Origin: Enterobacter sp. JUb54
GTDB lineage: Bacteria; Pseudomonadota; Gammaproteobacteria; Enterobacterales; Enterobacteriaceae
Length of the DNA stretch: 64,000 bases
NCBI RefSeq assembly: GCF_014298075.1
Contig: NZ_CP060418.1
Location: 2,046,001-2,110,000 of the forward strand
Reading direction: 5' to 3'
Position numbers and translations under genes: made by a program. The notes beneath the pieces were generated by a model, which did no database searches, was not told the DNA's origin, and saw only the letters and a list, made by a program, of their open reading frames with translations. The number at the start of each line of letters is the position of its first letter. Position 1 is the first letter of the stretch. Positions 1-64,000 of the stretch are shown here, in pieces.

Positions 1-87
1 CTGCTGGAACGCCTCTATATTGAACGCTCGCTGAGCGTCAATACCGCTGCGGCAGGTGGTAACGCCAGCCTGATGACGATTGGCTAA
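1..87 (+). CDS. putA: C-terminal end of PutA, bifunctional proline dehydrogenase / P5C dehydrogenase (partial)
   Basis: Only the last 28 codons lie in the window (frame 1, stop TAA at 85-87). The tail contains NTAAAGGNASLMTIG, the characteristic C-terminus of PutA aldehyde-dehydrogenase domains in enterobacteria. PutA oxidises proline to glutamate at the inner membrane and also represses the put genes. The context supports the call: in E. coli putA ends next to rutR and the rut operon, exactly as here. The rest of the gene is outside the window, so nothing can be said about its integrity. Confidence 0.85.
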   Translation: MLERLYIERSLSVNTAAAGGNASLMTIG

Positions 88-170
88 GCCCGTTTCCGCA
101 CCTGTCCGGGCGACGTAGCCCGGACAGCGCAGCGCCACCGGGGAAGCCCACGACAGCTAATGACACCAGG
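88..170. repeat. REP/BIME-type palindromic repeat
   Basis: The stretch carries CCTGTCCGGGC, GTAGCCCGGAC and GCGCCACCGGGG, the same modules seen in the large array at 43.1-44.0 kb and at 21.8 kb. It sits just after the putA stop, the usual place for a REP element. Confidence 0.75.
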
Positions 171-188
171 CCAAAGCTGTGCTTAATT

Positions 189-214
189 AAAGCTCCCCGA
201 CGGGAGCTTTTTTT
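189..214 (+). terminator. Rho-independent terminator (after putA)
   Basis: A perfect 9-bp stem AAAGCTCCC / GGGAGCTTT with loop CGAC is followed by an uninterrupted T run. It ends the putA transcript 13 bases before the next start codon's upstream region. Confidence 0.85.
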
Positions 215-228
215 ATGGGAGAAAACCA

Positions 229-624
229 ATGAAACGTACTGTAATTGCCCTTGCCGCCCTGCTGGCAAGCGGACAGGCGCTGGCGGACGAATGCGCCAGC
301 GCCAGCACGCAAGCGGAAATGAACCAGTGTACGGCGGCGCAGTATCAGGCAGACGATCAAAAACTCAATCAAACCTATCAGGAAGCGCTGAAGCGGGCCT
401 CAGGCAAGCAGCAGGAGATGTTGAAAAAGGCGCAGCTGGCCTGGATTGCGCTGCGCAACGACGACTGCGCGTTCCTCGTCTCCGCAGCGGATGGCGGCAG
501 CGCCCAGCCGATGTTGCTCAATCAATGCATGGCGGATAAAACCGTCGAGCGTGAGTCGTTCCTCGCCTCGCTCCTGCAGTGCGAAGATGGCGATCAGAGC
601 TGCCCGCTGCCCCCGGCCAATTAA
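229..624 (+). CDS. Secreted DUF1311 / LprI-like small cysteine-rich protein
   Basis: A 131-residue protein with a clear signal peptide (MKRT, hydrophobic core, cleavage after GQALA). The mature part has the DUF1311 (lysozyme-inhibitor LprI N-terminal) pattern: C-x(10) spaced cysteines, MNQC, a helical LNQTYQEALKR segment, and A-W-I-x-x-R-x-D-x-C near residues 71-82. Six cysteines suggest disulfides in the periplasm. Members of this family include lysozyme inhibitors, but many are uncharacterised, so the role is an inference. A GGGAGAA ribosome site lies at 217-223. The stop overlaps the rutR stop by 4 bases, the two genes converging. It is absent from the corresponding place in E. coli K-12 as far as I know. 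Confidence 0.75.
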   Translation: MKRTVIALAALLASGQALADECASASTQAEMNQCTAAQYQADDQKLNQTYQEALKRASGKQQEMLKKAQLAWIALRNDDCAFLVSAADGGSAQPMLLNQCMADKTVERESFLASLLQCEDGDQSCPLPPAN

Positions 625-1259
625 CGTACACGGATCCCTTCAATGATCATCCGCTGAACGTTATCCACGGTTTGTTGAAAAAAGGCCTCGTCGCGTAACG
701 TTGCGCCGGTTACCGCCTCAATCTGGGTGGCAAAATCGGCGTAATGCTGCGTGGTGGCCCAGATCATAAAGATCAGGTGCTGCGGATCCACCGGCGCCAG
801 TTTGCCGCTCTCGACCCAGCCGGAGACAATCGCCGACTTTTCATCCACCAGGGTTTTCAGATCCCCGGTCAGCTCGCCCATCAGCAACGGCGCGCCCTGC
901 AACATCTCCAGACAGAACAACCGCGAGGCCTGCGGATAATCGCGGGAAACCTCCAGCTTCAGGCGGATATATTCTCGGATCGCCACCAGCGGGCTGATAT
1001 CCTCACGAAACGCCCGCAGCGGCGCCAGCCAGATAGTCAGGATCTGTTGCAGCACCGCGACATACAGCGCCTCTTTCGACGGGTAGTAATAGAGCAGATT
1101 GGTCTTTGATACCCCCGCCAGGTCAGCCACCTGCTCAAGCCGCGTCCCGTGAATACCAAATTGTGAAAACGCGTCCAGTGCTGCGGCCAGGATCGCCTCT
1201 TTTTTGGCGTTCACCGCCTGTACCCGCTTGCCGGTTTTTTTCACAGCGCCCTGCGCCAT
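621..1259 (-). CDS. rutR: RutR, TetR-family regulator of pyrimidine catabolism
   Basis: A 212-residue protein, the same length as E. coli RutR and nearly identical in the landmarks I remember: basic N-terminus (VKKTGKR), TetR helix-turn-helix around residues 30-65 with THGTRLEQ-like and VSKTNLLYYYPSKEALY motifs, and a C-terminal ligand domain ending in IIEGIRVR. RutR binds uracil or thymine and in their absence represses the rut operon and controls carbamoyl phosphate synthesis genes. It is divergent from rutA, with the operator-bearing region 1260-1543 between them. Confidence 0.95.
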   Translation of the reverse strand: MAQGAVKKTGKRVQAVNAKKEAILAAALDAFSQFGIHGTRLEQVADLAGVSKTNLLYYYPSKEALYVAVLQQILTIWLAPLRAFREDISPLVAIREYIRLKLEVSRDYPQASRLFCLEMLQGAPLLMGELTGDLKTLVDEKSAIVSGWVESGKLAPVDPQHLIFMIWATTQHYADFATQIEAVTGATLRDEAFFQQTVDNVQRMIIEGIRVR

Positions 1260-1320
1260 AGGTCATCTCCTGTAATCAACGCCCTCAGCATAGCAAAAGC
1301 CCAACGCCGACACGACGTTA

Positions 1321-1358
1321 TGCACCCCAATTGCGCATGACTGCCGTTTTTTCGTGCA
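1321..1358. promoter_or_regulatory. Two predicted NtrC enhancer sites upstream of rutA
   Basis: TGCACCCCAATTGCGCA at 1321-1337 matches 13 of 17 positions of the NtrC consensus TGCACCAAAATGGTGCA. A second, weaker site at 1342-1358 (TGC...GTGCA) keeps the outer half-sites. They lie about 115-150 bp upstream of the transcription start expected from the sigma-54 promoter at 1445, the normal distance for NtrC enhancers. E. coli rut is known to be NtrC activated. Confidence 0.6.
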
Positions 1359-1364
1359 CTCTTT

Positions 1365-1380
1365 TTGACCATTCAGTCCA
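1365..1380. promoter_or_regulatory. Predicted RutR operator
   Basis: TTGACCATTCAGTCCA keeps one perfect half of the RutR palindrome TTGACCA-N2-TGGTCAA and 4 of 7 bases of the other half. It lies between rutR and rutA, where the E. coli operator is. Confidence 0.6.
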
Positions 1381-1444
1381 CTTTTTCAATCGACACATTC
1401 AGCAACCAACGCGCAACACATTAATAACATTGGTTTTTGAAAAA

Positions 1445-1461
1445 CTGGCATCGAGTTTGCT
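1445..1461 (+). promoter_or_regulatory. Sigma-54 promoter of the rut operon
   Basis: CTGGCATCGAGTTTGCT fits the sigma-54 consensus YTGGCACGRNNNTTGCW with correct spacing between the -24 GG (1447-1448) and -12 GC (1459-1460). Transcription should start near 1472, about 70 bases upstream of the rutA start codon. The sequence is almost the same as the promoter before guaD at 48082. Confidence 0.8.
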
Positions 1462-1543
1462 TTATCTTTCAGGCGAGGTGACCAGGGAGATGCAGGATGC
1501 AGCACCACGCGCCTTCTTCTTCCCCGACTGCAGAGAGGTACGT

Positions 1544-2634
<1,091 letters not shown>

Positions 2635-2635
<1 letters not shown>

Positions 2636-3345
2636 TGATTACCCTTCCCGCCCGTCCGGAATCCCTGACCTTCCCGGCGCAGAACAGCGCGCTGATCGTC
2701 GTCGATATGCAAAACGCCTATGCCAGCCAGGGCGGCTACCTCGACCTCGCCGGGTTTGACGTCTCCGCCACCCGGCCGGTGATCGACAATATCAATACCG
2801 CCGTTGCCGCAGCCCGCGCCGCCGGCATGCTGATTATCTGGTTCCAGAACGGCTGGGACGAACAGTACGTCGAAGCCGGCGGTCCCGGTTCGCCGAACTA
2901 CCATAAATCGAACGCCCTGAAGACCATGCGCAACCGCCCGGAGCTGCAGGGCAAACTGCTGGCGAAAGGCGGCTGGGACTACCAGCTGGTCGATCAACTG
3001 CAACCGCAGCCCGGCGATGTGGTGCTACCGAAACCGCGCTACAGCGGCTTTTTCAACACCCCGCTCGACAGCATCCTGCGCAGTCGCGGCATTCGCCACC
3101 TGGTGTTTACTGGGATTGCCACCAACGTCTGCGTGGAATCGACCCTGCGCGACGGCTTCTTCCTTGAGTATTTCGGCATCGTGCTGGAAGACGCCACTCA
3201 CCAGGCAGGCCCGGCCTTCGCCCAGCAGGCCGCATTGTTCAATATCGAAACCTTTTTCGGCTGGGTCAGCGATGTCGCCAGCTTCTGCGAGGCGCTGGAG
3301 CCCGCCGCCCCGCTCTCATTCCCGGAGGAGAAACGTTATGCCTAA
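2635..3345 (+). CDS. rutB: RutB, ureidoacrylate amidohydrolase
   Basis: A 236-residue isochorismatase-like (cysteine) hydrolase that cleaves ureidoacrylate (or its peracid) to aminoacrylate and carbamate. Visible active-site elements: Asp24 in VVDMQNAY, a lysine in LPKPRYSGF, and Cys166 in [13 protein letters not shown]. Start chosen at the ATG overlapping the rutA stop (TGATG at 2633-2637), typical of translational coupling; an in-frame ATG at 2593 lies inside rutA. The stop overlaps the start of rutC by 8 bases. Confidence 0.95.
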
Positions 3346-3733
3346 ACAGGTCATTATACCGCCCGGCACCACCACGCCGATTGCCCCTTTTGTCCCCGGC
3401 ACCCTGGCCGACGGGGTGGTCTATGTCTCCGGCACGCTGCCGTTTGATAAACAAAATAATGTGGTTTATCCCGGCGACCCAAAGGCGCAAACCCGCCACG
3501 TCCTCGACACCATCAAAACGGTGATCGAAACGGCGGGTGGCAGTATGGAGGATGTGACGTTCAACAGCATCTTTATCACCGACTGGAAAAACTACGCCGC
3601 GATTAACGAAGTCTACGCTGAGTTTTTCCCCGGCGATAAACCGGCGCGTTTTTGTATCCAGTGCGGGCTGGTCAAGCCTGAGGCGCTGGTCGAAATCGCT
3701 ACCGTCGCCCACATCGGGAAACCAGCCTTATGA
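3338..3733 (+). CDS. rutC: RutC, 3-aminoacrylate deaminase (RidA family)
   Basis: A 131-residue YjgF/YER057c/UK114 (RidA) protein. These form trimers and deaminate enamine/imine intermediates; RutC acts on 3-aminoacrylate. Landmarks: [17 protein letters not shown] near residues 21-37, [12 protein letters not shown], and a C-terminal [10 protein letters not shown] with the substrate-binding glutamate. The start at 3338 is set by the strong GGAGGAG at 3324-3330; the reading frame is open well upstream but that part overlaps rutB. Four-base-type overlap (ATGA) with rutD. Confidence 0.95.
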
Positions 3734-4515
3734 AACTGAATATCTCCCCAGCCCCTTTCGATAGCGCACCGGTGGTGGTGCTAAGCGCGGGTTTAGGCGG
3801 CGCGGGCAGCTACTGGCTCCCGCAGCGCGCGGTGCTGGCGGAGCGGTATCAGCTGGTGAGTTATGACCAGAACGGCACCGGCGAAAATGCCGGCCCGCTG
3901 CCCGCCGGTTACAGCATGGCGGCGATGGCGCTGGAGCTTAAGCAAGCGCTGCAGGCGGCGGGCATCACCCGCTTTGCCTTCGTCGGCCACGCCCTGGGCG
4001 GCCTGATTGGGCTCCAGCTGGCGCTCGACTTTCCGCAGGCGGTCAGCGCGCTGGTGCTGGTTAACGCCTGGCTGAGCCTCTCGCCGCATACCCGCCGCTG
4101 CTTCCAGGTGCGCGAACGCCTGCTGCACGCCGGCGGCGCCCAGGCGTGGGTCGAAGCCCAGCCGCTGTTCCTCTACCCGGCAGAATGGATGGCCGCCCGC
4201 ATGCCGAGGCTGGAAGCGGAAGATGCGCTGGCCCTCAGCCATTTCCAGGGTAAAGACAACCTGCTAAAGCGCCTGCATGCGCTAAAAGAGGCCGATTTTT
4301 CACGCCGGGCGGCCCAGCTTGCCTGCCCGGCGCTGATCATCAGCGCCAATGACGATTTGCTGGTTCCCGCCTCCTGTTCCCGAACCCTGGCGGCAGCGAT
4401 ACCGAACAGCCAGCAGGTGGAGATGGCCTGGGGAGGACACGCCTGTAACGTGACCGATGCCGGGACCTTCAACCCCATTTTATGCGACGGACTGGCCGCG
4501 ATGCTGGCCCCGTAA
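3730..4515 (+). CDS. rutD: RutD, aminoacrylate hydrolase (alpha/beta hydrolase fold)
   Basis: A 261-residue alpha/beta hydrolase with the oxyanion segment VVLSAGLGG near 16-24 and the nucleophile-elbow region FVGHALGG at 84-91. The position normally held by the catalytic serine is alanine (Ala88), as I recall also for E. coli RutD, so this is a family trait rather than damage. A C-terminal histidine is in GGHACNVTD. RutD is thought to speed breakdown of aminoacrylate to malonic semialdehyde. The ATG overlaps the rutC stop. Confidence 0.93.
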
Positions 4516-4528
4516 TTAAGGAAAATCT

Positions 4529-5119
4529 ATGAGCGAAAGCATTAGCCAGAACGCGCTGGACACCCTGTTCACTCACGCCAGAACCCATAACGGCTGGCTG
4601 GATCAACCGGTCACTGATGAGGTACTGCGCGACATTTACGACCTGATGAAAATGGGGCCGACCTCCGCCAACTGCTCCCCGGCGCGGATCCTGTTTGTCC
4701 GCACCCCGGAAGGCAAAGCGCTGCTGCGCCCGACGCTCTCCAGCGGTAACCTCGAAAAAACCATGACCGCCCCGGTGACGGCGATCGTCGCCTGGGACAG
4801 CGCCTTCTACGATCGCCTGCCCGAGCTGTTTCCCCACGGCGACGCCCGCAGCTGGTTCACCTCCAGCCCGCAGCTGGCAGAGGAGACCGCCTTTCGCAAC
4901 AGCTCGCTGCAGGCGGCGTATCTGATTTTCGCCTGCCGCGCCCTCGGGCTGGATACCGGCCCGATGTCGGGATTCGATCGCCAGAAGGTCGATGCGGCAT
5001 TCTTCGCCGACAGCGGCTGGCAGAGCAACCTGCTGATCAATATCGGCTATGGCGACGCCGGCAAGCTGTATGGCCGCCTGCCGCGTCTTTCGTTTGATGA
5101 TGCCTGCCAGCTGGCGTAA
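4529..5119 (+). CDS. rutE: RutE, malonic semialdehyde reductase (nitroreductase family)
   Basis: A 196-residue FMN-dependent nitroreductase-fold protein, the same length as E. coli RutE. It reduces toxic malonic semialdehyde to 3-hydroxypropionate. Flavin-binding features: [14 protein letters not shown] near residues 42-55, the [11 protein letters not shown] segment near 138-148, and [20 protein letters not shown] ribosome site sits before ATG 4529, 13 bases after the rutD stop. Confidence 0.95.
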
Positions 5120-5128
5120 GGAGCCCTC

Positions 5129-5623
5129 ATGTCCGTAGCGGATAAACAGCATTTTCGTGACGCCATGGCGCAGGTCGGCGCGGCGGTCAACATTATTACC
5201 ACCGACGGTCCGGCGGGACGCGCCGGGTTTACCGCCAGCGCGGTCTGCAGCGTCACCGATACGCCGCCGACCCTGCTGGTGTGCCTGAACCGCTCGGCCT
5301 CGGTGTGGCCGACCTTCAATCAGCATCAGGCGCTGTGCGTCAACACGCTGGCGGCCGGGCAGGAGTCGTTATCTAACGTCTTTGGCGGCAAAACCCCGAT
5401 GGCAGAGCGCTTTGCCGCCGCCGCATGGCAAACCGGCCTTACCGGCTGTCCACGGCTGGTCGATGCGCTGGTCAGCTTCGACTGCCGTATCAGCCAGATA
5501 GTCAGCGTCGGCACCCACGATATTTTGTTCTGCGAAGTCGCCGATATAGTCAGACACCCAGAGCCGCGCGGGCTGATGTGGTTCAACCGCGGCTACCACA
5601 CGCTCATGCGTCCAGCCTGTTAA
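5129..5623 (+). CDS. rutF: RutF, NADH:flavin reductase
   Basis: A 164-residue flavin-reductase-like (HpaC type) protein that supplies reduced FMN to RutA. It has the N-terminal [19 protein letters not shown] and the [25 protein letters not shown] motif typical of the family, and [16 protein letters not shown] lies just before the start, 9 bases after rutE. The operon order and spacing match E. coli. Confidence 0.95.
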
Positions 5624-5644
5624 CCTCAAACCCGGGATATCATC

Positions 5645-6964
5645 ATGGCACTTTTCGATTTTCCTCGCTGGCAGTTGACCTCCCCCTCCGCCGCGTCCGG
5701 CGTTGTGGCCCCCGATGAACGGCTTTCCTTCGGGCAGACGATGGTGATGGGCGTCCAGCACGCGGTGGCGATGTTTGGCGCCACGGTGCTGATGCCGATT
5801 CTGATGGGGCTGGATCCGAACCTCGCGATCTTGCTCTCCGGCGTCGGGACCCTGCTGTTTTTCGTGGTCACCGGCGGCCGGGTGCCCAGCTATCTTGGCT
5901 CCAGCGCCGCCTTCATTGGGGTGGTGATCGCCGTGACCGGCTTTAACGGTCAGGGGCTGAACCCGAATCTTAGCGTCGCGCTCGGCGGGATCATCGCCTG
6001 CGGCCTGGTGTATACCCTGATTGGCCTGGTGGTGATGAAAGTCGGCACCCGCTGGATCGAACGGCTGATGCCGCCGGTGGTGACCGGCGCGGTGGTAATG
6101 GCGATCGGCCTGAACCTCGCGCCCATCGCCGTGCGCAGCGTCTCGGCCACGGCCTTCGATGGCTGGATGGCGGTGCTGACCGTGCTGTGCATCGGGCTGG
6201 TGGCGGTGTTTACCCGCGGAATGGTGCAGCGTCTGCTGATCCTCGTCGGCCTGATCGTAGCCTGCGCGCTGTACGCGCTGCTGGCGAACGTGTTTGGACT
6301 GGGCAAGCCGCTCGATTTTAGCCTGCTGGAACAGGCCGCGTGGTTCGGCATGCCGCACTTCACCGCCCCGACCTTTAGCGGTCCGGCGATGATGCTGATC
6401 GCCCCGGTGGCGGTGATCCTGGTGGCGGAAAACCTCGGGCACCTGAAGGCGGTCGCCGGAATGACCGGGCGCAATATGGACCCGTACATGGGGCGGGCGT
6501 TCGTCGGTGACGGGCTGGCAACCATGCTTTCCGGCGCGGTTGGCGGCAGCGGGGTGACCACCTACGCGGAAAACATCGGGGTGATGGCGGTGACCAAAGT
6601 CTACTCCACGCTGGTGTTCGTGGCGGCGGCGGTGATTGCGATCCTGCTCGGCTTCTCGCCGAAGTTTGGCGCCCTGATCCACACCATTCCCGGACCGGTG
6701 ATCGGTGGAGCGTCGATCGTGGTGTTCGGCCTGATTGCGGTGGCCGGCGCGCGTATCTGGATCCAGCACCGGGTGGATTTGAGCCTCAACAGCAACCTGA
6801 TTATGGTGGCGGTCACGCTGGTGCTCGGCGCCGGCGATTTTGCCCTCTCCCTCGGCGGCTTTACCCTCGGCGGTATCGGGACGGCCACCTTTGGCGCCAT
6901 CCTGCTCCACGCCCTGCTTAACCGTCGCGCACCGGAGACGGCGCAGTCCAACGTGCCTGTGTAA
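5645..6964 (+). CDS. rutG: RutG, uracil/pyrimidine permease (NCS2 family)
   Basis: A 439-residue NCS2 transporter with about 12-14 hydrophobic segments. The family signature is seen as the QHAVAMFGATVLMP stretch near residues 39-52, VAENLGHLKAVAGMTGRN near 259-276 (QNXGXXXXT-type region), and GGSGVTTYAENIG near 300-312. It imports uracil for the Rut enzymes. Last gene of the rut operon; 21 bases separate it from rutF. No T-rich terminator reading in its direction is visible immediately downstream. Confidence 0.95.
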   Translation: MALFDFPRWQLTSPSAASGVVAPDERLSFGQTMVMGVQHAVAMFGATVLMPILMGLDPNLAILLSGVGTLLFFVVTGGRVPSYLGSSAAFIGVVIAVTGFNGQGLNPNLSVALGGIIACGLVYTLIGLVVMKVGTRWIERLMPPVVTGAVVMAIGLNLAPIAVRSVSATAFDGWMAVLTVLCIGLVAVFTRGMVQRLLILVGLIVACALYALLANVFGLGKPLDFSLLEQAAWFGMPHFTAPTFSGPAMMLIAPVAVILVAENLGHLKAVAGMTGRNMDPYMGRAFVGDGLATMLSGAVGGSGVTTYAENIGVMAVTKVYSTLVFVAAAVIAILLGFSPKFGALIHTIPGPVIGGASIVVFGLIAVAGARIWIQHRVDLSLNSNLIMVAVTLVLGAGDFALSLGGFTLGGIGTATFGAILLHALLNRRAPETAQSNVPV

Positions 6965-7023
6965 TCCCTCTCTGTGCACCGGGGCGACGGTACCCACCGT
7001 GCCGTTCGCCCCGTATACAGGCA

Positions 7024-7051
7024 TAAAAAAACCGCCGGTAGAGACCGGCGG
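7024..7051 (-). terminator. Rho-independent terminator (after ymdF, minus strand)
   Basis: Stem CCGCCGGT (7032-7039), loop AGAG, ACCGGCGG (7044-7051), bordered on the left by a run of seven A. Read on the minus strand this is a stem followed by a T run, so it ends ymdF transcription. It has no T tract for rutG. Confidence 0.8.
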
Positions 7052-7113
7052 CGGGGAGGATATGGCGGGTGCCCAGGAGATTAACGCCACATCACAAACA
7101 GTCAGCCTGCTCG

Positions 7114-7287
7114 TCAGCTATGACGGTTGCCGTGACTGTTTTTCCCTCCTTTTTTGCCAGCTTCCGACGCGCGTTGAGGATCGTTTTTGAAGTTCCCCCC
7201 GCTATGCTGGCCACCTTTGCGACCTGCTTCTGATGCTCTTTCACGATCCTCGGCAAAGTTGCCGGAACCGCCACGATGGTTTGCCAT
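7114..7287 (-). CDS. ymdF: YmdF, small KGG-repeat (Con-10/stress-induced) protein
   Basis: A 57-residue reading frame starting MANHRGGSGNFAEDRERASEAG and ending at TGA. It contains two copies of the ERASEAGRKGGQ-type motif (residues 16-27 and 39-50), the signature of KGG/Con-10 family stress proteins such as YciG and YmdF; the family is linked to stationary-phase and stress responses, function unknown. GGAGG lies 6-7 bases upstream of the start. E. coli has ymdF at the same place, between rutG and wrbA. A longer frame on the same strand (7092-7274) overlaps but has no family features. Confidence 0.9.
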   Translation of the reverse strand: MANHRGGSGNFAEDRERASEAGRKGGQHSGGNFKNDPQRASEAGKKGGKNSHGNRHS

Positions 7288-8263
<976 letters not shown>

Positions 8264-8283
8264 CCTTCAGCAGGAGGATGTGC

Positions 8284-8511
8284 ATGCCAACTCAAGAAGC
8301 GAAGACCCACCATGTGGGCGAATGGGCAAGTTTACGTAATACCTCTATCGAGATCGCCGAGGCGATTTTCGAATTAGCCAAATACGATGAAAAGCTAGCA
8401 GAAAAAATCTGGGAAGAAGGCAGCGACGAAGTGCTCTCTTTGGCCTTCGCCAAAACGGACAAAGACGCGCTGTTCTGGGGCGAACAAACCATCGAGCGTA
8501 AAAACGTCTGA
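8284..8511 (+). CDS. yccJ: YccJ, conserved small protein of unknown function
   Basis: A 75-residue acidic protein matching E. coli YccJ in length and most residues (starts MPTQEAK, ends TIERKNV). No known function; in E. coli it is co-transcribed with wrbA, and here it follows by 20 bases with AGGAGGA before the start. The ATG at 8284 is preferred to the one at 8278 because the family begins MPTQEAK. Confidence 0.9.
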
Positions 8512-8553
8512 CGCAGAACGCCCCGGTATCGCTACCGGGACGCCAGTACTGAG

Positions 8554-8588
8554 AACCGGAGCGGCCAGCAGGCCCTCCGGTTTTTTTA
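8554..8588 (+). terminator. Rho-independent terminator (after wrbA-yccJ)
   Basis: Stem AACCGGAG / CTCCGGTT with an inner GGCC/GGCC pairing, followed by a run of T (8581-8587). A second GC-rich hairpin, CCCGGTA-TACCGGG, lies at 8522-8540 and may serve agp on the other strand. Confidence 0.8.
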
Positions 8589-8591
8589 TGC

Positions 8592-9839
8592 CTATTTTGC
8601 CGCCTCGTTCATCACCTGCTTAAAGGTTGTCATCGGGCAGAACCCGTCGGCATCCACCGGGCAGCCGTTAAGCGCCAGGGTCACCCGTTGCGGTGGTGAT
8701 TGCAGGGTTAACGGTTCAGCATTGCGCAGCTGCGAGGTGCTTTGATAGACGTACTCAATTTTCATCAGCTCGCGGTTGCTGCCGCTGTCATGCCAGCGCT
8801 GGAAGACGATTTTGCCGCCGATGGGGGTACGTTCGTACTGGTTATGCAGCTGATAAGGCTTGAAGTCCAGCGCGGTCAGCAGAGAGGCGATATTGGAATC
8901 GTGCCCCACCAGCAGCGTCACTTTGGCCGCCTGCTGCGCATCGCCGACCAGCGCCTTATCGATATATTTCACCAACGGTTTAGCTACATTGCGCGCCACC
9001 TCTGGCGAGGTGAACAGGCTGTCCTGATAGCCGTTTTTCAGCTTCGACAGCACCTGCCACTGCTTATCGCTTTTGATCTCTCCCCATGCCACCTGGTCCA
9101 GCGGGAAACCTTCGTAATACTGCAACGTGAAGGCGTCGACCAGCGAGTTACCCACTTTCAGCGGCCCGGAAACCCCCGGCTCCTGTTGGTATTTCGCGCT
9201 GAAAGTATCTTTCGCGGCGCTTAACTCACACACCTGCTTCTCTTTGCAGGAGGGGGAATTTTGGTAATCCGTCATTTCCTCGAGCAGCTTGTAGCTGTCG
9301 GTCAGCTGCATGCCCTGGCGCTCTTTGGTCATCGCCTGTACCGCTTTTTCGCTGAAGGCGGCGGAATCTTCGGTGATCACCGGGTTAAACGTCGGGTCCA
9401 TGGTGCCCATTTGCGGCTGGTGATGAACCGTCACGCCGCAGCCGGGAAAGGCGCCGGTGATAAAGAACTGGGCGGTGGCGACGGTCCGTTGCAGGCTGTT
9501 GGCGTAAGCGTAAACCGCGTTGTCCGGCGGGCACTCACCGCTGGTCACCAGCCCCTGCTGGGCCAGCCATTCACGCATATAGTGCCCCATGTACACTTCG
9601 AGCACCCCGCCTTTGGTGGTCAACTGACCGCCGGGAACATCCCACTCCGGCCACGATTTTGGCGTCGACTGTTCCAGTACGCTGCCGTTATTGGCCAGCG
9701 GCGCGCGCAGGTTGTGACGGCTCATGATCAACACCTGCTGCAGCTGATAACCCTGCGGTGCCACCGCGTCCTGCGCCTGGGCCGCGGCGGACAACACCAG
9801 CGCCTGGACCACGATACCTGCGAGTAGACTCTTTCTCAT
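8592..9839 (-). CDS. agp: Agp, periplasmic glucose-1-phosphatase
   Basis: A histidine acid phosphatase of 415 residues that releases glucose from glucose-1-phosphate in the periplasm, with some phytase activity known for the family. The catalytic loop MSRHNLRAP is near residues 38-46 (RHxxxR type) and the proton donor is in VGHDSNIAS. An N-terminal signal peptide (MRKSLLAG, then hydrophobic, cleavage after AQA) supports export. I start at 9839, with GAGG about 9 bases upstream; in-frame ATGs at 9857 and 9863 are alternatives. Convergent with yccJ, as in E. coli. Confidence 0.92.
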
Positions 9840-9948
9840 CCCTTTATCCTCAGTCATTTTCATCGCTTCTATTGTGGCAAATTCATGACATTTTTCCGCC
9901 TCGGCGCTCGCAAACTGAGGCACCGGGAGAAATTTTTATCTGCCCACT

Positions 9949-10308
9949 TTAACGCCTCAGCAGATGACCGTGCTGGCTCATCCACTCCGCCAGCGGCTGT
10001 AACGCGCTGCGCATCGACAGCCCCAGCTCGGTTATCTGATACTCCACCCGAGGGGGGATTTCGGCATAGACGCAGCGCGACACCAGCCCGCGCTGCTCGA
10101 ACAAGCGGAGCTGACGGGTCAGCTCTTTTTGCGTGATGGGCGCCGCCGCCCGCAGCAGTTCGCCGAAGCGCACCGGCGCATTGAGGACGATCAGCCGGTA
10201 GAGGATCGGGATCGCCCACTTCCCGGCAATCAGATTAACAAAGTCGGTCATCGGGCAAGATGAGTGCCCGAAATTTTTTTCATCGACGCTCGCCGCGGTC
10301 TTCGCCAT
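9949..10308 (-). CDS. HxlR-family winged-helix regulator
   Basis: 119 residues with the HxlR/DUF24 core: a cysteine in SSCPMTDFVNLIAGKWAIPIL near 17-36, FGELLRAA, the recognition-helix region ITQKELTRQLRLFEQRGLVSR near 58-78, and YQITELGLSM. Such proteins are often redox or aldehyde sensors acting through the conserved cysteine near the N-terminus (Cys18 here). It is divergent from the SDR gene at 10411, and an inverted repeat at 10327-10365 lies between them, so control of that gene and of itself is the likely job. Confidence 0.88.
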   Translation of the reverse strand: MAKTAASVDEKNFGHSSCPMTDFVNLIAGKWAIPILYRLIVLNAPVRFGELLRAAAPITQKELTRQLRLFEQRGLVSRCVYAEIPPRVEYQITELGLSMRSALQPLAEWMSQHGHLLRR

Positions 10309-10326
10309 AGCACACCTTTTGCCTCG

Positions 10327-10365
10327 TTAGTATCCAATTGGTACCTGGTATCCTTTGGATACTAA
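10327..10365. promoter_or_regulatory. Inverted repeat, probable HxlR operator
   Basis: Perfect 10-base arms TTAGTATCCA (10327-10336) and TGGATACTAA (10356-10365), with a third GTATCC inside. It lies in the 102-bp gap between the divergent HxlR and SDR genes. Confidence 0.65.
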
Positions 10366-10410
10366 AGCTTTTATAGTCCCATTTCCAGAGACTCAATCAG
10401 GAGCATCATC

Positions 10411-11160
10411 ATGGGACGTTTAGCAGGAAAATATACGCTGATTACCGGGGGCACCAGCGGCATCGGCCTCGCCACCGCGCAGGAATTTATTGCCGAAGGG
10501 GCGCAGGTCGCGGTCACCGGCCGCCAGCATGCGGCGCGCGAACAGGCGCAGGCGCTGCTGGGAGAAAACGCATGGGTTATTGCGGCTGATGCCGGTGACG
10601 CCGCCGGGCAGCGCCAGCTGGCGGAGACCCTGAGCGCACGCTGGCCGCGGCTGGATGCCGTGTTTATCAACGCCGGTGACGTGACCCACGGTAACTTTGG
10701 TGAATGGCGCGAGGAGGAGTGGGATCGGCTGATGAACGTTAACCTCAAAGGGCCGTTCTTCTTACTGCAGGCCTTGCTGCCGCTGCTCGCCAACCCCGCG
10801 TCGGTGATTCTGTGCGGATCGGTCAGCGCCCATATCGGCTTGCCAACCAGCAGCGCTTACGCCGCCAGTAAAGCCGGGCTGCTGTCGCTGGCGCGCACCC
10901 TGTCGGCGGAACTGCTGCCGCGCGGCATTCGCGTGAATGGCCTGAGCCCCGGCCCGGTTCGCACCCCGGCGCTGGATAAGCTGGGCCTCAGCGCTGAGGC
11001 CATGAGCGCCCTGCAGGAGGAGATCAAGAACCTGGTGCCGGTCGGACGCATGGGCACCCCGCAGGAGCTGGCCAAAGCCGCGCTGTACCTGGCATCGGAT
11101 GAGTCCGGCTACGTGGTTGGCAGCGAGCTCCTGGTGGATGGCGGGACGAAAAATCTCTGA
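10411..11160 (+). CDS. SDR-family NAD(P)-dependent oxidoreductase
   Basis: A classical 249-residue short-chain dehydrogenase/reductase. Cofactor loop TGGTSGIG at residues 12-19, NAG near 90, the active-site serine in CGSVSAHIG, YAASK with catalytic Tyr and Lys near 151-155, and the C-terminal VVGSELLVDGG. The TGR after the second beta strand favours NADP. Substrate unknown. It is paired head-to-head with an HxlR regulator and probably responds to the same signal, perhaps a reactive aldehyde or quinone (inference). Confidence 0.9.
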   Translation: MGRLAGKYTLITGGTSGIGLATAQEFIAEGAQVAVTGRQHAAREQAQALLGENAWVIAADAGDAAGQRQLAETLSARWPRLDAVFINAGDVTHGNFGEWREEEWDRLMNVNLKGPFFLLQALLPLLANPASVILCGSVSAHIGLPTSSAYAASKAGLLSLARTLSAELLPRGIRVNGLSPGPVRTPALDKLGLSAEAMSALQEEIKNLVPVGRMGTPQELAKAALYLASDESGYVVGSELLVDGGTKNL

Positions 11161-11180
11161 TCCCGTGACGGCGGCGGGCG

Positions 11181-11405
11181 TTACTCCGGCAGCGGGACCG
11201 CCGCCAGGGTGCAGATAGCTTCATGCTGTCCGCCGCGGCGATCGATCATCACCACTTTGTCGCCGGCTTTTTTGCCTTCACAGGGTTTTAATACCTGGTC
11301 CATAACCCGTTCGCGGGTTTGCTGGTTCTCTGACTCTGCCACAGTGGTAAAGGAGGTCAGGATCAAGGTCAGCCCAAGCAGGCCGACGATAGGTCTATTA
11401 CACAT
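11181..11405 (-). CDS. Small exported protein of unknown function
   Basis: A 74-residue protein with a signal peptide (MCNRPIVGLLGLTLILTS, cleavage probably after TTVA). The mature part is only about 50 residues, has a pair of cysteines (LKPCEGKKAG ... EAICTL) likely to form a disulfide, and ends PLPE. I do not recognise the family. The gene is separated by 20 bases from the SDR stop and is convergent with it. A weakly placed ribosome site (GAGAACAATGC) precedes the start. Confidence 0.6.
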   Translation of the reverse strand: MCNRPIVGLLGLTLILTSFTTVAESENQQTRERVMDQVLKPCEGKKAGDKVVMIDRRGGQHEAICTLAAVPLPE

Positions 11406-11650
11406 GCATTGTTCTCAGATAATTCTCACTCAGGTACAGGGTAACAGCCTGAAGGTCTTACGTCTGTAAAATCAGTTAACGGATTGTTTCTCAGCGAGAA
11501 AATCGGCGGGTTCGCTAGTCACAAAAACCATATCACCCTGATTTACGTCGAATTTATCACTGCAATATGTCACATTTCAGACACATCCTGATGCTATCGT
11601 GGCGGCAAATTTATAGAGTTCATGTTTTCCACTCAAGCCCAGGATCGCTT

Positions 11651-11773
11651 ATGTCCGGTATTATTCTCATTGTTGTCGCGGTCATTTTGCTGGGGGTTGC
11701 GCTTTACAGTCTGGTGTCATACATCAAAGAACGCCGCGCCAGTCAGCTCCCTTTCCATAAAAAGAGAAAGTAG
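11651..11773 (+). CDS. 40-residue single-pass membrane protein
   Basis: Starts MSGIILIVVAVILLGVAL and has one membrane helix (about residues 3-25), then a basic tail (KERRASQLPFHKKRK). This is the usual build of small enterobacterial membrane proteins; no function can be given. AGGA lies 7 bases before ATG 11651. An upstream in-frame ATG at 11567 would add 28 residues not expected to be translated. Confidence 0.6.
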   Translation: MSGIILIVVAVILLGVALYSLVSYIKERRASQLPFHKKRK

Positions 11774-11797
11774 CCCGCTCAGATGGTCACAACGTAC

Positions 11798-11827
11798 AAA
11801 AAAGGCTGGACACCTTAGTGACCAGCC
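11798..11827 (-). terminator. Rho-independent terminator (after puuP, minus strand)
   Basis: Read on the minus strand: GGCTGG-TCAC-TAAG-GTG-T-CCAGCC followed by TTTTTT (the A run at 11798-11803). It lies 43 bases beyond the puuP stop. Confidence 0.8.
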
Positions 11828-11869
11828 TCAGGCACTATGCCGGCTTTGACTTCCGAGCAGCCTGAACGG

Positions 11870-13261
11870 CTACGATTCCCATGCCCGCTCGGCTTTCGCC
11901 GCATCGAATTGCGGCGGCGGCTGACGGAAACGACGGGTTAAATAGGTCAAATACAGCAGCCCCACCGCGCCCCATACCAGCCCCAGCGTTAACGATGTCG
12001 CCTCAAGGTTGATCCACAGCACCGCCACCGTCGCAGCGCCGATCAGCGGCAGAATCAGATAATGCAGGCGATCCTTCCACGTTTTGTTATAGCCCTTGCG
12101 CCGCCAGAAGTGGTTGAACACCGACAGATTAACGAAGGTAAAGGCCACCAGCGCGCCGAAGTTGATCAGCGCCGTCGCGGTCACCAGGTCGAAGAACAGC
12201 GCCGACAGCGCCACTACCCCGACCATCAGCACGTTCAGCGCCGGCGTCCGCCACTTCGGATGCACATAGCCGAAAATACGTTCCGGGAAGACGTTATCCC
12301 GCCCCATAACGTACAGCAGACGCGACACGCTGGCATGCGACGCCAGGCCCGACGCCAGGGTATTCACGAAGGTAGTGCACAGGAAAATTGACTGGAACAG
12401 CTTGCCGCCGACATACAGCGCAATTTCCGGCAGCGCTGCATCCGGGTCCTTAAAGCGGCTGATATCAGGGAAAAAGAGCTGCATAAAGAACGAGGCGACG
12501 ATAAAGATAATCCCGCCGTACACCGCCGTCAGGAAAATCGCTTTCGGGATCGTCCGCGCGGCGTCCGGGGTCTCTTCTGACAGCGTCGTCACCGCGTCAA
12601 AACCAAGGAACGAGAAGCAGACGATCGTCGCCCCGGTAATAATCGGGATCAGATGCGCGTTCTGGCTGATAAACGGCTGCAACGACCATACGGTGCCAAC
12701 CCCTTCCCCTTTGTGCAGCCCCTGCACCACCAGGAAGATAAACACCACCATGATCGCAATCTGCACCAGCACAAACAGAGTATTAAAGTTCGCCACCAGG
12801 TTAACGCTTTTAAGATTCGCCGCCGTCAGAATCACGACAAACCCCACCACCCAGATCCACGGCGGCACTTCCGGGAACAGCGCCGACAGATAGATCTTCG
12901 CCAGTAAGACGTTAATCATCGGTAAGAACAGGTAATCGAGCAGCGATGACCAGCCCACCATAAAGCCGACGTGAGGACTGATCGACTTCTGCGCGTAGGT
13001 GTACGCCGACCCGGCCTCCGGGAACTGCCGCACCAGCTTACCGTAGCTGATCGCGGTAAACAGCACTCCGGCCAGCGCCAGAAGATAGGAAGCGGGCACG
13101 TGGCCGTTGCTGATGCCGGACACAATCCCGAAGGTATCAAATACCGACATCGGGGTGAGATAGGCCAACCCCATTACCACCACTTGCCACAGCTTGAGCG
13201 ACTTGCGCAGGCCGGGTTTGCCGGCGGCAGACGACACATCGAGCGAGGTGTTAGCAACCAT
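11870..13261 (-). CDS. puuP: PuuP, putrescine importer (APC family)
   Basis: A 463-residue amino acid-polyamine permease with about 12 membrane segments, very close to E. coli PuuP throughout. Family motifs are [15 protein letters not shown] near residues 37-51 and [18 protein letters not shown]. It takes up putrescine by proton symport to feed the Puu pathway. Start at 13261, with GGGGGG 6 bases upstream; ATG 13267 is an alternative. It is the distal gene of a leftward puuA-puuP pair, but 354 bases separate them. Confidence 0.93.
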
Positions 13262-13615
13262 GAGCATCCCCCCCCATGCAAACGTTGGTTTGTGCGCACA
13301 ATGATCGGGTGACAAACCTGCTTAACAGGGGGGTAAGGCATAAAAAATCGTTCAGGACAGACCGACGAGCGGCGGTTGATTCGGACATCTTGCGGCCTTC
13401 ATGGCCCCCTTCTCCCTGCGGATATTTGAACATCGGCATCATCTCTTTCCTCGTCACACACTGTGTCGTTAACTGAAGCCCGGTATCGCCTGCGCTCCTT
13501 TACGCGACATCCGGGAAATCGCTGGACTTCCAGCAAAAACGTCCGACCAGGCTCCGCTCAGGCCGTATGATGCAACTTTATCGCTCGACGGTAGCGGCCC
13601 CTTGCGGGGCAACCA
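13262..13615. other. puuA-puuP spacer
   Basis: 354 bases with no supportable gene. It has a GC-rich hairpin GCCCC-TTGC-GGGGC at 13597-13610 just after the puuA stop, without a clear T tract. I see no PuuR-like motif or obvious promoter in it. Confidence 0.4.
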
Positions 13616-15034
13616 TCAGGCGTTTTTCAACATCCACTCAATTTCGGTTTCGGTGATAAGCCGTTCAAACTGCATTAATTCATCATTCTTACAGGCGTGA
13701 TAAACGTGGCAGAAACGCTCACCCAGCCGCGCGCGCAGGCTATCGTTTTGCATAAACTCCCACAGCGCATCGCTTTGACGGATCGGGAACGGCAGCCCTT
13801 CCTGCTCCAGGCCATTGCCTTCCACTTCTTCCTGCAGCGGCAGCGTATTGTCCAGCCCGTGCAATATGCCGGCGAAAATCGCCGCCATCACCAGATACGG
13901 GTTGGCATCCGCTCCCGCCACGCGATACTCCACGCGGTGGTTCTGACGATCGCCGCACGGGATCCGCAGCGCCACGGTGCGGTTGTTATGCCCCCAGGAG
14001 GCCTGAGTCGGGACATACATCCCCGGCTGGAAACGACGCCACGAGTTAACGTTCGGCGCCAACAGCGCCATCGACGACGGCATCAGGTCAATCATCCCGG
14101 CCAGCGCGCGTTTCAACAGCGCAGAATCCTCGCCGTCGGCGTCCGCCAGCACGTTTTCGCCACGGTGGTTTTGCATGCTGATATGGATGTGCATCCCGCT
14201 GCCCGCGTGCTCTTCATAAGGCTTGGCCATAAAAGTGGCATGCATCTTATGCTTCTCGGCCATCAAACGCACGAGGCGTTTTAACGCCAGCGCATCATCG
14301 CAGGCATCGAGCACGTTATCGGTATGGTGCAGGTTGATTTCAAACTGACCCGGTGAGGCTTCGGCCACCGCGCCATCGGCCGGAATCAGCTGCAGCTGGG
14401 CCAGTTCATCGATGTCATTGAGCACGTCAGCGAAGTGGTTGAGGTTGTCCACCGAGTAGACCTGGCTCTGGGTGTTGCGATCGCCGGTGCCCGGCGCGCA
14501 AGGTGGCTGTAGATAGCCTTCGGCATCACGTTTACGATCCAGTAAATAGAACTCCAGCTCTACCGCTACCACGGGGAACAATCCGCGCTGGCGCAACTGC
14601 TGCCAGAGGCGGTTAAGTACGTTCCGCGGCTCAACGTCAAAGGGAGCGCCATCTTCATCCACCATCGTCAGCTGTACCTGAGCGATAGATTGCGGATCGG
14701 CAGCCGACGGGGTTAAGGTCCCCGGCACCGGGATGCAGGAACGATCCGGCTCGCCCATATCCTGGCCAAGACCGGCCTCTTCCACCACATTGCCGAGAAT
14801 ATCCATGGCAAAAACCGACGCCGGGAAGTAGCAGCCTTTTTCCAGTTTGCTCAGGCTCGAGACCGGAATACGTTTGCCACGGAAGCAGCCGTTCAGGTCG
14901 GTCAGCAACACATCGACATACTGCGTCTCGGGATAACGTTCAAGGTAGCGCTTCACCTCATGAGTGAATGCGCTGCCCCGTCTCTCTTCTGACTGCTGAA
15001 CAAAATTCTCAACTTCTACAATATTGGTTTCCAT
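13616..15034 (-). CDS. puuA: PuuA, gamma-glutamylputrescine synthetase
   Basis: A 472-residue glutamine-synthetase-fold ligase (same length as E. coli PuuA) that joins glutamate to putrescine with ATP, the first intracellular step of the Puu pathway. Landmarks: VELEFYLLDR (metal-binding glutamates), GQFEINLHHTDN, HATFMAKPYEEHAGSGMHIH with the ammonium/nucleotide region, and RIPCGDRQNHRVEYR. The start METNIVEVEN at 15034 is chosen over the ATG three bases upstream of the preceding codon by homology. Divergent from puuD across a PuuR-controlled region. Confidence 0.95.
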   Translation of the reverse strand: METNIVEVENFVQQSEERRGSAFTHEVKRYLERYPETQYVDVLLTDLNGCFRGKRIPVSSLSKLEKGCYFPASVFAMDILGNVVEEAGLGQDMGEPDRSCIPVPGTLTPSAADPQSIAQVQLTMVDEDGAPFDVEPRNVLNRLWQQLRQRGLFPVVAVELEFYLLDRKRDAEGYLQPPCAPGTGDRNTQSQVYSVDNLNHFADVLNDIDELAQLQLIPADGAVAEASPGQFEINLHHTDNVLDACDDALALKRLVRLMAEKHKMHATFMAKPYEEHAGSGMHIHISMQNHRGENVLADADGEDSALLKRALAGMIDLMPSSMALLAPNVNSWRRFQPGMYVPTQASWGHNNRTVALRIPCGDRQNHRVEYRVAGADANPYLVMAAIFAGILHGLDNTLPLQEEVEGNGLEQEGLPFPIRQSDALWEFMQNDSLRARLGERFCHVYHACKNDELMQFERLITETEIEWMLKNA

Positions 15035-15082
15035 CATTCACCGCCGTTGTGTTGGTTTCGGACCGCTGGCTATCTTGCCGTT

Positions 15083-15267
15083 AAATATAATGTCCACCAT
15101 TCGAATGTGTATGCAAACAAAATGTTTGTCAAATGTTAAATTAAGTTTGCAAACGGCTATTTGCGCTGCTAGATTGAGAAAATATTGAACGATATGGCCA
15201 TTTGGCACGCTAAACGGTCATTATTTAGTCCACTTTGTGAGGGCGATCATGGAAAATATAATGTACA
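15083..15267. promoter_or_regulatory. PuuR operator-like sites in the puuA-puuD region
   Basis: The E. coli PuuR site is AAAATATAATGAACA. Here AAAATATAATGTACA (15253-15267) matches 14 of 15 bases and TAAATATAATGTCCA (15082-15096) matches 12 of 15; a third, AAAATATTGAACG, starts at 15179. The best copy lies inside the first codons of puuD. These fit repression of both divergent promoters. Confidence 0.7.
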
Positions 15268-16013
15268 GACCAGTTATTGGTGTCGTGATGTGCAGGAACA
15301 GGCTGAAGGGTCACCAGACCCAGACTCTGCAAGAAAAGTACCTGAATGCCATTATTAACGCCGGAGGGTTGCCGATTGCCCTGCCGCACGCGCTGGCCGA
15401 GCCGGAAATGCTTGCCGCGTTGTTACCGAAACTGGATGGCATCTACCTGCCAGGCAGCCCTAGCAATGTGCAGCCGCACCTTTATGGTGAAAACGGCGAT
15501 GAGCCTGACGCCGATCCCGGGCGTGATCTTCTGAGCATGGCATTGATTAACGCCGCGCTCGAAAGGCGCATCCCCATTTTCGCCATCTGCCGTGGGTTAC
15601 AGGAACTGGTTGTCGCCACCGGAGGGACTCTGTATCGTCGTCTTTTCGAGCAGCCGGAGCTCCTTGAGCATCGCGAAGATCCGGAGCTGCCGGTTGAGCA
15701 ACAATATGCCCCCTCTCACGAAGTACTGGTTCAGGAAGGAGGATTACTTTCTCAGTTAATACCGGGCTGCAACACGTTTTGGGTAAACTCGCTACATGGG
15801 CAGGGCGCACGCACCGTAAGCTCACGTCTGCGCGTCGAAGCTCGTTCTTCGGATGGGCTGGCTGAGGCGGTCAGCGTCAATGACCACCCTTTCGCGCTGG
15901 GCGTGCAATGGCACCCAGAATGGAACAGTAGCGAATACGCCCTCTCGCGTTTGTTGTTTGAAGGTTTTATCACCGCCTGTCAGAACCACATGGCTGAAAA
16001 GCAGCGGCTCTGA
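15249..16013 (+). CDS. puuD: PuuD, gamma-glutamyl-GABA hydrolase
   Basis: A 254-residue class I glutamine-amidotransferase-like hydrolase that releases GABA and glutamate from gamma-glutamyl-GABA. The nucleophile is Cys114 in FAICRGLQELVVATGG; the His-Glu pair is in LGVQWHPEWNSS. Length equals E. coli PuuD when the start MENIM at 15249 is used; the upstream ATG at 15237 adds four residues. A PuuR-like operator overlaps codons 2-7. Followed by puuR after 25 bases. Confidence 0.95.
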   Translation: MENIMYRPVIGVVMCRNRLKGHQTQTLQEKYLNAIINAGGLPIALPHALAEPEMLAALLPKLDGIYLPGSPSNVQPHLYGENGDEPDADPGRDLLSMALINAALERRIPIFAICRGLQELVVATGGTLYRRLFEQPELLEHREDPELPVEQQYAPSHEVLVQEGGLLSQLIPGCNTFWVNSLHGQGARTVSSRLRVEARSSDGLAEAVSVNDHPFALGVQWHPEWNSSEYALSRLLFEGFITACQNHMAEKQRL

Positions 16014-16038
16014 CCATTACAGTTAAGGAAATGCAAAT

Positions 16039-16596
16039 ATGAGCGATGACGGCCTGGCGCCAGGAAAACGTCTGTCAGCGATCCGCCAACAGCTGGGTCT
16101 CTCACAACGTCGTGCCGCCGAACTGTCTGGGTTAACACATAGTGCCATCAGCACCATAGAACAGGACAAAGTCAGTCCTGCCATCAGTACGCTGCAAAAG
16201 CTGCTGAAAGTTTATGGGCTGTCGCTCTCGGAATTCTTTTCTGAACCAGAAAAACCTGATGAACCCCAGGTGGTGATTAATCAGGATGACCTTATCGAAA
16301 TCGGCAGTCAGGGGGTTTCGATGAAGCTGGTCCACAATGGAAATCCGAACCGTACGCTGGCGATGATTTTTGAAACTTACCAGCCTGGAACCACGACCGG
16401 GGAGAGGATCAAACATCAGGGTGAGGAAATAGGCACCATACTGGAAGGTGAAGTCGTACTGGAGATGAACGGCCAGTCGTATCATCTGGTGGCTGGACAG
16501 AGCTATGCCATTAATACCGGCATACCGCACAGTTTCAGCAATACCTCGGCAGGCGTCTGCCGAATTATCAGTGCCCATACTCCCACCACATTCTGA
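16039..16596 (+). CDS. puuR: PuuR, putrescine-responsive repressor (Xre + cupin)
   Basis: 185 residues, the same as E. coli PuuR. N-terminal helix-turn-helix (LSQRRAAELSGLTHSAISTIEQDKVSP region, about 20-46) and a C-terminal cupin (GTTTGERIKHQGEEIG, LVAGQSYAINTGIPHSFSN). It represses puuA and puuD and is relieved by putrescine. TAAGGAAA precedes the start. Followed by a hairpin at 16603 and a 256-base gap before puuC. Confidence 0.95.
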   Translation: MSDDGLAPGKRLSAIRQQLGLSQRRAAELSGLTHSAISTIEQDKVSPAISTLQKLLKVYGLSLSEFFSEPEKPDEPQVVINQDDLIEIGSQGVSMKLVHNGNPNRTLAMIFETYQPGTTTGERIKHQGEEIGTILEGEVVLEMNGQSYHLVAGQSYAINTGIPHSFSNTSAGVCRIISAHTPTTF

Positions 16597-16602
16597 TTTT
16601 TT

Positions 16603-16626
16603 AGCCTGAGACTATCTCAGGCTTTC
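16603..16626 (+). terminator. Hairpin after puuR, probable terminator or attenuator
   Basis: Perfect 9-bp arms AGCCTGAGA / TCTCAGGCT with loop CTA, preceded by TTTTTT and followed by TTCTTC. The T tract is weak, so partial read-through into puuC is possible. The rest of the gap to puuC (16627-16852) shows no gene. Confidence 0.6.
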
Positions 16627-16852
16627 TTCAGGCCAGCGCCGTCGGAAGCCTTTTTCCCGCGGCGCGAAGAACACGCAAATATGCTGCTGCGCAACGATTC
16701 TGCTGCGTCGCGCGGCGGCTTATTTCCTGCGGGCCCGACTAATACACAGGCGCGAATAAAACGCGCAATAACGGTATCTGACCCCGGGGACGCCCTGCGC
16801 CCCGCACGGTCCGGCATGCCTACAATTCGATTATGTGATTAAGGAGTCTTAT

Positions 16853-18340
16853 ATGGATTTCAAACATCTGGCCTGGTGGCAGGATAAAGCGAAAAGCATG
16901 GAGATTGAAACGCGGTTATTTATTAATGGCGACTATTGCTCTGCTGTCGATAATACCACGTTTGAAACCATCGACCCCGCCGCACAGCAGACCCTGGCGC
17001 ACGTTGCCCGGGGCAAAAAGGCCGACGTCGAACTCGCCGTGCAGGCCGCCCGTCGCGTGTTCGATCGCGGAGACTGGTCCCAGGCCTCGCCGGCGCAACG
17101 CAAAGCCGTGCTCAACAAGCTGGCGGACCTGATGGAGCTTCATCGTGAAGAGCTGGCGCTGTTGGAAACCCTCGATACCGGGAAGCCGATCCGCCACAGC
17201 CTGCGTGACGATATTCCCGGCGCCGCCCGCGCCATCCGCTGGTACGCCGAAGCCATCGACAAAGTGTATGGCGAAGTGGCCCCCACCGGCGCTAATGAAC
17301 TGGCGATGATCGTCCGCGAACCGGTTGGCGTCATTGCCGCCGTGGTGCCATGGAACTTCCCTCTGCTGCTGGCCTGCTGGAAGCTTGGCCCGGCGCTGGC
17401 AACCGGCAACAGCGTGATCCTCAAACCGTCAGAAAAATCCCCGCTGACCGCCCTGCGTCTGGCCGGACTGGCGAAAGAGGCCGGCCTGCCGGATGGCGTG
17501 CTGAACGTGATCAGCGGCTACGGCCACGAAGCGGGCCAGGCCCTGTCGCTACACCCCGACGTCGAAGTGCTGACCTTTACCGGCTCCACCCGGACCGGCA
17601 AACAGCTGTTAAAAGATGCCGGCGACAGCAACATGAAACGCGTCTGGCTGGAAGCGGGCGGCAAGAGCGCCAACATCGTCTTTGCCGACTGCCCGGACCT
17701 GCAAAAAGCGGTTAACGCCACCGCCGGCGGCATCTTCTACAACCAGGGCCAGGTCTGCATCGCCGGCACCCGTCTGCTGGTCGAAGCGAGCATCGCCGAC
17801 GAGTTCCTGCGCCGCCTGCAGGAGCAGGCGCGCCTCTGGCAGCCGGGCAACCCGCTGGATCCCGAGACCACCATGGGAATGCTGATCGATAACACCCATG
17901 CCGACAGCGTGCACAGCTTCATCCGCGTCGGAGAAAGTCACAGCACCCTGCTGCTGGACGGGCGCAAAAATCCGTGGCCCGCCGCCGTCGGCCCGACGAT
18001 TTTCGTCGACGTTGACCCGACGTCCCCGCTGAGCCGCGAGGAGATTTTTGGCCCGGTATTGGTGGTAACCCGCTTCACCTCGGAAGAGGAAGCCCTGCGC
18101 CTCGCTAATGACAGCGATTACGGCCTGGGCGCCGCGGTCTGGACCCGCGATCTTTCCCGCGCCCACCGGATGAGCCGCCGTCTGAAAGCCGGCTCCGTGT
18201 TTGTGAACAACTATAACGATGGTGACATGACCGTGCCGTTTGGCGGGTATAAGCAGAGCGGCAACGGACGAGATAAGTCGCTGCACGCGCTGGAAAAATT
18301 CACCGAACTGAAAACGATATGGATGACTCTGGAGTCTTAA
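16853..18340 (+). CDS. puuC: PuuC, gamma-glutamyl-gamma-aminobutyraldehyde dehydrogenase
   Basis: A 495-residue NAD(P)-dependent aldehyde dehydrogenase, equal in length to E. coli PuuC. Cofactor motif FTGSTRTGKQL, catalytic Glu in LEAGGKSANIV and catalytic Cys in NQGQVCIAGTR near residue 302. It oxidises the aldehyde made by PuuB to gamma-glutamyl-GABA and accepts other aldehydes. Start MDFKHLAWWQ with AAGGAG upstream; an earlier in-frame ATG at 16835 is less likely. Two bases separate it from puuB. Confidence 0.95.
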   Translation: MDFKHLAWWQDKAKSMEIETRLFINGDYCSAVDNTTFETIDPAAQQTLAHVARGKKADVELAVQAARRVFDRGDWSQASPAQRKAVLNKLADLMELHREELALLETLDTGKPIRHSLRDDIPGAARAIRWYAEAIDKVYGEVAPTGANELAMIVREPVGVIAAVVPWNFPLLLACWKLGPALATGNSVILKPSEKSPLTALRLAGLAKEAGLPDGVLNVISGYGHEAGQALSLHPDVEVLTFTGSTRTGKQLLKDAGDSNMKRVWLEAGGKSANIVFADCPDLQKAVNATAGGIFYNQGQVCIAGTRLLVEASIADEFLRRLQEQARLWQPGNPLDPETTMGMLIDNTHADSVHSFIRVGESHSTLLLDGRKNPWPAAVGPTIFVDVDPTSPLSREEIFGPVLVVTRFTSEEEALRLANDSDYGLGAAVWTRDLSRAHRMSRRLKAGSVFVNNYNDGDMTVPFGGYKQSGNGRDKSLHALEKFTELKTIWMTLES

Positions 18341-18342
18341 TC

Positions 18343-19623
18343 ATGACCGAACATACCACCAGTTATTACGCCGCCAGCGCCAACAGCTACGAACCCTTTC
18401 CGACGCTGAGCGAATCCATCAGCTGCGATGTCTGCGTTATCGGCGGCGGCTATACCGGCCTCTCTTCGGCCCTCCATCTGGCCGAAATGGGCTACGACGT
18501 GGTGCTGCTGGAAAGCGCGCGCATTGGCTTCGGCGCCAGCGGGCGCAACGGCGGCCAGCTGGTCAACTCCTACAGCCGCGATATCGACGTGATTGAAAAA
18601 ACCTACGGCCCCGACGCGGCCCGCATGCTCGGCAGCATGATGTTCGAAGGCGGCAATATTATTCGCGAGCGCATCCAGCGCTACCAGATCCAGTGCGACT
18701 ACCGCCCCGGCGGCCTGTTTGTGGCGATGAACCACAAACAGCTGGAAACCCTGGAAGAGCAGAAAGCGAACTGGGAGCGCTACGGTAATCAGCAGCTGGA
18801 GCTGCTGGACGCCAGCGCCATCCGCCAGGAAGTTAACAGCGACCGCTACACCGGCGCCCTGCTCGACCATAGCGGCGGCCATATTCATCCGCTCAATCTG
18901 GCCATCGGCGAAGCAGATGCCATTCGCCTTAACGGCGGCCGGGTGTACGAGCAGTCACCGGTCACCCGCATCCAGCACACCAGCCCGGCGGTGGTGACCA
19001 CCGCCAAAGGCCAGGTCACCGCCCGCTACGTGATCGTCGCCGGCAACGCCTACCTTGGCGATAAAGTCGAGCCAGAACTGGCCAAACGCAGCATGCCGTG
19101 CGGCACCCAGGTCGTCACCACCGAACCGCTTTCGAAGGAGGTCGCGCGCTCGCTGATCCCGAAAAACTACTGCGTCGAAGATTGTAACTATCTGCTGGAT
19201 TACTACCGCCTGACCGGCGACAACCGCCTGCTATACGGCGGCGGCGTGGTCTACGGCGCCCGTGACCCGGACGACGTCGAGCGCCTGATTATGCCGAAGC
19301 TGCTGAAAACCTTCCCGCAGCTGCAAGGGGTGAAAATCGACTACCGCTGGACCGGCAACTTCCTGCTGACGCTCTCGAGGATGCCGCAGTTTGGCCGCCT
19401 CGATAACAACATCTATTACATGCAGGGCTACAGCGGGCACGGCGTGACCTGTACCCACCTCGCCGGACGGCTGATTTCCGAGCTGCTGCGCGGGGATGCC
19501 GAGCGCTTCGACGCCTTTGCCAACCTGCCGCACTATCCGTTCCCCGGTGGGCGCAGTTTGCGCATTCCGTTTACCGCCATGGGCGCGGCCTACTACAGCC
19601 TGCGCGACCGGCTGGGCGTTTAA
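18343..19623 (+). CDS. puuB: PuuB, gamma-glutamylputrescine oxidase
   Basis: A 426-residue FAD-dependent oxidoreductase (DAO family), matching E. coli PuuB length. The dinucleotide-binding motif CVIGGGYTGLSSALHLAEMG is near residues 36-55, and the C-terminal YMQGYSGHGVTCTHLAGRL is the FAD-closing motif. It oxidises gamma-glutamylputrescine to the aldehyde plus hydrogen peroxide. In E. coli puuE (GABA transaminase) follows; here the next gene is the convergent dmlR, overlapping the puuB stop by 4 bases, so puuE is absent from this locus. Confidence 0.95.
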   Translation: MTEHTTSYYAASANSYEPFPTLSESISCDVCVIGGGYTGLSSALHLAEMGYDVVLLESARIGFGASGRNGGQLVNSYSRDIDVIEKTYGPDAARMLGSMMFEGGNIIRERIQRYQIQCDYRPGGLFVAMNHKQLETLEEQKANWERYGNQQLELLDASAIRQEVNSDRYTGALLDHSGGHIHPLNLAIGEADAIRLNGGRVYEQSPVTRIQHTSPAVVTTAKGQVTARYVIVAGNAYLGDKVEPELAKRSMPCGTQVVTTEPLSKEVARSLIPKNYCVEDCNYLLDYYRLTGDNRLLYGGGVVYGARDPDDVERLIMPKLLKTFPQLQGVKIDYRWTGNFLLTLSRMPQFGRLDNNIYYMQGYSGHGVTCTHLAGRLISELLRGDAERFDAFANLPHYPFPGGRSLRIPFTAMGAAYYSLRDRLGV

Positions 19624-20588
19624 TCCCCTCTGCCGACGGCGCCCGCCGTCGGCAACCTTGCCTCTCTCTCCTGTTCCGGCAGGCTCTGGGGGAAATGCTG
19701 CTGAAAGTAGTGGCGCAAAAACTCCACGCAGATGCGAATTTTCGCCGAGGTCGCCAGCCGCGACACGTACACCGCCCAGATGCTGGCGGGCTGATAATAC
19801 TCCGGCAGCAGATGCAGCAGATTGCCGCTGGCGATATTCTCCCTGACGTCCCACCACGATCGCAGCGCGATCCCCTGGCCCTCCAGACACCACTGGTGGA
19901 CGATTTCGCCGTGGTTCGACGACAGCGGCCCGGTCACTTTAATCGCGTGCTCCCCCTCTTTATCGTGCAGCTGCCAGACGCCAAAGGGCCGGTCGCGTTC
20001 TTTGATCACCAGGCAAGGCAGCGCGGCAAGGTCGCTCAGCTGCTTTGGCCGGGAATGACGGGCCACAAATTCCGGTGAGGCGCAGAGAATACGGTGATTG
20101 GTGGCCAGCTTGCGGGCAATCAGATGGGGAGCGATATCGTCCCCCACGCGGATATCCAGATCGACCCCCTCATTGGCTAAGTCCACCAGCCGGTCGGCGA
20201 CATCAAAACGGATCTCCAGTTGCGGATAGCGCTGGGCCAGCTCAGACAGCGCCGGAGCGACCACCCGGCGGCCAAAGCCAAAGCTGCTGATAATCCGCAG
20301 CGTCCCCTGCGGCACCTGCCGCACGTCCGAGAGCTCATCCATCATCTGGTCGACATCCTGCAAAATGCGCTGCCCCCATTCGTAGATACGCTCCCCCTCT
20401 TCGGTGATGGCGACCCGGCGGGTGGTGCGGTGCAGCAGTTGGACATTAAGCGTTTGCTCCAGCAACGACACCCGCTTGCTGACAAACGCCGGCGAAACGC
20501 CCAGCTCTTCGGCGGCGGCGGCAAAACCGGCGCGACGGGCGACCAGCATAAAGACGCGTAAATCGTTCAGCAGCGGCAGATTATTCAT
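19620..20588 (-). CDS. dmlR: DmlR-like LysR-family regulator of D-malate use
   Basis: A 322-residue LysR protein: helix-turn-helix in the first 60 residues (FMLVARRAGFAAAAEELGVS, SKRVSLLEQTL) and a substrate domain of the DmlR/YafC subgroup (FGRRVVAPALSELAQRYP). It is divergent from dmlA, 103 bases apart, as E. coli dmlR is. I start at MNNLPLLNDL (20588); an ATG 21 bases upstream is possible. The last codons hold a perfect 11-bp inverted repeat (TGCCGACGGCG / CGCCGTCGGCA, 19631-19654), which may serve as a transcription barrier between convergent puuB and dmlR. Confidence 0.88.
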   Translation of the reverse strand: MNNLPLLNDLRVFMLVARRAGFAAAAEELGVSPAFVSKRVSLLEQTLNVQLLHRTTRRVAITEEGERIYEWGQRILQDVDQMMDELSDVRQVPQGTLRIISSFGFGRRVVAPALSELAQRYPQLEIRFDVADRLVDLANEGVDLDIRVGDDIAPHLIARKLATNHRILCASPEFVARHSRPKQLSDLAALPCLVIKERDRPFGVWQLHDKEGEHAIKVTGPLSSNHGEIVHQWCLEGQGIALRSWWDVRENIASGNLLHLLPEYYQPASIWAVYVSRLATSAKIRICVEFLRHYFQQHFPQSLPEQEREARLPTAGAVGRGD

Positions 20589-20691
20589 GATTCGTGTTTT
20601 ATGTTTCACCAGTTGACGGGATTAATTATGAATCAGTCAATTATAGGATAGCGGTGAAGTCAATTTTCCTTACCGCAAACTGAGAACAACG

Positions 20692-21777
20692 ATGAATAAA
20701 ACCCTACGTATTGCCGCCATCCCCGGCGATGGCATCGGTAAAGAAGTGCTGCCTGAGGGCATTCGCGTACTGCAGGCCGCTGCCGAATGCTGGGGGCTGG
20801 CGTTAAGCTTCGAGCACATTGAATGGGCCAGCTGCGATTACTACGCCCGGCACGGAAAAATGATGCCCGACGACTGGCAGGCGCAACTGAAACCGTTCGA
20901 TGCGATCTATTTCGGCGCGGTCGGCTGGCCGGATATTGTGCCGGATCACATCTCCCTGTGGGGTTCGCTGCTGAAGTTCCGCCGCGAGTTCGACCAGTAC
21001 GTCAACCTGCGCCCGGTGCGTCTGTTCCCTGGGGTTCCCTGCCCGTTGGCAGGTAAGCAGCCCGGCGATATCGATTTTTACGTAGTGCGCGAGAATACCG
21101 AAGGGGAATATTCCGCCCTCGGCGGGCATGTTAATCCTGGGACCGAGCATGAAGTGGTGATTCAGGAGTCGGTGTTTACCCGCCGCGGCGTGGACCGGAT
21201 CCTGCGCTACGCCTTTGAGCTGGCGCAAAGTCGCCCGCGCAAGACGTTAACATCGGCGACCAAATCCAACGGCCTCGCCATCAGCATGCCATTCTGGGAC
21301 TCGCGGGTTGAAGCCATGGCTCAGCACTATCCGCAGGTACAGTGGGACAAGCAGCATATTGATATTCTGTGCGCCCGCTTTGTGCTACAGCCGGAGCGTT
21401 TTGACGTAGTGGTTGCCTCAAACCTGTTCGGCGATATCCTCTCCGACCTCGGCCCGGCCTGTACCGGCACCATCGGGATTGCCCCGTCGGCAAACCTCAA
21501 TCCGGAGCGCACCTTCCCGTCGCTGTTTGAAGCGGTTCACGGCTCGGCGCCGGATATCTACGGTAAAAATATCGCCAACCCCATCGCCACCATCTGGGCC
21601 GGGGCGATGATGCTCGATTTCCTCGGCAACGGAGATGCGCGTTATCGGGCCGCCCATGACGGTATTCTGGCGGCGATTGAGCAGACCATCGCCAGCGGAC
21701 CGAAAACGCCGGATATGCAGGGCAGCGCCTCCACCCAGCAGGTGGGCGCCGCAATTTGCCAGGCGCTCGGCCGGTAA
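20692..21777 (+). CDS. dmlA: DmlA, D-malate dehydrogenase (decarboxylating)
   Basis: A 361-residue member of the isocitrate/isopropylmalate dehydrogenase family; it converts D-malate to pyruvate and CO2 with NAD, and relatives also use tartrate. Landmarks: AIPGDGIGKEVLPEG (7-21), the substrate arginines in LLKFRREFDQYVNLRPVR, VRENTEGEYS, and the nucleotide loop AVHGSAPDIYGKNIANP. Nearly identical over long stretches to E. coli DmlA (YeaU). It starts with MNKTLRIAA at 20692 and is preceded by AGAACAACG, a weak ribosome site. Confidence 0.93.
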   Translation: MNKTLRIAAIPGDGIGKEVLPEGIRVLQAAAECWGLALSFEHIEWASCDYYARHGKMMPDDWQAQLKPFDAIYFGAVGWPDIVPDHISLWGSLLKFRREFDQYVNLRPVRLFPGVPCPLAGKQPGDIDFYVVRENTEGEYSALGGHVNPGTEHEVVIQESVFTRRGVDRILRYAFELAQSRPRKTLTSATKSNGLAISMPFWDSRVEAMAQHYPQVQWDKQHIDILCARFVLQPERFDVVVASNLFGDILSDLGPACTGTIGIAPSANLNPERTFPSLFEAVHGSAPDIYGKNIANPIATIWAGAMMLDFLGNGDARYRAAHDGILAAIEQTIASGPKTPDMQGSASTQQVGAAICQALGR

Positions 21778-21783
21778 GGAAAA

Positions 21784-21862
21784 TCCCCCGGCGCGTTGCG
21801 CCTGTCCGGGCTACCGCAAGCCCGTAGCCCGGTCAGCGCAGCGCCACCGGGGAGGACGCCCG
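21784..21862. repeat. REP/BIME-type repeat between dmlA and ptsA
   Basis: Two inverted modules, GCGCGTTGCGCCTGTCCGGGC and GTAGCCCGGTCAGCGCAGCG (each shown in part), bracket a short centre; same elements as at 43.1 kb. It lies between the stops of two convergent genes. Confidence 0.75.
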
Positions 21863-21864
21863 GG

Positions 21865-24366
21865 TTACAGCTCCAGCTCCCGCTGCAGCAGCGCGGCAAT
21901 CGCCTCGCTGCTTTCGGCGGTCACCAGCGATTGCCGGAACGCTTCGTGCATAATGCGTCGCGCCAGCCGCGAGAAGATCCGCATATGCTGGTCGCCAGCG
22001 GAATGCTTGTTGAGGGTCAGCATAATCACAAACTGCGCCTCGTCATCGCCCCACGCCACCGGCTGCGCCAGACGCGCCACGCTGATGGTCGACTGCTCGA
22101 TATGCTCCGACTTGCTGTGCGGGATGGCAAAACTAAAACCTAAACCGGTGGAGAACACCGCCTCGCGGGCCCACAGGTCGGCCTCCAGCTTGCGTGGGTA
22201 ACGGCAGCGCCCGGCCAACAGCAGGTTATCGGTCATGCCTTTGATCACCTCCTCTTTGCTGCGCCAGTCGCTGTTCAGCGTAATGCACTGGGGGGTAATC
22301 AGCGGCGCATCCTGCTGGGTCATGCGGAACTGGGCCAGCAGATGCTCCACCTCCAGCGAGGTGCGACACTGCATCGCCTGATTCAGCAACTGCCGACAGG
22401 CGCGGCTATCGAGCTGTGCCAGACGCGCTTTGGTGGCCGGGATCGACGGTGCGCTCATGCTCAGTTCGTCCAGCCCCAGCCCCACCAGCAGCGGCAGCAC
22501 CGACCCTTTGGCCCCCAGCTCGCCGCACAGGCCGATCCATTTCCCCTGGCGATGCACCGCCTGAACCGCATAATCCAGCGCGCGTAAAAATGCCGGATTG
22601 AGGCTGTTATAGTGACGCGTCACCCTGGCGTTATCGCGATCCACCGCCAGCAGATACTGGGTCAGGTCGTTGCTGCCGATGCTAAAGAAATCAATCTCTT
22701 CACAGCACTGGTCGATGATAAACATCACCGACGGCACTTCGAGCATAATCCCGAACGGGATCGTCTCATCAAACGGAATGTGTTCGCTGCGTAGCGACTG
22801 TTTGGCATCCGCCAGCTGCTCCTTCACCCATAAAATCTCCTCCATTGAGGAAATCATTGGGATCATGATCTTCAGCGAACCGTGCGCCGACGCGCGCAAA
22901 ATCGCCCGCAGCTGGGTACGGAACAGCGCCTGATACTCTTCATAGATCCGCACCGCCCGGTAGCCGAGGAACGGGTTGTTCTCCGCCGGAATATTAAGGT
23001 AGGACACGGGCTTATCGCCGCCGATATCCATGGTGCGAATGATAATGCTGCGTCCGTTGGCCGGCTCCAGCGCCTGGCAAAAAATATTGTAGAGCTCGTT
23101 TTCCGACGGCGCGCTCGGGCGATCCATATACAGCATTTCGGTGCGGAACAGCCCCACCGCCTGCGCGCCGTGACCGAACGCCGACGCGGCCTCGACAGAG
23201 TGGGCGATATTCGCCGCCACTTCTACGCGTATGCCGTCTTCGGTGCGGCCCGCTTTATCCAGCCAGGCCTGCTGCTGCTGGCGTATCTGATCCTGCACCC
23301 AGGCTTCCTGCCGATAGTAGCGCGCCACCGCCTCGTCCGGCTGCACCACCACCAGGCCGGCGTTGCCGTCGATCTGCACCGGCCGGTCAACCCACGGCAA
23401 CAGCGCCGCCATATCCACCCCCACCAGGGTCGGAATATTGAACGACCGCGCGAGGATCACCGTATGTGAAGTGGTGCCGCCGCTGCGCAGCAGCAGGCCT
23501 TTGAGCAGCGTTTTATCCAGCTCCAGAAACTGGCTGGGGGTTAACTCATCGGCAAGGCACACGGCGGCTTGCGTCAGTTTGCCCGGCGCCGGAAAGCGCG
23601 ATTCGCCATAGATGTGCTGCAGCAGCTGGAAGCAGACATCGCGAACGTCCAGTACCCGCTCCTGCAGATAAGCGTTCCCGGAGGCGCTGAACTGCGCGCA
23701 AAAATGTTCGCCAGTGGCAACGATCGCCTCGGCACAGCTCAGGCCGGTCAGCAGCCCGCCCAGCAGATGCTGGCGCAGGGAGGCGTCGGTGGCCAGAGAG
23801 CGATGCGCGTCGAGGATCGCGCTGGCGGTTCCGTCGTTGTCCAGCAGCCGAAACTCGATATTTTTGACCAGCAGCGTCAGGCCGTTATCGAGCAACGCCT
23901 GCTCCTGCTCGATGCTCCCCGCCGCAGGCAACGTCCCGGTATCGCGCAGATCCAGCGATTTCAGGTGCGTGAGCACGCCCCCGGCGCTGCCGGCGCAGAC
24001 CGGTAACGCGTGGAACAGGGTTGGATTCAGACCCGACAGCGATTGCGGCACCGGCTGGATATCCACCTTGTCCGCCGTCGGCAGCGGCGTATCGCAGTGC
24101 GGAAATTCATCACGCATAAACGCCGACAGCGCATCGAACGCCTGCTGCTGGTCCTGACCCTCAATAATCAGCTGGCAGCCATCCCCTTTGATGGTATTCG
24201 TGCCGATAATCGCCAGCGCGCTTTTAGCATTGCCGCGCCCGTCGCTGCGGGTATTGACCCATTCGACCGAAGACGAAAACTTGTTGCACAGCGTTTCAAC
24301 CAGACTTGCCGGTCGCGCATGGACGCCATTGGGCAAATCACAAATGAATTCAATTACCAGAGCCAT
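21865..24366 (-). CDS. ptsA: PtsA-like multiphosphoryl transfer protein (HPr-EI-EIIA)
   Basis: 833 residues, the same as E. coli PtsA (FrwA). Three phosphorelay domains in one chain: HPr-like, residues 1-90, with His16 in GVHARPASLV; enzyme I-like, about 115-660, with His301 in GGTTSHTVILARS and the PEP-binding segments FRTEMLYMDRP and GIMLEVPSVM; and a fructose-type EIIA, about 690-833, with His750 in FAIPHSKSEH. It passes phosphate from PEP to the FrwB/FrwD IIB proteins. Divergent from frwC. The fsaB and gldA genes that accompany ptsA in E. coli are missing; dmlA lies there instead. Confidence 0.93.
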   Translation of the reverse strand: MALVIEFICDLPNGVHARPASLVETLCNKFSSSVEWVNTRSDGRGNAKSALAIIGTNTIKGDGCQLIIEGQDQQQAFDALSAFMRDEFPHCDTPLPTADKVDIQPVPQSLSGLNPTLFHALPVCAGSAGGVLTHLKSLDLRDTGTLPAAGSIEQEQALLDNGLTLLVKNIEFRLLDNDGTASAILDAHRSLATDASLRQHLLGGLLTGLSCAEAIVATGEHFCAQFSASGNAYLQERVLDVRDVCFQLLQHIYGESRFPAPGKLTQAAVCLADELTPSQFLELDKTLLKGLLLRSGGTTSHTVILARSFNIPTLVGVDMAALLPWVDRPVQIDGNAGLVVVQPDEAVARYYRQEAWVQDQIRQQQQAWLDKAGRTEDGIRVEVAANIAHSVEAASAFGHGAQAVGLFRTEMLYMDRPSAPSENELYNIFCQALEPANGRSIIIRTMDIGGDKPVSYLNIPAENNPFLGYRAVRIYEEYQALFRTQLRAILRASAHGSLKIMIPMISSMEEILWVKEQLADAKQSLRSEHIPFDETIPFGIMLEVPSVMFIIDQCCEEIDFFSIGSNDLTQYLLAVDRDNARVTRHYNSLNPAFLRALDYAVQAVHRQGKWIGLCGELGAKGSVLPLLVGLGLDELSMSAPSIPATKARLAQLDSRACRQLLNQAMQCRTSLEVEHLLAQFRMTQQDAPLITPQCITLNSDWRSKEEVIKGMTDNLLLAGRCRYPRKLEADLWAREAVFSTGLGFSFAIPHSKSEHIEQSTISVARLAQPVAWGDDEAQFVIMLTLNKHSAGDQHMRIFSRLARRIMHEAFRQSLVTAESSEAIAALLQRELEL

Positions 24367-24673
24367 CGCCTTCCTCCTGAGCAATGCGTGAGTTATTCAA
24401 AAGGTAAAGAATGTCTTTGCCAGTCACTACACGACAAAACTGGCAATTACTGGACAATTGTATGCTTCGTTCGTTTTTATGCCCGCCATCACAAATCGCG
24501 TCTCAAAATGATTCAATACCCCAGCAAGACTAAGATTTGAGGTGGATCGCAATTTTCCGCTCACCTTACAAATATCCAGTAAATGCACTTTTTCTCTACT
24601 GTTTTAAGCGTCGCCCTTTTTCTAAGGTTGATGCATCAACTCAGCCACGGGCCACACAGCGCTCAGGAGAAAA
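24367..24673. other. ptsA-frwC divergent promoter region
   Basis: 307 bases without a gene. It contains short repeated words around 24415-24460 (CAGTCACTACACGAC, ACTGGCAATTACTGGACAATTG) that could be regulator contacts, but no site I can name. It must hold both divergent promoters. Confidence 0.4.
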
Positions 24674-25753
24674 ATGATGAACGAACTGGTGCAAATACTA
24701 AAAAATACACGCCAGCACCTGATGACCGGGGTCTCGCACATGATCCCATTTGTCGTGTCCGGGGGGATCCTGCTGGCGGTCTCCGTGATGTTGTATGGCA
24801 AGGGGGCGGTACCCGACGCGGTCTCCGATCCTAACCTCAAAAAACTGTTTGATATCGGCGTGGCCGGCCTGACGCTGATGGTACCGTTTCTGGCGGCCTA
24901 CATCGGCTACTCCATCGCCGACCGCGCGGCGCTGGCCCCCTGCGCCATCGGCGCCTGGGTCGGCAACAGCTTTGGCGCCGGTTTCTTCGGCGCGCTGATT
25001 GCCGGGCTGATTGGCGGCCTGGTGGTCTACTACCTGAAAAAAATCCCGGTGCACAAAGTGCTGCGCTCGGTGATGCCAATCTTCGTTATTCCCATTATCG
25101 GCACCTTTATTACCGCCGGGATCATGATGTGGGGCCTCGGTGAGCCGATTGGCGCGCTGACCGCCAGCCTGACCGGGTGGCTGCAGGGAATGCGCGAAGG
25201 CAGCATCATCGTGCTGGCCGTCATTATGGGACTGATGCTGGCCTTCGACATGGGCGGCCCGGTTAACAAAGTGGCCTACGCCTTCATGCTGATCTGCGTC
25301 TCACAGGGCGTCTACAGCGTGGTCGCCATCGCCGCCGTCGGTATCGCCGTTCCGCCGCTGGGCATGGGTCTGGCGACGCTGATTGGCCGCAAATACTTCT
25401 CCGCTGAAGAACGCGAAACCGGTAAAGCCGCGCTGGTGATGGGATGCGTGGGCGTCACCGAAGGCGCCATTCCTTTTGCCGCCGCTGACCCGCTGCGGGT
25501 GATCCCCGCCAATATGATTGGTGCCGCCGCAGGCTGCGTGACCGCGGCGCTGCTCGGCGCACAGTGTTACGCCGGCTGGGGTGGGCTGATTGTCCTGCCG
25601 GTGGTACAGGGCAAAGGCGGCTTTATTGCGGGCCTGCTGGTGGGGGCCGTAGTCAGCGCGGGCTGCGTCATCCTGCTCAAAGCCCTCGCCAGAAAGAAAG
25701 CGTCCGCCGCGAAAGCCGACGACGAGATAGATCTTGATTTCGAAATTAACTGA
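24674..25753 (+). CDS. frwC: FrwC, PTS fructose-like permease IIC component
   Basis: 359 residues with about nine hydrophobic segments, the membrane channel of a fructose-type PTS. Matches E. coli FrwC through GVSHMIPFVVSGGILLAVS at the N-terminus, ALAPCAIGAWVGNSFGAGF, MLAFDMGGPVNKVAYAFM and GVTEGAIPFAAADPLRV, and the acidic tail DLDFEIN. The sugar is not known. Start ATG 24674 or the adjacent ATG 24677 (AGGAGA upstream). Heads the operon frwC-frwB-pflD-pflC-frwD. Confidence 0.92.
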   Translation: MMNELVQILKNTRQHLMTGVSHMIPFVVSGGILLAVSVMLYGKGAVPDAVSDPNLKKLFDIGVAGLTLMVPFLAAYIGYSIADRAALAPCAIGAWVGNSFGAGFFGALIAGLIGGLVVYYLKKIPVHKVLRSVMPIFVIPIIGTFITAGIMMWGLGEPIGALTASLTGWLQGMREGSIIVLAVIMGLMLAFDMGGPVNKVAYAFMLICVSQGVYSVVAIAAVGIAVPPLGMGLATLIGRKYFSAEERETGKAALVMGCVGVTEGAIPFAAADPLRVIPANMIGAAAGCVTAALLGAQCYAGWGGLIVLPVVQGKGGFIAGLLVGAVVSAGCVILLKALARKKASAAKADDEIDLDFEIN

Positions 25754-25773
25754 TACACGGGAAGGAATATTGT

Positions 25774-26094
25774 ATGACCAAAATTATCGCCGTTACCGCT
25801 TGCCCGTCTGGCGTTGCCCATACCTATATGGCCGCCGAGTCGCTGGAAAGCGCCGCCAAAACCAAGGGCTGGCAGGTCAAAGTCGAAACGCAGGGCTCTA
25901 TCGGGATTGAGAACGAACTGACCGACGAAGACGTCGCCGGCGCCGATATCGTGATCCTCACCAAAGATATCGGTATCAAGTTCGAAGAGCGCTTCGCCGG
26001 TAAAACCATCGTGCGCGTCAACATCAGCGACGCGGTGAAACGGGCCGACGCCATTATGAACAAAATCGACAGCCATCTTGCCCAGAAAGCCTGA
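25774..26094 (+). CDS. frwB: FrwB, PTS fructose-like IIB component
   Basis: 106 residues, a cytosolic IIB protein. The phosphocysteine is Cys10 within AVTACPSGVAHTYMAAE, the signature of fructose-type IIB. It takes phosphate from PtsA and gives it to sugar in the FrwC channel. GGGAAGGA precedes the start, 20 bases after frwC. Confidence 0.94.
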   Translation: MTKIIAVTACPSGVAHTYMAAESLESAAKTKGWQVKVETQGSIGIENELTDEDVAGADIVILTKDIGIKFEERFAGKTIVRVNISDAVKRADAIMNKIDSHLAQKA

Positions 26095-26147
26095 ATGAAA
26101 CACGCGGGGCACGGTTTGTGCCCCGCCTGAATAACATGGAGTTTGTC

Positions 26148-28445
26148 ATGACCAATCGCACTCAACGCCTGAAAGACCGTCTGTTCGCCCAGCCGCGGGA
26201 GATCTCCCTCGAGCGCGCCCTGCTCTATACCGCCAGCCATCAGCAAACGGAAGGACAACCGGTGATGATCCGCCGGGCCAAAGCGACCGCCTGGATCCTC
26301 GACCATGTGCAGATTTCGATTCGTGATGATGAACTGATCGCCGGTAACCGCACCGTGAAGCCGCGCGCCGGTATTATCTCTCCGGAGATGGACCCCTACT
26401 GGCTGCTTAAAGAGCTGGATCAATTCCCGACCCGCCCGCAGGACCGCTTCAACATTAGCGAAGAAGACAAACGCATCTATCGTGAAGAGCTGTTCCCGTA
26501 CTGGGAAAAGCGCTCAATGAAGGACTTTATCAACCAGCAGATGACCGATGAGGTTAAACGCGCCATCAGCACGCAGATTTTTAGCGTCAACCAGACCGAT
26601 AAGGGCCAGGGGCATATCATCATCGACTACCCGCGCCTGCTGGACAATGGCCTCGCCGCACTGGTGGCGGAGATTGACGCCCTCCACACTCAGCAGCCGC
26701 AAAACACGTTCTACGAGGCGGTGCTGATCCTGCTGCAGGCCGCCCAGCGCCATATTCTGCGCTATGCGACCCTGGCTGACGAGATGGCCGCCGCCTGCGT
26801 TGACCCGGTGCGGCGCAAAGAGCTGGAAACCATTGCCACGATTTCCCGCCATAACGCCCTGCACCGCCCGGAAGATTTCCCTCAGGCCTGCCAGCTGTTC
26901 TGGTATATGAACATCATTTTGCAGTACGAATCTAACGCCAGCTCGATTTCCCTGGGGCGCTTTGACCAGTACATGCTGCCCTATTATCAGGCATCGCTGA
27001 ATCGCGGCCAGGATCCGCAGTGCCTGCAGGAGTTGCTCGAGTCACTGTGGGTGAAGTGCAACGATATCGTCCTGCTGCGATCCACCAGCAGCGCGCGATA
27101 TTTCGCCGGCTTCCCCACCGGCTATACCGCCCTGCTCGGCGGCCTCACCGAAACCGGGCGCAGCGCGGTGAATATCCTCTCCTTTTTGTCCCTCGACGCC
27201 TATCAGAACGTTCGTCTGCCGCAGCCGAACCTCGGCGTGCGGGTCAACGAGCTGATTGACCGCCCTTTCCTGCGCAAAACCGCCGAGACCATCCGTCTGG
27301 GCACCGGTATTCCGCAAATCTTCAACGATGAAGTGGTGATCCCGGCGTTCCTCAACCGCGGCGTGTCGCTGGAAGACGCGCGGGATTACGCGGTGGTCGG
27401 CTGCGTGGAGCTGTCGATCCCCGGACGGACGTACGGCCTGCACGATATCGCGATGTTCAACCTGCTGAAGGTGATGGAAATCGTGATGCTGGAAAACGAA
27501 AGCAATCCGGACGTCAGCCGGGACGGGCTGATGACGCAGATCCGCGACAAGATCCGCTACTACATCAGGCTGATGGTTGAAGGCAGCAATATCTGCGATA
27601 TCGGCCACCGCGACTGGGCGCCGGTACCGCTGCTCTCCTCGTTCGTCGAGGATTGCGTGCCGCATGGCAAAGACATTACCGAAGGCGGCGCGCGCTATAA
27701 CTTCTCCGGTGTGCAGGGCATCGGCATTGCCAACCTGAGCGACTCGCTGCACGCCCTCAACGGGATGGTGTTTGAGCAAAAACGCCTGAGCTTCGCCGAG
27801 CTGGTGGCGGTGCTGAAAGCCAACTTCCAGACGCCGGAGGGCGACAAAATTCGCGCCCGGCTGATCAACCGCTTTGAAAAGTACGGGAACGATATCGACG
27901 AGGTGGACAACATCAGCGCCGATCTGCTGCGTTTTTACTGTAAAGAGGTGGAGCGCTATGAGAATCCGCGCGGCGGTCGCTTTACCCCAGGTTCCTACAC
28001 CGTCTCTGCCCACGTGCCGCTGGGCTCGGTGGTCGGCGCGACGCCGGACGGACGCCTGGCCGGGGAACAGCTGGCGGACGGCGGGCTGTCGCCGATGGTC
28101 GGTCAGGATGCCCTCGGGCCGACGGCGGTGCTGAAATCGGTCAGCAAACTGGATAACACCCTGCTCTCCAACGGAACGCTGCTGAACGTTAAGTTCACGC
28201 CGGCGACGCTGGCCGGAGATAGCGGGCTCAACAAGCTGGCGGATTTTTTACAGGCCTTCACCCGGCTCAAGCTGCAGCATATTCAGTTCAACGTGGTCAA
28301 CGCCGATACGCTGCGCGAAGCTCAGCAGCGTCCGCAGGATTTTGCCGGTCTGGTGGTGCGCGTCGCGGGCTACAGCGCCTTTTTCGTCGAGCTGTCGCAG
28401 GAGATTCAGGATGACATTATCCGTCGCACCGCGCATCAGCTGTGA
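26148..28445 (+). CDS. pflD: PflD, glycyl radical enzyme (formate acetyltransferase-like)
   Basis: A 765-residue glycyl radical enzyme, equal in length to E. coli PflD. Active-site Cys419 is in VVGCVELSIPG and the radical glycine is Gly741 in RVAGYSAFF. It has a single cysteine where pyruvate formate-lyase has two adjacent ones, so it is more like a diol/glycerol dehydratase-type enzyme; the true substrate is not established. The start MTNRTQRLKD at 26148 is set by homology with a TGGAG ribosome site; an in-frame ATG at 26118 is too early. Sits between the IIB gene and its activase, which it overlaps by 35 bases. Confidence 0.93.
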   Translation: MTNRTQRLKDRLFAQPREISLERALLYTASHQQTEGQPVMIRRAKATAWILDHVQISIRDDELIAGNRTVKPRAGIISPEMDPYWLLKELDQFPTRPQDRFNISEEDKRIYREELFPYWEKRSMKDFINQQMTDEVKRAISTQIFSVNQTDKGQGHIIIDYPRLLDNGLAALVAEIDALHTQQPQNTFYEAVLILLQAAQRHILRYATLADEMAAACVDPVRRKELETIATISRHNALHRPEDFPQACQLFWYMNIILQYESNASSISLGRFDQYMLPYYQASLNRGQDPQCLQELLESLWVKCNDIVLLRSTSSARYFAGFPTGYTALLGGLTETGRSAVNILSFLSLDAYQNVRLPQPNLGVRVNELIDRPFLRKTAETIRLGTGIPQIFNDEVVIPAFLNRGVSLEDARDYAVVGCVELSIPGRTYGLHDIAMFNLLKVMEIVMLENESNPDVSRDGLMTQIRDKIRYYIRLMVEGSNICDIGHRDWAPVPLLSSFVEDCVPHGKDITEGGARYNFSGVQGIGIANLSDSLHALNGMVFEQKRLSFAELVAVLKANFQTPEGDKIRARLINRFEKYGNDIDEVDNISADLLRFYCKEVERYENPRGGRFTPGSYTVSAHVPLGSVVGATPDGRLAGEQLADGGLSPMVGQDALGPTAVLKSVSKLDNTLLSNGTLLNVKFTPATLAGDSGLNKLADFLQAFTRLKLQHIQFNVVNADTLREAQQRPQDFAGLVVRVAGYSAFFVELSQEIQDDIIRRTAHQL

Positions 28446-29286
28446 GGTGATGGCCACGCGCGCCGACAGGGCGCGCATTTTTAACATCCAGCGCTACTCG
28501 CTGAACGACGGTCAGGGGATCCGCACCGTCGTGTTCTTTAAGGGCTGCCCGCACGCCTGCCCGTGGTGCGCCAACCCGGAGTCGATCTCGCCCAAAATCC
28601 AGATCGTGCGTCGGGAGAGCAAGTGCCTGCACTGCGCCCATTGCCAGCAGGATGTGGTCGAATGCCCCACCGGCGCCTGGGAGCAGATTGGCCGCGACGT
28701 CACCCTGGATAATCTGCTTAAAGAGGTGCTGAAAGATGAGGTCTTCTTCCGCGCTTCCGGCGGCGGCGTGACCCTGTCGGGCGGTGAAGTGCTGATGCAG
28801 GCTGAATTTGCCACGCGTCTGCTGCGCCGGCTGCGCGAATGGGGGATCCGCACCGCCATTGAAACCGCGGGCGACGCGGCGTTCAGCCGTTTTTTCCCGC
28901 TGGCGCAAACCTGCGATGAAGTGCTGTTCGATCTGAAAATTATGGATGCCGTCCAGGCTCAAACGGTACTGCAGATAAATATGCAGCGGGTGCGGGATAA
29001 TTTCACCCGGCTGGTCGCGGCGAATATTCAGGTCATTCCTCGGGTGCCGTTAATTCCGGGGTATACCCTCAACGAAGAGAATTTCCGCCAGATTCTGGCG
29101 TTTCTGGCCCCCTTTAAGCTGCCGGAAATTCATCTTCTGCCGTTCCATCAATACGGCGAAGCCAAATACCAGTTACTGGGAAAAATCGGGGCACTGTCGC
29201 AGGTTCGCGCTCCACAAGCGTCTGAGATCCACCCCTTCAGGGTGCTGGCTGAACAGTCCGGTTTTCAGGTGACCATCGGCGGATAA
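28411..29286 (+). CDS. pflC: PflC, radical-SAM activating enzyme for PflD
   Basis: A glycyl-radical-enzyme activase of about 291 residues. The SAM 4Fe-4S motif is GCPHACPWCANPES near residues 44-57 (CxxxCxxC), followed by a short cysteine-rich insert CLHCAHCQQDVVECP that could hold another cluster, then SGGGVTLSGGEVLMQ. It would create the glycyl radical on PflD. Start: ATG 28411 (AGGAG 9 bases upstream) fits the E. coli length; ATG 28450 with GAGGTG is an alternative that loses 13 residues. Confidence 0.9.
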   Translation: MTLSVAPRISCEVMATRADRARIFNIQRYSLNDGQGIRTVVFFKGCPHACPWCANPESISPKIQIVRRESKCLHCAHCQQDVVECPTGAWEQIGRDVTLDNLLKEVLKDEVFFRASGGGVTLSGGEVLMQAEFATRLLRRLREWGIRTAIETAGDAAFSRFFPLAQTCDEVLFDLKIMDAVQAQTVLQINMQRVRDNFTRLVAANIQVIPRVPLIPGYTLNEENFRQILAFLAPFKLPEIHLLPFHQYGEAKYQLLGKIGALSQVRAPQASEIHPFRVLAEQSGFQVTIGG

Positions 29287-29301
29287 CGCCAGGAGGATAC
29301 G

Positions 29302-29643
29302 ATGGATGTCAATATCGTTGCCGTAACGGCCTGCGTCAGCGGCGTCGCGCACACCTACATGGCGGCCGAGCGTCTGGAAAAGGTGGGCCATCTTGAAAAG
29401 TGGCATATCAAAATCGAGACCCAGGGCGCGTTAGGGGTAGAGAACAAAATCACGGCTGACGATATCGCCCATGTCGATGTCGTCCTGCTGGTGACGGATA
29501 TTGAAATCGACGACGCAAAGCGTTTTCACGGCATCCGCACCATTAAGACCAGTATCAAAACCTTCCTGTTGCAGCCGCAGCTGATTATCGAGGCGGTGAA
29601 GTGCATTATGAAAAAGCCGGTGGTTTATATCGACATCCCCTGA
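29302..29643 (+). CDS. frwD: FrwD, second PTS fructose-like IIB component
   Basis: 113 residues, as in E. coli FrwD. IIB phosphocysteine in AVTACVSGVAHTYMAAE near residues 7-23. It parallels FrwB, sharing the KIETQGALGVEN stretch, but has a divergent C-terminal half, so it may act as a regulatory or alternative phosphate acceptor. AGGAGG lies just before the start, 15 bases after pflC. Confidence 0.93.
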   Translation: MDVNIVAVTACVSGVAHTYMAAERLEKVGHLEKWHIKIETQGALGVENKITADDIAHVDVVLLVTDIEIDDAKRFHGIRTIKTSIKTFLLQPQLIIEAVKCIMKKPVVYIDIP

Positions 29644-29659
29644 ACGCGGGGGGAATCCT

Positions 29660-29755
29660 TCTTCGGGCATCTTCAGTTTTCCCCGGAGGCGGTGCTGCGC
29701 ACCTGTCCGGGCTACACGACCGCAAACGATGCTGGCCTGCCGCCTCCGGGGAATA
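29660..29755. repeat. REP-type repeat after frwD
   Basis: Modules CCCCGGAGGCGGTGCTGCGC, CTGTCCGGGCTAC and GCCGCCTCCGGGG form an inverted pair around 29680-29745. It separates frwD from the convergent dioxygenase gene. Confidence 0.65.
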
Positions 29756-29777
29756 ACACCAAACGGCAACCTCAAAT

Positions 29778-30545
29778 TTACTCCACGCCCAGCAGCCATT
29801 TTTGCGCTGGCGTCAGGCGGCTCGCGGTCTGCGGCGTTAGCCAGCGCTGCTGATCCTGCTGCGCGGTATCTTCCCGGTCGATGTACAACCCGTGCAACAC
29901 CCGGCGTCGGCTGCCAACCCGGTTGCGGGTCCCGCCATGCCAGGCGTGGGCGTTATAAATCATCACGCTGCCCGCCGGGGCGGCAAATACCACCTCGTCA
30001 GGGTGCGTTAACTCCGGATCGTCCAGCACCTCTTCCGGCAGCTCCGGACGGTGATGCGTGCCGGGAATAATGCGCGGCGCGCCATTTTCCGCGCTTAAAT
30101 CGTCGATAGCCCAGATGGTATTCACCAGATGCACTTTCGGAAAATCCGGGCGAGGTTTCTTCCAGTCCGCATGCAGCGGCTGATGGCCGCCGTTAAACAA
30201 CGCCTCCCTGGCGTTCAGGCTGGAGACTTTAAAATCGCCCTGAAAAACATACTGGCAGGCGGAGAGGATCAGCGGATGCGACCAGACTTTTTCCCAAATC
30301 ACCCCTTTGTTAATCAGGTTGGCAATGCGCGTCGCCGTCGCCTCCTGATGATGCTCGATCGCCAGATTGTCGCCCTCTTTCTCGACGATGGTATCAATCA
30401 ACTCGCGCATCGCTGCCAGCCACTCCGGGTCCGCGACGTTATGCACCACGGTATAGCCCAGGGTATCCAGCTCTTCTTTCATCTTCGGGGACAGCTCGAT
30501 GTTCGCCCCCAGCGCATTCAGATAAACCGCAGATTGTTGTTCCAT
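29778..30545 (-). CDS. PhyH-family Fe(II)/2-oxoglutarate dioxygenase, substrate unknown
   Basis: A 255-residue protein of the phytanoyl-CoA dioxygenase family. Iron ligands are visible as HAD in QPLHADWKK near residues 125-127 and the distal His in NAHAWHGGTRNRVG, with the 2-oxoglutarate-binding Arg following (RNR). The N-terminal half is helical and family-typical (LDTLGYTVVHNV). Such enzymes hydroxylate small molecules. In E. coli, frwD is followed directly by yijO, so this gene is an insertion in the locus. It is divergent from yijO (252 bases), which might control it; that is inference. Confidence 0.85.
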   Translation of the reverse strand: MEQQSAVYLNALGANIELSPKMKEELDTLGYTVVHNVADPEWLAAMRELIDTIVEKEGDNLAIEHHQEATATRIANLINKGVIWEKVWSHPLILSACQYVFQGDFKVSSLNAREALFNGGHQPLHADWKKPRPDFPKVHLVNTIWAIDDLSAENGAPRIIPGTHHRPELPEEVLDDPELTHPDEVVFAAPAGSVMIYNAHAWHGGTRNRVGSRRRVLHGLYIDREDTAQQDQQRWLTPQTASRLTPAQKWLLGVE

Positions 30546-30797
30546 ATTTACATTCCTTAACGTATCGATAACACAGAACCAACTTTAAGCTGCGGCGGGG
30601 CGGAAAACATGAAGGCAAAACTACGAAAAACTGGACACGCGTACACGGCAGGGAAAAGTGTGACACGCCTCAAAATCTATCACCCGGACCGCCCTACGCG
30701 ATGCGATCCATGATGTAAATAGCGCATCGTGATCGTTCAGCTGTTATAAAATAGATGATAATCAACAAGATAATTGCTCCACGCTAAGGCCCACAGG

Positions 30798-31631
30798 ATG
30801 ATTGACGATCTGGCAGATATTTTAAATCGTTTGGTAAATCAGAAAGATAATCTGCATGCCCGCTTCCCCGACCCGGATATCTCCGAGCCGGCGCTGGCGC
30901 TGAAAGTCCCCTTTCCGCGGCTGGAAATTGTGCTCGAGGGTGAGCTAAAGGAGAACGGACTGCCGCTGTCGGAGTCGATGCTCTCCGCCTCGCAGGTTCT
31001 GTATGTGCAGGCCGGGAAATGGACGCTGCCGGAATGGAGCGGGCCGGCATCGACGCTCAGCATTCTGTTTGGCCGCCAGAAGCTGGGATTCTGTCTGCAG
31101 CACTGGGACGGCAAACAGCTACGGACGGAAAAGCAGAACGTCGCTCGTCTGGGGCCACGGGTCGGCTCCTATCTGCTGCTGTCGCTTAATGAAATCTGCC
31201 TGCAACCGGACCCGGTAACGGCCAGGCTGGTGGTCTCGGCGCTGTTGAGCCACTGCCTTGAGCAACTGGTGGGGCTGGAGATGCGGGTCAGCCGCAGTCG
31301 CGACCTGTTTATGGCGGTGCAGGATTATCTTGAAGAACACCTCAGCCAGCCTTTAACCCGCGAATCGGTAGCAAAGCGCTTTCATATTACGCCGAACTAC
31401 CTGTCGCATATTTTCCAGAAATCAGGCTCCGTCGGCTTCAATGAATTCCTCACCAGCGTGCGCCTGGAAAAGGCGAAAAAGCTGCTGCGCGGCTACGATC
31501 TCAAGGTCAAAGAGATTGCCCATAACTGCGGATTTGTCGACAGCAACTATTTCTGCCGGGTATTCAAGCGCTACACCGAGCGCTCGCCGTCGGAATACCG
31601 CCGCCACTGCCGCAGCGCACAGCAGGGGTAA
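30798..31631 (+). CDS. yijO: YijO, AraC-family transcriptional regulator
   Basis: About 277 residues. The C-terminal 100 residues are an AraC-type double helix-turn-helix (LTRESVAKRFHITPNYLSHIFQKSG, VKEIAHNCGFVDSNYFCRVFKRYTERSPSEYRR). The N-terminal half is a cupin-like sensor with the YijO landmarks FPRLEIVLEGEL and VLYVQAGKW. The frame is open to a TTG at 30774, but ATG 30798 is the first likely start. It probably controls the frw/pfl genes and/or the divergent dioxygenase, judged only by position. Confidence 0.88.
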   Translation: MIDDLADILNRLVNQKDNLHARFPDPDISEPALALKVPFPRLEIVLEGELKENGLPLSESMLSASQVLYVQAGKWTLPEWSGPASTLSILFGRQKLGFCLQHWDGKQLRTEKQNVARLGPRVGSYLLLSLNEICLQPDPVTARLVVSALLSHCLEQLVGLEMRVSRSRDLFMAVQDYLEEHLSQPLTRESVAKRFHITPNYLSHIFQKSGSVGFNEFLTSVRLEKAKKLLRGYDLKVKEIAHNCGFVDSNYFCRVFKRYTERSPSEYRRHCRSAQQG

Positions 31632-31643
31632 GACAAGGCCATT

Positions 31644-32555
31644 TTAAGCGGCCCACTCTACCCGGCCACGCCCGTTGTGCTTCGCGGCGTACAGTGCCTC
31701 ATCCACTTTCTTAATAAACGCATCCTGGGGTTCATCTTTTTCACGCATCCCGACGCCAATGCTCACCGACAGCGGATAATCGTGATTAATCAGAATGGAA
31801 CGGACATTGAGCAGAATGGACTCTGCGAGCTGGGCCACCTCATCGGCGGGCATGCCGTCAACGATAATGGCAAACTCCTCGCCGCCGATCCTCGCCGGCA
31901 ACACCGTGTCGCTGGTGAGCTTCGACAGCTGCTTACCGAGCGCGAACAGCACCTCATCGCCCACCAGATGGCCGTAGGTGTCGTTAATTTTCTTGAAGAA
32001 ATCGATATCGAGGATCATCAAAGCCACCGGGCTGTGGCCCTGCTTTTCGCGGATCGTATCGATAAAGAAGCGTCGGTTCGGCAGCTGGGTCAGCTCATCT
32101 TTTAATGACTGGGAGCGTGCGTCGACGTACAGGACGTTAATCCGTTCGATGATTTTGTAGATGCCAATCGTGGTCAATAACATCCCCGACAGCCGTAGCA
32201 GATCTTCGCAGTAGTAGCCCATCCACCGCGGCTGAACGAACATTTCATCCATTAAATCAAAGGTGCCCCCGGCTATCCACAGCAGCAGCCCGTAGCGCAC
32301 CCAGTTCACCGCCACATGGCTCATTCTGACTTTCGACGAGATCCACAACATAAAGACCAAAAACAGCAGCGCCAGCAAATCGATATACAACCCGGCTTTG
32401 GCAAAAATCATGTCCCAGGGCCCTAATGGTGTCGAAATAGTAATACATAGCGCGGCAACGGCGACGATCACCAGCAACGCCGGGAGAAGGTTGGTGTGGT
32501 GGCTGACGGGCTGGGTTTTTATATTGATATTCTTTTCTGAGTTCAACATCGGCAT
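31644..32555 (-). CDS. Membrane-bound diguanylate cyclase (GGDEF)
   Basis: About 303 residues. Four hydrophobic segments fill the first 140 residues (LLPALLVIVAVAALCI, LLALLFLVFMLWI, YGLLLWIAGGTFDLM, LLRLSGMLLTTIGIY), then a GGDEF domain: DELTQLPNRRFF, LDIDFFKKINDTYGH and the active-site loop RIGGEEF. The RxxD product-inhibition site expected shortly before GGEEF is not present (LTSDTVLPARI there). It should make cyclic di-GMP in response to a membrane or periplasmic cue. Start could also be the ATG at 32549 (GAGAG at better distance). Convergent with yijO. Confidence 0.88.
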   Translation of the reverse strand: MPMLNSEKNINIKTQPVSHHTNLLPALLVIVAVAALCITISTPLGPWDMIFAKAGLYIDLLALLFLVFMLWISSKVRMSHVAVNWVRYGLLLWIAGGTFDLMDEMFVQPRWMGYYCEDLLRLSGMLLTTIGIYKIIERINVLYVDARSQSLKDELTQLPNRRFFIDTIREKQGHSPVALMILDIDFFKKINDTYGHLVGDEVLFALGKQLSKLTSDTVLPARIGGEEFAIIVDGMPADEVAQLAESILLNVRSILINHDYPLSVSIGVGMREKDEPQDAFIKKVDEALYAAKHNGRGRVEWAA

Positions 32556-32813
32556 GTCTCTCGGCGGTATCAAAATTTTTTCAACAGGTAGCATAGCAGC
32601 CCGGTGATATTCGTCGAATAAAAATGATAATTTTCTGAGGGTTAAAGAAAAATCTGGTTTGATTTCAAGGGATCATAAGGATGTGGCGAAGAGAATAGAC
32701 TGACCCCGCGGAATTTTTCCAACGTGCTACCAATCCATGGCGACGAGGTCAGTGCGGCGGATGGTATAGAGTTCGCCCCCCGCATTTTTAGCATTTTGTG
32801 CTAATTTTTACTG

Positions 32814-32831
32814 AAAAGCGCCAACGGGCGC
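32814..32831 (-). terminator. Probable terminator after hpxK (minus strand)
   Basis: On the minus strand GCGCC-CGTT-GGCGC is followed by TTTT, 23 bases beyond the hpxK stop. A short stem, so confidence is moderate. The remaining gap to the diguanylate cyclase gene (32556-32813) shows no gene. Confidence 0.5.
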
Positions 32832-32853
32832 GGCCGTCAGGCCTGTCGGCGCG

Positions 32854-34116
32854 TTACTCCCCTACAGCCAGTCGCCACACCGCGCGATGCAATGCCTCGA
32901 TGGCGAGCGCAACGTCCGGTTGCGTCACCGACTCCGCCGGATGATGGCTGACGCCGCCTTTGCAGCGCACAAACAGCATCCCCACCGGCCAGCGCTCGCC
33001 GATGGCGATCGCGTCGTGTCCGGCGCCGCTCGGCAGGGAGAGCGAGATCCCCTGCACCTCATGCACCGCCGTCGCCAGCACCGCCTGTAAGTGCCGGTCG
33101 CAGGCGGTAGCCGCGATGCGGTAAAACTCGTCGGCGCTGAATTGCAGCTGGCGCCGGGCGGCAATCGCCTGAGCTTCCTCCAGCAACGCATTGAGCAGCG
33201 CATCCAGTGGGCCATCCTGCGGCCCGCGAATATCCAGCGTCAGGGTCACCTCGCCGGGGATCACGTTCACCGCGCCGGGCGCGCAGCGCAGCGTCCCGAC
33301 CGTCGCCACCAGATTGCCGGCCTGCTGCCGGGTCATGGTTTCAATCAGCACCATCCACTCGGCGGCGGCGGCCAGCGCATCCCGCCGATGGAGCATCGGC
33401 ACCGTACCCGCGTGCCCCGCCTCGCCGGTAAAGCGGCAGTTCAGGCGGCGGGCGCCGTTGATGGCCTCCACCACGCCGAGCGCCAATCCGGCCTGTTCCA
33501 GGCAGGGGCCTTGCTCAATATGCAGCTCAAGGTAGGCGCTAATGTCTCCGACCGGACGTTCGGCCTGGCGGATGCGGGCCGGGTCGAGACCGGCCTGAAC
33601 CATCGCCTGCGCCACGCTGATGCCATCCGCATCGCACTGTGCCAGCCAGCCCTCCGGCCACGTCCCGGTCAGGCCACGGCTGCCGAGCAGCGTGATGCCA
33701 AAGCGTGTTCCCTCTTCATCGCCGAAGCCGATAATCTCAATGGCTTTCGCCAGCCGCTGTCCCTGCCGGTGCAGGTCTTCCACCACGGCGATCGCCGTCA
33801 GCACTCCCAGCATGCCGTCATAGCGCCCGGCATTACGCACCGTATCCAGATGCGACCCCAGCAGGATCGCCGGCGCCCCTTCCTGCGCCCCTTCGTAACG
33901 CCCGCAAATGTTGCCGACGCTGTCCTGCCAGACGGTCATTCCCGCCTGCGTCATCCAGCGGGCCACCTGTTGATTGGCCTGCAGATGCTCCGGGGAGAGA
34001 TACACCCGGGTCAGCCCCTGCGCGGTGGCGCTGATCGCCGCCAGTTCATCGGCACGGGCCATCACCCGCTCCGCCGCTTCCGTCATCTCCGCCTGCTGGC
34101 GTGGCAATGGACTCAT
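32854..34116 (-). CDS. hpxK: HpxK, allantoate amidohydrolase
   Basis: A 420-residue M20-family zinc-dependent amidohydrolase. Metal-site motifs: GSHLDTVRNAGRYDG near 80-94, GDEEGTRFG near 126-134, LELHIEQGP near 195-203, and the C-terminal SGAGHDAIAIGE. It removes ammonia and CO2 from allantoate to give ureidoglycine/ureidoglycolate. The ATG at 34116 overlaps the hpxJ stop (ATGA), showing translational coupling; the open frame further upstream lies inside hpxJ. Matches the allantoate operon hpxFGHIJK reported in K. pneumoniae. Confidence 0.9.
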   Translation of the reverse strand: MSPLPRQQAEMTEAAERVMARADELAAISATAQGLTRVYLSPEHLQANQQVARWMTQAGMTVWQDSVGNICGRYEGAQEGAPAILLGSHLDTVRNAGRYDGMLGVLTAIAVVEDLHRQGQRLAKAIEIIGFGDEEGTRFGITLLGSRGLTGTWPEGWLAQCDADGISVAQAMVQAGLDPARIRQAERPVGDISAYLELHIEQGPCLEQAGLALGVVEAINGARRLNCRFTGEAGHAGTVPMLHRRDALAAAAEWMVLIETMTRQQAGNLVATVGTLRCAPGAVNVIPGEVTLTLDIRGPQDGPLDALLNALLEEAQAIAARRQLQFSADEFYRIAATACDRHLQAVLATAVHEVQGISLSLPSGAGHDAIAIGERWPVGMLFVRCKGGVSHHPAESVTQPDVALAIEALHRAVWRLAVGE

Positions 34117-35354
34117 AGCGCACTCTCGCGGCGATAGTGATCCCACGCGGCCTGCATGGCGGCGCCCTGGGTGGTGGCGAATTTCAGGTGGTTCAGCACC
34201 GACTCCAGCGCGCTGAGCGTGGTCATCACGCAATCTTTGCGTGCGTTGTAGCCCATGGTGCCGATACGCCACACTTTGCCATGCAGCGGGCCGAACGAGG
34301 TGCCAATCTCAATACCAAAGTCTTCCAGCATCAGCTTACGGACCTGGTCGCCGTTGATGCCCTGCGGAATAACCACCCCGAGCACGTTGTTCATTTTATG
34401 CTTCAGGTCGCCGAAGGTATCGAGCCCCATTGCCTGAATGCCCTTGAGCAACGCATCGCCGTGGAGCTTGTGCCGGGCAATGCCGTTATCCAGCCCTTCC
34501 TGCAGGATCAGCCGCGCGCACTCCCGGGCGGCAAACAGCGCCGAGGTCGCCTCGGTGTGATGGTTCAGGCGCTCCGGCCCCCAGTAATCCATCACCATGC
34601 CGAGGTCGAAATAGTTGGAGTACACCATCTCGTCGACGCCATCCTGATGAGCATCGGTACGAATGCCCGCTTCAACGCATTTGCGACGGCGGATCGCCTC
34701 TTCCATGCGCTCGCTCAGGGTGATCGGCGAGGTACCGGACGGCCCGCCGAGGCATTTCTGCATCCCTGCCGAGACTGCATCCAGCCCCCAGGCGTCGCTC
34801 TCGAGGGGGTTGCCCCCCAGCGAGGCGGTGGCGTCGGTGTAAAACAGCACGTCGTAACGGCGGCAAATCGCCCCCAGTTCGGCCAACGGCTGGAGCATGG
34901 TGGTGGAGGTGTCGCCCTGCACCGTCAGCAGCAGACGCGGACGAACGCGCTTGATCGCTTCTTCAACCTGATCCGCGGTAAAGACCTCGCCCCACGGCAC
35001 CTCAATGGTGTGCACTTCGGCGCGGCAGCGGCGGGCAATTTCGCACAGCAGATGACCAAAACGACCGAATACCGGCACCAGCACCTTGTCGCCGGGGCGG
35101 ATCGCCGAAACCAGGATCGCTTCGATCCCCGCGCGCGAGGTGCCGTCCACCAGCATCGTCCAGCGGTTTTCGGTACGAAAGACGCCGCGATAGAGCGCCA
35201 TCACTTCATTCATATAGTGGGTCATCGCCGGGTCATACTGGCCGATCAGCTGGCTTGCCATCGCGCGCAGCACCCGCGGGTCGGCGTTGATTGGCCCCGG
35301 CCCCATCAGCAGACGTGACGGCGGGTTGATTTGCGAAAACTGAGTGATATCCAT
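34113..35354 (-). CDS. hpxJ: HpxJ, class V aminotransferase (ureidoglycine-glyoxylate type)
   Basis: A 413-residue PLP enzyme close to B. subtilis PucG. N-terminal LLMGPGPINADPRVL, VDGTSRAGIEAI, and the PLP lysine Lys200 in SAGMQKCLGGPSG; the C-terminal arginine is in VWRIGTMG. PucG-type enzymes transfer the amino group of (S)-ureidoglycine to glyoxylate, giving oxalurate and glycine, which would feed HpxWXYZ. It starts 14 bases downstream of the transporter ATPase gene and overlaps hpxK. Confidence 0.9.
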   Translation of the reverse strand: MDITQFSQINPPSRLLMGPGPINADPRVLRAMASQLIGQYDPAMTHYMNEVMALYRGVFRTENRWTMLVDGTSRAGIEAILVSAIRPGDKVLVPVFGRFGHLLCEIARRCRAEVHTIEVPWGEVFTADQVEEAIKRVRPRLLLTVQGDTSTTMLQPLAELGAICRRYDVLFYTDATASLGGNPLESDAWGLDAVSAGMQKCLGGPSGTSPITLSERMEEAIRRRKCVEAGIRTDAHQDGVDEMVYSNYFDLGMVMDYWGPERLNHHTEATSALFAARECARLILQEGLDNGIARHKLHGDALLKGIQAMGLDTFGDLKHKMNNVLGVVIPQGINGDQVRKLMLEDFGIEIGTSFGPLHGKVWRIGTMGYNARKDCVMTTLSALESVLNHLKFATTQGAAMQAAWDHYRRESAL

Positions 35355-35367
35355 CTTTTAGTCCTTA

Positions 35368-36105
35368 TTAATTGAGACCGCGCACGGAGGAGATAAACTG
35401 CTTCAGCTCGCTGGTCTGCGGGTTGGCAAACAGCGTCTTGCTGTCGCCCTGCTCCCAGACGCGCCCCTGATGCATAAACACCACGCGGTCACCCACTTCA
35501 CGGGCGAAATTCATTTCATGGGTGACGAGAATCAGCGTCATGCCTTCCGCCGCCAGCTGCTCCAGAACTTTGAGCACTTCGCCCACCAGTTCCGGGTCCA
35601 GCGCCGAGGTAATCTCGTCACAGAGTAAAACTTTGGGCGACATAGCCAGCGCCCGGGCAATCGCCACGCGCTGCTGCTGGCCGCCGGAGAGGCTGGAGGG
35701 GTAATAATCGATCCGGTCCCCCAGCCCCACTTTCTCCAGCATCCGCTGCGCCAGTTCCCGGCATTCGGCGGCGCTTTTCTTCAGCACCCGCCGCGGCGCC
35801 AGCATCACGTTTTCGAGGGCGGTCATGTGCGGGAACAGGTTAAAATTCTGGAAGACCATCCCGACGGAGCGGCTGATCTCCCGCGCCTGCGAGTCACGAT
35901 CGGTGATGGTCATGCCGCCGAGCTTAATGCTGCCTTCCTGGTACCCTTCCAGCCCGTTGATGCAGCGCAGCAGCGTGCTTTTCCCCGAGCCGCTGCGGCC
36001 GATAATCGAAATGACCTCGCCCATATCAATGTCCAGATCGACACCTTTCAGCACGTGGTTGTCGCCGTAGTACTTCTGCATCTGATTAATGGTGATGAGA
36101 GGCAT
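35368..36105 (-). CDS. hpxI: ABC transporter ATPase, polar amino acid type (allantoate uptake)
   Basis: A 245-residue ATPase of the PAAT/GlnQ type: Walker A GRSGSGKST near residues 37-45, Q-loop FQNFNLFPHMTALENV, signature LSGGQQQRVAIARAL, Walker B VLLCDEITSALDPE, H-loop THEMNFARE. The start MPLITINQMQKYY at 36105 overlaps the permease gene by 20 bases. The gene symbol follows the published order hpxFGHIJK and is inferred from position. Confidence 0.85.
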   Translation of the reverse strand: MPLITINQMQKYYGDNHVLKGVDLDIDMGEVISIIGRSGSGKSTLLRCINGLEGYQEGSIKLGGMTITDRDSQAREISRSVGMVFQNFNLFPHMTALENVMLAPRRVLKKSAAECRELAQRMLEKVGLGDRIDYYPSSLSGGQQQRVAIARALAMSPKVLLCDEITSALDPELVGEVLKVLEQLAAEGMTLILVTHEMNFAREVGDRVVFMHQGRVWEQGDSKTLFANPQTSELKQFISSVRGLN

Positions 36106-36745
36106 TGAATTTATTCTCCAGATAGCGGCTGTAGCGGGACAGCGGGTAACACAGAACGAAATAGCCCAGCGCCACCAGCGCAAAGACTTTAAACGGCTGA
36201 TAAGTGACGTTAGTCAGCATGGTGCCGGCTTTGGTCAGTTCGACAAAACCGATAATCGACGCCAGCGCGGTGCCCTTCACCACCTGCACCGCAAAGCCGA
36301 CGGTCGGGGCAATCGCAATCCGTAACGCCTGGGGCGCCACGACGCGAAACAGGGTCTGGCCAAAACTGAGGCCCAGGCAGCGCGATGCTTCCCACTGGCC
36401 TTTCGGCAGTGCGCGAATGCTGCCGTACCAGATATCAAGCAAGAAGGCGCTGGTGTAAAACGTCAGGGCCAGCGAGGCGGCGGTCCACGGCGACACGTCG
36501 ATGCCGAACAGCGCCACGCCGAAGAAGGCCAGAAACAGCTGCATCAGCAGCGGCGTGCCCTGAAACAGCTCGATATAGCCACGGATCAGGCGCTTCACCT
36601 GACGCCCGCCGGTCAGGCGCAGCAGCAGCAGCGGCAGAGTCACCAGCGCGCCGCCGATAAACGCCACCAGCGACAGCAGCACCGTCCAGCGTCCTGCCAG
36701 CAGCAGGTTACGGATAATGTCCCAGTCGGTAAAAGTGGTCATCAT
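36086..36745 (-). CDS. hpxH: ABC transporter permease, polar amino acid type
   Basis: A 219-residue permease with about five membrane segments. The PAAT permease motif IELFQGTPLLMQLFL and the EAA-like loop WEASRCLGLSFGQTLFRVVAPQALR are clear. ATG 36745 overlaps the previous stop as ATGA, so that start is chosen over upstream codons. Works with the neighbouring permease as a heterodimer. Symbol by operon order only. Confidence 0.83.
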   Translation of the reverse strand: MMTTFTDWDIIRNLLLAGRWTVLLSLVAFIGGALVTLPLLLLRLTGGRQVKRLIRGYIELFQGTPLLMQLFLAFFGVALFGIDVSPWTAASLALTFYTSAFLLDIWYGSIRALPKGQWEASRCLGLSFGQTLFRVVAPQALRIAIAPTVGFAVQVVKGTALASIIGFVELTKAGTMLTNVTYQPFKVFALVALGYFVLCYPLSRYSRYLENKFNASHHH

Positions 36746-37407
36746 GCCTGTACCCTCAACCATTTTCGCCCCGCTGCCATCAGCAGCTGACGCATTGTTA
36801 TCGACAACACCAGGTAGATCCCCGTGGTCACCAGATAGACCTCAAAGCTCAGGAACGTCCGCGACTGAATCAGGTTGGCGGCAAAGGTCAGCTCTTCATA
36901 AGAGACCTGCGACACCACCGACGATCCCAGCATCACGATAATGCACTGGCTCACCAGCGCCGGATAAATGCGCTGCAACGCCGGGGGCAGCACCACGCGG
37001 ATAAAGGTCTGGGTGCGGCTCAGCCCGAGCACTCGACCGGCCTCCCACTGCCCTTTCGGCGTCACCTGAATGCCGGCGCGCACGATCTCGGTGCTGTAGG
37101 CTCCAAGGTTAATCACCATCGCCAGCAGCGCCGCTTCGCCGGCGGTCATTTTGAGCCCAAGATTCGGCAGCCCGAAGACAATAAAGAACAGCTGAACCAC
37201 AAACGGCGTGTTGCGAATCAGCTCCACATAGCCGCCCCAGATGCGGCTGAACCATGATGGACGCCCGCTCCGAATAGCGGCCCCAAAGATGCCGATGGTC
37301 AGGCCGCCGGCGGTAGCCAGCACCGTCAGCTGAATGGTCACCCACAGCCCGGCCAGCAGCTCCGGCCAGTGCGGCCAGAGCTCAGAAAAATGAAGTTGTT
37401 CCGTCAT
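36742..37407 (-). CDS. hpxG: ABC transporter permease, polar amino acid type
   Basis: A 221-residue permease with the same features: VELIRNTPFVVQLFFIVFGLP and the EAA loop WEAGRVLGLSRTQTFIRVVLPPALQ. Forms the translocation pore with the downstream permease. It starts 9 bases after the binding-protein gene. Symbol by operon order only. Confidence 0.83.
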   Translation of the reverse strand: MTEQLHFSELWPHWPELLAGLWVTIQLTVLATAGGLTIGIFGAAIRSGRPSWFSRIWGGYVELIRNTPFVVQLFFIVFGLPNLGLKMTAGEAALLAMVINLGAYSTEIVRAGIQVTPKGQWEAGRVLGLSRTQTFIRVVLPPALQRIYPALVSQCIIVMLGSSVVSQVSYEELTFAANLIQSRTFLSFEVYLVTTGIYLVLSITMRQLLMAAGRKWLRVQA

Positions 37408-37416
37408 GCACAGACC

Positions 37417-38202
37417 TTATGCAGCAAAGTCGGCGGGCAGCGGAGCTTTCAGCCACTGTTGAGAGAGGGCATTCAGGGTGCCATCCTTCACGCCTTGCTC
37501 AATCAAGGCGTCCACTTTCTCTTTCAGCGCCGGTTCATTCTTTTTCAGGCCAATCACGCACGGTGAATCTTTCAGCATAAAGCTCGCTACCGGTGCTTTT
37601 GCCGGGTTTTGGCGGGAGATCGCCGCTACCACCAGGTTACCGGTCGCGACGTACTGCACCTGCCCGGAGAGATATGCCGACAGCGTGGTGTTGTTGTCTT
37701 CGTAGCGTTTAATCTGCACCTCTTTCGGGGCGATGCCGGTCAGCACCATATCTTCCACCGCGCCACGGGTCACGCCGATGGTTTTGCCGCTCAGCGCCGC
37801 CACATCCTTCACTTCCGCCCCTTTCGGGCCAAACACGCCGAGGAAGAACGGTGCGTAGGCGCGGCTGAAATCAATCACCTTCTCACGCTCGGCGTTTTTC
37901 CCGAGGCTGGAGATAACCAGATCCACTTTATCGGTTTGCAGATACGGCACCCGGTTGGCGCTGGTCACCGGCACCAGTTGCAACTTGAGCTTCATCTGTT
38001 TTGCCAGATAACGCGCCATATCGATGTCATAGCCTTGCGGCTGCAGATCGGTCCCCACCGAACCGAACGGCGGGAAATCCTGCGGAACCGCAATGCGGAT
38101 CACCCCGCGCTTTTCAATATCCTGCAGCTGGTCGGCTTTCGCCGCGGTGATGTTGGTGAACAGACAAGCGGCCCCGGCCAGGGCGATCAGCAGTTTTTTC
38201 AT
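37417..38202 (-). CDS. hpxF: ABC transporter periplasmic binding protein (allantoate or related)
   Basis: A 261-residue family 3 solute-binding protein with signal peptide (MKKLLIALAGAACLF, cleavage after AAKA). Family features: GVIRIAVPQDFPPFGSV, GYDIDMARYLAKQM, VDLVISSLGKNAEREKVIDFS, and TIGVTRGAVEDMV. First gene of the operon, with a predicted sigma-54 promoter 53-69 bases upstream and an HpxU-type motif in the leader. The ligand is inferred from the enzymes encoded downstream (allantoate). Symbol by operon order. Confidence 0.85.
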   Translation of the reverse strand: MKKLLIALAGAACLFTNITAAKADQLQDIEKRGVIRIAVPQDFPPFGSVGTDLQPQGYDIDMARYLAKQMKLKLQLVPVTSANRVPYLQTDKVDLVISSLGKNAEREKVIDFSRAYAPFFLGVFGPKGAEVKDVAALSGKTIGVTRGAVEDMVLTGIAPKEVQIKRYEDNNTTLSAYLSGQVQYVATGNLVVAAISRQNPAKAPVASFMLKDSPCVIGLKKNEPALKEKVDALIEQGVKDGTLNALSQQWLKAPLPADFAA

Positions 38203-38224
38203 GGTGTTTACCCGTTACGTTAGT

Positions 38225-38236
38225 ATGAAACAAAAG
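38225..38236. promoter_or_regulatory. Putative HpxU operator motif, leader of hpxF
   Basis: ATGAAACAAAAG here is identical over 12 bases to a copy just upstream of hpxU (39269-39280). It lies downstream of the sigma-54 promoter, where a repressor could block transcription. Confidence 0.5.
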
Positions 38237-38254
38237 ATTCTTTAAATAAACTTT

Positions 38255-38271
38255 TGCAACTAATGTGCCAG
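38255..38271 (-). promoter_or_regulatory. Sigma-54 promoter of hpxFGHIJK
   Basis: On the minus strand CTGGCACATTAGTTGCA matches 15 of 17 consensus positions, including the full TGGCAC and TTGCA blocks. It is the best sigma-54 match in the window. Confidence 0.85.
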
Positions 38272-38336
38272 ATACAACAACCCGTGGCCCTGCCGCGCCG
38301 GGCGGAATAAAAGAGAGCATAAACAAGAGATAGCGA

Positions 38337-38375
38337 AAAACGGTGATAAAAGCGCTGTTATTTTCTCACCGTTTT
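38337..38375 (-). terminator. Terminator after hpxU (minus strand)
   Basis: Perfect 10-base arms AAAACGGTGA / TCACCGTTTT with a 19-base loop, followed on the minus strand by TTTTT. It separates hpxU transcription from the hpxF promoter. Confidence 0.7.
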
Positions 38376-38377
38376 AT

Positions 38378-38394
38378 TGCACTAAAAAAAGGCA
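38378..38394. promoter_or_regulatory. Predicted NtrC site for hpxF
   Basis: TGCACTAAAAAAAGGCA matches 12 of 17 bases of the NtrC consensus and is about 135 bp upstream of the expected hpxF transcription start. Confidence 0.45.
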
Positions 38395-38415
38395 AAGCAC
38401 CAGCCTGAGGCCCCA

Positions 38416-39255
38416 TTATCGTTGCTCAAGCTCATCCAGCTGCTGATACAGGGTGGCAATATCGTGGATCCGCGGACGGCCTTTATCGAGAATTTCATGC
38501 AGAAAAGCATTCGCCAGCAGGTTGATTAAACTGTTCACCGCCCCGTAGCTGTCATAGGCCGACACGCTGTCCAGCGGCGCGCACAGCTGCCAGCTGGACA
38601 GCGGGAACAGGCTGTAGGCCTGCGGTTCGCACATCAGCAGCAGCGGAATACCGCGCTGCTGCAACTGCTGTAACAGCGGGCGAATGATGCGCGGGCGGCG
38701 GCGAAAGGCCACCATCACCACCAGATCGTCCGGCGACAGATCCACCAGCTCTTCGCTTAAACTCTGCCCCGGCTGCGGCAGTACCTGCACCTGCCCGCGC
38801 GCCTGGAGCAGCTGCTGGCGCAGGTGCAGCGCCACCGGCCAGGAGTTACGCATCCCGATGATGATAATCCGCCGGGCGTTGACCATCGCGCTTATCGCCT
38901 CGGCAAACTGCTGCGCGTCGAGCGTGTTGACCCACTGGGTCAGGTTGGCCATCTCCTGCTTATAATGCCGCGCCAGCAACGTGTTACCCTGCACCGCGTC
39001 GCGCTGGTCGGTCAGCGGCATACCGCTCTGGCGCAGGGTGCGCAGCTCGTCGCGCATATCCTTATATTTGTCGTAGCCCAGCCGCTTAAACAGGCGGCTG
39101 ACCGTCGCCTTTGAGACCCCGCTCAGCTGCGCCAGCTCGGCGCTGTTATAGCTGATCAGGTCATCAAAATGGTCGAAGATAAAATCGGCGACCCGCTGTT
39201 CCTGAGGCGACAGTGACGCATATTGTCCCTTCAGGCGTTCATCTAGTTGCTCCAT
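38416..39255 (-). CDS. hpxU: HpxU, RpiR-family regulator of allantoate genes
   Basis: A 279-residue RpiR protein. N-terminal helix-turn-helix (LSPQEQRVADFIFDHFDDLISY, LAQLSGVSKATVSRLFKRLGYDKYKDMR) and a C-terminal SIS domain (RRIIIIGMRNSWPVALHLRQQLL). HpxU is described as a repressor of the allantoate cluster in K. pneumoniae. It lies between the hpxF operon and divergent hpxW, an ideal place to control both. ACAGAGG precedes the start. An ERIC element is inserted between it and hpxW. Confidence 0.88.
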   Translation of the reverse strand: MEQLDERLKGQYASLSPQEQRVADFIFDHFDDLISYNSAELAQLSGVSKATVSRLFKRLGYDKYKDMRDELRTLRQSGMPLTDQRDAVQGNTLLARHYKQEMANLTQWVNTLDAQQFAEAISAMVNARRIIIIGMRNSWPVALHLRQQLLQARGQVQVLPQPGQSLSEELVDLSPDDLVVMVAFRRRPRIIRPLLQQLQQRGIPLLLMCEPQAYSLFPLSSWQLCAPLDSVSAYDSYGAVNSLINLLANAFLHEILDKGRPRIHDIATLYQQLDELEQR

Positions 39256-39268
39256 AAAACCTCTGTAA

Positions 39269-39280
39269 CTTTTGTTTCAT
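39269..39280. promoter_or_regulatory. Putative HpxU operator motif, leader of hpxU
   Basis: CTTTTGTTTCAT is the reverse complement of ATGAAACAAAAG found before hpxF. It lies 14-25 bases before the hpxU start codon and suggests autoregulation. Confidence 0.5.
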
Positions 39281-39285
39281 CAAAC

Positions 39286-39414
39286 TATACCCAAAATAAT
39301 TCGAGTTGCTTGTAGGCGGCAAAGCCGTAAATCCCCAGGAGCTTACTCAGGTAAGTGACTGGGGTGAACGGGTGCGGCCAACACCCAGGCAACTTGAAAG
39401 ATGAAGGTTATATA
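39286..39414 (+). repeat. ERIC element
   Basis: About 129 bases containing the ERIC core CCCCAGGAGCTTACTCAGG and AAGTGACTGGGGTGAACG, with imperfect inverted ends (ATACCC...GGTTAT). It sits 78 bases upstream of the hpxW promoter, where NtrC enhancers might otherwise be expected. Confidence 0.9.
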
Positions 39415-39491
39415 CATGCAAGCCCTTTCACAATGCATGCCAGTTTACTAAAAATAGGGTTTCCCCGGGGCGCTGAAACTTTACGCTCAAA

Positions 39492-39508
39492 GTGGAACAG
39501 CTTTTGCA
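39492..39508 (+). promoter_or_regulatory. Sigma-54 promoter of hpxWXYZ
   Basis: GTGGAACAGCTTTTGCA has TGG at -24, TTGCA at -12 and the right spacing. The transcription start would be near 39519, 25 bases before the hpxW ATG. Confidence 0.7.
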
Positions 39509-39543
39509 AACCTGACCTTACGATTCGATTACGAGGAAAACCC

Positions 39544-41127
39544 ATGCAGAGTCATGTATCCGCCCACGGGATGGCGGTTGCCCCCCATCATCTGGCCAGC
39601 CAAAGCGCGGTTGCCGTCCTGCGCGAAGGCGGAAGCGCAATAGAGGCGATGGTCGCCGCTGCCGCCACCATTGCGGTGGTCTACCCGCATATGAACGGGC
39701 TGGGCGGCGATGGATTCTGGCTGATCGTGCCGCCGGACGGCGAACCGATCGCCATTGACGCCAGCGGCGCGGCGGGATCGCTGGCGACGCCGGAGGCCTA
39801 CGCCGGACTGGCGCATATTCCGCACCGTGGGCCGCAGGCGGCGCTGACCGTTGCCGGAACCGTTAGCGGCTGGGATGAAGCGTTGAAGGTATCAAAGTCC
39901 CTGACCGGTGGTGCGCTGCCGTTGGCCCGTCTGCTGGCGGATGCCATCGGCTATGCCGCCGACGGCACGCCGGTGACCGCCTCGCAGTCCGGCGCCACCA
40001 TCAGCAAACTGGCTGAGCTTCAGCACCTGCCGGGATTTGCGGAGACCTTTCTGGTCAACGGGCAGCCGCCGGAAACCGGCAGCCGCTTTCGTCAGCCCGC
40101 GCTGGCGGCGACGTTACAGCAGCTGGTCGACGACGGCCTCGACAGCTTTTACCGTGGCCCGCTGGCAACCCGTCTGGCCCAGGGCATGGCGCAACATGGT
40201 CTGCCCATCACCCTTGGCGATTTACAGCAGCACCGCGCCCGCCGCCCGGCGCCGCTGAAACTGTCGCATCAACAGGGCGAACTGTGGAATCTGGCTCCGC
40301 CGACGCAGGGGCTGGTCTCGCTGGCGATCCTCGGGATCACCGACCAGCTGGCGATGAGCGACACCGACGACGCGCAGACCGTCCACCGGATTGTCGAAGC
40401 GACCAAGCTGGCCTTTGGCCTGCGCGATGCCCATATCACCGACCCGCGCCATCTGGACGTGGATATCCAGAGCCTGCTTGCACCGCAGGCGCTGCAGCAA
40501 CTGGCGGCGAAGGTTGACGACCAGCAGGCCGCCCCCTGGGGTGCCGGCAAAGGCCCCGGCGATACCGTCTGGATGGGGGTTATCGACAGCAGCGGGCTGG
40601 CGGTCTCCTTTATTCAGAGTCTCTATCACGAGTTTGGCAGCGGCGTGGTGCTACCGGAGAGCGGGATCGTCTGGCAAAACCGCGGCGCCTCGTTCAGTCT
40701 CGACCCCGCGCACCTGCTGGCGCTGGCGCCCGGCAAGCAGCCGTTCCATACCCTCAACCCCGCCGCCGCCCGCCTTAACGATGGTCGGGTGATGGTCTAT
40801 GGCTCCATGGGCGGAGACGGGCAGCCGCAAACCCAGGCCGCCATCTTCACCCGCTACATCCTGCAGGGAGTACCGTTGCAGGAGAGTATTTCACGTCCGC
40901 GCTGGCTGCTGGGCCGCACCTGGGGGCAGACCTCTGACTCGCTGAAGCTGGAGGGCCGCTTCTCCCCTGACACCATCAACCGTCTGCGGGCGCTGGGCCA
41001 CGAGGTTGACGTGCTGGCCGATTACAGCGAAGCCATGGGCCATGCGGGCGCCATCGTGCGTCATCCCAACGGCCTGTTTGAAGGGGCATCCGATCCCCGC
41101 AGCAACGGCTCCGCCGCCGGTTATTAG
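39544..41127 (+). CDS. hpxW: HpxW, oxamate amidohydrolase (gamma-glutamyltransferase family)
   Basis: A 527-residue Ntn-hydrolase of the gamma-glutamyltransferase family. These are made as precursors that cut themselves before a threonine nucleophile, here Thr341 in GPGDTVWMGVID. Other family motifs: HHLASQSAVAVLREGGSAIEA, HMNGLGGDGFWLI, and NPAAARLNDGRVMVYGSMGGDGQPQ. No signal peptide, so it is cytoplasmic, unlike periplasmic Ggt. K. pneumoniae HpxW hydrolyses oxamate to oxalate and ammonia. Start at 39544 with GAGGAAAA upstream; the open frame before it runs through the ERIC element and promoter. Confidence 0.92.
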   Translation: MQSHVSAHGMAVAPHHLASQSAVAVLREGGSAIEAMVAAAATIAVVYPHMNGLGGDGFWLIVPPDGEPIAIDASGAAGSLATPEAYAGLAHIPHRGPQAALTVAGTVSGWDEALKVSKSLTGGALPLARLLADAIGYAADGTPVTASQSGATISKLAELQHLPGFAETFLVNGQPPETGSRFRQPALAATLQQLVDDGLDSFYRGPLATRLAQGMAQHGLPITLGDLQQHRARRPAPLKLSHQQGELWNLAPPTQGLVSLAILGITDQLAMSDTDDAQTVHRIVEATKLAFGLRDAHITDPRHLDVDIQSLLAPQALQQLAAKVDDQQAAPWGAGKGPGDTVWMGVIDSSGLAVSFIQSLYHEFGSGVVLPESGIVWQNRGASFSLDPAHLLALAPGKQPFHTLNPAAARLNDGRVMVYGSMGGDGQPQTQAAIFTRYILQGVPLQESISRPRWLLGRTWGQTSDSLKLEGRFSPDTINRLRALGHEVDVLADYSEAMGHAGAIVRHPNGLFEGASDPRSNGSAAGY

Positions 41128-41136
41128 GAGAAACCC

Positions 41137-41325
41137 ATGCCGCAACCCATGACTGACTGGAGCGCCTGGCTGGCGCAGATGGAACAGATCCTCGGCCTCG
41201 AACTGGATGCGCAACGCCGCGACGAGCTGCAACTGCAGTTCAGCCGCATTGCCGCGATGGCCGAACCGCTGATGGCCTACCCGCTGGCGGAGCGCCAGGA
41301 GATTGCCGGAGTGTACAAAGCATGA
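41137..41325 (+). CDS. hpxX: HpxX, DUF4089/AtzG-like small partner protein
   Basis: A 62-residue acidic helical protein with the DUF4089 pattern (W-x-A-W-L-x-Q-M, LELDAQRRDELQLQF, AMAEPLMAYPL). AtzG of the cyanuric-acid pathway is a similar small protein needed by the amidase AtzE. By analogy HpxX should bind HpxY. GGAGAAA lies before the start and the stop overlaps hpxY. Confidence 0.85.
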   Translation: MPQPMTDWSAWLAQMEQILGLELDAQRRDELQLQFSRIAAMAEPLMAYPLAERQEIAGVYKA

Positions 41326-42719
41326 AGCTCAATCAGATGACCATTGCCGGAGTCCAGCGCGCGCTGGCCGCGGGCGAACTGAGCGCCAGAGAGATTGCCC
41401 GCAGCAGCCTCGACGACATTGCGCGGGTGAACCCGCAGATCAACGCCTGGACCCAGGTCACCGAAAGCCGGATGCTCGCCGAAGCCGACCGCATTGACGC
41501 TCTGCGCCGGGACAAGCAGCCGCTGCCGCCGCTGGCCGGTATTCCCTACGCGGTCAAAAACCTGTTTGATGTCGCCGGCGAAACCACCCTGGCCGGCGCG
41601 CAGCTGTTCAGCGACCGTCCGGCGGCCAGCGCCGACGGCTGGGCGGTGCGTCAGATTCAGGCGGCGGGCGGCCTGCTCAGCGGCATGGTCAATATGGACG
41701 CCTACGCCTACGGTTTTACCACCGAAAACAGCCACTATGGCGCTACCCATAACCCCCACGATCTGCAGCGCATCGCCGGCGGCTCGTCCGGTGGTTCAGC
41801 GGCGGCGGTGGCCGCCGGGCTGGTCCACTTTGCGCTGGGCACCGACACCAACGGCTCAATCCGCGTTCCCGCCTCGTTGTGCGGGATCTTTGGCCTGAAG
41901 CCGACCTTTGGCCGCCTGTCGCGGGCGGGCAGCCATCCGTTTGTCGCCAGCCTCGATCACATCGGCCCGTTTGCCCGTCACGTCGGCGATCTGGCGGCAG
42001 TGTATGACGCTTTACAGGGGCTGGATCCTGACGATGATGCCCAGGCCGATCGCGCCGTGGCGCCTGCCAGCCCGTTGCTCGAACGCGGGCTGAACGGGCT
42101 GCGCTGCGCGGTGCTCGGCGGCTACTTCACCACCTGGTGCGACAGCGACGCCCGCGCCGCCGTGGCGCAGGTGGCGCAGGCCCTCGGCGCGGATCAGGAG
42201 CTGCAGTTCTCTGAGGCCGAGCTTTCCCGTTCTGCGGCCTTTATTATCAGCGCCAGTGAAGGAGGCAATCAGTATCTCCCCGCCCTGCGCCGCGAGCCGG
42301 CACGCTTTGAGCCGCACTCCCGGGAGCGGCTGCTGGCCGGGGCGATGATCCCTTCGGCCTGGTATCTTCAGGCGCAGCGTTTTCGTCGTCATGCCCGGGA
42401 GGCGATGGCCGCGCTGTTCGATCACGCCGAGGTGCTCATCGCCCCGGCAACCCCATGCAGCGCGACCCTGATCGGTCAGCAAACCATGGCGATCAATGGC
42501 CAGTCGCTGCCGGTGCGCGCCAGTATGGGCATGCTCACCCAGCCGATTTCGTTCCTCGGCCTGCCGGTGGTGACGGTGCCGTTGCGCACGGCCAGCGGGC
42601 AGCCCATTGGCGTGCAGTTGATTGCCGCGCCGTTTAATGAGCAGGCCTGCCTGCGCGCGGCGCATGTTCTGGAAGCGATGGGCCTTACCGAGGCCCATCC
42701 TGCGGAGATAGCAGCATGA
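41322..42719 (+). CDS. hpxY: HpxY, AtzE-like amidase-signature hydrolase
   Basis: A 465-residue amidase-signature enzyme. The Ser-cisSer-Lys triad is visible: Lys79 in IPYAVKNLFD, Ser155/156 in AGGSSGGSAAAV, and Ser179 in GTDTNGSIRVPASLCG. Closest relatives are AtzE-type hydrolases that act on small ureido or biuret compounds. In this operon it likely hydrolyses a ureido/oxalurate-derived intermediate; the exact substrate is inference. ATGA overlaps with both neighbours indicate a coupled unit HpxX-HpxY-HpxZ. Confidence 0.88.
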   Translation: MKLNQMTIAGVQRALAAGELSAREIARSSLDDIARVNPQINAWTQVTESRMLAEADRIDALRRDKQPLPPLAGIPYAVKNLFDVAGETTLAGAQLFSDRPAASADGWAVRQIQAAGGLLSGMVNMDAYAYGFTTENSHYGATHNPHDLQRIAGGSSGGSAAAVAAGLVHFALGTDTNGSIRVPASLCGIFGLKPTFGRLSRAGSHPFVASLDHIGPFARHVGDLAAVYDALQGLDPDDDAQADRAVAPASPLLERGLNGLRCAVLGGYFTTWCDSDARAAVAQVAQALGADQELQFSEAELSRSAAFIISASEGGNQYLPALRREPARFEPHSRERLLAGAMIPSAWYLQAQRFRRHAREAMAALFDHAEVLIAPATPCSATLIGQQTMAINGQSLPVRASMGMLTQPISFLGLPVVTVPLRTASGQPIGVQLIAAPFNEQACLRAAHVLEAMGLTEAHPAEIAA

Positions 42720-43102
42720 TGAATCAGGATAATATTAACCGCCCGTTGGTGCTGGCCGAGGTCACGGCGGCGTTTTATCGTTATGAAGAGGCGCTGGTCA
42801 GCAACAATATTGCGGTGCTGGATGAGCTGTTCTGGCATGACAAACGCACGGTGCGCCTGGGGGCCGGGGAGAATCTCTACGGCATCGACGAAATCCGCGC
42901 CTTTCGCGCCGCGCGCCCGTCGGCGGGGTTGCAGCGTGAATTGCGCCACACCGAGATCGTGACCTTCGGCGAGGATTACGCGGTATGCAGCACCGAGTTT
43001 ACCCGCGACGGCAGCGAGCGTATCGGCCGCCAGCAGCAAACCTGGGTGCGCTTTCCTTTCGGCTGGCGGATTGTCGCCGCCCAGGTCAGCCTGATGAGTT
43101 AA
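42716..43102 (+). CDS. hpxZ: HpxZ, AtzH-like (DUF3225, NTF2-fold) protein
   Basis: A 128-residue NTF2-like protein of the DUF3225 family (ALVSNNIAVLDELFWHDKRTVRLGAGENLYG, EIRAFRAARP, TWVRFPFGWRIVAAQVS). AtzH, its relative in cyanuric-acid catabolism, is an amidohydrolase acting on a related intermediate, so HpxZ may be an enzyme rather than a structural subunit. Start overlaps the hpxY stop. Last gene of the hpxWXYZ operon; BIME repeats begin 30 bases later. Confidence 0.87.
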   Translation: MMNQDNINRPLVLAEVTAAFYRYEEALVSNNIAVLDELFWHDKRTVRLGAGENLYGIDEIRAFRAARPSAGLQRELRHTEIVTFGEDYAVCSTEFTRDGSERIGRQQQTWVRFPFGWRIVAAQVSLMS

Positions 43103-43132
43103 TGCCGCCGCCCACCGCGATGTTGTCTCCCC

Positions 43133-43977
43133 GTAGCCCGGACAGGTGCCAGGCGCCGCCTCCGGGAAAATGTATCGGCTGGCACGGCTCCCGGTGGCGC
43201 TACGCTGACCGGGCTACCCGCCGCGATGCTGTCGCCCTGTAGCCCGGACAGGCGCCATGCGCCGCCTCCGGGAAGATGCATCGGCTGGCACGGTTCCCGG
43301 TGGCGCTGCGCTGACCGGGCTACCCGCCGCGATGCTGTCGCCCGTAGCCCGGACAGGCGCCACGCGCCGCCTCCGGGAAAATGTATCGGCTGGCACGGCT
43401 CCCGGTGGCGCTACGCTGACCGGGCTACATGCCGCGATGTTGTCGCCCCGTAGCCCGGACAGGCGCCACGCGCCGCCTCCGGGAAAATGTATCGGTTGGC
43501 ACGGCTCCCGGTGGCGCTACGCTGACCGGGCTACATGCCGCGATGTTGTCGCCCCGTAGCCCGGACAGGCGCTATGCGCCGCCTCCGGGAAGATGCGTCG
43601 GCTGGCACGGTTCCCGGTGGCGCTGCGCTGACCGGGCTACCCGCCGCGATTCTGTCGCCCCGTAGCCCGGACAGGCGCTATGCGCCGCCTCCGGGAAGAT
43701 GCATCGGCTGGCACGGCTCCCGGTGGCGCTACGCTGACCGGGCTACACGCCGATGTTGTCGCCCCGTAGCCCGGACAGGCGCCACGCGCCGCCTCCGGGA
43801 AAATGTATCGGCTGGCACGGCTCCCGGTGGCGCTGCGCTGACCGGGCTACATGCCGCGATGCTGTCGCCCCGTAGCCCGGACAGGCGCCACGCGCCGCCT
43901 CCGGGAAGACGCGTCGGCTGGCACGGCTCCCGGTGGCGCTGCGCTGACCGGGCTACACGGCGATGTTGTAGCCCGGG
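43133..43977. repeat. Tandem BIME array: eight ~106-bp REP units plus start of a ninth
   Basis: Units begin with GTAGCCCGGA at 43133, 43239, 43344, 43450, 43556, 43662, 43766 and 43872, with a truncated start at 43968; spacing is 104-106 bases. Each unit carries two inverted REP modules (GTAGCCCGGACAGGCGC...CCTCCGGG and CCCGGTGGCGC...GACCGGGCTAC). Copies differ by single-base changes and 1-2 base deletions. Open frames crossing it are repeat artefacts. It lies between convergent hpxZ and hpxB. Confidence 0.95.
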
Positions 43978-43986
43978 AACTGTCGA

Positions 43987-44925
43987 CTATGGCTGGTACG
44001 GGTGCACGTCGCGCCAGTGATCGGCGATCTGCTGGCGGGTGCACACCCACACCCGATCGTGCTGCTGCACGTAATCGAGGAAACGCTGCAGCGCCCGGAA
44101 GCGTCCCGGTCGGCCCAACAGGCGGCAATGCATCCCCACCGACATCATCTTCGGCGCCTGTTCCCCCTCTTCGTACAGCACATCGAAACTGTCTTTCAGG
44201 TAGGTATAAAACTGCTCGGCGGTATTAAACCCCTGGGCGGTGGCGAAGCGCATATCGTTGGCATCGAGGGTATAGGGCACGATCAGGTGCGGCTTGCGTG
44301 AACCATCGCTGCAGGCCACCTCGCTCCAGAACGGCAAATCATCGCCGTAATAGTCGCTGTCATAAGCAAAACCGCCGTGCTCCACCACCAGCTGACGGGT
44401 GTTGGGACTGTCGCGCCCGGTATACCAGCCCGTCGGTGGTTTGCCGAACAGGTCGGTCAGCACATGCACCGCTTTGTGCAGATGCTCGCGTTCGCTATCG
44501 ATATCCATATGCTGGTAGTGGATCCAGCGCCAGCCGTGGCTCACCACGTCATAATCGGCGGCTTTGATGGCGGCGACGATCTCGGGGTGACGCGCGAGGG
44601 CCATTGCCACGCCAAACACCGTCAACGGCAGCCCGCGACGGCTGAACTCCTGGTGAATGCGCCAGAACCCGGCGCGGCTACCGTACTCGTACAGCGAGTC
44701 CATCGACATATGGCGATCGGGATAGCTGGCGGCCCCGATAATATCCGAGAGAAACTGCTCGGAACCGGCGTCGCCATGCAGCACATGGTTCTCCGCTCCT
44801 TCCTCATAATTGAGCACGAACTGCACCGCAATCCGTGCCTGTCCCGGCCACTGCGCATGCGGCGGCTGCCCGGCGTAACCCCGCAGATCCCGCGGGTAAT
44901 GCTGATCGGAAAACGTCATCTCCAC
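43987..44925 (-). CDS. hpxB: HpxB, allantoinase (PuuE / polysaccharide-deacetylase fold)
   Basis: A 312-residue metal-independent-type allantoinase of the PuuE family, unrelated to the dihydroorotase-like allantoinase. NodB-fold landmarks: IAVQFVLNYEEGAENHVLHGD, SMDSLYEYGSRAGFWRIHQEF, YDVVSHGWRWIHYQHMD, and GWYTGRDSPNTRQL. It opens allantoin to allantoate. Starts 9 bases after hpxA in the leftward hpxSAB unit. An alternative function as a peptidoglycan deacetylase is unlikely given the neighbours. Confidence 0.92.
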   Translation of the reverse strand: MEMTFSDQHYPRDLRGYAGQPPHAQWPGQARIAVQFVLNYEEGAENHVLHGDAGSEQFLSDIIGAASYPDRHMSMDSLYEYGSRAGFWRIHQEFSRRGLPLTVFGVAMALARHPEIVAAIKAADYDVVSHGWRWIHYQHMDIDSEREHLHKAVHVLTDLFGKPPTGWYTGRDSPNTRQLVVEHGGFAYDSDYYGDDLPFWSEVACSDGSRKPHLIVPYTLDANDMRFATAQGFNTAEQFYTYLKDSFDVLYEEGEQAPKMMSVGMHCRLLGRPGRFRALQRFLDYVQQHDRVWVCTRQQIADHWRDVHPYQP

Positions 44926-44934
44926 CCCTTACCG

Positions 44935-45678
44935 TTAAAACGAATTGAATACCTGAAATGGCCCGCTCAGCGTTTTGGCTTCCGGAAACGCCAGGTCGCC
45001 CCGTTTGCTGGTCGACAGCCCCAACGACACCAGCGACTCCACCATCTTCACCGCCGCGCTGACGCCGTCGATCACCGGAACCTGCAGCTCGTGCGTCAGT
45101 TCCTGGGCCAGCGTCGCCATGCCGCCGCAGCCCAGCACGATCGCGCCGCAGCCGTCTTCCCGTAGCGCCTGAATACAGCGCTGGCGCACTTTTTCCTGCG
45201 CCAGACCGCTGCCGTCCTCCAGCGCCAGGACCGGCAGGTCGATGGCGTGCAGTCCGGCACAACGGTCGTAAAAACCATATTGATGCAGCAGGTGACGGGC
45301 AATAATCAGCGTTCGCGGCAGCGTGGTGACGATGGAAAAGCGCGTGGCGACCAGCGTCGCCATATGCATCGCCGCTTCGGCAATGCCGATCACCGGCCCC
45401 TGCGCCAGTTCGCGGGCCGCCAGCAGCCCCGGATCGCCGAAACAGGCGATAACGTGCCCCGAAACCCCCTGCTGGCGGCCGGCCTGAATCTGTTCCAGCA
45501 CGCCGATGGCGGCAATGGCCTCATCAAAGTGACCTTCGATCGACGGCACCCCTTCCCGCGACGACACCGCCAGGATTTCGGTTCCCGGCGCCGCCACGGC
45601 TCTGGCCGCGCGGGCGATGGTTTCCGTCATCCCGGCGTTAGTGTTGGGGTTAATCACTTGTATACACATAGCGCTCAT
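44935..45678 (-). CDS. hpxA: HpxA, allantoin racemase
   Basis: A 247-residue Asp/Glu/hydantoin racemase. The two catalytic cysteines are in VIACFGDPGLLAA and IVLGCGGMATLA, with the N-terminal VINPNTNAGMTETI phosphate/carboxylate loop. It interconverts allantoin enantiomers so both can be used; K. pneumoniae HpxA is characterised structurally. Start at 45678 has AAGGAG 6 bases upstream and overlaps the hpxS stop; ATG 45669 is an alternative. Confidence 0.93.
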   Translation of the reverse strand: MSAMCIQVINPNTNAGMTETIARAARAVAAPGTEILAVSSREGVPSIEGHFDEAIAAIGVLEQIQAGRQQGVSGHVIACFGDPGLLAARELAQGPVIGIAEAAMHMATLVATRFSIVTTLPRTLIIARHLLHQYGFYDRCAGLHAIDLPVLALEDGSGLAQEKVRQRCIQALREDGCGAIVLGCGGMATLAQELTHELQVPVIDGVSAAVKMVESLVSLGLSTSKRGDLAFPEAKTLSGPFQVFNSF

Positions 45679-46394
45679 GACAGCTCCTTATTTCCGGCGA
45701 AGAGGCGGGCGAAATCCGGCAGCGACTCGCCATCGCGCTCAAAGCACAGGCTGGCGACAATATGTTCAAAATGGTGCGTTAGCGCGTCGCTCAGGGGCGC
45801 CAACGCCTTCTCTCGCAGCAACTGAATGATCCGCTCGTGATCGTTGCACCGACACCCCTGGCGCCATGGCGCTCCCCATGTGGCGATCGCTAATGAAGAG
45901 CGCTGGCTCAGGCGAGTCACCATCTCGGTGAGCACCGGGTTGCCGGAAATCGCCTGCAGCTGAATATGAAACTCGGCGGAGTAACGGATTGCCGCCGGGC
46001 CGTCGTAGACGTCATGCGCCTGCTGCTCCTGCAACGTGATGGCCTCCAGCGCCGCCAGATGCGGCGGCTGGCAGTGGGCGATCACGTCCGGCAGGTTGGC
46101 GACCTCCAGCAGCATGCGGGTACGGAAGATGGCCTGGGCCTCTTCGACCGTCGGACTGGCGACCTGTGCACCACGTTTGGGCGTGATGGTGACCATTTGC
46201 ACAGTAGCGAGTCGTTGCAGCACTTTACGGATCCCGGTCCGGCTCACGCCGAAGACCTCCGCCAGCGCCTCTTCCGGCAATTTACTGCCCGGCGGTAGCT
46301 GATGTTCCACAATTGCGGTCATCAGGGACTGATAGATGGTTTCGTCCTTGTCATGCAGCGCTGCCGCGGCCTGCTGACGATGTTCATTACGCAT
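45675..46394 (-). CDS. hpxS: HpxS, GntR-family regulator of allantoin genes
   Basis: A 239-residue FadR-subfamily GntR protein. N-terminal winged helix (IVEHQLPPGSKLPEEALAEVFGVSR, TGIRKVLQRLATVQMVTITPKRGAQV) and a C-terminal helical FCD domain with metal-binding histidines (EFHIQLQAISGN). It controls hpxSAB and probably divergent hpxC. TTGTATACAA-type operators lie in the gap to hpxC. Confidence 0.9.
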   Translation of the reverse strand: MRNEHRQQAAAALHDKDETIYQSLMTAIVEHQLPPGSKLPEEALAEVFGVSRTGIRKVLQRLATVQMVTITPKRGAQVASPTVEEAQAIFRTRMLLEVANLPDVIAHCQPPHLAALEAITLQEQQAHDVYDGPAAIRYSAEFHIQLQAISGNPVLTEMVTRLSQRSSLAIATWGAPWRQGCRCNDHERIIQLLREKALAPLSDALTHHFEHIVASLCFERDGESLPDFARLFAGNKELS

Positions 46395-46428
46395 TCACCC
46401 GCTCCAAATTTACCTTTCGATATCTAAT

Positions 46429-46459
46429 CGTATACATGAAATAAAATTCTTGTATACAA
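46429..46459. promoter_or_regulatory. Paired GTATAC operators, likely HpxS sites
   Basis: CGTATACATG at 46429-46438 and the perfect palindrome TTGTATACAA at 46450-46459 are spaced 21 bases apart (two helical turns). GntR-family operators usually have this form. Confidence 0.6.
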
Positions 46460-46470
46460 AATTAACTATT

Positions 46471-46487
46471 CTGGCCTGGATCCTGCA
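46471..46487 (+). promoter_or_regulatory. Sigma-54 promoter of hpxC
   Basis: CTGGCCTGGATCCTGCA has CTGGC at -24 and TGCA at -12 with correct spacing. The hpxC start codon is 52 bases downstream. Confidence 0.65.
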
Positions 46488-46538
46488 ACAGCATCCTCAA
46501 CACCCTAATCAGGGGTTTCATTCACAGGAGCAGGTTTC

Positions 46539-48032
46539 ATGCCAAACAGTCAACATACCCAGCAGAATACGGCCGCTGATTCCACCGCCGGCTACAGTCC
46601 ACGGCTTTGTAATGAGGATCTGGCGCCGACCCGCGACCAGAACTGGAGCTGGTACAACATATTTTCGTTCTGGATGTCGGACGTCCATAGCATGGGAGGC
46701 TACGTGGTGGCGGCGAGCTTCTTTACGCTCGGGCTGGCAAGCTGGCAGGTGCTGCTGTGCCTGCTGGTAGGGATTTGCATTGTGCAGCTGTGCGCCAACC
46801 TGGTGGCTAAGCCAAGCCAGATGGCCGGCGTGCCCTATGCGGTGATCTGCCGCCAGGCCTTTGGCGTCTTTGGCGCCAATATTCCGGCGGTGATCCGCGG
46901 CCTGATCGCCTTCGCCTGGTACGGCATTCAGACCTATCTGGCGGCCAACGCGCTGATGCTGGTCATGCTCAAATTCTGGCCTGGCCTGGCGAGCTTAACC
47001 GAGGCCTCCTTCCTTGGCCTGTCGCACCTCGGCTGGCTCTGTTTCGCCACCATGTGGCTACTGCAGGCGATGGTGTTCTGGCACGGGATGAGCGCCATCA
47101 AGCGCTTTATCGATATCGCCGGGCCGGCGGTCTACGTGGTGATGCTGGCGCTGGCGGGGTGGATTGTATACAAGACCGGTTTTGACGGGATCTCCTTTAC
47201 CCTCGCCAGTAAATCGCTGACCACCGGGGAGCAGACCTGGCAGATGATCACCGCCACCGCGCTGGTGGTCTCCTACTTCTCCGGCCCACTGCTTAACTTC
47301 GGCGACTTCTCGCGCTACGGCAAAAGCATGGGCGAGATCCGCCGCGGTAACCGCTGGGGCCTGCCGTTTAACTTCCTGCTGTTTTCGATCGTCACCGTGG
47401 TGATTGTTTCCGGCACCCAGTCGCTGTTTGGCCGCATGATCACCGACCCGATTGAAACCGTCAGCCGCGTCGGCAACGATCTGGCAGTGGCCATTGGCCT
47501 GCTGACGATGATTACCGCCACTATCGGCATCAATATTGTCGCTAACTTCGTCTCCCCGGCGTTCGATTTCTCCAACTGCTCGCCGCAGAAAATCAGCTTC
47601 CGCACCGGGGGGATGATCGCCGCGGTCGGCTCGATTCTGCTGACCCCGTGGAACCTGTTCAACTCGCCGGAGCTTATCCACTACACCCTCGATGTCTTAG
47701 GGGCGTTTATTGGCCCGCTGTTCGGCATCCTGATTGTCGATTTCTATTTGATCAAACGCGGGCAGGTTTCCGTCGACGATCTGTTCAACGCGACCCCGAG
47801 TGGCCGCTACTGGTATCGCAACGGCTTTAACCCCAAGGCCATTGCCGCGCTGCTCCCGTCCGTGGCGATCGGCCTCGTGATCAGCTTTATCCCGGCGCTG
47901 CATGAAGTGGCCAACTTCAGCTGGTTTATCGGCGTGCTGCTGAGCGGTTCGGCTTATCGCTGGATTGCCCGCGAGGATCGCGTAAATGTGACCTCACACC
48001 TGACCTCTCGCCCGCTGGCCCAGAAAGAGTAA
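46539..48032 (+). CDS. hpxC: HpxC, NCS1-family allantoin/purine permease
   Basis: A 497-residue NCS1 transporter of the PucI/CodB group with about 12 membrane helices. Motifs: NEDLAPTRDQNWSWYNIFSFWMSDVHSMGGY (region 24-54), AGVPYAVICRQAFGVFGANIPAV, LNFGDFSRYG and NIVANFVSPAFDFSN. It probably imports allantoin, given the neighbouring hpxA/B genes. ACAGGAG precedes the start. Confidence 0.88.
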   Translation: MPNSQHTQQNTAADSTAGYSPRLCNEDLAPTRDQNWSWYNIFSFWMSDVHSMGGYVVAASFFTLGLASWQVLLCLLVGICIVQLCANLVAKPSQMAGVPYAVICRQAFGVFGANIPAVIRGLIAFAWYGIQTYLAANALMLVMLKFWPGLASLTEASFLGLSHLGWLCFATMWLLQAMVFWHGMSAIKRFIDIAGPAVYVVMLALAGWIVYKTGFDGISFTLASKSLTTGEQTWQMITATALVVSYFSGPLLNFGDFSRYGKSMGEIRRGNRWGLPFNFLLFSIVTVVIVSGTQSLFGRMITDPIETVSRVGNDLAVAIGLLTMITATIGINIVANFVSPAFDFSNCSPQKISFRTGGMIAAVGSILLTPWNLFNSPELIHYTLDVLGAFIGPLFGILIVDFYLIKRGQVSVDDLFNATPSGRYWYRNGFNPKAIAALLPSVAIGLVISFIPALHEVANFSWFIGVLLSGSAYRWIAREDRVNVTSHLTSRPLAQKE

Positions 48033-48081
48033 CCCGCCACCGTTGCCGCGGGGGTTCGCCGCGGCGCTTCCTGACCAGCAA

Positions 48082-48098
48082 ACTGGCATCGATTTTGC
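48082..48098 (+). promoter_or_regulatory. Sigma-54 promoter of guaD
   Basis: CTGGCATCGATTTTGCT is a near copy of the rutA promoter (one base differs) and lies 47 bases before the guaD start. It lets guanine deaminase be expressed apart from hpxC under nitrogen limitation. Confidence 0.8.
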
Positions 48099-48144
48099 TC
48101 AACAATCCTGCCCCTCTATTGTGGATAAAGGAAAAGTTGTCTTT

Positions 48145-49458
48145 ATGATTGAATACCACTCCGCCGTGCGCGGCGCTTTTTTCGACATCGCCCACCCCGC
48201 CGACAGCGCCGACGATATCGCGCGCCATGGGCGTTATCTTGATGACGGTGTCCTGTTTATCCACGAGGGCAAAATTCAGGCCCTGCTGCCCTGGCAGGAG
48301 GGGGAAGCTCACCTCGACGGGCAAAAAGGCTACCTCGACCTGCGCGGACAGCTGCTGCTGCCCGGCTTTGTCGATGCCCACGTGCACTACCCGCAAACCG
48401 AGATGATTGGCGCGTTTGGCGAACAGCTGCTGGAGTGGCTGACCACCTACACCTTCCCGGTCGAGAGCCAGTTCAGCGACGAGGAGTACGCCGCCGACAT
48501 CGCGCAGTTTTTTATCAACCAGCTGCTGAGCCACGGCACCACCACCGCGCTGGTGTTTTGTACGCTGCATCCTGAATCGGTCGATGCGCTGTTTACTGAA
48601 GCCCTGCGGCTGAATATGCGCCTGCTGGCCGGGAAAGTGATGATGGACCGCCATGCGCCAGATTATCTGAGCGAAACGGCAGAGCAGAGCTACCGGCAAA
48701 CCCGCGAGCTGATCCAGCGCTGGCACCATCGCGGCCGCCTCGGTTACGCCATCACCCCGCGCTTTGCGCCAACCTCAACCCCGGAGCTGCTGGCGGCGGT
48801 TCAGCAGCTGCGCGAGGAGTTCCCGGATACCTGGCTGCATACCCACCTCAGCGAAAACCTCACGGAAGTGGCATGGGTGAACAGCCTGTGGCCGGAGCAC
48901 GAGCACTATCTTGACGTCTACCATCACTACGGCCTGACCGGTGAGCGCAGCGTCTTTGCTCACGGGATCCATCTGGCGGAAAAAGAGTGGCAGTGCCTGC
49001 ACGACACCGGCTCGGCGGTGGCCTTTTGCCCGACCTCCAACCTGTTTCTCGGCAGCGGCCTGTTCCGCTTACCCGCCAGCTGGCAGCACAAGGTGCGTAT
49101 CGGCATCGGCAGCGACGTGGGCGCCGGCACCACCTTCAGCATGCTGCGTACCCTGGGCGAGGCCTACAAAGTGGCGCAGCTGCAAAGCTATCGCCTGCGT
49201 TCGTGCGAAGCCTTTTACCACGCGACGCTGGGAGGCGCCCGGGCGCTGCGTCTCGACGACAAGATTGGCAACTTCCAGCCGGGCAAAGAGGCGGATTTTG
49301 TGGCGATCGACCTGACGGTGACCCCGCTGCAGCGGCTGCGAATGTCCCGCTGCCAGGATATTTACGAACGGCTGTTCGTGCTGATGACGCTGGGCGATGA
49401 GCGCAACATTCGCCAGACCTGGGTCAATGGCGAGTGCGTCTGGCGCAGCGAGACGTAA
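48145..49458 (+). CDS. guaD: GuaD, guanine deaminase
   Basis: A 437-residue zinc amidohydrolase converting guanine to xanthine and ammonia. Metal and catalytic motifs: PGFVDAHVHYPQTE near 77-90, MDRHAPDYLSE, LHTHLSEN, FAHGIHL, and the aspartate in IGIGSDVGAGT. Start MIEYHSAVRG at 48145, preceded by AAAGGAAAA. In K. pneumoniae guaD is reported in the same allantoinase cluster. Xanthine then enters the oxidative route to urate. Confidence 0.95.
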   Translation: MIEYHSAVRGAFFDIAHPADSADDIARHGRYLDDGVLFIHEGKIQALLPWQEGEAHLDGQKGYLDLRGQLLLPGFVDAHVHYPQTEMIGAFGEQLLEWLTTYTFPVESQFSDEEYAADIAQFFINQLLSHGTTTALVFCTLHPESVDALFTEALRLNMRLLAGKVMMDRHAPDYLSETAEQSYRQTRELIQRWHHRGRLGYAITPRFAPTSTPELLAAVQQLREEFPDTWLHTHLSENLTEVAWVNSLWPEHEHYLDVYHHYGLTGERSVFAHGIHLAEKEWQCLHDTGSAVAFCPTSNLFLGSGLFRLPASWQHKVRIGIGSDVGAGTTFSMLRTLGEAYKVAQLQSYRLRSCEAFYHATLGGARALRLDDKIGNFQPGKEADFVAIDLTVTPLQRLRMSRCQDIYERLFVLMTLGDERNIRQTWVNGECVWRSET

Positions 49459-49470
49459 GGAGATAGCCAG

Positions 49471-49488
49471 CCCGGCAGCGCTGCCGGG
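49471..49488. terminator. GC-rich palindrome between guaD and hpxT
   Basis: CCCGGCAGCGCTGCCGGG is a perfect 18-base palindrome in the 40-base gap between two convergent genes. It lacks a strong T tract on either side (GGGTTT on the right), so termination is probable but not certain. Confidence 0.5.
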
Positions 49489-49498
49489 CCGCGCGGGT

Positions 49499-49825
49499 TT
49501 AACTTCCCCGGTAGGTGGACCAACCGCCCGGGGCAATCACGAACGGTAAATGGAAATGCGTGTCCGACCCGGCGCTAATCGCAAAGTCAATCTGCGCCCG
49601 CAGATACAACGTTTCCCGACCGCTGTGGGTAAACCAGTCGCCGATTTCCGCCACCAGCCGATAGCGCCCGGCCACCAGCATGCCGGGGGCCAGCGTCGCA
49701 ATGCGGCCATTTTCGTCGGTTATCCCGCTGGCAATAGATTGCCCGCCGAGCATCAGATGCACCGCCACCCCTTGGGCCGGTTGTCCGGTAGAAATATCCA
49801 GAATATGGGTACTTAACGTATTCAT
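49499..49825 (-). CDS. hpxT: HpxT, 5-hydroxyisourate hydrolase
   Basis: A 108-residue transthyretin-like protein. The family signature is complete: N-terminal STHILDISTGQPAQGV, the central GRYRLVAEIGDWF, and the invariant C-terminal YRGS. It hydrolyses 5-hydroxyisourate (the HpxO product) to OHCU. No signal peptide, so cytoplasmic. The start overlaps the hpxQ stop (ATGA). Confidence 0.95.
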   Translation of the reverse strand: MNTLSTHILDISTGQPAQGVAVHLMLGGQSIASGITDENGRIATLAPGMLVAGRYRLVAEIGDWFTHSGRETLYLRAQIDFAISAGSDTHFHLPFVIAPGGWSTYRGS

Positions 49826-50322
49826 TCGCCGATGACTCCCGTCAGTCTTAAGAGCGTAATCTCACGCAACTGCGCCAGCGCAACCTGCACTTCCTCTGCC
49901 TCGCTGTGGGTCAGGCGCTGCGTGAGCGCCTGCAGGATCGCCTCGCCGCTGCGGCCCTTCGCGCGGATCAGGAAGACCCGACCGAAGCGCGCTTCATAGC
50001 GGGCATTTCCGGCTTTCAAGGCCTCGGCCAGCGTGGCGTCCTTGTCGTTCACCGCCGCCTGCTCCTGGCGGGACAGCGCGGCATGTGCGCGCTCCCCGGC
50101 AGGCTTCTCGCCGATGCGCGGATGGGCGCTCAGCGCCTGGTCCAGTTCCGCTTCCCCCCACTGCGCGGCCTGCTGTTCGGCCATCGCCAGCAGCGCCGGG
50201 AGATCGGCATAGGGTCGGGCCTGTACCAGCGCCGTCACCCAGGCGTCGAGTGCGACGCAGGGCGCCAGCAGGCTCCCGGCGTCCTGCGGCGAAAGTTGAT
50301 TAAAATGGTGAAGCGCAATCAT
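49822..50322 (-). CDS. hpxQ: HpxQ, OHCU decarboxylase
   Basis: A 166-residue 2-oxo-4-hydroxy-4-carboxy-5-ureidoimidazoline decarboxylase, giving (S)-allantoin. Signature HPRIGEKPAGE near residues 67-77 with the catalytic His, then LSRQEQAAV and the RFGRVFLIRAKGRSGEAIL segment. First gene of a leftward hpxQ-hpxT pair; a predicted sigma-54 promoter lies about 92 bases upstream. In K. pneumoniae a permease gene, hpxP, precedes hpxQ in this operon; it is absent here. Confidence 0.93.
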   Translation of the reverse strand: MIALHHFNQLSPQDAGSLLAPCVALDAWVTALVQARPYADLPALLAMAEQQAAQWGEAELDQALSAHPRIGEKPAGERAHAALSRQEQAAVNDKDATLAEALKAGNARYEARFGRVFLIRAKGRSGEAILQALTQRLTHSEAEEVQVALAQLREITLLRLTGVIGE

Positions 50323-50726
50323 CGTGACTCCTTAACCGCCGCCACAGCGAGCGGTCATTATTATTATCGGACATGACCATTCCAGCGGATTGTTTAAAAC
50401 GCCGTCTGCACAGTGCACAAAGCAGGCCAGAGTCGCGCCCTCGCCGCCGCTCAGCTTCCCGCACGGCATTACATTCAAATTATCAACACCATAGCGATAA
50501 ATATAGCGCAATATTCGTTCGCGCCACCGTGGCTGACGGTGAAACATTCGATACCGTCAGCGACAATCAGAAATTTTTGATTCATAAAATGGCAATTGCC
50601 ACGCAAGAACGCACCAGCGAAGTGCACTGGCTGGGTCAATCCCTTCTCTGGCCCCGCCCGCGCGGGTTCGTCAAGCTGGTACGCAATTTGCTCACCTCCT
50701 TTACGACGCAATAAATGGAGAAGAGC
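50323..50726. other. hpxQ-hpxO intergenic region
   Basis: 404 bases. On the hpxQ side it holds the sigma-54 promoter (50414-50430). The remainder is moderately AT-rich (50465-50600) and should contain the hpxO promoter; a frame of 113 codons (50373-50714) has no family features or ribosome site and I do not call it. No remnant of a permease gene is recognisable. Confidence 0.5.
50414..50430 (-). promoter_or_regulatory. Sigma-54 promoter of hpxQT
   Basis: Minus strand CTGGCCTGCTTTGTGCA: CTGGC at -24, TGCA at -12, correct spacing, and the first eight bases equal those before hpxC. Sigma-54 and Ntr control of hpxPQT has been reported in K. pneumoniae. Weaker in the -12 element (GTGCA for TTGCA). 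Confidence 0.6.
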
Positions 50727-51881
50727 ATGAAAGCATTAGTCATCGGCGCCGGTATTGGCGGCCTGAGCGCGGCCGTCGCGCTGAAGAACGCGGGAATTGA
50801 GTGCGAGGTGTTTGAAGCGGTCAAAGAGATTAAACCGGTCGGGGCGGCAATCTCTATCTGGCCCAACGGCGTGAAGTGTATGCAAAGCCTGGGCATGGGG
50901 GACATCATCGATACCTACGGCGGTCCGATGCACTATTTAGCCTATAACGCCAGTCGCGACGGCGAAACCCTGACGCGCTTTAGCCTTGCGCCGCTGGTGG
51001 AGCGCACCGGCGGTCGCCCCAGCCCGATCGCCCGCAGCGAACTGCAAGGGGAGATGCTCGACTTCTGGGGGCGCGACGCCGTGCAGTTCGGGAAACGGGT
51101 TGTCCGGGCTGAGGAAGACGCCAGCGGGGTGACGGTCTGGTTTACCGACGGCACCACAGCCCACGGCGATTTCCTTATTGCCGCCGATGGCAGCCACTCG
51201 GCGCTGCGTCCGTACGTACTGGGCTATACCCCCGAGCGCCGCTATGCCGGCTATGTGAACTGGAATGGCCTGGTGACGATCGATGAGCAGATTGCCCCGG
51301 CCAACCAGTGGACCACCTTCGTCGGCGAAGGCAAACGCGTGTCGTTGATGCCGGTGGCAAACGGCCGCTTCTATTTCTTCTTTGATGTGCCGCTGCCGCT
51401 GGGTCTGGCGGAAGACCGCGACACCCTGCGCGGCGATCTCTCCCGCTACTTCGCCGGCTGGGCGCCGCCGGTGCAGCGGCTGATTGCGGCGCTGGATCCG
51501 CACACCACCAACCGCATTGAAATCCATGATATTGAGCCTTTCGACCGCCTGGTGCACGGCAAGGTGGCGCTGCTCGGCGATGCCGCTCACAGCACCACGC
51601 CGGATATTGGTCAGGGCGGCTGCGCGGCGATGGAGGACGCGGTGGTGCTTGGCGACATGTTCCGCACGCACCAGGATATTACCGTGGCGCTTCAGCAGTA
51701 CGAAGCCCTGCGCTGCGAGCGGGTGCGCGACCTGGTGCTGAAAGCACGCAAACGCTGCGATATCACCCACGGCAAAGATATGGCCCTGACCCAGGCGTGG
51801 TATCAGGAGCTGAAAGAGGAGACCGGCGAGCGGATCATCAACGGTCTGTGCGACACCATTCAGGGCGGCCCGCTGGGCTAG
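50727..51881 (+). CDS. hpxO: HpxO, FAD-dependent urate hydroxylase
   Basis: A 384-residue flavoprotein monooxygenase that converts urate to 5-hydroxyisourate, replacing classical uricase. FAD motifs: VIGAGIGGLSAAVALKNAG near 4-22, ADGSHSALR, and GDAAHSTTPDIGQGGCAAMED near 284-304. Length equals K. pneumoniae HpxO when ATG 50727 is used; the ATG at 50715 would add four residues. Convergent with hpxR, overlapping its stop by 4 bases. Confidence 0.95.
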   Translation: MKALVIGAGIGGLSAAVALKNAGIECEVFEAVKEIKPVGAAISIWPNGVKCMQSLGMGDIIDTYGGPMHYLAYNASRDGETLTRFSLAPLVERTGGRPSPIARSELQGEMLDFWGRDAVQFGKRVVRAEEDASGVTVWFTDGTTAHGDFLIAADGSHSALRPYVLGYTPERRYAGYVNWNGLVTIDEQIAPANQWTTFVGEGKRVSLMPVANGRFYFFFDVPLPLGLAEDRDTLRGDLSRYFAGWAPPVQRLIAALDPHTTNRIEIHDIEPFDRLVHGKVALLGDAAHSTTPDIGQGGCAAMEDAVVLGDMFRTHQDITVALQQYEALRCERVRDLVLKARKRCDITHGKDMALTQAWYQELKEETGERIINGLCDTIQGGPLG

Positions 51882-52786
51882 ACGCTCTGCATCTCCTCCA
51901 TCACCGCCGTCAATTTTTGAATCGCCATTTGTGCCGGACGCGACAGCTGGCGCGATAGCGCCGAACACAGCGCCAGCGTCAGGGGACGCAGCAGCTTATT
52001 GCGCAGCGGAATAAACGTCAGCTGGCCGTTTCTCACCTCGTCCAGCACATCCAGCCGGCTCAGCACCGCCACCCCGCTGCCTTTAAGCACCAGCGATTTG
52101 ATCAGCCGGATGTCGTTACAGCTGATGCCGTTCGCCGGAATAAAATCGTAGTGGCGATACAGCATCCCGACGCGTTCGTGCACGATCAGCGGCGCGCCGG
52201 GCACGATATGGCGCTCCTGGCTGAGCTCGCCTAACGACAGCGCCGCCGCCCCGGCCAGCGGATGGTCCGGGCGCATCACAACCCCCATCTCCAGTTCAAC
52301 AAACGCCAGAACGCTGAGCCCCGCCTGCCCTTCCGGATCCAGAATCAGGCCAAAATCGAGGTCGGCCTGGCGCACCTTCTCGCTGACCGTATGGCTGTCG
52401 GCCACCTGCAGCACCAGCTCCAGCCACTCCCAGTTGCTGATGATATCGGCCAGCGCCGCGGCAAAGCTCCCCTCGGCCAGCGCCTGTACCATGCCGACGC
52501 TGACCGTGCCGCGCTTCAGCCCCTGTAATTCATCAAACTTTTGCCGGGTCAGGTGAAACTCTTTTTGCCAGCGCAGCAGGTTGTCATACAGCAGTTCGCC
52601 GGCGGTGGTCATCCGCAGCCCTTCCGGCAGGCGCTCAAACAACGGGGTGCCGAAGGCCTCCTCCGCCTGCAGGATCTGGCGATTAATCGCCGATGCCGAG
52701 ATGTGCAATTTTTCAGCCGCCCGCCGCAGGCTACCGCTGCGGGCCACCTCGGCAAAATAGAGTGCAAACCGCGAAAATGGACTCAT
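51878..52786 (-). CDS. hpxR: HpxR, LysR-family activator of hpxDE
   Basis: A 302-residue LysR protein. Helix-turn-helix in the first 60 residues (SLRRAAEKLHISASAINRQI, FGTPLFERLPEGLRMT) and a type-2 periplasmic-fold sensor domain. In K. pneumoniae HpxR activates hpxDE when hypoxanthine is present and represses itself. Divergent from hpxD with 127 bases between, as expected. Confidence 0.92.
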   Translation of the reverse strand: MSPFSRFALYFAEVARSGSLRRAAEKLHISASAINRQILQAEEAFGTPLFERLPEGLRMTTAGELLYDNLLRWQKEFHLTRQKFDELQGLKRGTVSVGMVQALAEGSFAAALADIISNWEWLELVLQVADSHTVSEKVRQADLDFGLILDPEGQAGLSVLAFVELEMGVVMRPDHPLAGAAALSLGELSQERHIVPGAPLIVHERVGMLYRHYDFIPANGISCNDIRLIKSLVLKGSGVAVLSRLDVLDEVRNGQLTFIPLRNKLLRPLTLALCSALSRQLSRPAQMAIQKLTAVMEEMQSV

Positions 52787-52913
52787 GCCTCACCTGTACA
52801 CTTTTTTGCAACGCATTAGTGAATTAATGCTGATGGATGTCAACACCCTAATATGACAACAATTAACTCACAACAATTAAACAATTCTATTTTTGTGAGC
52901 AGGAAGGACAACC
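52787..52913. promoter_or_regulatory. hpxR-hpxD control region with a near HpxR box
   Basis: The published HpxR site is TCTGC-N4-GCAAA. Here the minus strand has AATGC-N3-GCAAA (52805-52817), which keeps GCAAA and the TGC half but with a spacer one base shorter. The region is AT-rich (52830-52895) and shows no sigma-54 site, in line with sigma-70 control of hpxDE. AGGAAGGA before hpxD is a strong ribosome site. Confidence 0.5.
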
Positions 52914-53951
52914 ATGAACAGACCCACGCCGACCCCACCCGCCCATTGCACGTTTGACCCGCAAGACTGGCTGCGCCTCGCCCGCTGCTGGCATCCGGTG
53001 GCCCGCGCCGAGGATATTGGCGCCGCGCCGGTAAAAGCCATCCTGCTGGACGAACAGTTGGTTATCTATCGCATCAAGGGCCAGGTCGTGGTGGCTCGCG
53101 ACGTCTGTCCGCACCGCGGCGTGCCGCTGACCCTCGGCTTCCATGATGAGGAAGGGATTGTCTGCCCCTACCACGGTCTGCGCTTTGGCGAAGACGGGCG
53201 CTGCAACCGCATTCCTTCCAGCCCCGACCAGCCGATCCCGGCCAAGCTCCATCTCACCAGCTACGCGGTGGAAGAGCGCTACGGCCTTATCTGGACCTGC
53301 CTGGCCTTCGACCCGGAAAACCCGATGCCGCTGCCGACGATGCCCCACTGGCACGACGAAGGCTTTCAGCAGATCACCTGCCCGGCTTTTGAGGTCAACG
53401 GCTTCGCCGGGCGTCAGGTCGAGGGGTTTCTTGACGTCGCCCACTTCGCCTGGATCCACACCGACACCTTTGCGGACCCGGATAATCAGGTGGTGCCGAC
53501 CTACAACCCGCAGGAGACGCCGTTTGGCTTTATTGCCGATTACTGGAGTTCCGTCGGCAACTACCCGGCCAGCTCTGAGTTTCGCGCACCGGATGGCTTC
53601 CAGTGGCTACGCCATTTCGAAATGCACCTGCCGTTTACCGCCACCCTGACGATCCACTTCCCCGGCGATGCCCGGCTGGTGATCATGAATGCCGCCTCGC
53701 CGGTATCGTCGCGGGTAACCCGGATGTTTGCGCCGATTGCGCGCAATTTTGACCTGCACGTGCCGGTCGCCGATGTCCATGCCTTCAACCTGCGGGTGTT
53801 CGAGGAAGACCGACTGATGGTCGAAACCCAGCGCCCGGAAAGGCTGCCGCTGGACCTGACGCTGGAGGCGCATATTCCTGCCGATCGCAGTTCCATCGCC
53901 TATCGCCGCGGCCTGAAGAAAATGGGCTTTGGTGAGTTTTTCCTGGTGTAA
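52914..53951 (+). CDS. hpxD: HpxD, Rieske oxygenase component of hypoxanthine oxidation
   Basis: A 345-residue Rieske non-heme iron oxygenase. The 2Fe-2S ligands are in VCPHRGVPL and VCPYHGLRF (C-x-H and C-x2-H, residues about 64-88); the mononuclear iron motif D-x2-H-x4-H is in FLDVAHFAWIH near 174-184. With its reductase HpxE it oxidises hypoxanthine (to xanthine/urate) in K. pneumoniae, in place of a molybdenum dehydrogenase. Resembles aromatic-ring dioxygenases such as vanillate demethylase. Confidence 0.94.
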   Translation: MNRPTPTPPAHCTFDPQDWLRLARCWHPVARAEDIGAAPVKAILLDEQLVIYRIKGQVVVARDVCPHRGVPLTLGFHDEEGIVCPYHGLRFGEDGRCNRIPSSPDQPIPAKLHLTSYAVEERYGLIWTCLAFDPENPMPLPTMPHWHDEGFQQITCPAFEVNGFAGRQVEGFLDVAHFAWIHTDTFADPDNQVVPTYNPQETPFGFIADYWSSVGNYPASSEFRAPDGFQWLRHFEMHLPFTATLTIHFPGDARLVIMNAASPVSSRVTRMFAPIARNFDLHVPVADVHAFNLRVFEEDRLMVETQRPERLPLDLTLEAHIPADRSSIAYRRGLKKMGFGEFFLV

Positions 53952-53964
53952 GTGGAGGAGCATC

Positions 53965-54939
53965 ATGAGTGACGTCCTGAAGATGGTGGTGGATGGCCTG
54001 TGGCGCCAGGGGGATAAAAGCCTCGCCATCAGGCTGGTGGCGCAGAACCGCCAGCCGCTTCCCGGCTGGCAGCCTGGGGCGCATATCGATGTGCATCTGC
54101 CCTGCGGGATAATCCGCCAGTACTCGCTGACCGGTGCGCATAACGATGGCGTATGCGACAGCTATCTGATCTGCGTGGCGCAGGATCGCGCCTCTCGCGG
54201 TGGGTCGCGCTATATCCATGAGACGCTGCGTCCGGGCCAGACGCTGCTGATCTCGCCGCCGCGTAACCTGTTTGCCCTGCAGCCCGCGGGCCGGGTGACG
54301 CTGCTGGCGGCGGGGATTGGCATCACCCCGCTGTATACCATGGCGCTGCATCTGCACGCGGCGGGTATCCCTTTTGCACTGCATTACTTTGTGAAAAGTC
54401 GCGATCATGCGGCATTTACGACGGAAATGATGGCGACTTTCGGCGATGAACGCTGCACGATCCACTGCTCAGACGAGGGAGGCAGCCCGCGCACCGGACT
54501 CAGCTGTACCCTCGGCGAAGGCCACGCCGACCACCATCTGTATCTCTGTGGCCCGGCGGGCTTTATGGCAGCCGCCCGCCAGTGTGCGACGGAAAAAAAC
54601 TGGCCCGAGGCGCAGATCCACAGCGAAGCCTTCCAGCCGCCAACGCCCGTCACCGGAGCCGACGGAGACGATACTTTCACCATCACTCTGGCCTCCTCCG
54701 GGGAAACATGGCCAGTGCCGGGCCATAAAACTATCGCCCAGGTATTGCAGGACAACGGCGTGGCCGTCCCGCTTTCGTGCGAGATGGGCCTGTGCGGCGC
54801 CTGCCTGACGCCGGTGGTGGCGGGCCAGGCCGATCATCGCGATACGGTGCAGTCAGACGCGGAGAAATCCGCCAGCGCGCAGCATATCGCCCTGTGCTGC
54901 TCCCGCAGCCGCTCGGCAAATTTAGTGATTGATTTATAA
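53965..54939 (+). CDS. hpxE: HpxE, reductase component (FMN / plant-type 2Fe-2S)
   Basis: A 324-residue phthalate-dioxygenase-reductase-like protein. FMN motif RQYSLTGA near 48-55, NAD-binding LLAAGIGITPLYTMA near 113-127, and a C-terminal ferredoxin with ligands in CEMGLCGACLTPV and ALCCSRS. It passes electrons from NADH to HpxD. Start MSDVLKMVVD at 53965 with GGAGGAG upstream, 13 bases after hpxD. Confidence 0.94.
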   Translation: MSDVLKMVVDGLWRQGDKSLAIRLVAQNRQPLPGWQPGAHIDVHLPCGIIRQYSLTGAHNDGVCDSYLICVAQDRASRGGSRYIHETLRPGQTLLISPPRNLFALQPAGRVTLLAAGIGITPLYTMALHLHAAGIPFALHYFVKSRDHAAFTTEMMATFGDERCTIHCSDEGGSPRTGLSCTLGEGHADHHLYLCGPAGFMAAARQCATEKNWPEAQIHSEAFQPPTPVTGADGDDTFTITLASSGETWPVPGHKTIAQVLQDNGVAVPLSCEMGLCGACLTPVVAGQADHRDTVQSDAEKSASAQHIALCCSRSRSANLVIDL

Positions 54940-55155
54940 CCGACGTTACCGCCCCTGCTCCCCCGCTGCCTGATGACACCGCAGAATGTGCGCCAGGCAG
55001 CGCCCGACCTGCGTATCAACCCACGTAAAATCAACGCCCTGCAAAAACATTCCATCTATTCATGATTAACATAAAAATTATTCATTTCATTTCTAATTCT
55101 GTTACCATCATATTTGTATGACAAATTAACCCTCACTACACAGGCCGGTGTCATC

Positions 55156-55500
55156 ATGATGATAAGTAGAGCACAAGAGATGCAGGTTCAGGCTCAGCGC
55201 CTGCAGGAACAGGGATTATTACGGCGCGCGCTGGCGTTGTGGGCCGACATGGCGCGATGCGATGACCACGAGGTCGCCCGCCAGGCCAGGCAAAAGCAGC
55301 AGGAGATCGTCGCCTTATTGCAGCGGAAAAAAGACCAGCAAGCGGCCTCGCGCTATAACTGCCGGGCTCATGTTGCGGCCGACCGGGAATTGATCATTGC
55401 CTATTTACGCAATGGCATGAAACCGCGGGAGATTGAGGCACTGACTCAGCGTTCCAGCGCCTTTATTTACCACTGCAAAAAGCTGCTGCCCGAAGAATAA
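55156..55500 (+). CDS. PerC-family transcriptional regulator-like protein
   Basis: About 114 residues. The N-terminal AQRLQEQGLLRRALALWADMAR segment (roughly residues 9-30) is the PerC-family hallmark (A-x-x-L-E-x-x-G-L-W/Y-R-R-A), and the C-terminal LIIAYLRNGMKPREIEALTQRSS could form a DNA-binding helical unit. PerC-like regulators are commonly found on prophages, plasmids and virulence loci. The start is uncertain: ATG 55156 or 55159; the frame is open from a TTG at 55114. Base composition is less GC-rich than the hpx genes to the left, which suggests it was acquired. Confidence 0.65.
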   Translation: MMISRAQEMQVQAQRLQEQGLLRRALALWADMARCDDHEVARQARQKQQEIVALLQRKKDQQAASRYNCRAHVAADRELIIAYLRNGMKPREIEALTQRSSAFIYHCKKLLPEE

Positions 55501-55527
55501 CGGCGGCAATGCCGCCACACTGACCAG

Positions 55528-55567
55528 CTTTCTGGATATTGCCGTGCGTGCCGCAGTATCCAGAAAG
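55528..55567 (+). repeat. Long hairpin after the PerC-like gene
   Basis: Perfect 11-base arms CTTTCTGGATA (55528-55538) and TATCCAGAAAG (55557-55567) with an 18-base GC-rich loop that can pair further. No T tract follows; it may be a transcript end or a remnant repeat. Confidence 0.5.
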
Positions 55568-55612
55568 GTGTTCAGGCACAACGCTGAACATCAAACATAA
55601 ATGTGTATCTGC

Positions 55613-55737
55613 ACCCTAAATAATTCAGGTTGCATAAAGGCGGCAAAGCCGTGAGTCCCCAGGAGCTTACTGAAGTAAGTGACTGGGGTGAGCGGGTGTA
55701 GCCAACGCATATGCAGCTTGAAGTATGACGGGTATAT
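55613..55737 (+). repeat. ERIC element
   Basis: About 125 bases with the full ERIC core (GTCCCCAGGAGCTTAC, AAGTGACTGGGGTGAGCG) and inverted ends (CCCTAAATAATTCAGGTTGC ... GCTTGAAGTATGACGGGTAT). It marks the left edge of the DarT operon segment. Confidence 0.93.
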
Positions 55738-55747
55738 CCGAGTATTT

Positions 55748-55776
55748 GCCAGCCAGGAATTGGCTGGCTTTTTTTT
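55748..55776 (+). terminator. Rho-independent terminator, plus strand
   Basis: Stem GCCAGCCA-GGAAT-TGGCTGGC followed by TTTTTTTT. It stops rightward transcripts (from the PerC-like gene) before they oppose the leftward toxin operon, whose last stop is 16 bases away. Confidence 0.85.
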
Positions 55777-55791
55777 GGTTCATCGCGCAGC

Positions 55792-56112
55792 TCACCTGCG
55801 GGGCAGTTTATCATTCAGCAGCGCTTCGATTCTGGCCCGGTTCTCTTCGAGGAGGGCTTTATAATCAATGCGGCTTTTGGGGTCCATTTTCGCCAGGGTC
55901 GCATCCAGTTCCTGCTGACGGCGAATGCTCTCCTGCACCCCTTTCATGGCCGCTTCCATCGCAATCAGCTCGGACGACAGTTCTCGTTCCAGCATCGAGC
56001 GATACAGAAACTCCCGGGCGATGACCCCAAGGGTATTGTTAGCCTGATTGACCGCGTTGTGCGTCTGCTTAAGTGATTCGGCCACGGCGGCCAGAATTTT
56101 ATTTTCACTCAT
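55792..56112 (-). CDS. Small helical protein, last gene of the DarT/NADAR operon (unknown function)
   Basis: A 106-residue, probably all-helical protein (MSENKILAAVAESL, AVNQANNTLGVIAREFLYRS, SELIAMEAAMKGVQESI, then a charged C-terminal helix ending NDKLPRR). It could form a coiled coil. No family recognised. The ATG at 56112 overlaps the stop of the preceding 81-residue gene by 8 bases, so the two are surely coupled. Confidence 0.7.
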   Translation of the reverse strand: MSENKILAAVAESLKQTHNAVNQANNTLGVIAREFLYRSMLERELSSELIAMEAAMKGVQESIRRQQELDATLAKMDPKSRIDYKALLEENRARIEALLNDKLPRR

Positions 56113-56350
56113 TGGCGGCATCTCCTTTCACCACTAACGCCAGGTTTTCCGCCAGGCTGCGGTTGAACATCTCGCGCTGCGCCACGGTCATGACATCCAG
56201 CTGTTTTTTCACCGCCGCCATGCGTTCAAAGTAGTCCTGCATCACCTCGTCACGGATCACCCGTTTGCGTTCATCGGGGATGTCGGCAAAGGTATCCGTC
56301 GCGGTCGGTGCCGGCAGGTTGCTGTCGCCGGCGGGTAGTCGCCTTACCAT
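56105..56350 (-). CDS. Small helical protein in the DarT/NADAR operon (unknown function)
   Basis: An 81-residue protein (starts MVRRLPAGDSNLPAP, then two predicted helices IPDERKRVIRDEVMQDYFERM and VMTVAQREMFNRSLAENLAL, the first given in part as a span of residues 24-44). No family recognised. GGGAGAG lies 5 bases before ATG 56350, and the NADAR stop is 14 bases upstream. A longer open frame (to 56494) overlaps the NADAR gene and is not needed. Confidence 0.7.
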   Translation of the reverse strand: MVRRLPAGDSNLPAPTATDTFADIPDERKRVIRDEVMQDYFERMAAVKKQLDVMTVAQREMFNRSLAENLALVVKGDAANE

Positions 56351-56364
56351 AATCTCTCCCGGTC

Positions 56365-57078
56365 TTAGAAAAGACGCATATTGCGCAGATCGCCGTCGCT
56401 GGTGTTGTAGATCGTGAACTGTTCGAGCAGTTCGATAAACGCATCGCGCGCCGGGATCGTGGTGGCCAACATCTTGCGTTGACGCAGCGCACACCAGAGC
56501 GCGACGGAATAGGCCTGGCAGTTCACCGACTTCTCGGGATTAAATTCGATATCGGTAAAAGCCGTGTATTCCAGCACCTGTTCTTTGCAGGGGGAATGTT
56601 GTAGCGCGTTGAGATACAGCCAGTCGTAAAAGGCGGTTTTCGGCTCTAACGGCCAGATAATAGCCTCGCGCGCTTCATTTGGCTGAAATGAAAAGTGGTC
56701 CAGCCGGCCCGATGTTTTTAGCACTTCCGCGCGCTTGGCCTCTTTCGGCGACAGGCGCATCAGCTCGCGAAACGGCCCGTTATCGGTAAACACTTTTGAT
56801 GACTGGAACAGCGATTCGACGCTGATAAACTGCCCGCCGTTGCTTTGGACACCCATGTTAAAGGCGCTGAGCTGCACGCCCAGCGTCTCTGGCGATTTGC
56901 TGGAGACCTCAAGGATTCTGGCCTCCGGGTGGTCCACGCGATAGCCTTCATGCAGTGCGGCGATGGATTTTTGTTTTTGGCTGACCGCAAGGCCTGGCGA
57001 CCAGTTGAAATCCACATTGACGATCTCCACCAGAGCCGCCCCTGTTGAGGTCGGGATAAATACGGGGCGCACGGCCAT
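56365..57078 (-). CDS. NADAR-domain protein, DarT1-associated antitoxin type
   Basis: A 237-residue protein that fits the NADAR antitoxin family linked to DarT1: N-terminal MAVRPVFIPTSTGAALVEIV, FNWSPGLAVSQKQKSIAALH near 25-44, VSSKSPETLGVQLSAFN near 58-74, SVESLFQSSKVF (86-97), KTAFYDWLYLNAL (147-159), and AFTDIEFNPEKSVNCQA (173-189). NADAR domains hydrolyse ADP-ribose from guanosine in DNA, so it should reverse the toxin's modification. It begins 8 bases after the DarT-like gene. Operon order toxin then antitoxin. Confidence 0.8.
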   Translation of the reverse strand: MAVRPVFIPTSTGAALVEIVNVDFNWSPGLAVSQKQKSIAALHEGYRVDHPEARILEVSSKSPETLGVQLSAFNMGVQSNGGQFISVESLFQSSKVFTDNGPFRELMRLSPKEAKRAEVLKTSGRLDHFSFQPNEAREAIIWPLEPKTAFYDWLYLNALQHSPCKEQVLEYTAFTDIEFNPEKSVNCQAYSVALWCALRQRKMLATTIPARDAFIELLEQFTIYNTSDGDLRNMRLF

Positions 57079-57086
57079 AAAGTCAC

Positions 57087-58139
57087 CTAAAAAGCAAAAT
57101 GGGAAGGGTCAACCACGATCTTCACCGGACAATCGCGTAACCATGAGGGAACATTCTCCGCAGAGTAGAAAATAACCTCGCTAATAAACCACACCGGGAT
57201 CGCCCCACAATACAAAATTTCCGCCTGAATATCATAGGGCCGATCGCCAGAATCTTCATTAGTGTTGCTGCTAAACATCGCCTGAAAGGCCTGATGTTTC
57301 TGACGCTGCTCCACGCTTATCGACCTCACCCCGCTTGAAGCCGCATTACTGTGGCAAAAAACGGTTTGGTTAAGCAATGTCTGATGATCGAAAGAGGGTT
57401 GGGTTGGTCCGCTAATTAACTCTTTTTTGATTTTCAGGATAACCCAGTCATGATCCCGCAGCGCCTGGGAATATTTGTAGAGCATTTTTTTATTCACCTG
57501 ACCTAACGACAGGGAAATAGAATTGCGCATCCCTTCCAGCCGTAATTCGTCGTTATAATGAAAACTATTTTGCCCTTCATCAAGCTGCTGTCGGGTCATT
57601 ATTCCTGACTGAAATATATTTTTCAGATTCGTCAGATGACTAAAGTGATAAAGCGCGGCAATATTCCGCCGTTTCACCCCGCTGAAATCAATCGCCCTCG
57701 CCCAGTTAAACGCCTGAATCGCATAAAATGGTTTATTCGCCACCTGCTGCATAAATTCATTATGCAGATCCGAGGTATAGGCTGGCGCCAGATGGGTATC
57801 GCCGGTTATTGCATAGCGCGTGAGCATATATTCTTTAAAGCCGTTGATATGCATAATCATATTCAACGCGTCGGTCATCGTAATACAGGGGGCGGCATGA
57901 TTAACGCCGCTGATTAACGGGCGTGACGACTGCGGTTCCCGGGGGCGATTATCAAACAGTGACGGCGGCGCGACCGGCGGTATGACGCGTTCAAGCTGGC
58001 GACTATGGGCTTTTCTCTTTTCAACATCAACGATCGGTTCTGCCGTCCGGCTACCTGATTTAGTAGCTGGCGGTTCTTTTTTCTTGATTAAATTACCGAT
58101 AAACGCGAGGACTAAAAAAATGCCAATTACAGTCCACAT
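57087..58139 (-). CDS. Membrane-anchored DarT-like DNA ADP-ribosyltransferase toxin
   Basis: A 350-residue protein. Residues 3-18 (TVIGIFLVLAFIGNLI) form one membrane helix followed by a basic stop-transfer KKK and a low-complexity linker to about residue 80. A helical part, roughly 86-155, is unassigned. Residues 158-325 look like a DarT/DUF4433 domain: LYHFSHLTNLKNIFQSGI (163-180), LRLEGMRNSISLSL (199-212), NAA (265-267), and the catalytic-glutamate motif DIQAEILYCGAIP with Glu307. DarT enzymes attach ADP-ribose to DNA bases. AT-rich relative to neighbours. An anchored form is unusual for the family as I know it. Confidence 0.75.
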   Translation of the reverse strand: MWTVIGIFLVLAFIGNLIKKKEPPATKSGSRTAEPIVDVEKRKAHSRQLERVIPPVAPPSLFDNRPREPQSSRPLISGVNHAAPCITMTDALNMIMHINGFKEYMLTRYAITGDTHLAPAYTSDLHNEFMQQVANKPFYAIQAFNWARAIDFSGVKRRNIAALYHFSHLTNLKNIFQSGIMTRQQLDEGQNSFHYNDELRLEGMRNSISLSLGQVNKKMLYKYSQALRDHDWVILKIKKELISGPTQPSFDHQTLLNQTVFCHSNAASSGVRSISVEQRQKHQAFQAMFSSNTNEDSGDRPYDIQAEILYCGAIPVWFISEVIFYSAENVPSWLRDCPVKIVVDPSHFAF

Positions 58140-58145
58140 ATAAAC

Positions 58146-58158
58146 CTCTACAGTAGAG
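58146..58158. promoter_or_regulatory. Palindrome overlapping the DarT-like gene's ribosome site
   Basis: CTCTAC-A-GTAGAG, whose GAGG (minus strand) is also the likely Shine-Dalgarno for the start at 58139. It could be an operator or a small RNA hairpin that limits toxin translation. Confidence 0.4.
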
Positions 58159-58247
58159 CCTGTTCCATTAGACTATTTATTGTGTGTCATAGCATCACGC
58201 CCCTCAGTTATGAGGGCAAATGAGTATTGTCTTATTGGTTTTGTTGT

Positions 58248-58331
58248 TATACCCGTCATACTTCAAGTTGCCTGGGTGTTGGCTACTCCCGTTTCCCCCG
58301 GTCACTTATCTGACGAATTATTTAGGGTATA
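58248..58331 (-). repeat. Internally deleted ERIC element, reverse orientation
   Basis: Both ERIC ends are present (ATACCCGTCATACTTCAAG ... CGAATTATTTAGGGTAT) but about 45 bases of the centre, including the CCCCAGGAGCTTAC core, are missing. It points opposite to the copy at 55613, and the two frame the toxin operon. Confidence 0.85.
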
Positions 58332-58562
58332 TTCAGCAGTCCGGACGGACTGGGCGGCGAATGAATGGCCGGTTCCTCACGATAATCTATCCCCTCAGGG
58401 AACTCAAGCGGTGGCGCCTGTCACAGACGCCCTGCCACAGGATGAGAATCGCGCTTTTTAATTCATAAATAGCGCCTTTCGGCGCTATTGCGACATAAAA
58501 CAATATCAATCATTTACCCGATGAGCATCGGCAGAATAATTAACCCAAGAAAAATCCTAACG
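58332..58562. other. Intergenic, no gene
   Basis: 231 bases with a hairpin ATAGCGCC-TTTC-GGCGCTAT at 58469-58488 just beyond the iron transporter stop; no T tract follows on either strand. Nothing else recognised. Short frames across 58180-58468 run through the ERIC remnant. Confidence 0.5.
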
Positions 58563-59594
58563 CTATTCGTTTATGAATACCCGTCCTTTACCGGTGACCT
58601 CGATGCGTACCCGGCAGCCCGGTATCCATTCGGCACGACTGACGGTTTTCAACTGTAGCGTCTCAGACTGCTGCGCAACCGCCAGCGTCAGGATCGACAG
58701 CTGTCCGGAAAAATCGACGTCGAGAATGCGGATGTCGCTTTCATTCATCTGGCAAGGCGTCATCACCAGCTGTTCCGGACGTAGCATGACCCGCCCTGTC
58801 CCTCTGGCCATCTCATTATCGGTACGCAGTTCACCAATAACGCACCGCGCCCGCCCGTTGTAAAGCGCCGCCGGCAGGATCACCGCATCGCCGAGAAACA
58901 GCGCGGTGGCTTCATCGGCGGGCCGGGAATAGACCTCAAACGGGCTGCCAACCTGGGTAAAGCGCCCCTGACGCATCACCGCAACCTGGCTGGCAAACGA
59001 CAGGGCTTCATTCTGATCGTGCGTCACCAGGATCGCGGCGACGCCCGCCTCGGCGAGTAAATCCGCCGTCGCCTTACGGGTGGTGGCGCGCAGTCCGGTA
59101 TCCAGCGCGGAAAAAGGTTCATCCAACAACATCAGCGATGGCTGCTGCGCCAGCGCCCGGGCCAACGCAACGCGCTGCTGCTGACCGCCGGAGATGTGAT
59201 GCGGCCAGTGGGTTGCCAGCTGGGCGTCCAACGACACCATCTCCATCAGGGCCGCCACCCGACGGCGTTTTTCCTGCCGGCTGCAGTCCAGTCCCCAGGC
59301 AATGTTGTCCGCGACATTAAGATGAGGAAACAGCGCCCCTTCCTGCGGCACAAACCCGATCCCGCGCTGATGAGCGGGAACAAAGACCCCGTCGCCAGAG
59401 AGCGTTCGCCCCTGCATCACGATGCGCCCGGAATCAGGTGTTTCAAACCCGGCCAGGATCCGCAGTAGCGTGGTTTTTCCAGATCCCGAAGGGCCCACGA
59501 TGGCGGTGCGGCTTCCGCCGGCCACCGTCAGGAAAAGGTTATCCAGCACTTGCGCATCGGCAAAAGATTTTGAGACAGCGGTTAATTCCAGCAT
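58563..59594 (-). CDS. Ferric iron ABC transporter ATPase (FbpC/SfuC/KfuC type)
   Basis: A 343-residue ATPase: Walker A GPSGSGKTT near 34-42, Q-loop FVPQEGALFPHLNV, signature ISGGQQQRVALARAL, Walker B LMLLDEPFSALD, H-loop THDQNEAL, and a C-terminal TOBE-like domain (about 240-343). FbpC-type ATPases drive periplasmic ferric iron uptake. The Klebsiella kfuABC system has this arrangement, but I cannot tell kfu from other fbp-like systems by eye. Starts 1 base from the permease stop. Confidence 0.85.
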   Translation of the reverse strand: MLELTAVSKSFADAQVLDNLFLTVAGGSRTAIVGPSGSGKTTLLRILAGFETPDSGRIVMQGRTLSGDGVFVPAHQRGIGFVPQEGALFPHLNVADNIAWGLDCSRQEKRRRVAALMEMVSLDAQLATHWPHHISGGQQQRVALARALAQQPSLMLLDEPFSALDTGLRATTRKATADLLAEAGVAAILVTHDQNEALSFASQVAVMRQGRFTQVGSPFEVYSRPADEATALFLGDAVILPAALYNGRARCVIGELRTDNEMARGTGRVMLRPEQLVMTPCQMNESDIRILDVDFSGQLSILTLAVAQQSETLQLKTVSRAEWIPGCRVRIEVTGKGRVFINE

Positions 59595-59595
59595 G

Positions 59596-61170
59596 TTACA
59601 GACCTGCCATTTTTTTCGACTGGTGGTAAAGGAGAGCGGTCAACGGCAGCGAAATCGCAATCATCAGCAGGGCATAGGGTGCCGCCGCGACATAATCGAT
59701 CTCGCTGGTTAACGCCCAAAACCCGGTGGAGAGCGTGCGGGTTCCCAGCGGGGAAAGCAGCAGCGTGGCGGTCAGTTCGTTACTGACCCCGAGGAATACC
59801 AACGCCGCCCCGGCCGTCGCTCCCGGCGCGGCGAGACGCAGCGTGATGCTCCATAGCGCCCGGGCGGGACTTCTTCCAAGGCTGCGCGCCACATTTTCCA
59901 GCTCCACCGGCGCCTGGGCGATCCCGGCACGGAGGTTAATCAGCGCCCGGGGCATGAACATCAGCAGGTAGGCCAGAAACAGCGTGACTTCGGTTTGATA
60001 GATCGGCCGCGCGTAGTGGATAGTGATGGTCACCAGCGCCAGGGCGGTGACAATGCCGGGTAGCGAGCTGGTCAGGTAATTGCAGCCTTCCAGCAGACGA
60101 AATATCCGGCGTGGATAGCGGATCCCCAGCCAGGCAATCGGGATCCCGCAGGCGGTGGTCAGGAGCGCCCCGCTGGCGCCGAGCATCAGCGTCTGGCGGA
60201 AGGAAGACCACAGGTCGGCGTTCATCCAGTTAGCCATGCCTCCCAGCCACAGCCAGCGCCCCAGCACGATCAGCGGTACGCCGAGCGCCAGCAGGACCAG
60301 TGCCAGCAGCAGCGCCTGGGCGGCAACGGCGGTCGCCAGGTTCAGTTTTTTGCGTTTCTGCTCCCGCGCTGCCCCGGCGCCAATCCGGGCATAACGCGCT
60401 TTTCCTCTGGCGGCACTCTCCAGCATTAAAAAAGCCAGGCAGCACAGCGCCAGCACGCCGGCCAGCATATTCGCCGCCGGACCGCTGAAGGTGGACTGGA
60501 ACTGGTCATAAATCGCGGTCGTAAAGGTATCGAAGCGGATCATTGCGTAGAGGCCGTATTCCGCCAGCAGATGCAGCGCCACCAGCAGCGCGCCGCCGCA
60601 AATCGCCAGTTTAAGCTGGGGTAATACCACCCGGAAAAAGACCTTCCACGGCGGCGTGCCCAGCGAGGCCGCGACATCTTCCAGCGTCGGGTCCAGACGG
60701 CGAAGCACCGCCGCCACCGGCATATAGATAAATGGGTAGTAGGCCAGCACCGAGAGGAACACGCCGGAGGAAAGACCATGCAGTGACGGCACCGCGCTGA
60801 TCCAGGCGTAGCTCTGGACAAACGCCGGGATCGCCAGCGGAGCCACCGCCAGCGCCGACCATATCTGCCGCCCTGCCAGGGTCGTGCGTTCGGTCAGCCA
60901 GGCCAGCGTGACGCCAAGCGCAATGCAGGTCGGGACGGTTAAGACACTCAGCCACAGCGTATTGCCGAGCAGCTCCCCCACGCGCGGGCGAAAGACCAGC
61001 GCCTTGATGGTGTCCCAGCCGGTATCCATGCCCACGGCGATAACAAAACCTAACGGCAGGAGCGACAACAATGAAATCAGGATCGCTAATGCAACCATCG
61101 GAAACGCAGGACGCCTGCGCTCAGGCAGGCGTCGAACTTTATTTCCGAGTGTAAGACTCAGACCAGACAT
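59596..61170 (-). CDS. Ferric iron ABC transporter permease (FbpB/SfuB type, fused two-domain)
   Basis: A 524-residue permease with 12 or so membrane segments and two internal permease units, typical of FbpB/SfuB. EAA-like loops are seen at [20 protein letters not shown] near 190 and [20 protein letters not shown] near 440. Its start codon follows the binding-protein stop by 23 bases. Confidence 0.87.
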
Positions 61171-61193
61171 AAGGTATTCACTTCACCGGGGGA

Positions 61194-62210
61194 TCACAGC
61201 AGGCCAGCTTGCGTCATCAGGTCGATAACTTTTTTACTGTTCAGCGAAGAAGGTTCAACTTTCGGCGCATCCAGTTCGTTCAGCGGCGTCAGTTTCGGAT
61301 TCGATGCGGCATTTACGCCCACGGCATATTCAAATGCGTTGTTGGTTCTCAGCTCATCCTGACCCTGCTTACCGGTGATCCATTTAATAAAGGCCTGCGC
61401 CTGCTCTTTATGTTTACTGGACGCCAGGACACCACCGCCGGAGATGCTGACAAAGGCGCCCGGATCCTGATGTTTGAAGTAATACAGCTTGGTGTTTTTG
61501 CTGTTTTCACCGGTTTTTGCCTGATCGACAAAGCGGTAATAGTGGTAGATCACGCCACCATCAATCTGCCCGGCGTTGACGGCTTTCATGACCGTGCTGT
61601 TGCCTTTATAGGCCACGAAATTCGCTTTCATCGCTTTGAGCCAGTCGAGCGTGGCTTGCTCGCCTTTCAGCGCGAGCATCGCGCTGACGATAGCCTGGAA
61701 GTCGGCACCTGACGGGGATGCAGCCCAGCGCCCTTTCCATTCCGGTTTCGCCAGATCCATCAGCGAATGAGGCAGCTGAGACTCGCTGATTTTTTCCGGG
61801 TTATAGACAAAAACGGTACTGCGTGCCGCGATACCAATCCAGCGGCCGTGGGCAGGACGATATTCTGGCGCGACCTGTTTTAAGGTGTCGGCATCAAGCG
61901 GAGCAAACAATTTCGCGTTATCGACCAGCACCATCGACGGGGAGTTTTCCGTCAGGAAAACATCGGCTGGCGACGCGCTCCCTTCCTGCACCAGCTGATT
62001 CCCAAGCTCGCTGTCGCCACCGTTACGCAGGGTCACTTTGATGCCGGTTTCTTTGGTGAAACCATCCACCCACGACTTGACCAGGTTTTCATGCTGGGCG
62101 TTATACACCACGATGCCTTCAGCGTTGTCAGCCGCCATGGCCTGAGGGGCAAGGTATAACGATGAGGCGACAAGCGCGACGGAACAGTAGGACGACAGGC
62201 GAAAATTCAT
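61194..62210 (-). CDS. Ferric iron periplasmic binding protein (FbpA/SfuA type)
   Basis: A 338-residue protein with signal peptide (MNFRLSSYCSVALVASSLYL, cleavage after PQAMA). Class FbpA features: IVVYNAQHENLVKSWVDGF, GDSELGNQLVQEGSASPADVFLTENSP, and the iron-binding tyrosines in GGVIYHYYRFVDQ. It hands ferric iron to the permease. A Fur-box-like site lies upstream at 62284-62308. Leads a three-gene operon. Confidence 0.88.
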   Translation of the reverse strand: MNFRLSSYCSVALVASSLYLAPQAMAADNAEGIVVYNAQHENLVKSWVDGFTKETGIKVTLRNGGDSELGNQLVQEGSASPADVFLTENSPSMVLVDNAKLFAPLDADTLKQVAPEYRPAHGRWIGIAARSTVFVYNPEKISESQLPHSLMDLAKPEWKGRWAASPSGADFQAIVSAMLALKGEQATLDWLKAMKANFVAYKGNSTVMKAVNAGQIDGGVIYHYYRFVDQAKTGENSKNTKLYYFKHQDPGAFVSISGGGVLASSKHKEQAQAFIKWITGKQGQDELRTNNAFEYAVGVNAASNPKLTPLNELDAPKVEPSSLNSKKVIDLMTQAGLL

Positions 62211-62283
62211 ATGCTAATCCTTAGTATGTTTGAATAAATGGCCGCCGATAGCCTGGCCGAAAAGGATTAAAACACAGCGAAAT

Positions 62284-62308
62284 GGGAATGATAATGAAAA
62301 CAATTCCC
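62284..62308. promoter_or_regulatory. Fur-box-like site upstream of the iron transporter
   Basis: GGGAATGATAATGAAAACAATTCCC: the centre GATAATGAAAACAATTC keeps most of the Fur consensus GATAATGATAATCATTATC on its left side, and outer GGGAAT/ATTCCC arms are perfect inverted repeats. About 75-100 bases before the start codon. Confidence 0.55.
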
Positions 62309-62626
62309 ATAAAAAGAAAACAGTTAAATATACCGCGCTTAATAATTTGATTATCTGAAAATGCTTTATTTCAAAATAAGAAAAAGGAAAGATTAAAATA
62401 ACCTTAAGGCCTTCTTATTTATGCTCGCCAAAATGGAAAAATATGATCGCGATAACAATTATCGCTGTGCATGCGCAATTTTGCACCATCCTGTCCTCCA
62501 GGGATATGGACGCGATCGACAGGCCTGGCAGGCAGCCACCATGCAGGTTCGTGGGCTGGAACCTGTTACAGTCGTCAAAATTGCAGGTATAATCCCCTGC
62601 ATTATTCAACGGGTTCAGAAACGACG
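62309..62626. other. Intergenic, iron transporter to yaiL
   Basis: 318 bases without a supportable gene. AT-rich at 62310-62460. Contains the inverted repeat GCGATAA-CAA-TTATCGC at 62449-62465. GGTATAATCC at 62587-62596 resembles a -10 box for yaiL. Confidence 0.45.
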
Positions 62627-63166
62627 ATGACAAAACTTACTTTACAAGAACAGATGCTCAAAGCGGGATTAGTCACCAGTAAGAAGGCGGCTAAGGTCCA
62701 GAGAACGGCGAAGAAATCACGCGTTCAGGCCCGTGAGGCCCGTGCGGCGGTCGCTGAAAATAAGCAGTCGCAGCAGGAACGCGACAAGCTGCTGAGTGAA
62801 CAACAAAAGCAGGCGACGTTATCAAAAGAGTATAAAGCGCAGGTAAAACAGCTTATTGAAATGAACCGCATCACCATTTCAAAGGGCAATATTACGTTTA
62901 ACTTCACCGACGGTAACTTAATCAAGCAGATGACGGTGGACAAGCTGACCCAGGCGCAGCTCACCAATGGCCGGCTTGCTATCGCGCGCCTGACCACTGA
63001 CGCCAATGGCGATAACGTATACGCGATTATCCCTGCCAGCGTGGCCGATAAGATTGCCCAGCGTGACGCCAGCAGCATTGTGTTCAATAGCGACCTGACT
63101 CAGGAAGCGCAGGACGAAGACGATCCGTACGCTGATTTTAAAATTCCTGATGATTTGATGTGGTAA
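62627..63166 (+). CDS. yaiL: YaiL, DUF2058 nucleoprotein/polynucleotide-associated protein
   Basis: A 179-residue protein, the same length as E. coli YaiL. The N-terminal half is a long basic helix (LTLQEQMLKAGLVTSKK, AKVQRTAKKSRVQAREARA) with coiled-coil character; the C-terminal half ends DDPYADFKIPDDLMW as in the family. Function is not established; the basic helix suggests nucleic-acid binding. I start at MTKLTLQEQ (62627), since the open frame upstream contains no family sequence. Confidence 0.93.
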   Translation: MTKLTLQEQMLKAGLVTSKKAAKVQRTAKKSRVQAREARAAVAENKQSQQERDKLLSEQQKQATLSKEYKAQVKQLIEMNRITISKGNITFNFTDGNLIKQMTVDKLTQAQLTNGRLAIARLTTDANGDNVYAIIPASVADKIAQRDASSIVFNSDLTQEAQDEDDPYADFKIPDDLMW

Positions 63167-63379
63167 CAGGTGATGGCTGTGCGCTCTGCCAGCCATATAG
63201 TAAACCCGGCGGGTCAAAATCCACGATACAACGGCTGACGGCACCTCTCTTCGCCGTTAGCCACTCGCGCAGCACAAATTTATCGTCCAGACTTAAGCCA
63301 AAGGCGTGGTCTGCGCAGGCATTGTGCTTTACACTGCGCGCTGCAAAAACTGAGTAGATAAACGATTAAGTAGGCGATA

Positions 63380-63871
63380 ATGGCGATGAATGGCACGATC
63401 ACAACCTGGTTTAAAGATAAAGGTTTTGGATTTATCAAAGATGAAAACGGTGATAACCGTTATTTTCATGTGATTAAGGTCGCCAACCCTGACCTGATTA
63501 AGAAAGATGCGGCGGTGACCTTTGAACCCACCACCAATAATAAAGGCCTGTCCGCTTATGCGGTGAAGGTCGTCCCGGAGAGCAAAAATCTCTATATTGC
63601 CGGCGAGCGCCTGAAGATCACCTCGATCAAATCTTACCTCGTGTACAGCGAAGAAGTTCCGGCCGATGCCTCCGTTGATAAAGAGAATGCGGTGCTGTCG
63701 GTAGGGATGCTGATGGGCAATATCAGACCGAAATCCGCCGCGAAACCGGGGGAGATGCGCTCGCTGAAAAAGCTGGCGATCACCACCTTCCAGGGCACGA
63801 CTCTTATCTTCTCGGAAGATGAGATTGACATCGAAGAGACCGTCAAGCTGCTCAAAAACTTAAACCGTTAA
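63380..63871 (+). CDS. Cold-shock-domain protein with a C-terminal extension
   Basis: A 163-residue protein. Residues 1-65 resemble a cold-shock domain: NGTITTWFKDKGFGFIKDEN carries the RNP1-type KGFGFI motif, then RYFHVIKV and AVTFEPTTNNKGLSAYAVKV. The C-terminal 95 residues (from about LYIAGERLKITSIKSYLVYS) are not recognised. It may bind RNA or single-stranded DNA. Start at ATG 63380 (MAMNGTI) or 63386. 213 bases separate it from yaiL; a short frame between them is not convincing. Confidence 0.8.
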   Translation: MAMNGTITTWFKDKGFGFIKDENGDNRYFHVIKVANPDLIKKDAAVTFEPTTNNKGLSAYAVKVVPESKNLYIAGERLKITSIKSYLVYSEEVPADASVDKENAVLSVGMLMGNIRPKSAAKPGEMRSLKKLAITTFQGTTLIFSEDEIDIEETVKLLKNLNR

Positions 63872-63883
63872 TGGTTTCTGTGC

Positions 63884-63916
63884 CGCCATCCCGGGCGCGT
63901 CCTGCGCCGGATGGCG
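63884..63916. repeat. REP-like hairpin after the cold-shock-domain gene
   Basis: CGCCATCC (63884-63891) and GGATGGCG (63909-63916) flank GGGCGCGTCCTGCGCC, an imperfect inverted repeat 13 bases beyond the stop. Enterobacterial REP-like or a terminator without T tract. Confidence 0.5.
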
Positions 63917-63974
63917 ACATAACGAGCCTTCAGACACCGCGCCCCCTCTCCACCACCATCACAGCACAGCCTTA

Positions 63975-64000
63975 TCAGCGCACCCGCAGCAGATCGCTGT
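63975..64000 (-). CDS. C-terminal end of an unidentified minus-strand gene (partial)
   Basis: On the minus strand the window edge reads SDLLRVR followed by TGA at 63975-63977. It looks like the tail of a gene entering from the right, but eight codons are too few to name it or be sure. Confidence 0.3.

Follow-up and report, generated by a model that had tools for sequence, protein, structure and literature searches.

The locus described here is a compact four-gene cassette on the minus strand of Enterobacter sp. JUb54, spanning positions 55792–58139 of the window, i.e., the 64-kb stretch of DNA analyzed as a whole (positions 2,046,001–2,110,000 of a single-contig, 5.3-Mb chromosome). All four reading frames were present when the open reading frames of the window were checked, and their features are collected in Table 1. 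Gene 1 (darT) is separated by 8 nt from the NADAR gene, which is followed after 14 nt by gene 3, and gene 3 in turn overlaps gene 4 by 8 nt. This overlap reflects a gene 4 start set at 56112 (106 codons) rather than at 56121, because the former is conserved among relatives. The GC content of darT is 46.9%, compared to 59.4% for the window. From a reading of the surrounding frames, the neighborhood looks metabolic and unlike a defence island. A hairpin at 55748–55768 was considered as an operon terminator and ruled out, as its T run sits on the plus strand. Similarly, 61-nt inverted repeats flanking the cassette (55676–55736 and 58248–58308) were considered as mobility ends and set aside, since we take them to be ERIC-type repeats; no such repeats were found upstream of the cassette in the four other loci described below.

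Table 1 Features of the cassette, with positions in the window.
Feature	Positions	Strand	Remarks
darT (gene 1)	57087..58139	-	350 codons, DarT1-type toxin; Pfam DarT E 3.9e-15; PDB 8baq E 1.4e-22
Predicted membrane helix then KKK, darT codons 1-21	58077..58139	-	Kyte-Doolittle mean 2.31 over 17 residues; helix 2-19 in model
Proline-rich linker, darT codons 19-84	57888..58085	-	17% proline; model pLDDT about 30
Extra helical region, darT codons 85-155	57675..57887	-	Four helices in model, many invariant residues; absent from C7 DarT1
ADP-ribosyltransferase domain, darT codons 156-350	57090..57674	-	Catalytic residues as C7 DarT1, apart from E202 for D54
Run of seven A in darT, codons 217-219	57485..57491	-	Same run in L017 and L018, none in L019 and L020
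NADAR antitoxin (DarG1, gene 2)	56365..57078	-	237 residues; PF22397 E 3.6e-80; 8bat E 1e-61
Gene 3	56105..56350	-	81 residues, no known family; third in 5/5 loci (window counted)
Gene 4	55792..56112	-	106 residues, predicted long helix, no known family; fourth in 5/5 loci (window counted)
Upstream intergenic region, presumed promoter region	58140..58562	-	AATAAGAyAA-like stretch common to five loci (alignment)

The original prediction had recognized a DarT-like toxin from motifs in the C-terminal part of the 350-residue protein, and this is borne out by the Pfam DarT match, which covers residues 164–330. In a PDB sequence search, residues 155–331 aligned with E. coli C7 DarT1 (8baq), and the PADLOC DarT profile matched at E 1e-07, while the cut-off of the NCBIfam DarT equivalog was not reached (21 vs 150 bits). 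For gene 1, AlphaFold2 gave a weak model based on 21 sequences (mean pLDDT 59.5); its best Foldseek match in the PDB was again 8baq (E 8e-12, TM 0.63 by target length), in agreement with the ADP-ribosyltransferase fold expected of this gene. Residues shared with C7 DarT1 include R183, N196, D197, R200, S211, M219, N265, and E307 (darT numbering). The available text of PMC11543638 reports that C7 DarT1 is inactivated by alanine at E152, N104, M71, R52, or D54. These positions correspond to E307, N265, M219, R200, and E202 in darT when mapped via the 8baq alignment (the 8baq chain is numbered one above PMC11543638), so that four are identical and one is changed from Asp to Glu. A Glu is also found at this position in two relatives (P0013 and P0014), and an Asp in other relatives. 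Judged from the alignment, the change is conservative and the remaining mapped catalytic residues are present. Where DarT2 has His and Tyr, darT carries the DarT1 states N265 and S211, from which we infer that darT would mark guanine in single-stranded DNA. The operon DNA had no match by DNA similarity among E. coli complete genomes, and this DarT was not found in the viral_contigs or phage collections.

The C7 DarT1 chain has 208 residues, and the darT of the window is longer by ~155 residues on the N-terminal side, the 8baq match beginning at residue 155, C-terminal to the extra helical region. The N-terminal membrane segment, the linker, and this helical region had been missed in the original prediction. 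By its sequence, darT thus differs from the common soluble form of DarT1 (about 208 residues), and these N-terminal extras set it apart from characterized DarT1 no less than the small genes. The membrane peptide is present in 24 of 25 database homologues of darT; the exception (P0018) starts downstream of the peptide, and in another homologue (P0023) the peptide begins at residue 80. In 12 other chromosomal DarT loci, hydropathy stayed at or below 1.53 in every stretch reaching no further than 20 residues into the match; one of these loci (L045) contains an internal stop. For plasmid DarT, strongly hydrophobic N termini were detected in 2 of 14 reading frames (13 loci), namely in Vibrio parahaemolyticus (L022, 2.09) and Rhizobium leguminosarum (L098, 2.26). 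The Acinetobacter soli gene is interrupted, with a hydrophobic peptide encoded upstream in a different frame. Positive charges flanking a membrane helix mark its cytoplasmic side (the positive-inside rule), and the lysines directly after the darT helix therefore suggest a cytoplasmic catalytic domain. Based on hydropathy, this lysine triplet, and the positive-inside rule, we predict that the darT toxin is tethered to the inner membrane and that its active domain is cytoplasmic.

The proposal that gene 2 encodes a NADAR protein also held, with a match to the Pfam NADAR-DarT1 family (cut-off 27 bits) and, in the PDB sequence search, to the NADAR of Geobacter lovleyi (8bat). Residues E88, K95, and K115 fall at their C7 numbers, and D176 would be the catalytic aspartate, being equated with D171 through its D-x-E spacing rather than through direct alignment to C7 NADAR. 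Gene 2 is, on these sequence features, a DarT1-associated NADAR antitoxin. No macrodomain match was obtained in the cassette, gene 2 being NADAR by Pfam.

Genes 3 and 4 matched no profile family above any cut-off, and no known regulator resembling either was found in profile searches. Both have relatives in other species, with pairwise dN/dS of 0.14–0.46 in 13 of 20 pairs (the other 7 were left out because dS was saturated), which indicates that they are real genes; they are under purifying selection. Gene 3 had the highest range of the four genes (0.21–0.46), and gene 4 ranged from 0.14 to 0.26. The gene 4 model consists of a 72-residue and a 25-residue helix (pLDDT 91.6, pTM 0.46), with 16 PDB fold matches, none of them at E ≤ 0.001; gene 3 is predicted to be helical from a reading of its sequence. 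Neither protein has a hydrophobic segment (17-residue maxima of 0.29 and 0.41). Several candidate identities were considered and rejected. For gene 4, a nuclease assignment was based on a PDDEXK_3 match under the cut-off (E 0.13–0.14), and a relationship to gene 3 or to DarT received hhalign probabilities of 2.7% and 0.2%, respectively. A phage origin of the two genes was likewise rejected, as PHROG matches were weak and no relatives were found in the viral_contigs, phage, or plasmid collections. For gene 3, 4 of 8 members of the gene 3 set matched phrog_9333 (best E 0.00088), and this match may be real. The best E for gene 4 was 0.0015 (3 of 11 gene 4 members), and the PHROG family hit by the largest number of gene 4 members (7 of 11) had a best E of 0.0041.

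We evaluated the conservation of the cassette through a locus scan of one genome per species (84,980 species), which relied on two short peptide patterns only. Four further loci were recovered, in Raoultella planticola, R. ornithinolytica, Enterobacter sp. 10-1, and Cedecea colo, all of which display the order darT–NADAR–gene 3–gene 4, with darT and NADAR adjoining on one strand as in the window. The original suggestion that the small genes belong with the DarT–NADAR pair, which their absence alongside the pair elsewhere would have contradicted, is thus upheld in 4/4 loci. This count covers the scan loci, with the neighborhoods of Leclercia, Yersinia, and other DarT homologues lying outside it, and the five loci (window counted) represent two genera, three of the four further loci coming from the window's own genus. 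Identities to the window in R. planticola, Enterobacter sp. 10-1, and Cedecea were 71, 65, and 51% for DarT, 83, 80, and 68% for NADAR, 51, 53, and 38% for gene 3, and 66, 59, and 45% for gene 4. The three same-genus loci occupy the same site as the window's, flanked by an ABC-transporter ATPase gene on one side and a ferredoxin/oxygenase gene pair on the other; the Cedecea site differs, since neither neighbor was found there at the usual identity.

Within 20 genomes of the genus, DarT was found in four, gene 3 in the same four, and gene 4 in the same four; a fifth genome (G309) has a remnant of gene 4, 45 residues long, at this site. Across 222 genomes of the family, gene 3 and gene 4 were each found once, in the window's own genome, which was also the only one of 384 genomes with a full-length form of this DarT. 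The site itself was compared in 11 operon-less genomes of the genus, five genus genomes with no strong ABC-gene match having been left out. Six of these (G754, G758, G767, G369, G756, and G755) had the ABC gene together with a close ferredoxin gene (66–76% identity). In G754, the interval from the ABC gene to a relative of the 55114–55500 gene measures 213 bp and holds a shared hairpin, and in the other five only 17–35 bp separate the two matches. Two sites (G001 and G242) had a distant ferredoxin match only (37–38%), two (G763 and G153) the ABC gene only, and the eleventh (G309) the gene 4 remnant.

As controls, we used 27 other DarT–NADAR loci (7 from the same family, 5 from other families of the order, and 15 from plasmids, two of the latter being nearly identical and both from A. 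soli). A DarT match at E ≤ 1e-11 was obtained by tblastn for 25 of these 27; L101 had a weak match only (0.002) and L100 an annotated DarT only, and in L040 the DarT and NADAR genes are on opposite strands. Profile searches at E ≤ 1 detected no gene 3 and no gene 4 in any of the 27. The sequence covered on the shorter flank of NADAR ran from 524 to about 4,300 bases, with only 524 downstream in L048. With tblastn at E ≤ 1, a few short chance-like matches were obtained. The best of these, a 30-residue match of gene 4 in L039 (E 0.009), was counted as chance because it falls within the reading frame of a 247-codon gene upstream and the gene 4 profile reached only E 1.2 there. An anchor on DarT does not require genes 3 and 4, since both are lacking in the Vibrio and Rhizobium loci with hydrophobic N termini.

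We propose, with an even chance of being right, that the cassette is a variant DarTG1 (DarT1–NADAR) toxin–antitoxin operon with a membrane-anchored toxin restrained by genes 3 and 4, serving most likely in phage defence. DarT would be anchored in the inner membrane through one N-terminal helix, from which a flexible linker and a helical stalk would extend its guanine-specific DNA ADP-ribosyltransferase domain into the cytoplasm, and NADAR would protect the cell by taking ADP-ribose off guanines. This core reaction is assigned through family membership. The products of genes 3 and 4 would be small helical partners of the enlarged DarT, most likely binding its stalk or linker and keeping the toxin inactive until infection. 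They would thereby supply toxin sequestration, an antitoxin function that the macrodomain antitoxin DarG2 performs through a DarT-binding domain of its own and that a single-domain NADAR lacks. Once restraint fails, DarT would modify guanines wherever single-stranded DNA is exposed, in phage DNA as well, bringing replication to a stop. We favor restraint on two grounds: DarG2 combines mark erasure with DarT binding, according to the available text of PMC11543638, while NADAR has the erasing role only, and the added regions of the toxin co-occur with the extra genes in 5/5 loci (window counted). The binding of DarT, its latency, and its trigger are nevertheless conjectural, and the role in phage defence is argued by analogy with DarTG1, which available accounts describe as protecting E. 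coli from phage. Several observations weigh against this scheme: the five loci come from two genera only, a Glu stands at an essential-Asp position, the surroundings look metabolic, the DarTG1 pair of E. coli C7 functions with neither small gene, gene 4 displayed no relation to DarT or gene 3 by hhalign, no known regulator was matched by either gene, and the hydrophobic N termini of L022 and L098 occur without both genes.

The main rival is that genes 3 and 4 act as activators or sensors beside the membrane DarT, detecting a phage component or a membrane change and switching the toxin on. We consider this unlikely, yet it would account for the same co-conservation with DarT–NADAR, and gene 3 is the fastest-changing of the four genes, as a phage-facing part might be. 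Moreover, in other DarT–NADAR operons the third gene encodes a repeat protein (TPR, TPR plus LRR, or Sel1), a sensor-like fold, although genes 3 and 4 themselves contain neither a sensor domain nor a hydrophobic segment. Genes 3 and 4 could also be a small independent module, carried along with an ordinary DarT1–NADAR pair and functionally unlinked to it. In favor of this, the C7 pair is a working toxin–antitoxin system on its own, per the available text of PMC11543638, and genes 3 and 4 have no detected similarity to known regulators. We regard this as quite improbable, because the overlaps and gene order are conserved in 5/5 loci at two chromosomal sites, and the genes were never found intact apart from DarT in the 20 genus and 222 family genomes and are absent from the 27 DarT–NADAR loci with other DarT forms. 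Finally, a decaying or weak toxin with little activity left, kept for other reasons, would fit E202, the commonness of truncated DarT records (P0036 with 35 members and P0035 with 7, both of 232 residues), and the lone gene 4 remnant in G309, but is very unlikely given that the window darT is intact, evolves at dN/dS 0.14–0.16 vs three same-genus relatives, and retains the other mapped catalytic residues beside a conservative D to E change.

If DarT is tethered as predicted, a DNA-marking toxin would be stationed at the inner membrane, where phage DNA enters. More tentatively, and on balance somewhat doubtfully, the cassette may represent a toxin–antitoxin defence class in which a membrane-tethered DNA-marking enzyme is held latent via two dedicated helical proteins, with erasure by NADAR set apart from sequestration and sensing; given the hydrophobic N termini of the Vibrio and Rhizobium plasmid DarT, tethering to the membrane would then be a general but overlooked feature of DNA ADP-ribosylation. 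How DarT toxins are kept silent and then released is called elusive in the available text of a review (PMC9967889), and an apparently membrane-fixed DarT1 with two co-conserved small partners makes this question testable. Among the matches listed in a literature search, mostly outside subscription journals, neither a membrane-anchored DarT1 nor genes like 3 and 4 were described; NADAR-domain proteins among defence systems have diverse extra domains in the accessible part of PMC13092281, where a prior description is possible.

Known systems resemble the cassette to different degrees. Human PARP16 combines a transmembrane helix with a cytoplasmic transferase domain (as given in the available part of PMC10789625), a layout analogy drawn without sequence comparison, and unlike darT is not a DNA-marking toxin. 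The plasmid loci of V. parahaemolyticus and R. leguminosarum likewise have a hydrophobic N terminus, DarT, and then NADAR, but have linkers unlike that of the window darT, and gene 3 and gene 4 were found in neither. DarTG2 (DarT2 with the DarG macrodomain) also pairs a DNA ADP-ribosylating toxin with an erasing antitoxin, from which the cassette differs in having NADAR for the macrodomain and N265 and S211 for the His and Tyr of DarT2. The closest likeness is to E. coli C7 DarTG1 (8baq), with a toxin followed by NADAR, DarT1-type catalytic residues, and a DarT1-associated NADAR, although darT has ~155 extra N-terminal residues, including the membrane segment, and E202 for Asp54. Compared to the two-gene DarTG1 layout with a soluble ~208-residue toxin, the cassette, with its 350-residue toxin carrying a membrane segment and its two further genes, is therefore best described as a variant of DarTG1.

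The darT reading frame contains a run of seven adenines at codons 217-219, adjoining the mapped catalytic residue M219. Two sets of database records of DarT homologues (P0035, with 7 members, and P0036, with 35) hold truncated proteins of 232 residues that leave the frame exactly at this run. That the frame is lost at the same place in two sequence backgrounds may point to a hot spot of slippage or to on/off switching of the toxin; assembly error is a possible alternative source of the truncated records.

Around the operon, 61-nt inverted repeats, 84% complementary and which we take to be ERIC-like, lie on both sides, and one additional pattern match to them was found elsewhere in the window. 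In G309, a genome of the same genus, the chromosomal site of the operon holds a 45-residue remnant of gene 4, around which no other part of the operon was detected; this remnant is the trace of a deletion. A convergent gene of 128 codons lies near the operon. Two further loci of the same four-gene order (L017, L018) and the congeneric genome G754 carry related genes at this site, and none was found in the four-gene loci L019 or L020. Its product, for which a Pfam search returned no family at E <= 0.01, presumably resembles PerC-type regulators.

In Cedecea, genes near the four-gene cassette (L020) are similar to genes near L047 and L048, loci from two other genera that have just the DarT-NADAR gene pair; we assume all of these neighbouring genes to encode thiamine-type kinases. 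The three loci perhaps share an insertion site.

Coordinates of features in the window and at other loci
Locus	Position	Feature
Window	39349-39370	Additional repeat match
Window	55114-55500	Convergent gene
Window	55673-55736	Inverted repeat
Window	57485-57491	Seven-A run
Window	58248-58308	Inverted repeat
L080 (G309:C2:107509-107643)	1210-1344	Gene 4 remnant
L022, Vibrio parahaemolyticus plasmid	3692-4582	DarT
L098, Rhizobium leguminosarum plasmid	1910-3073	DarT
L091, Deinococcus plasmid	1198-3738	DarT
L037	4736-6541	NADAR-DarT-TPR order, plus LRR
L038	4989-5699	NADAR-DarT-TPR order; TPR match under Pfam's cut-off
L039	4676-5893	NADAR-DarT-TPR order
L041	5785-6507	DarT-NADAR-Sel1 order

Hydrophobic N-terminal segments also occur on the plasmid-borne DarT of V. 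parahaemolyticus, where a PVE repeat follows the segment, and of R. leguminosarum, and at both loci DarT is placed ahead of NADAR. The Deinococcus plasmid encodes a DarT of 846 residues, directly preceded by an N-6 DNA methylase and followed by NADAR. In other families of the order, a repeat protein gene comes after the DarT-NADAR pair (L037, L038, L039 and L041), and these four loci could represent sensor-bearing variants of DarTG1.
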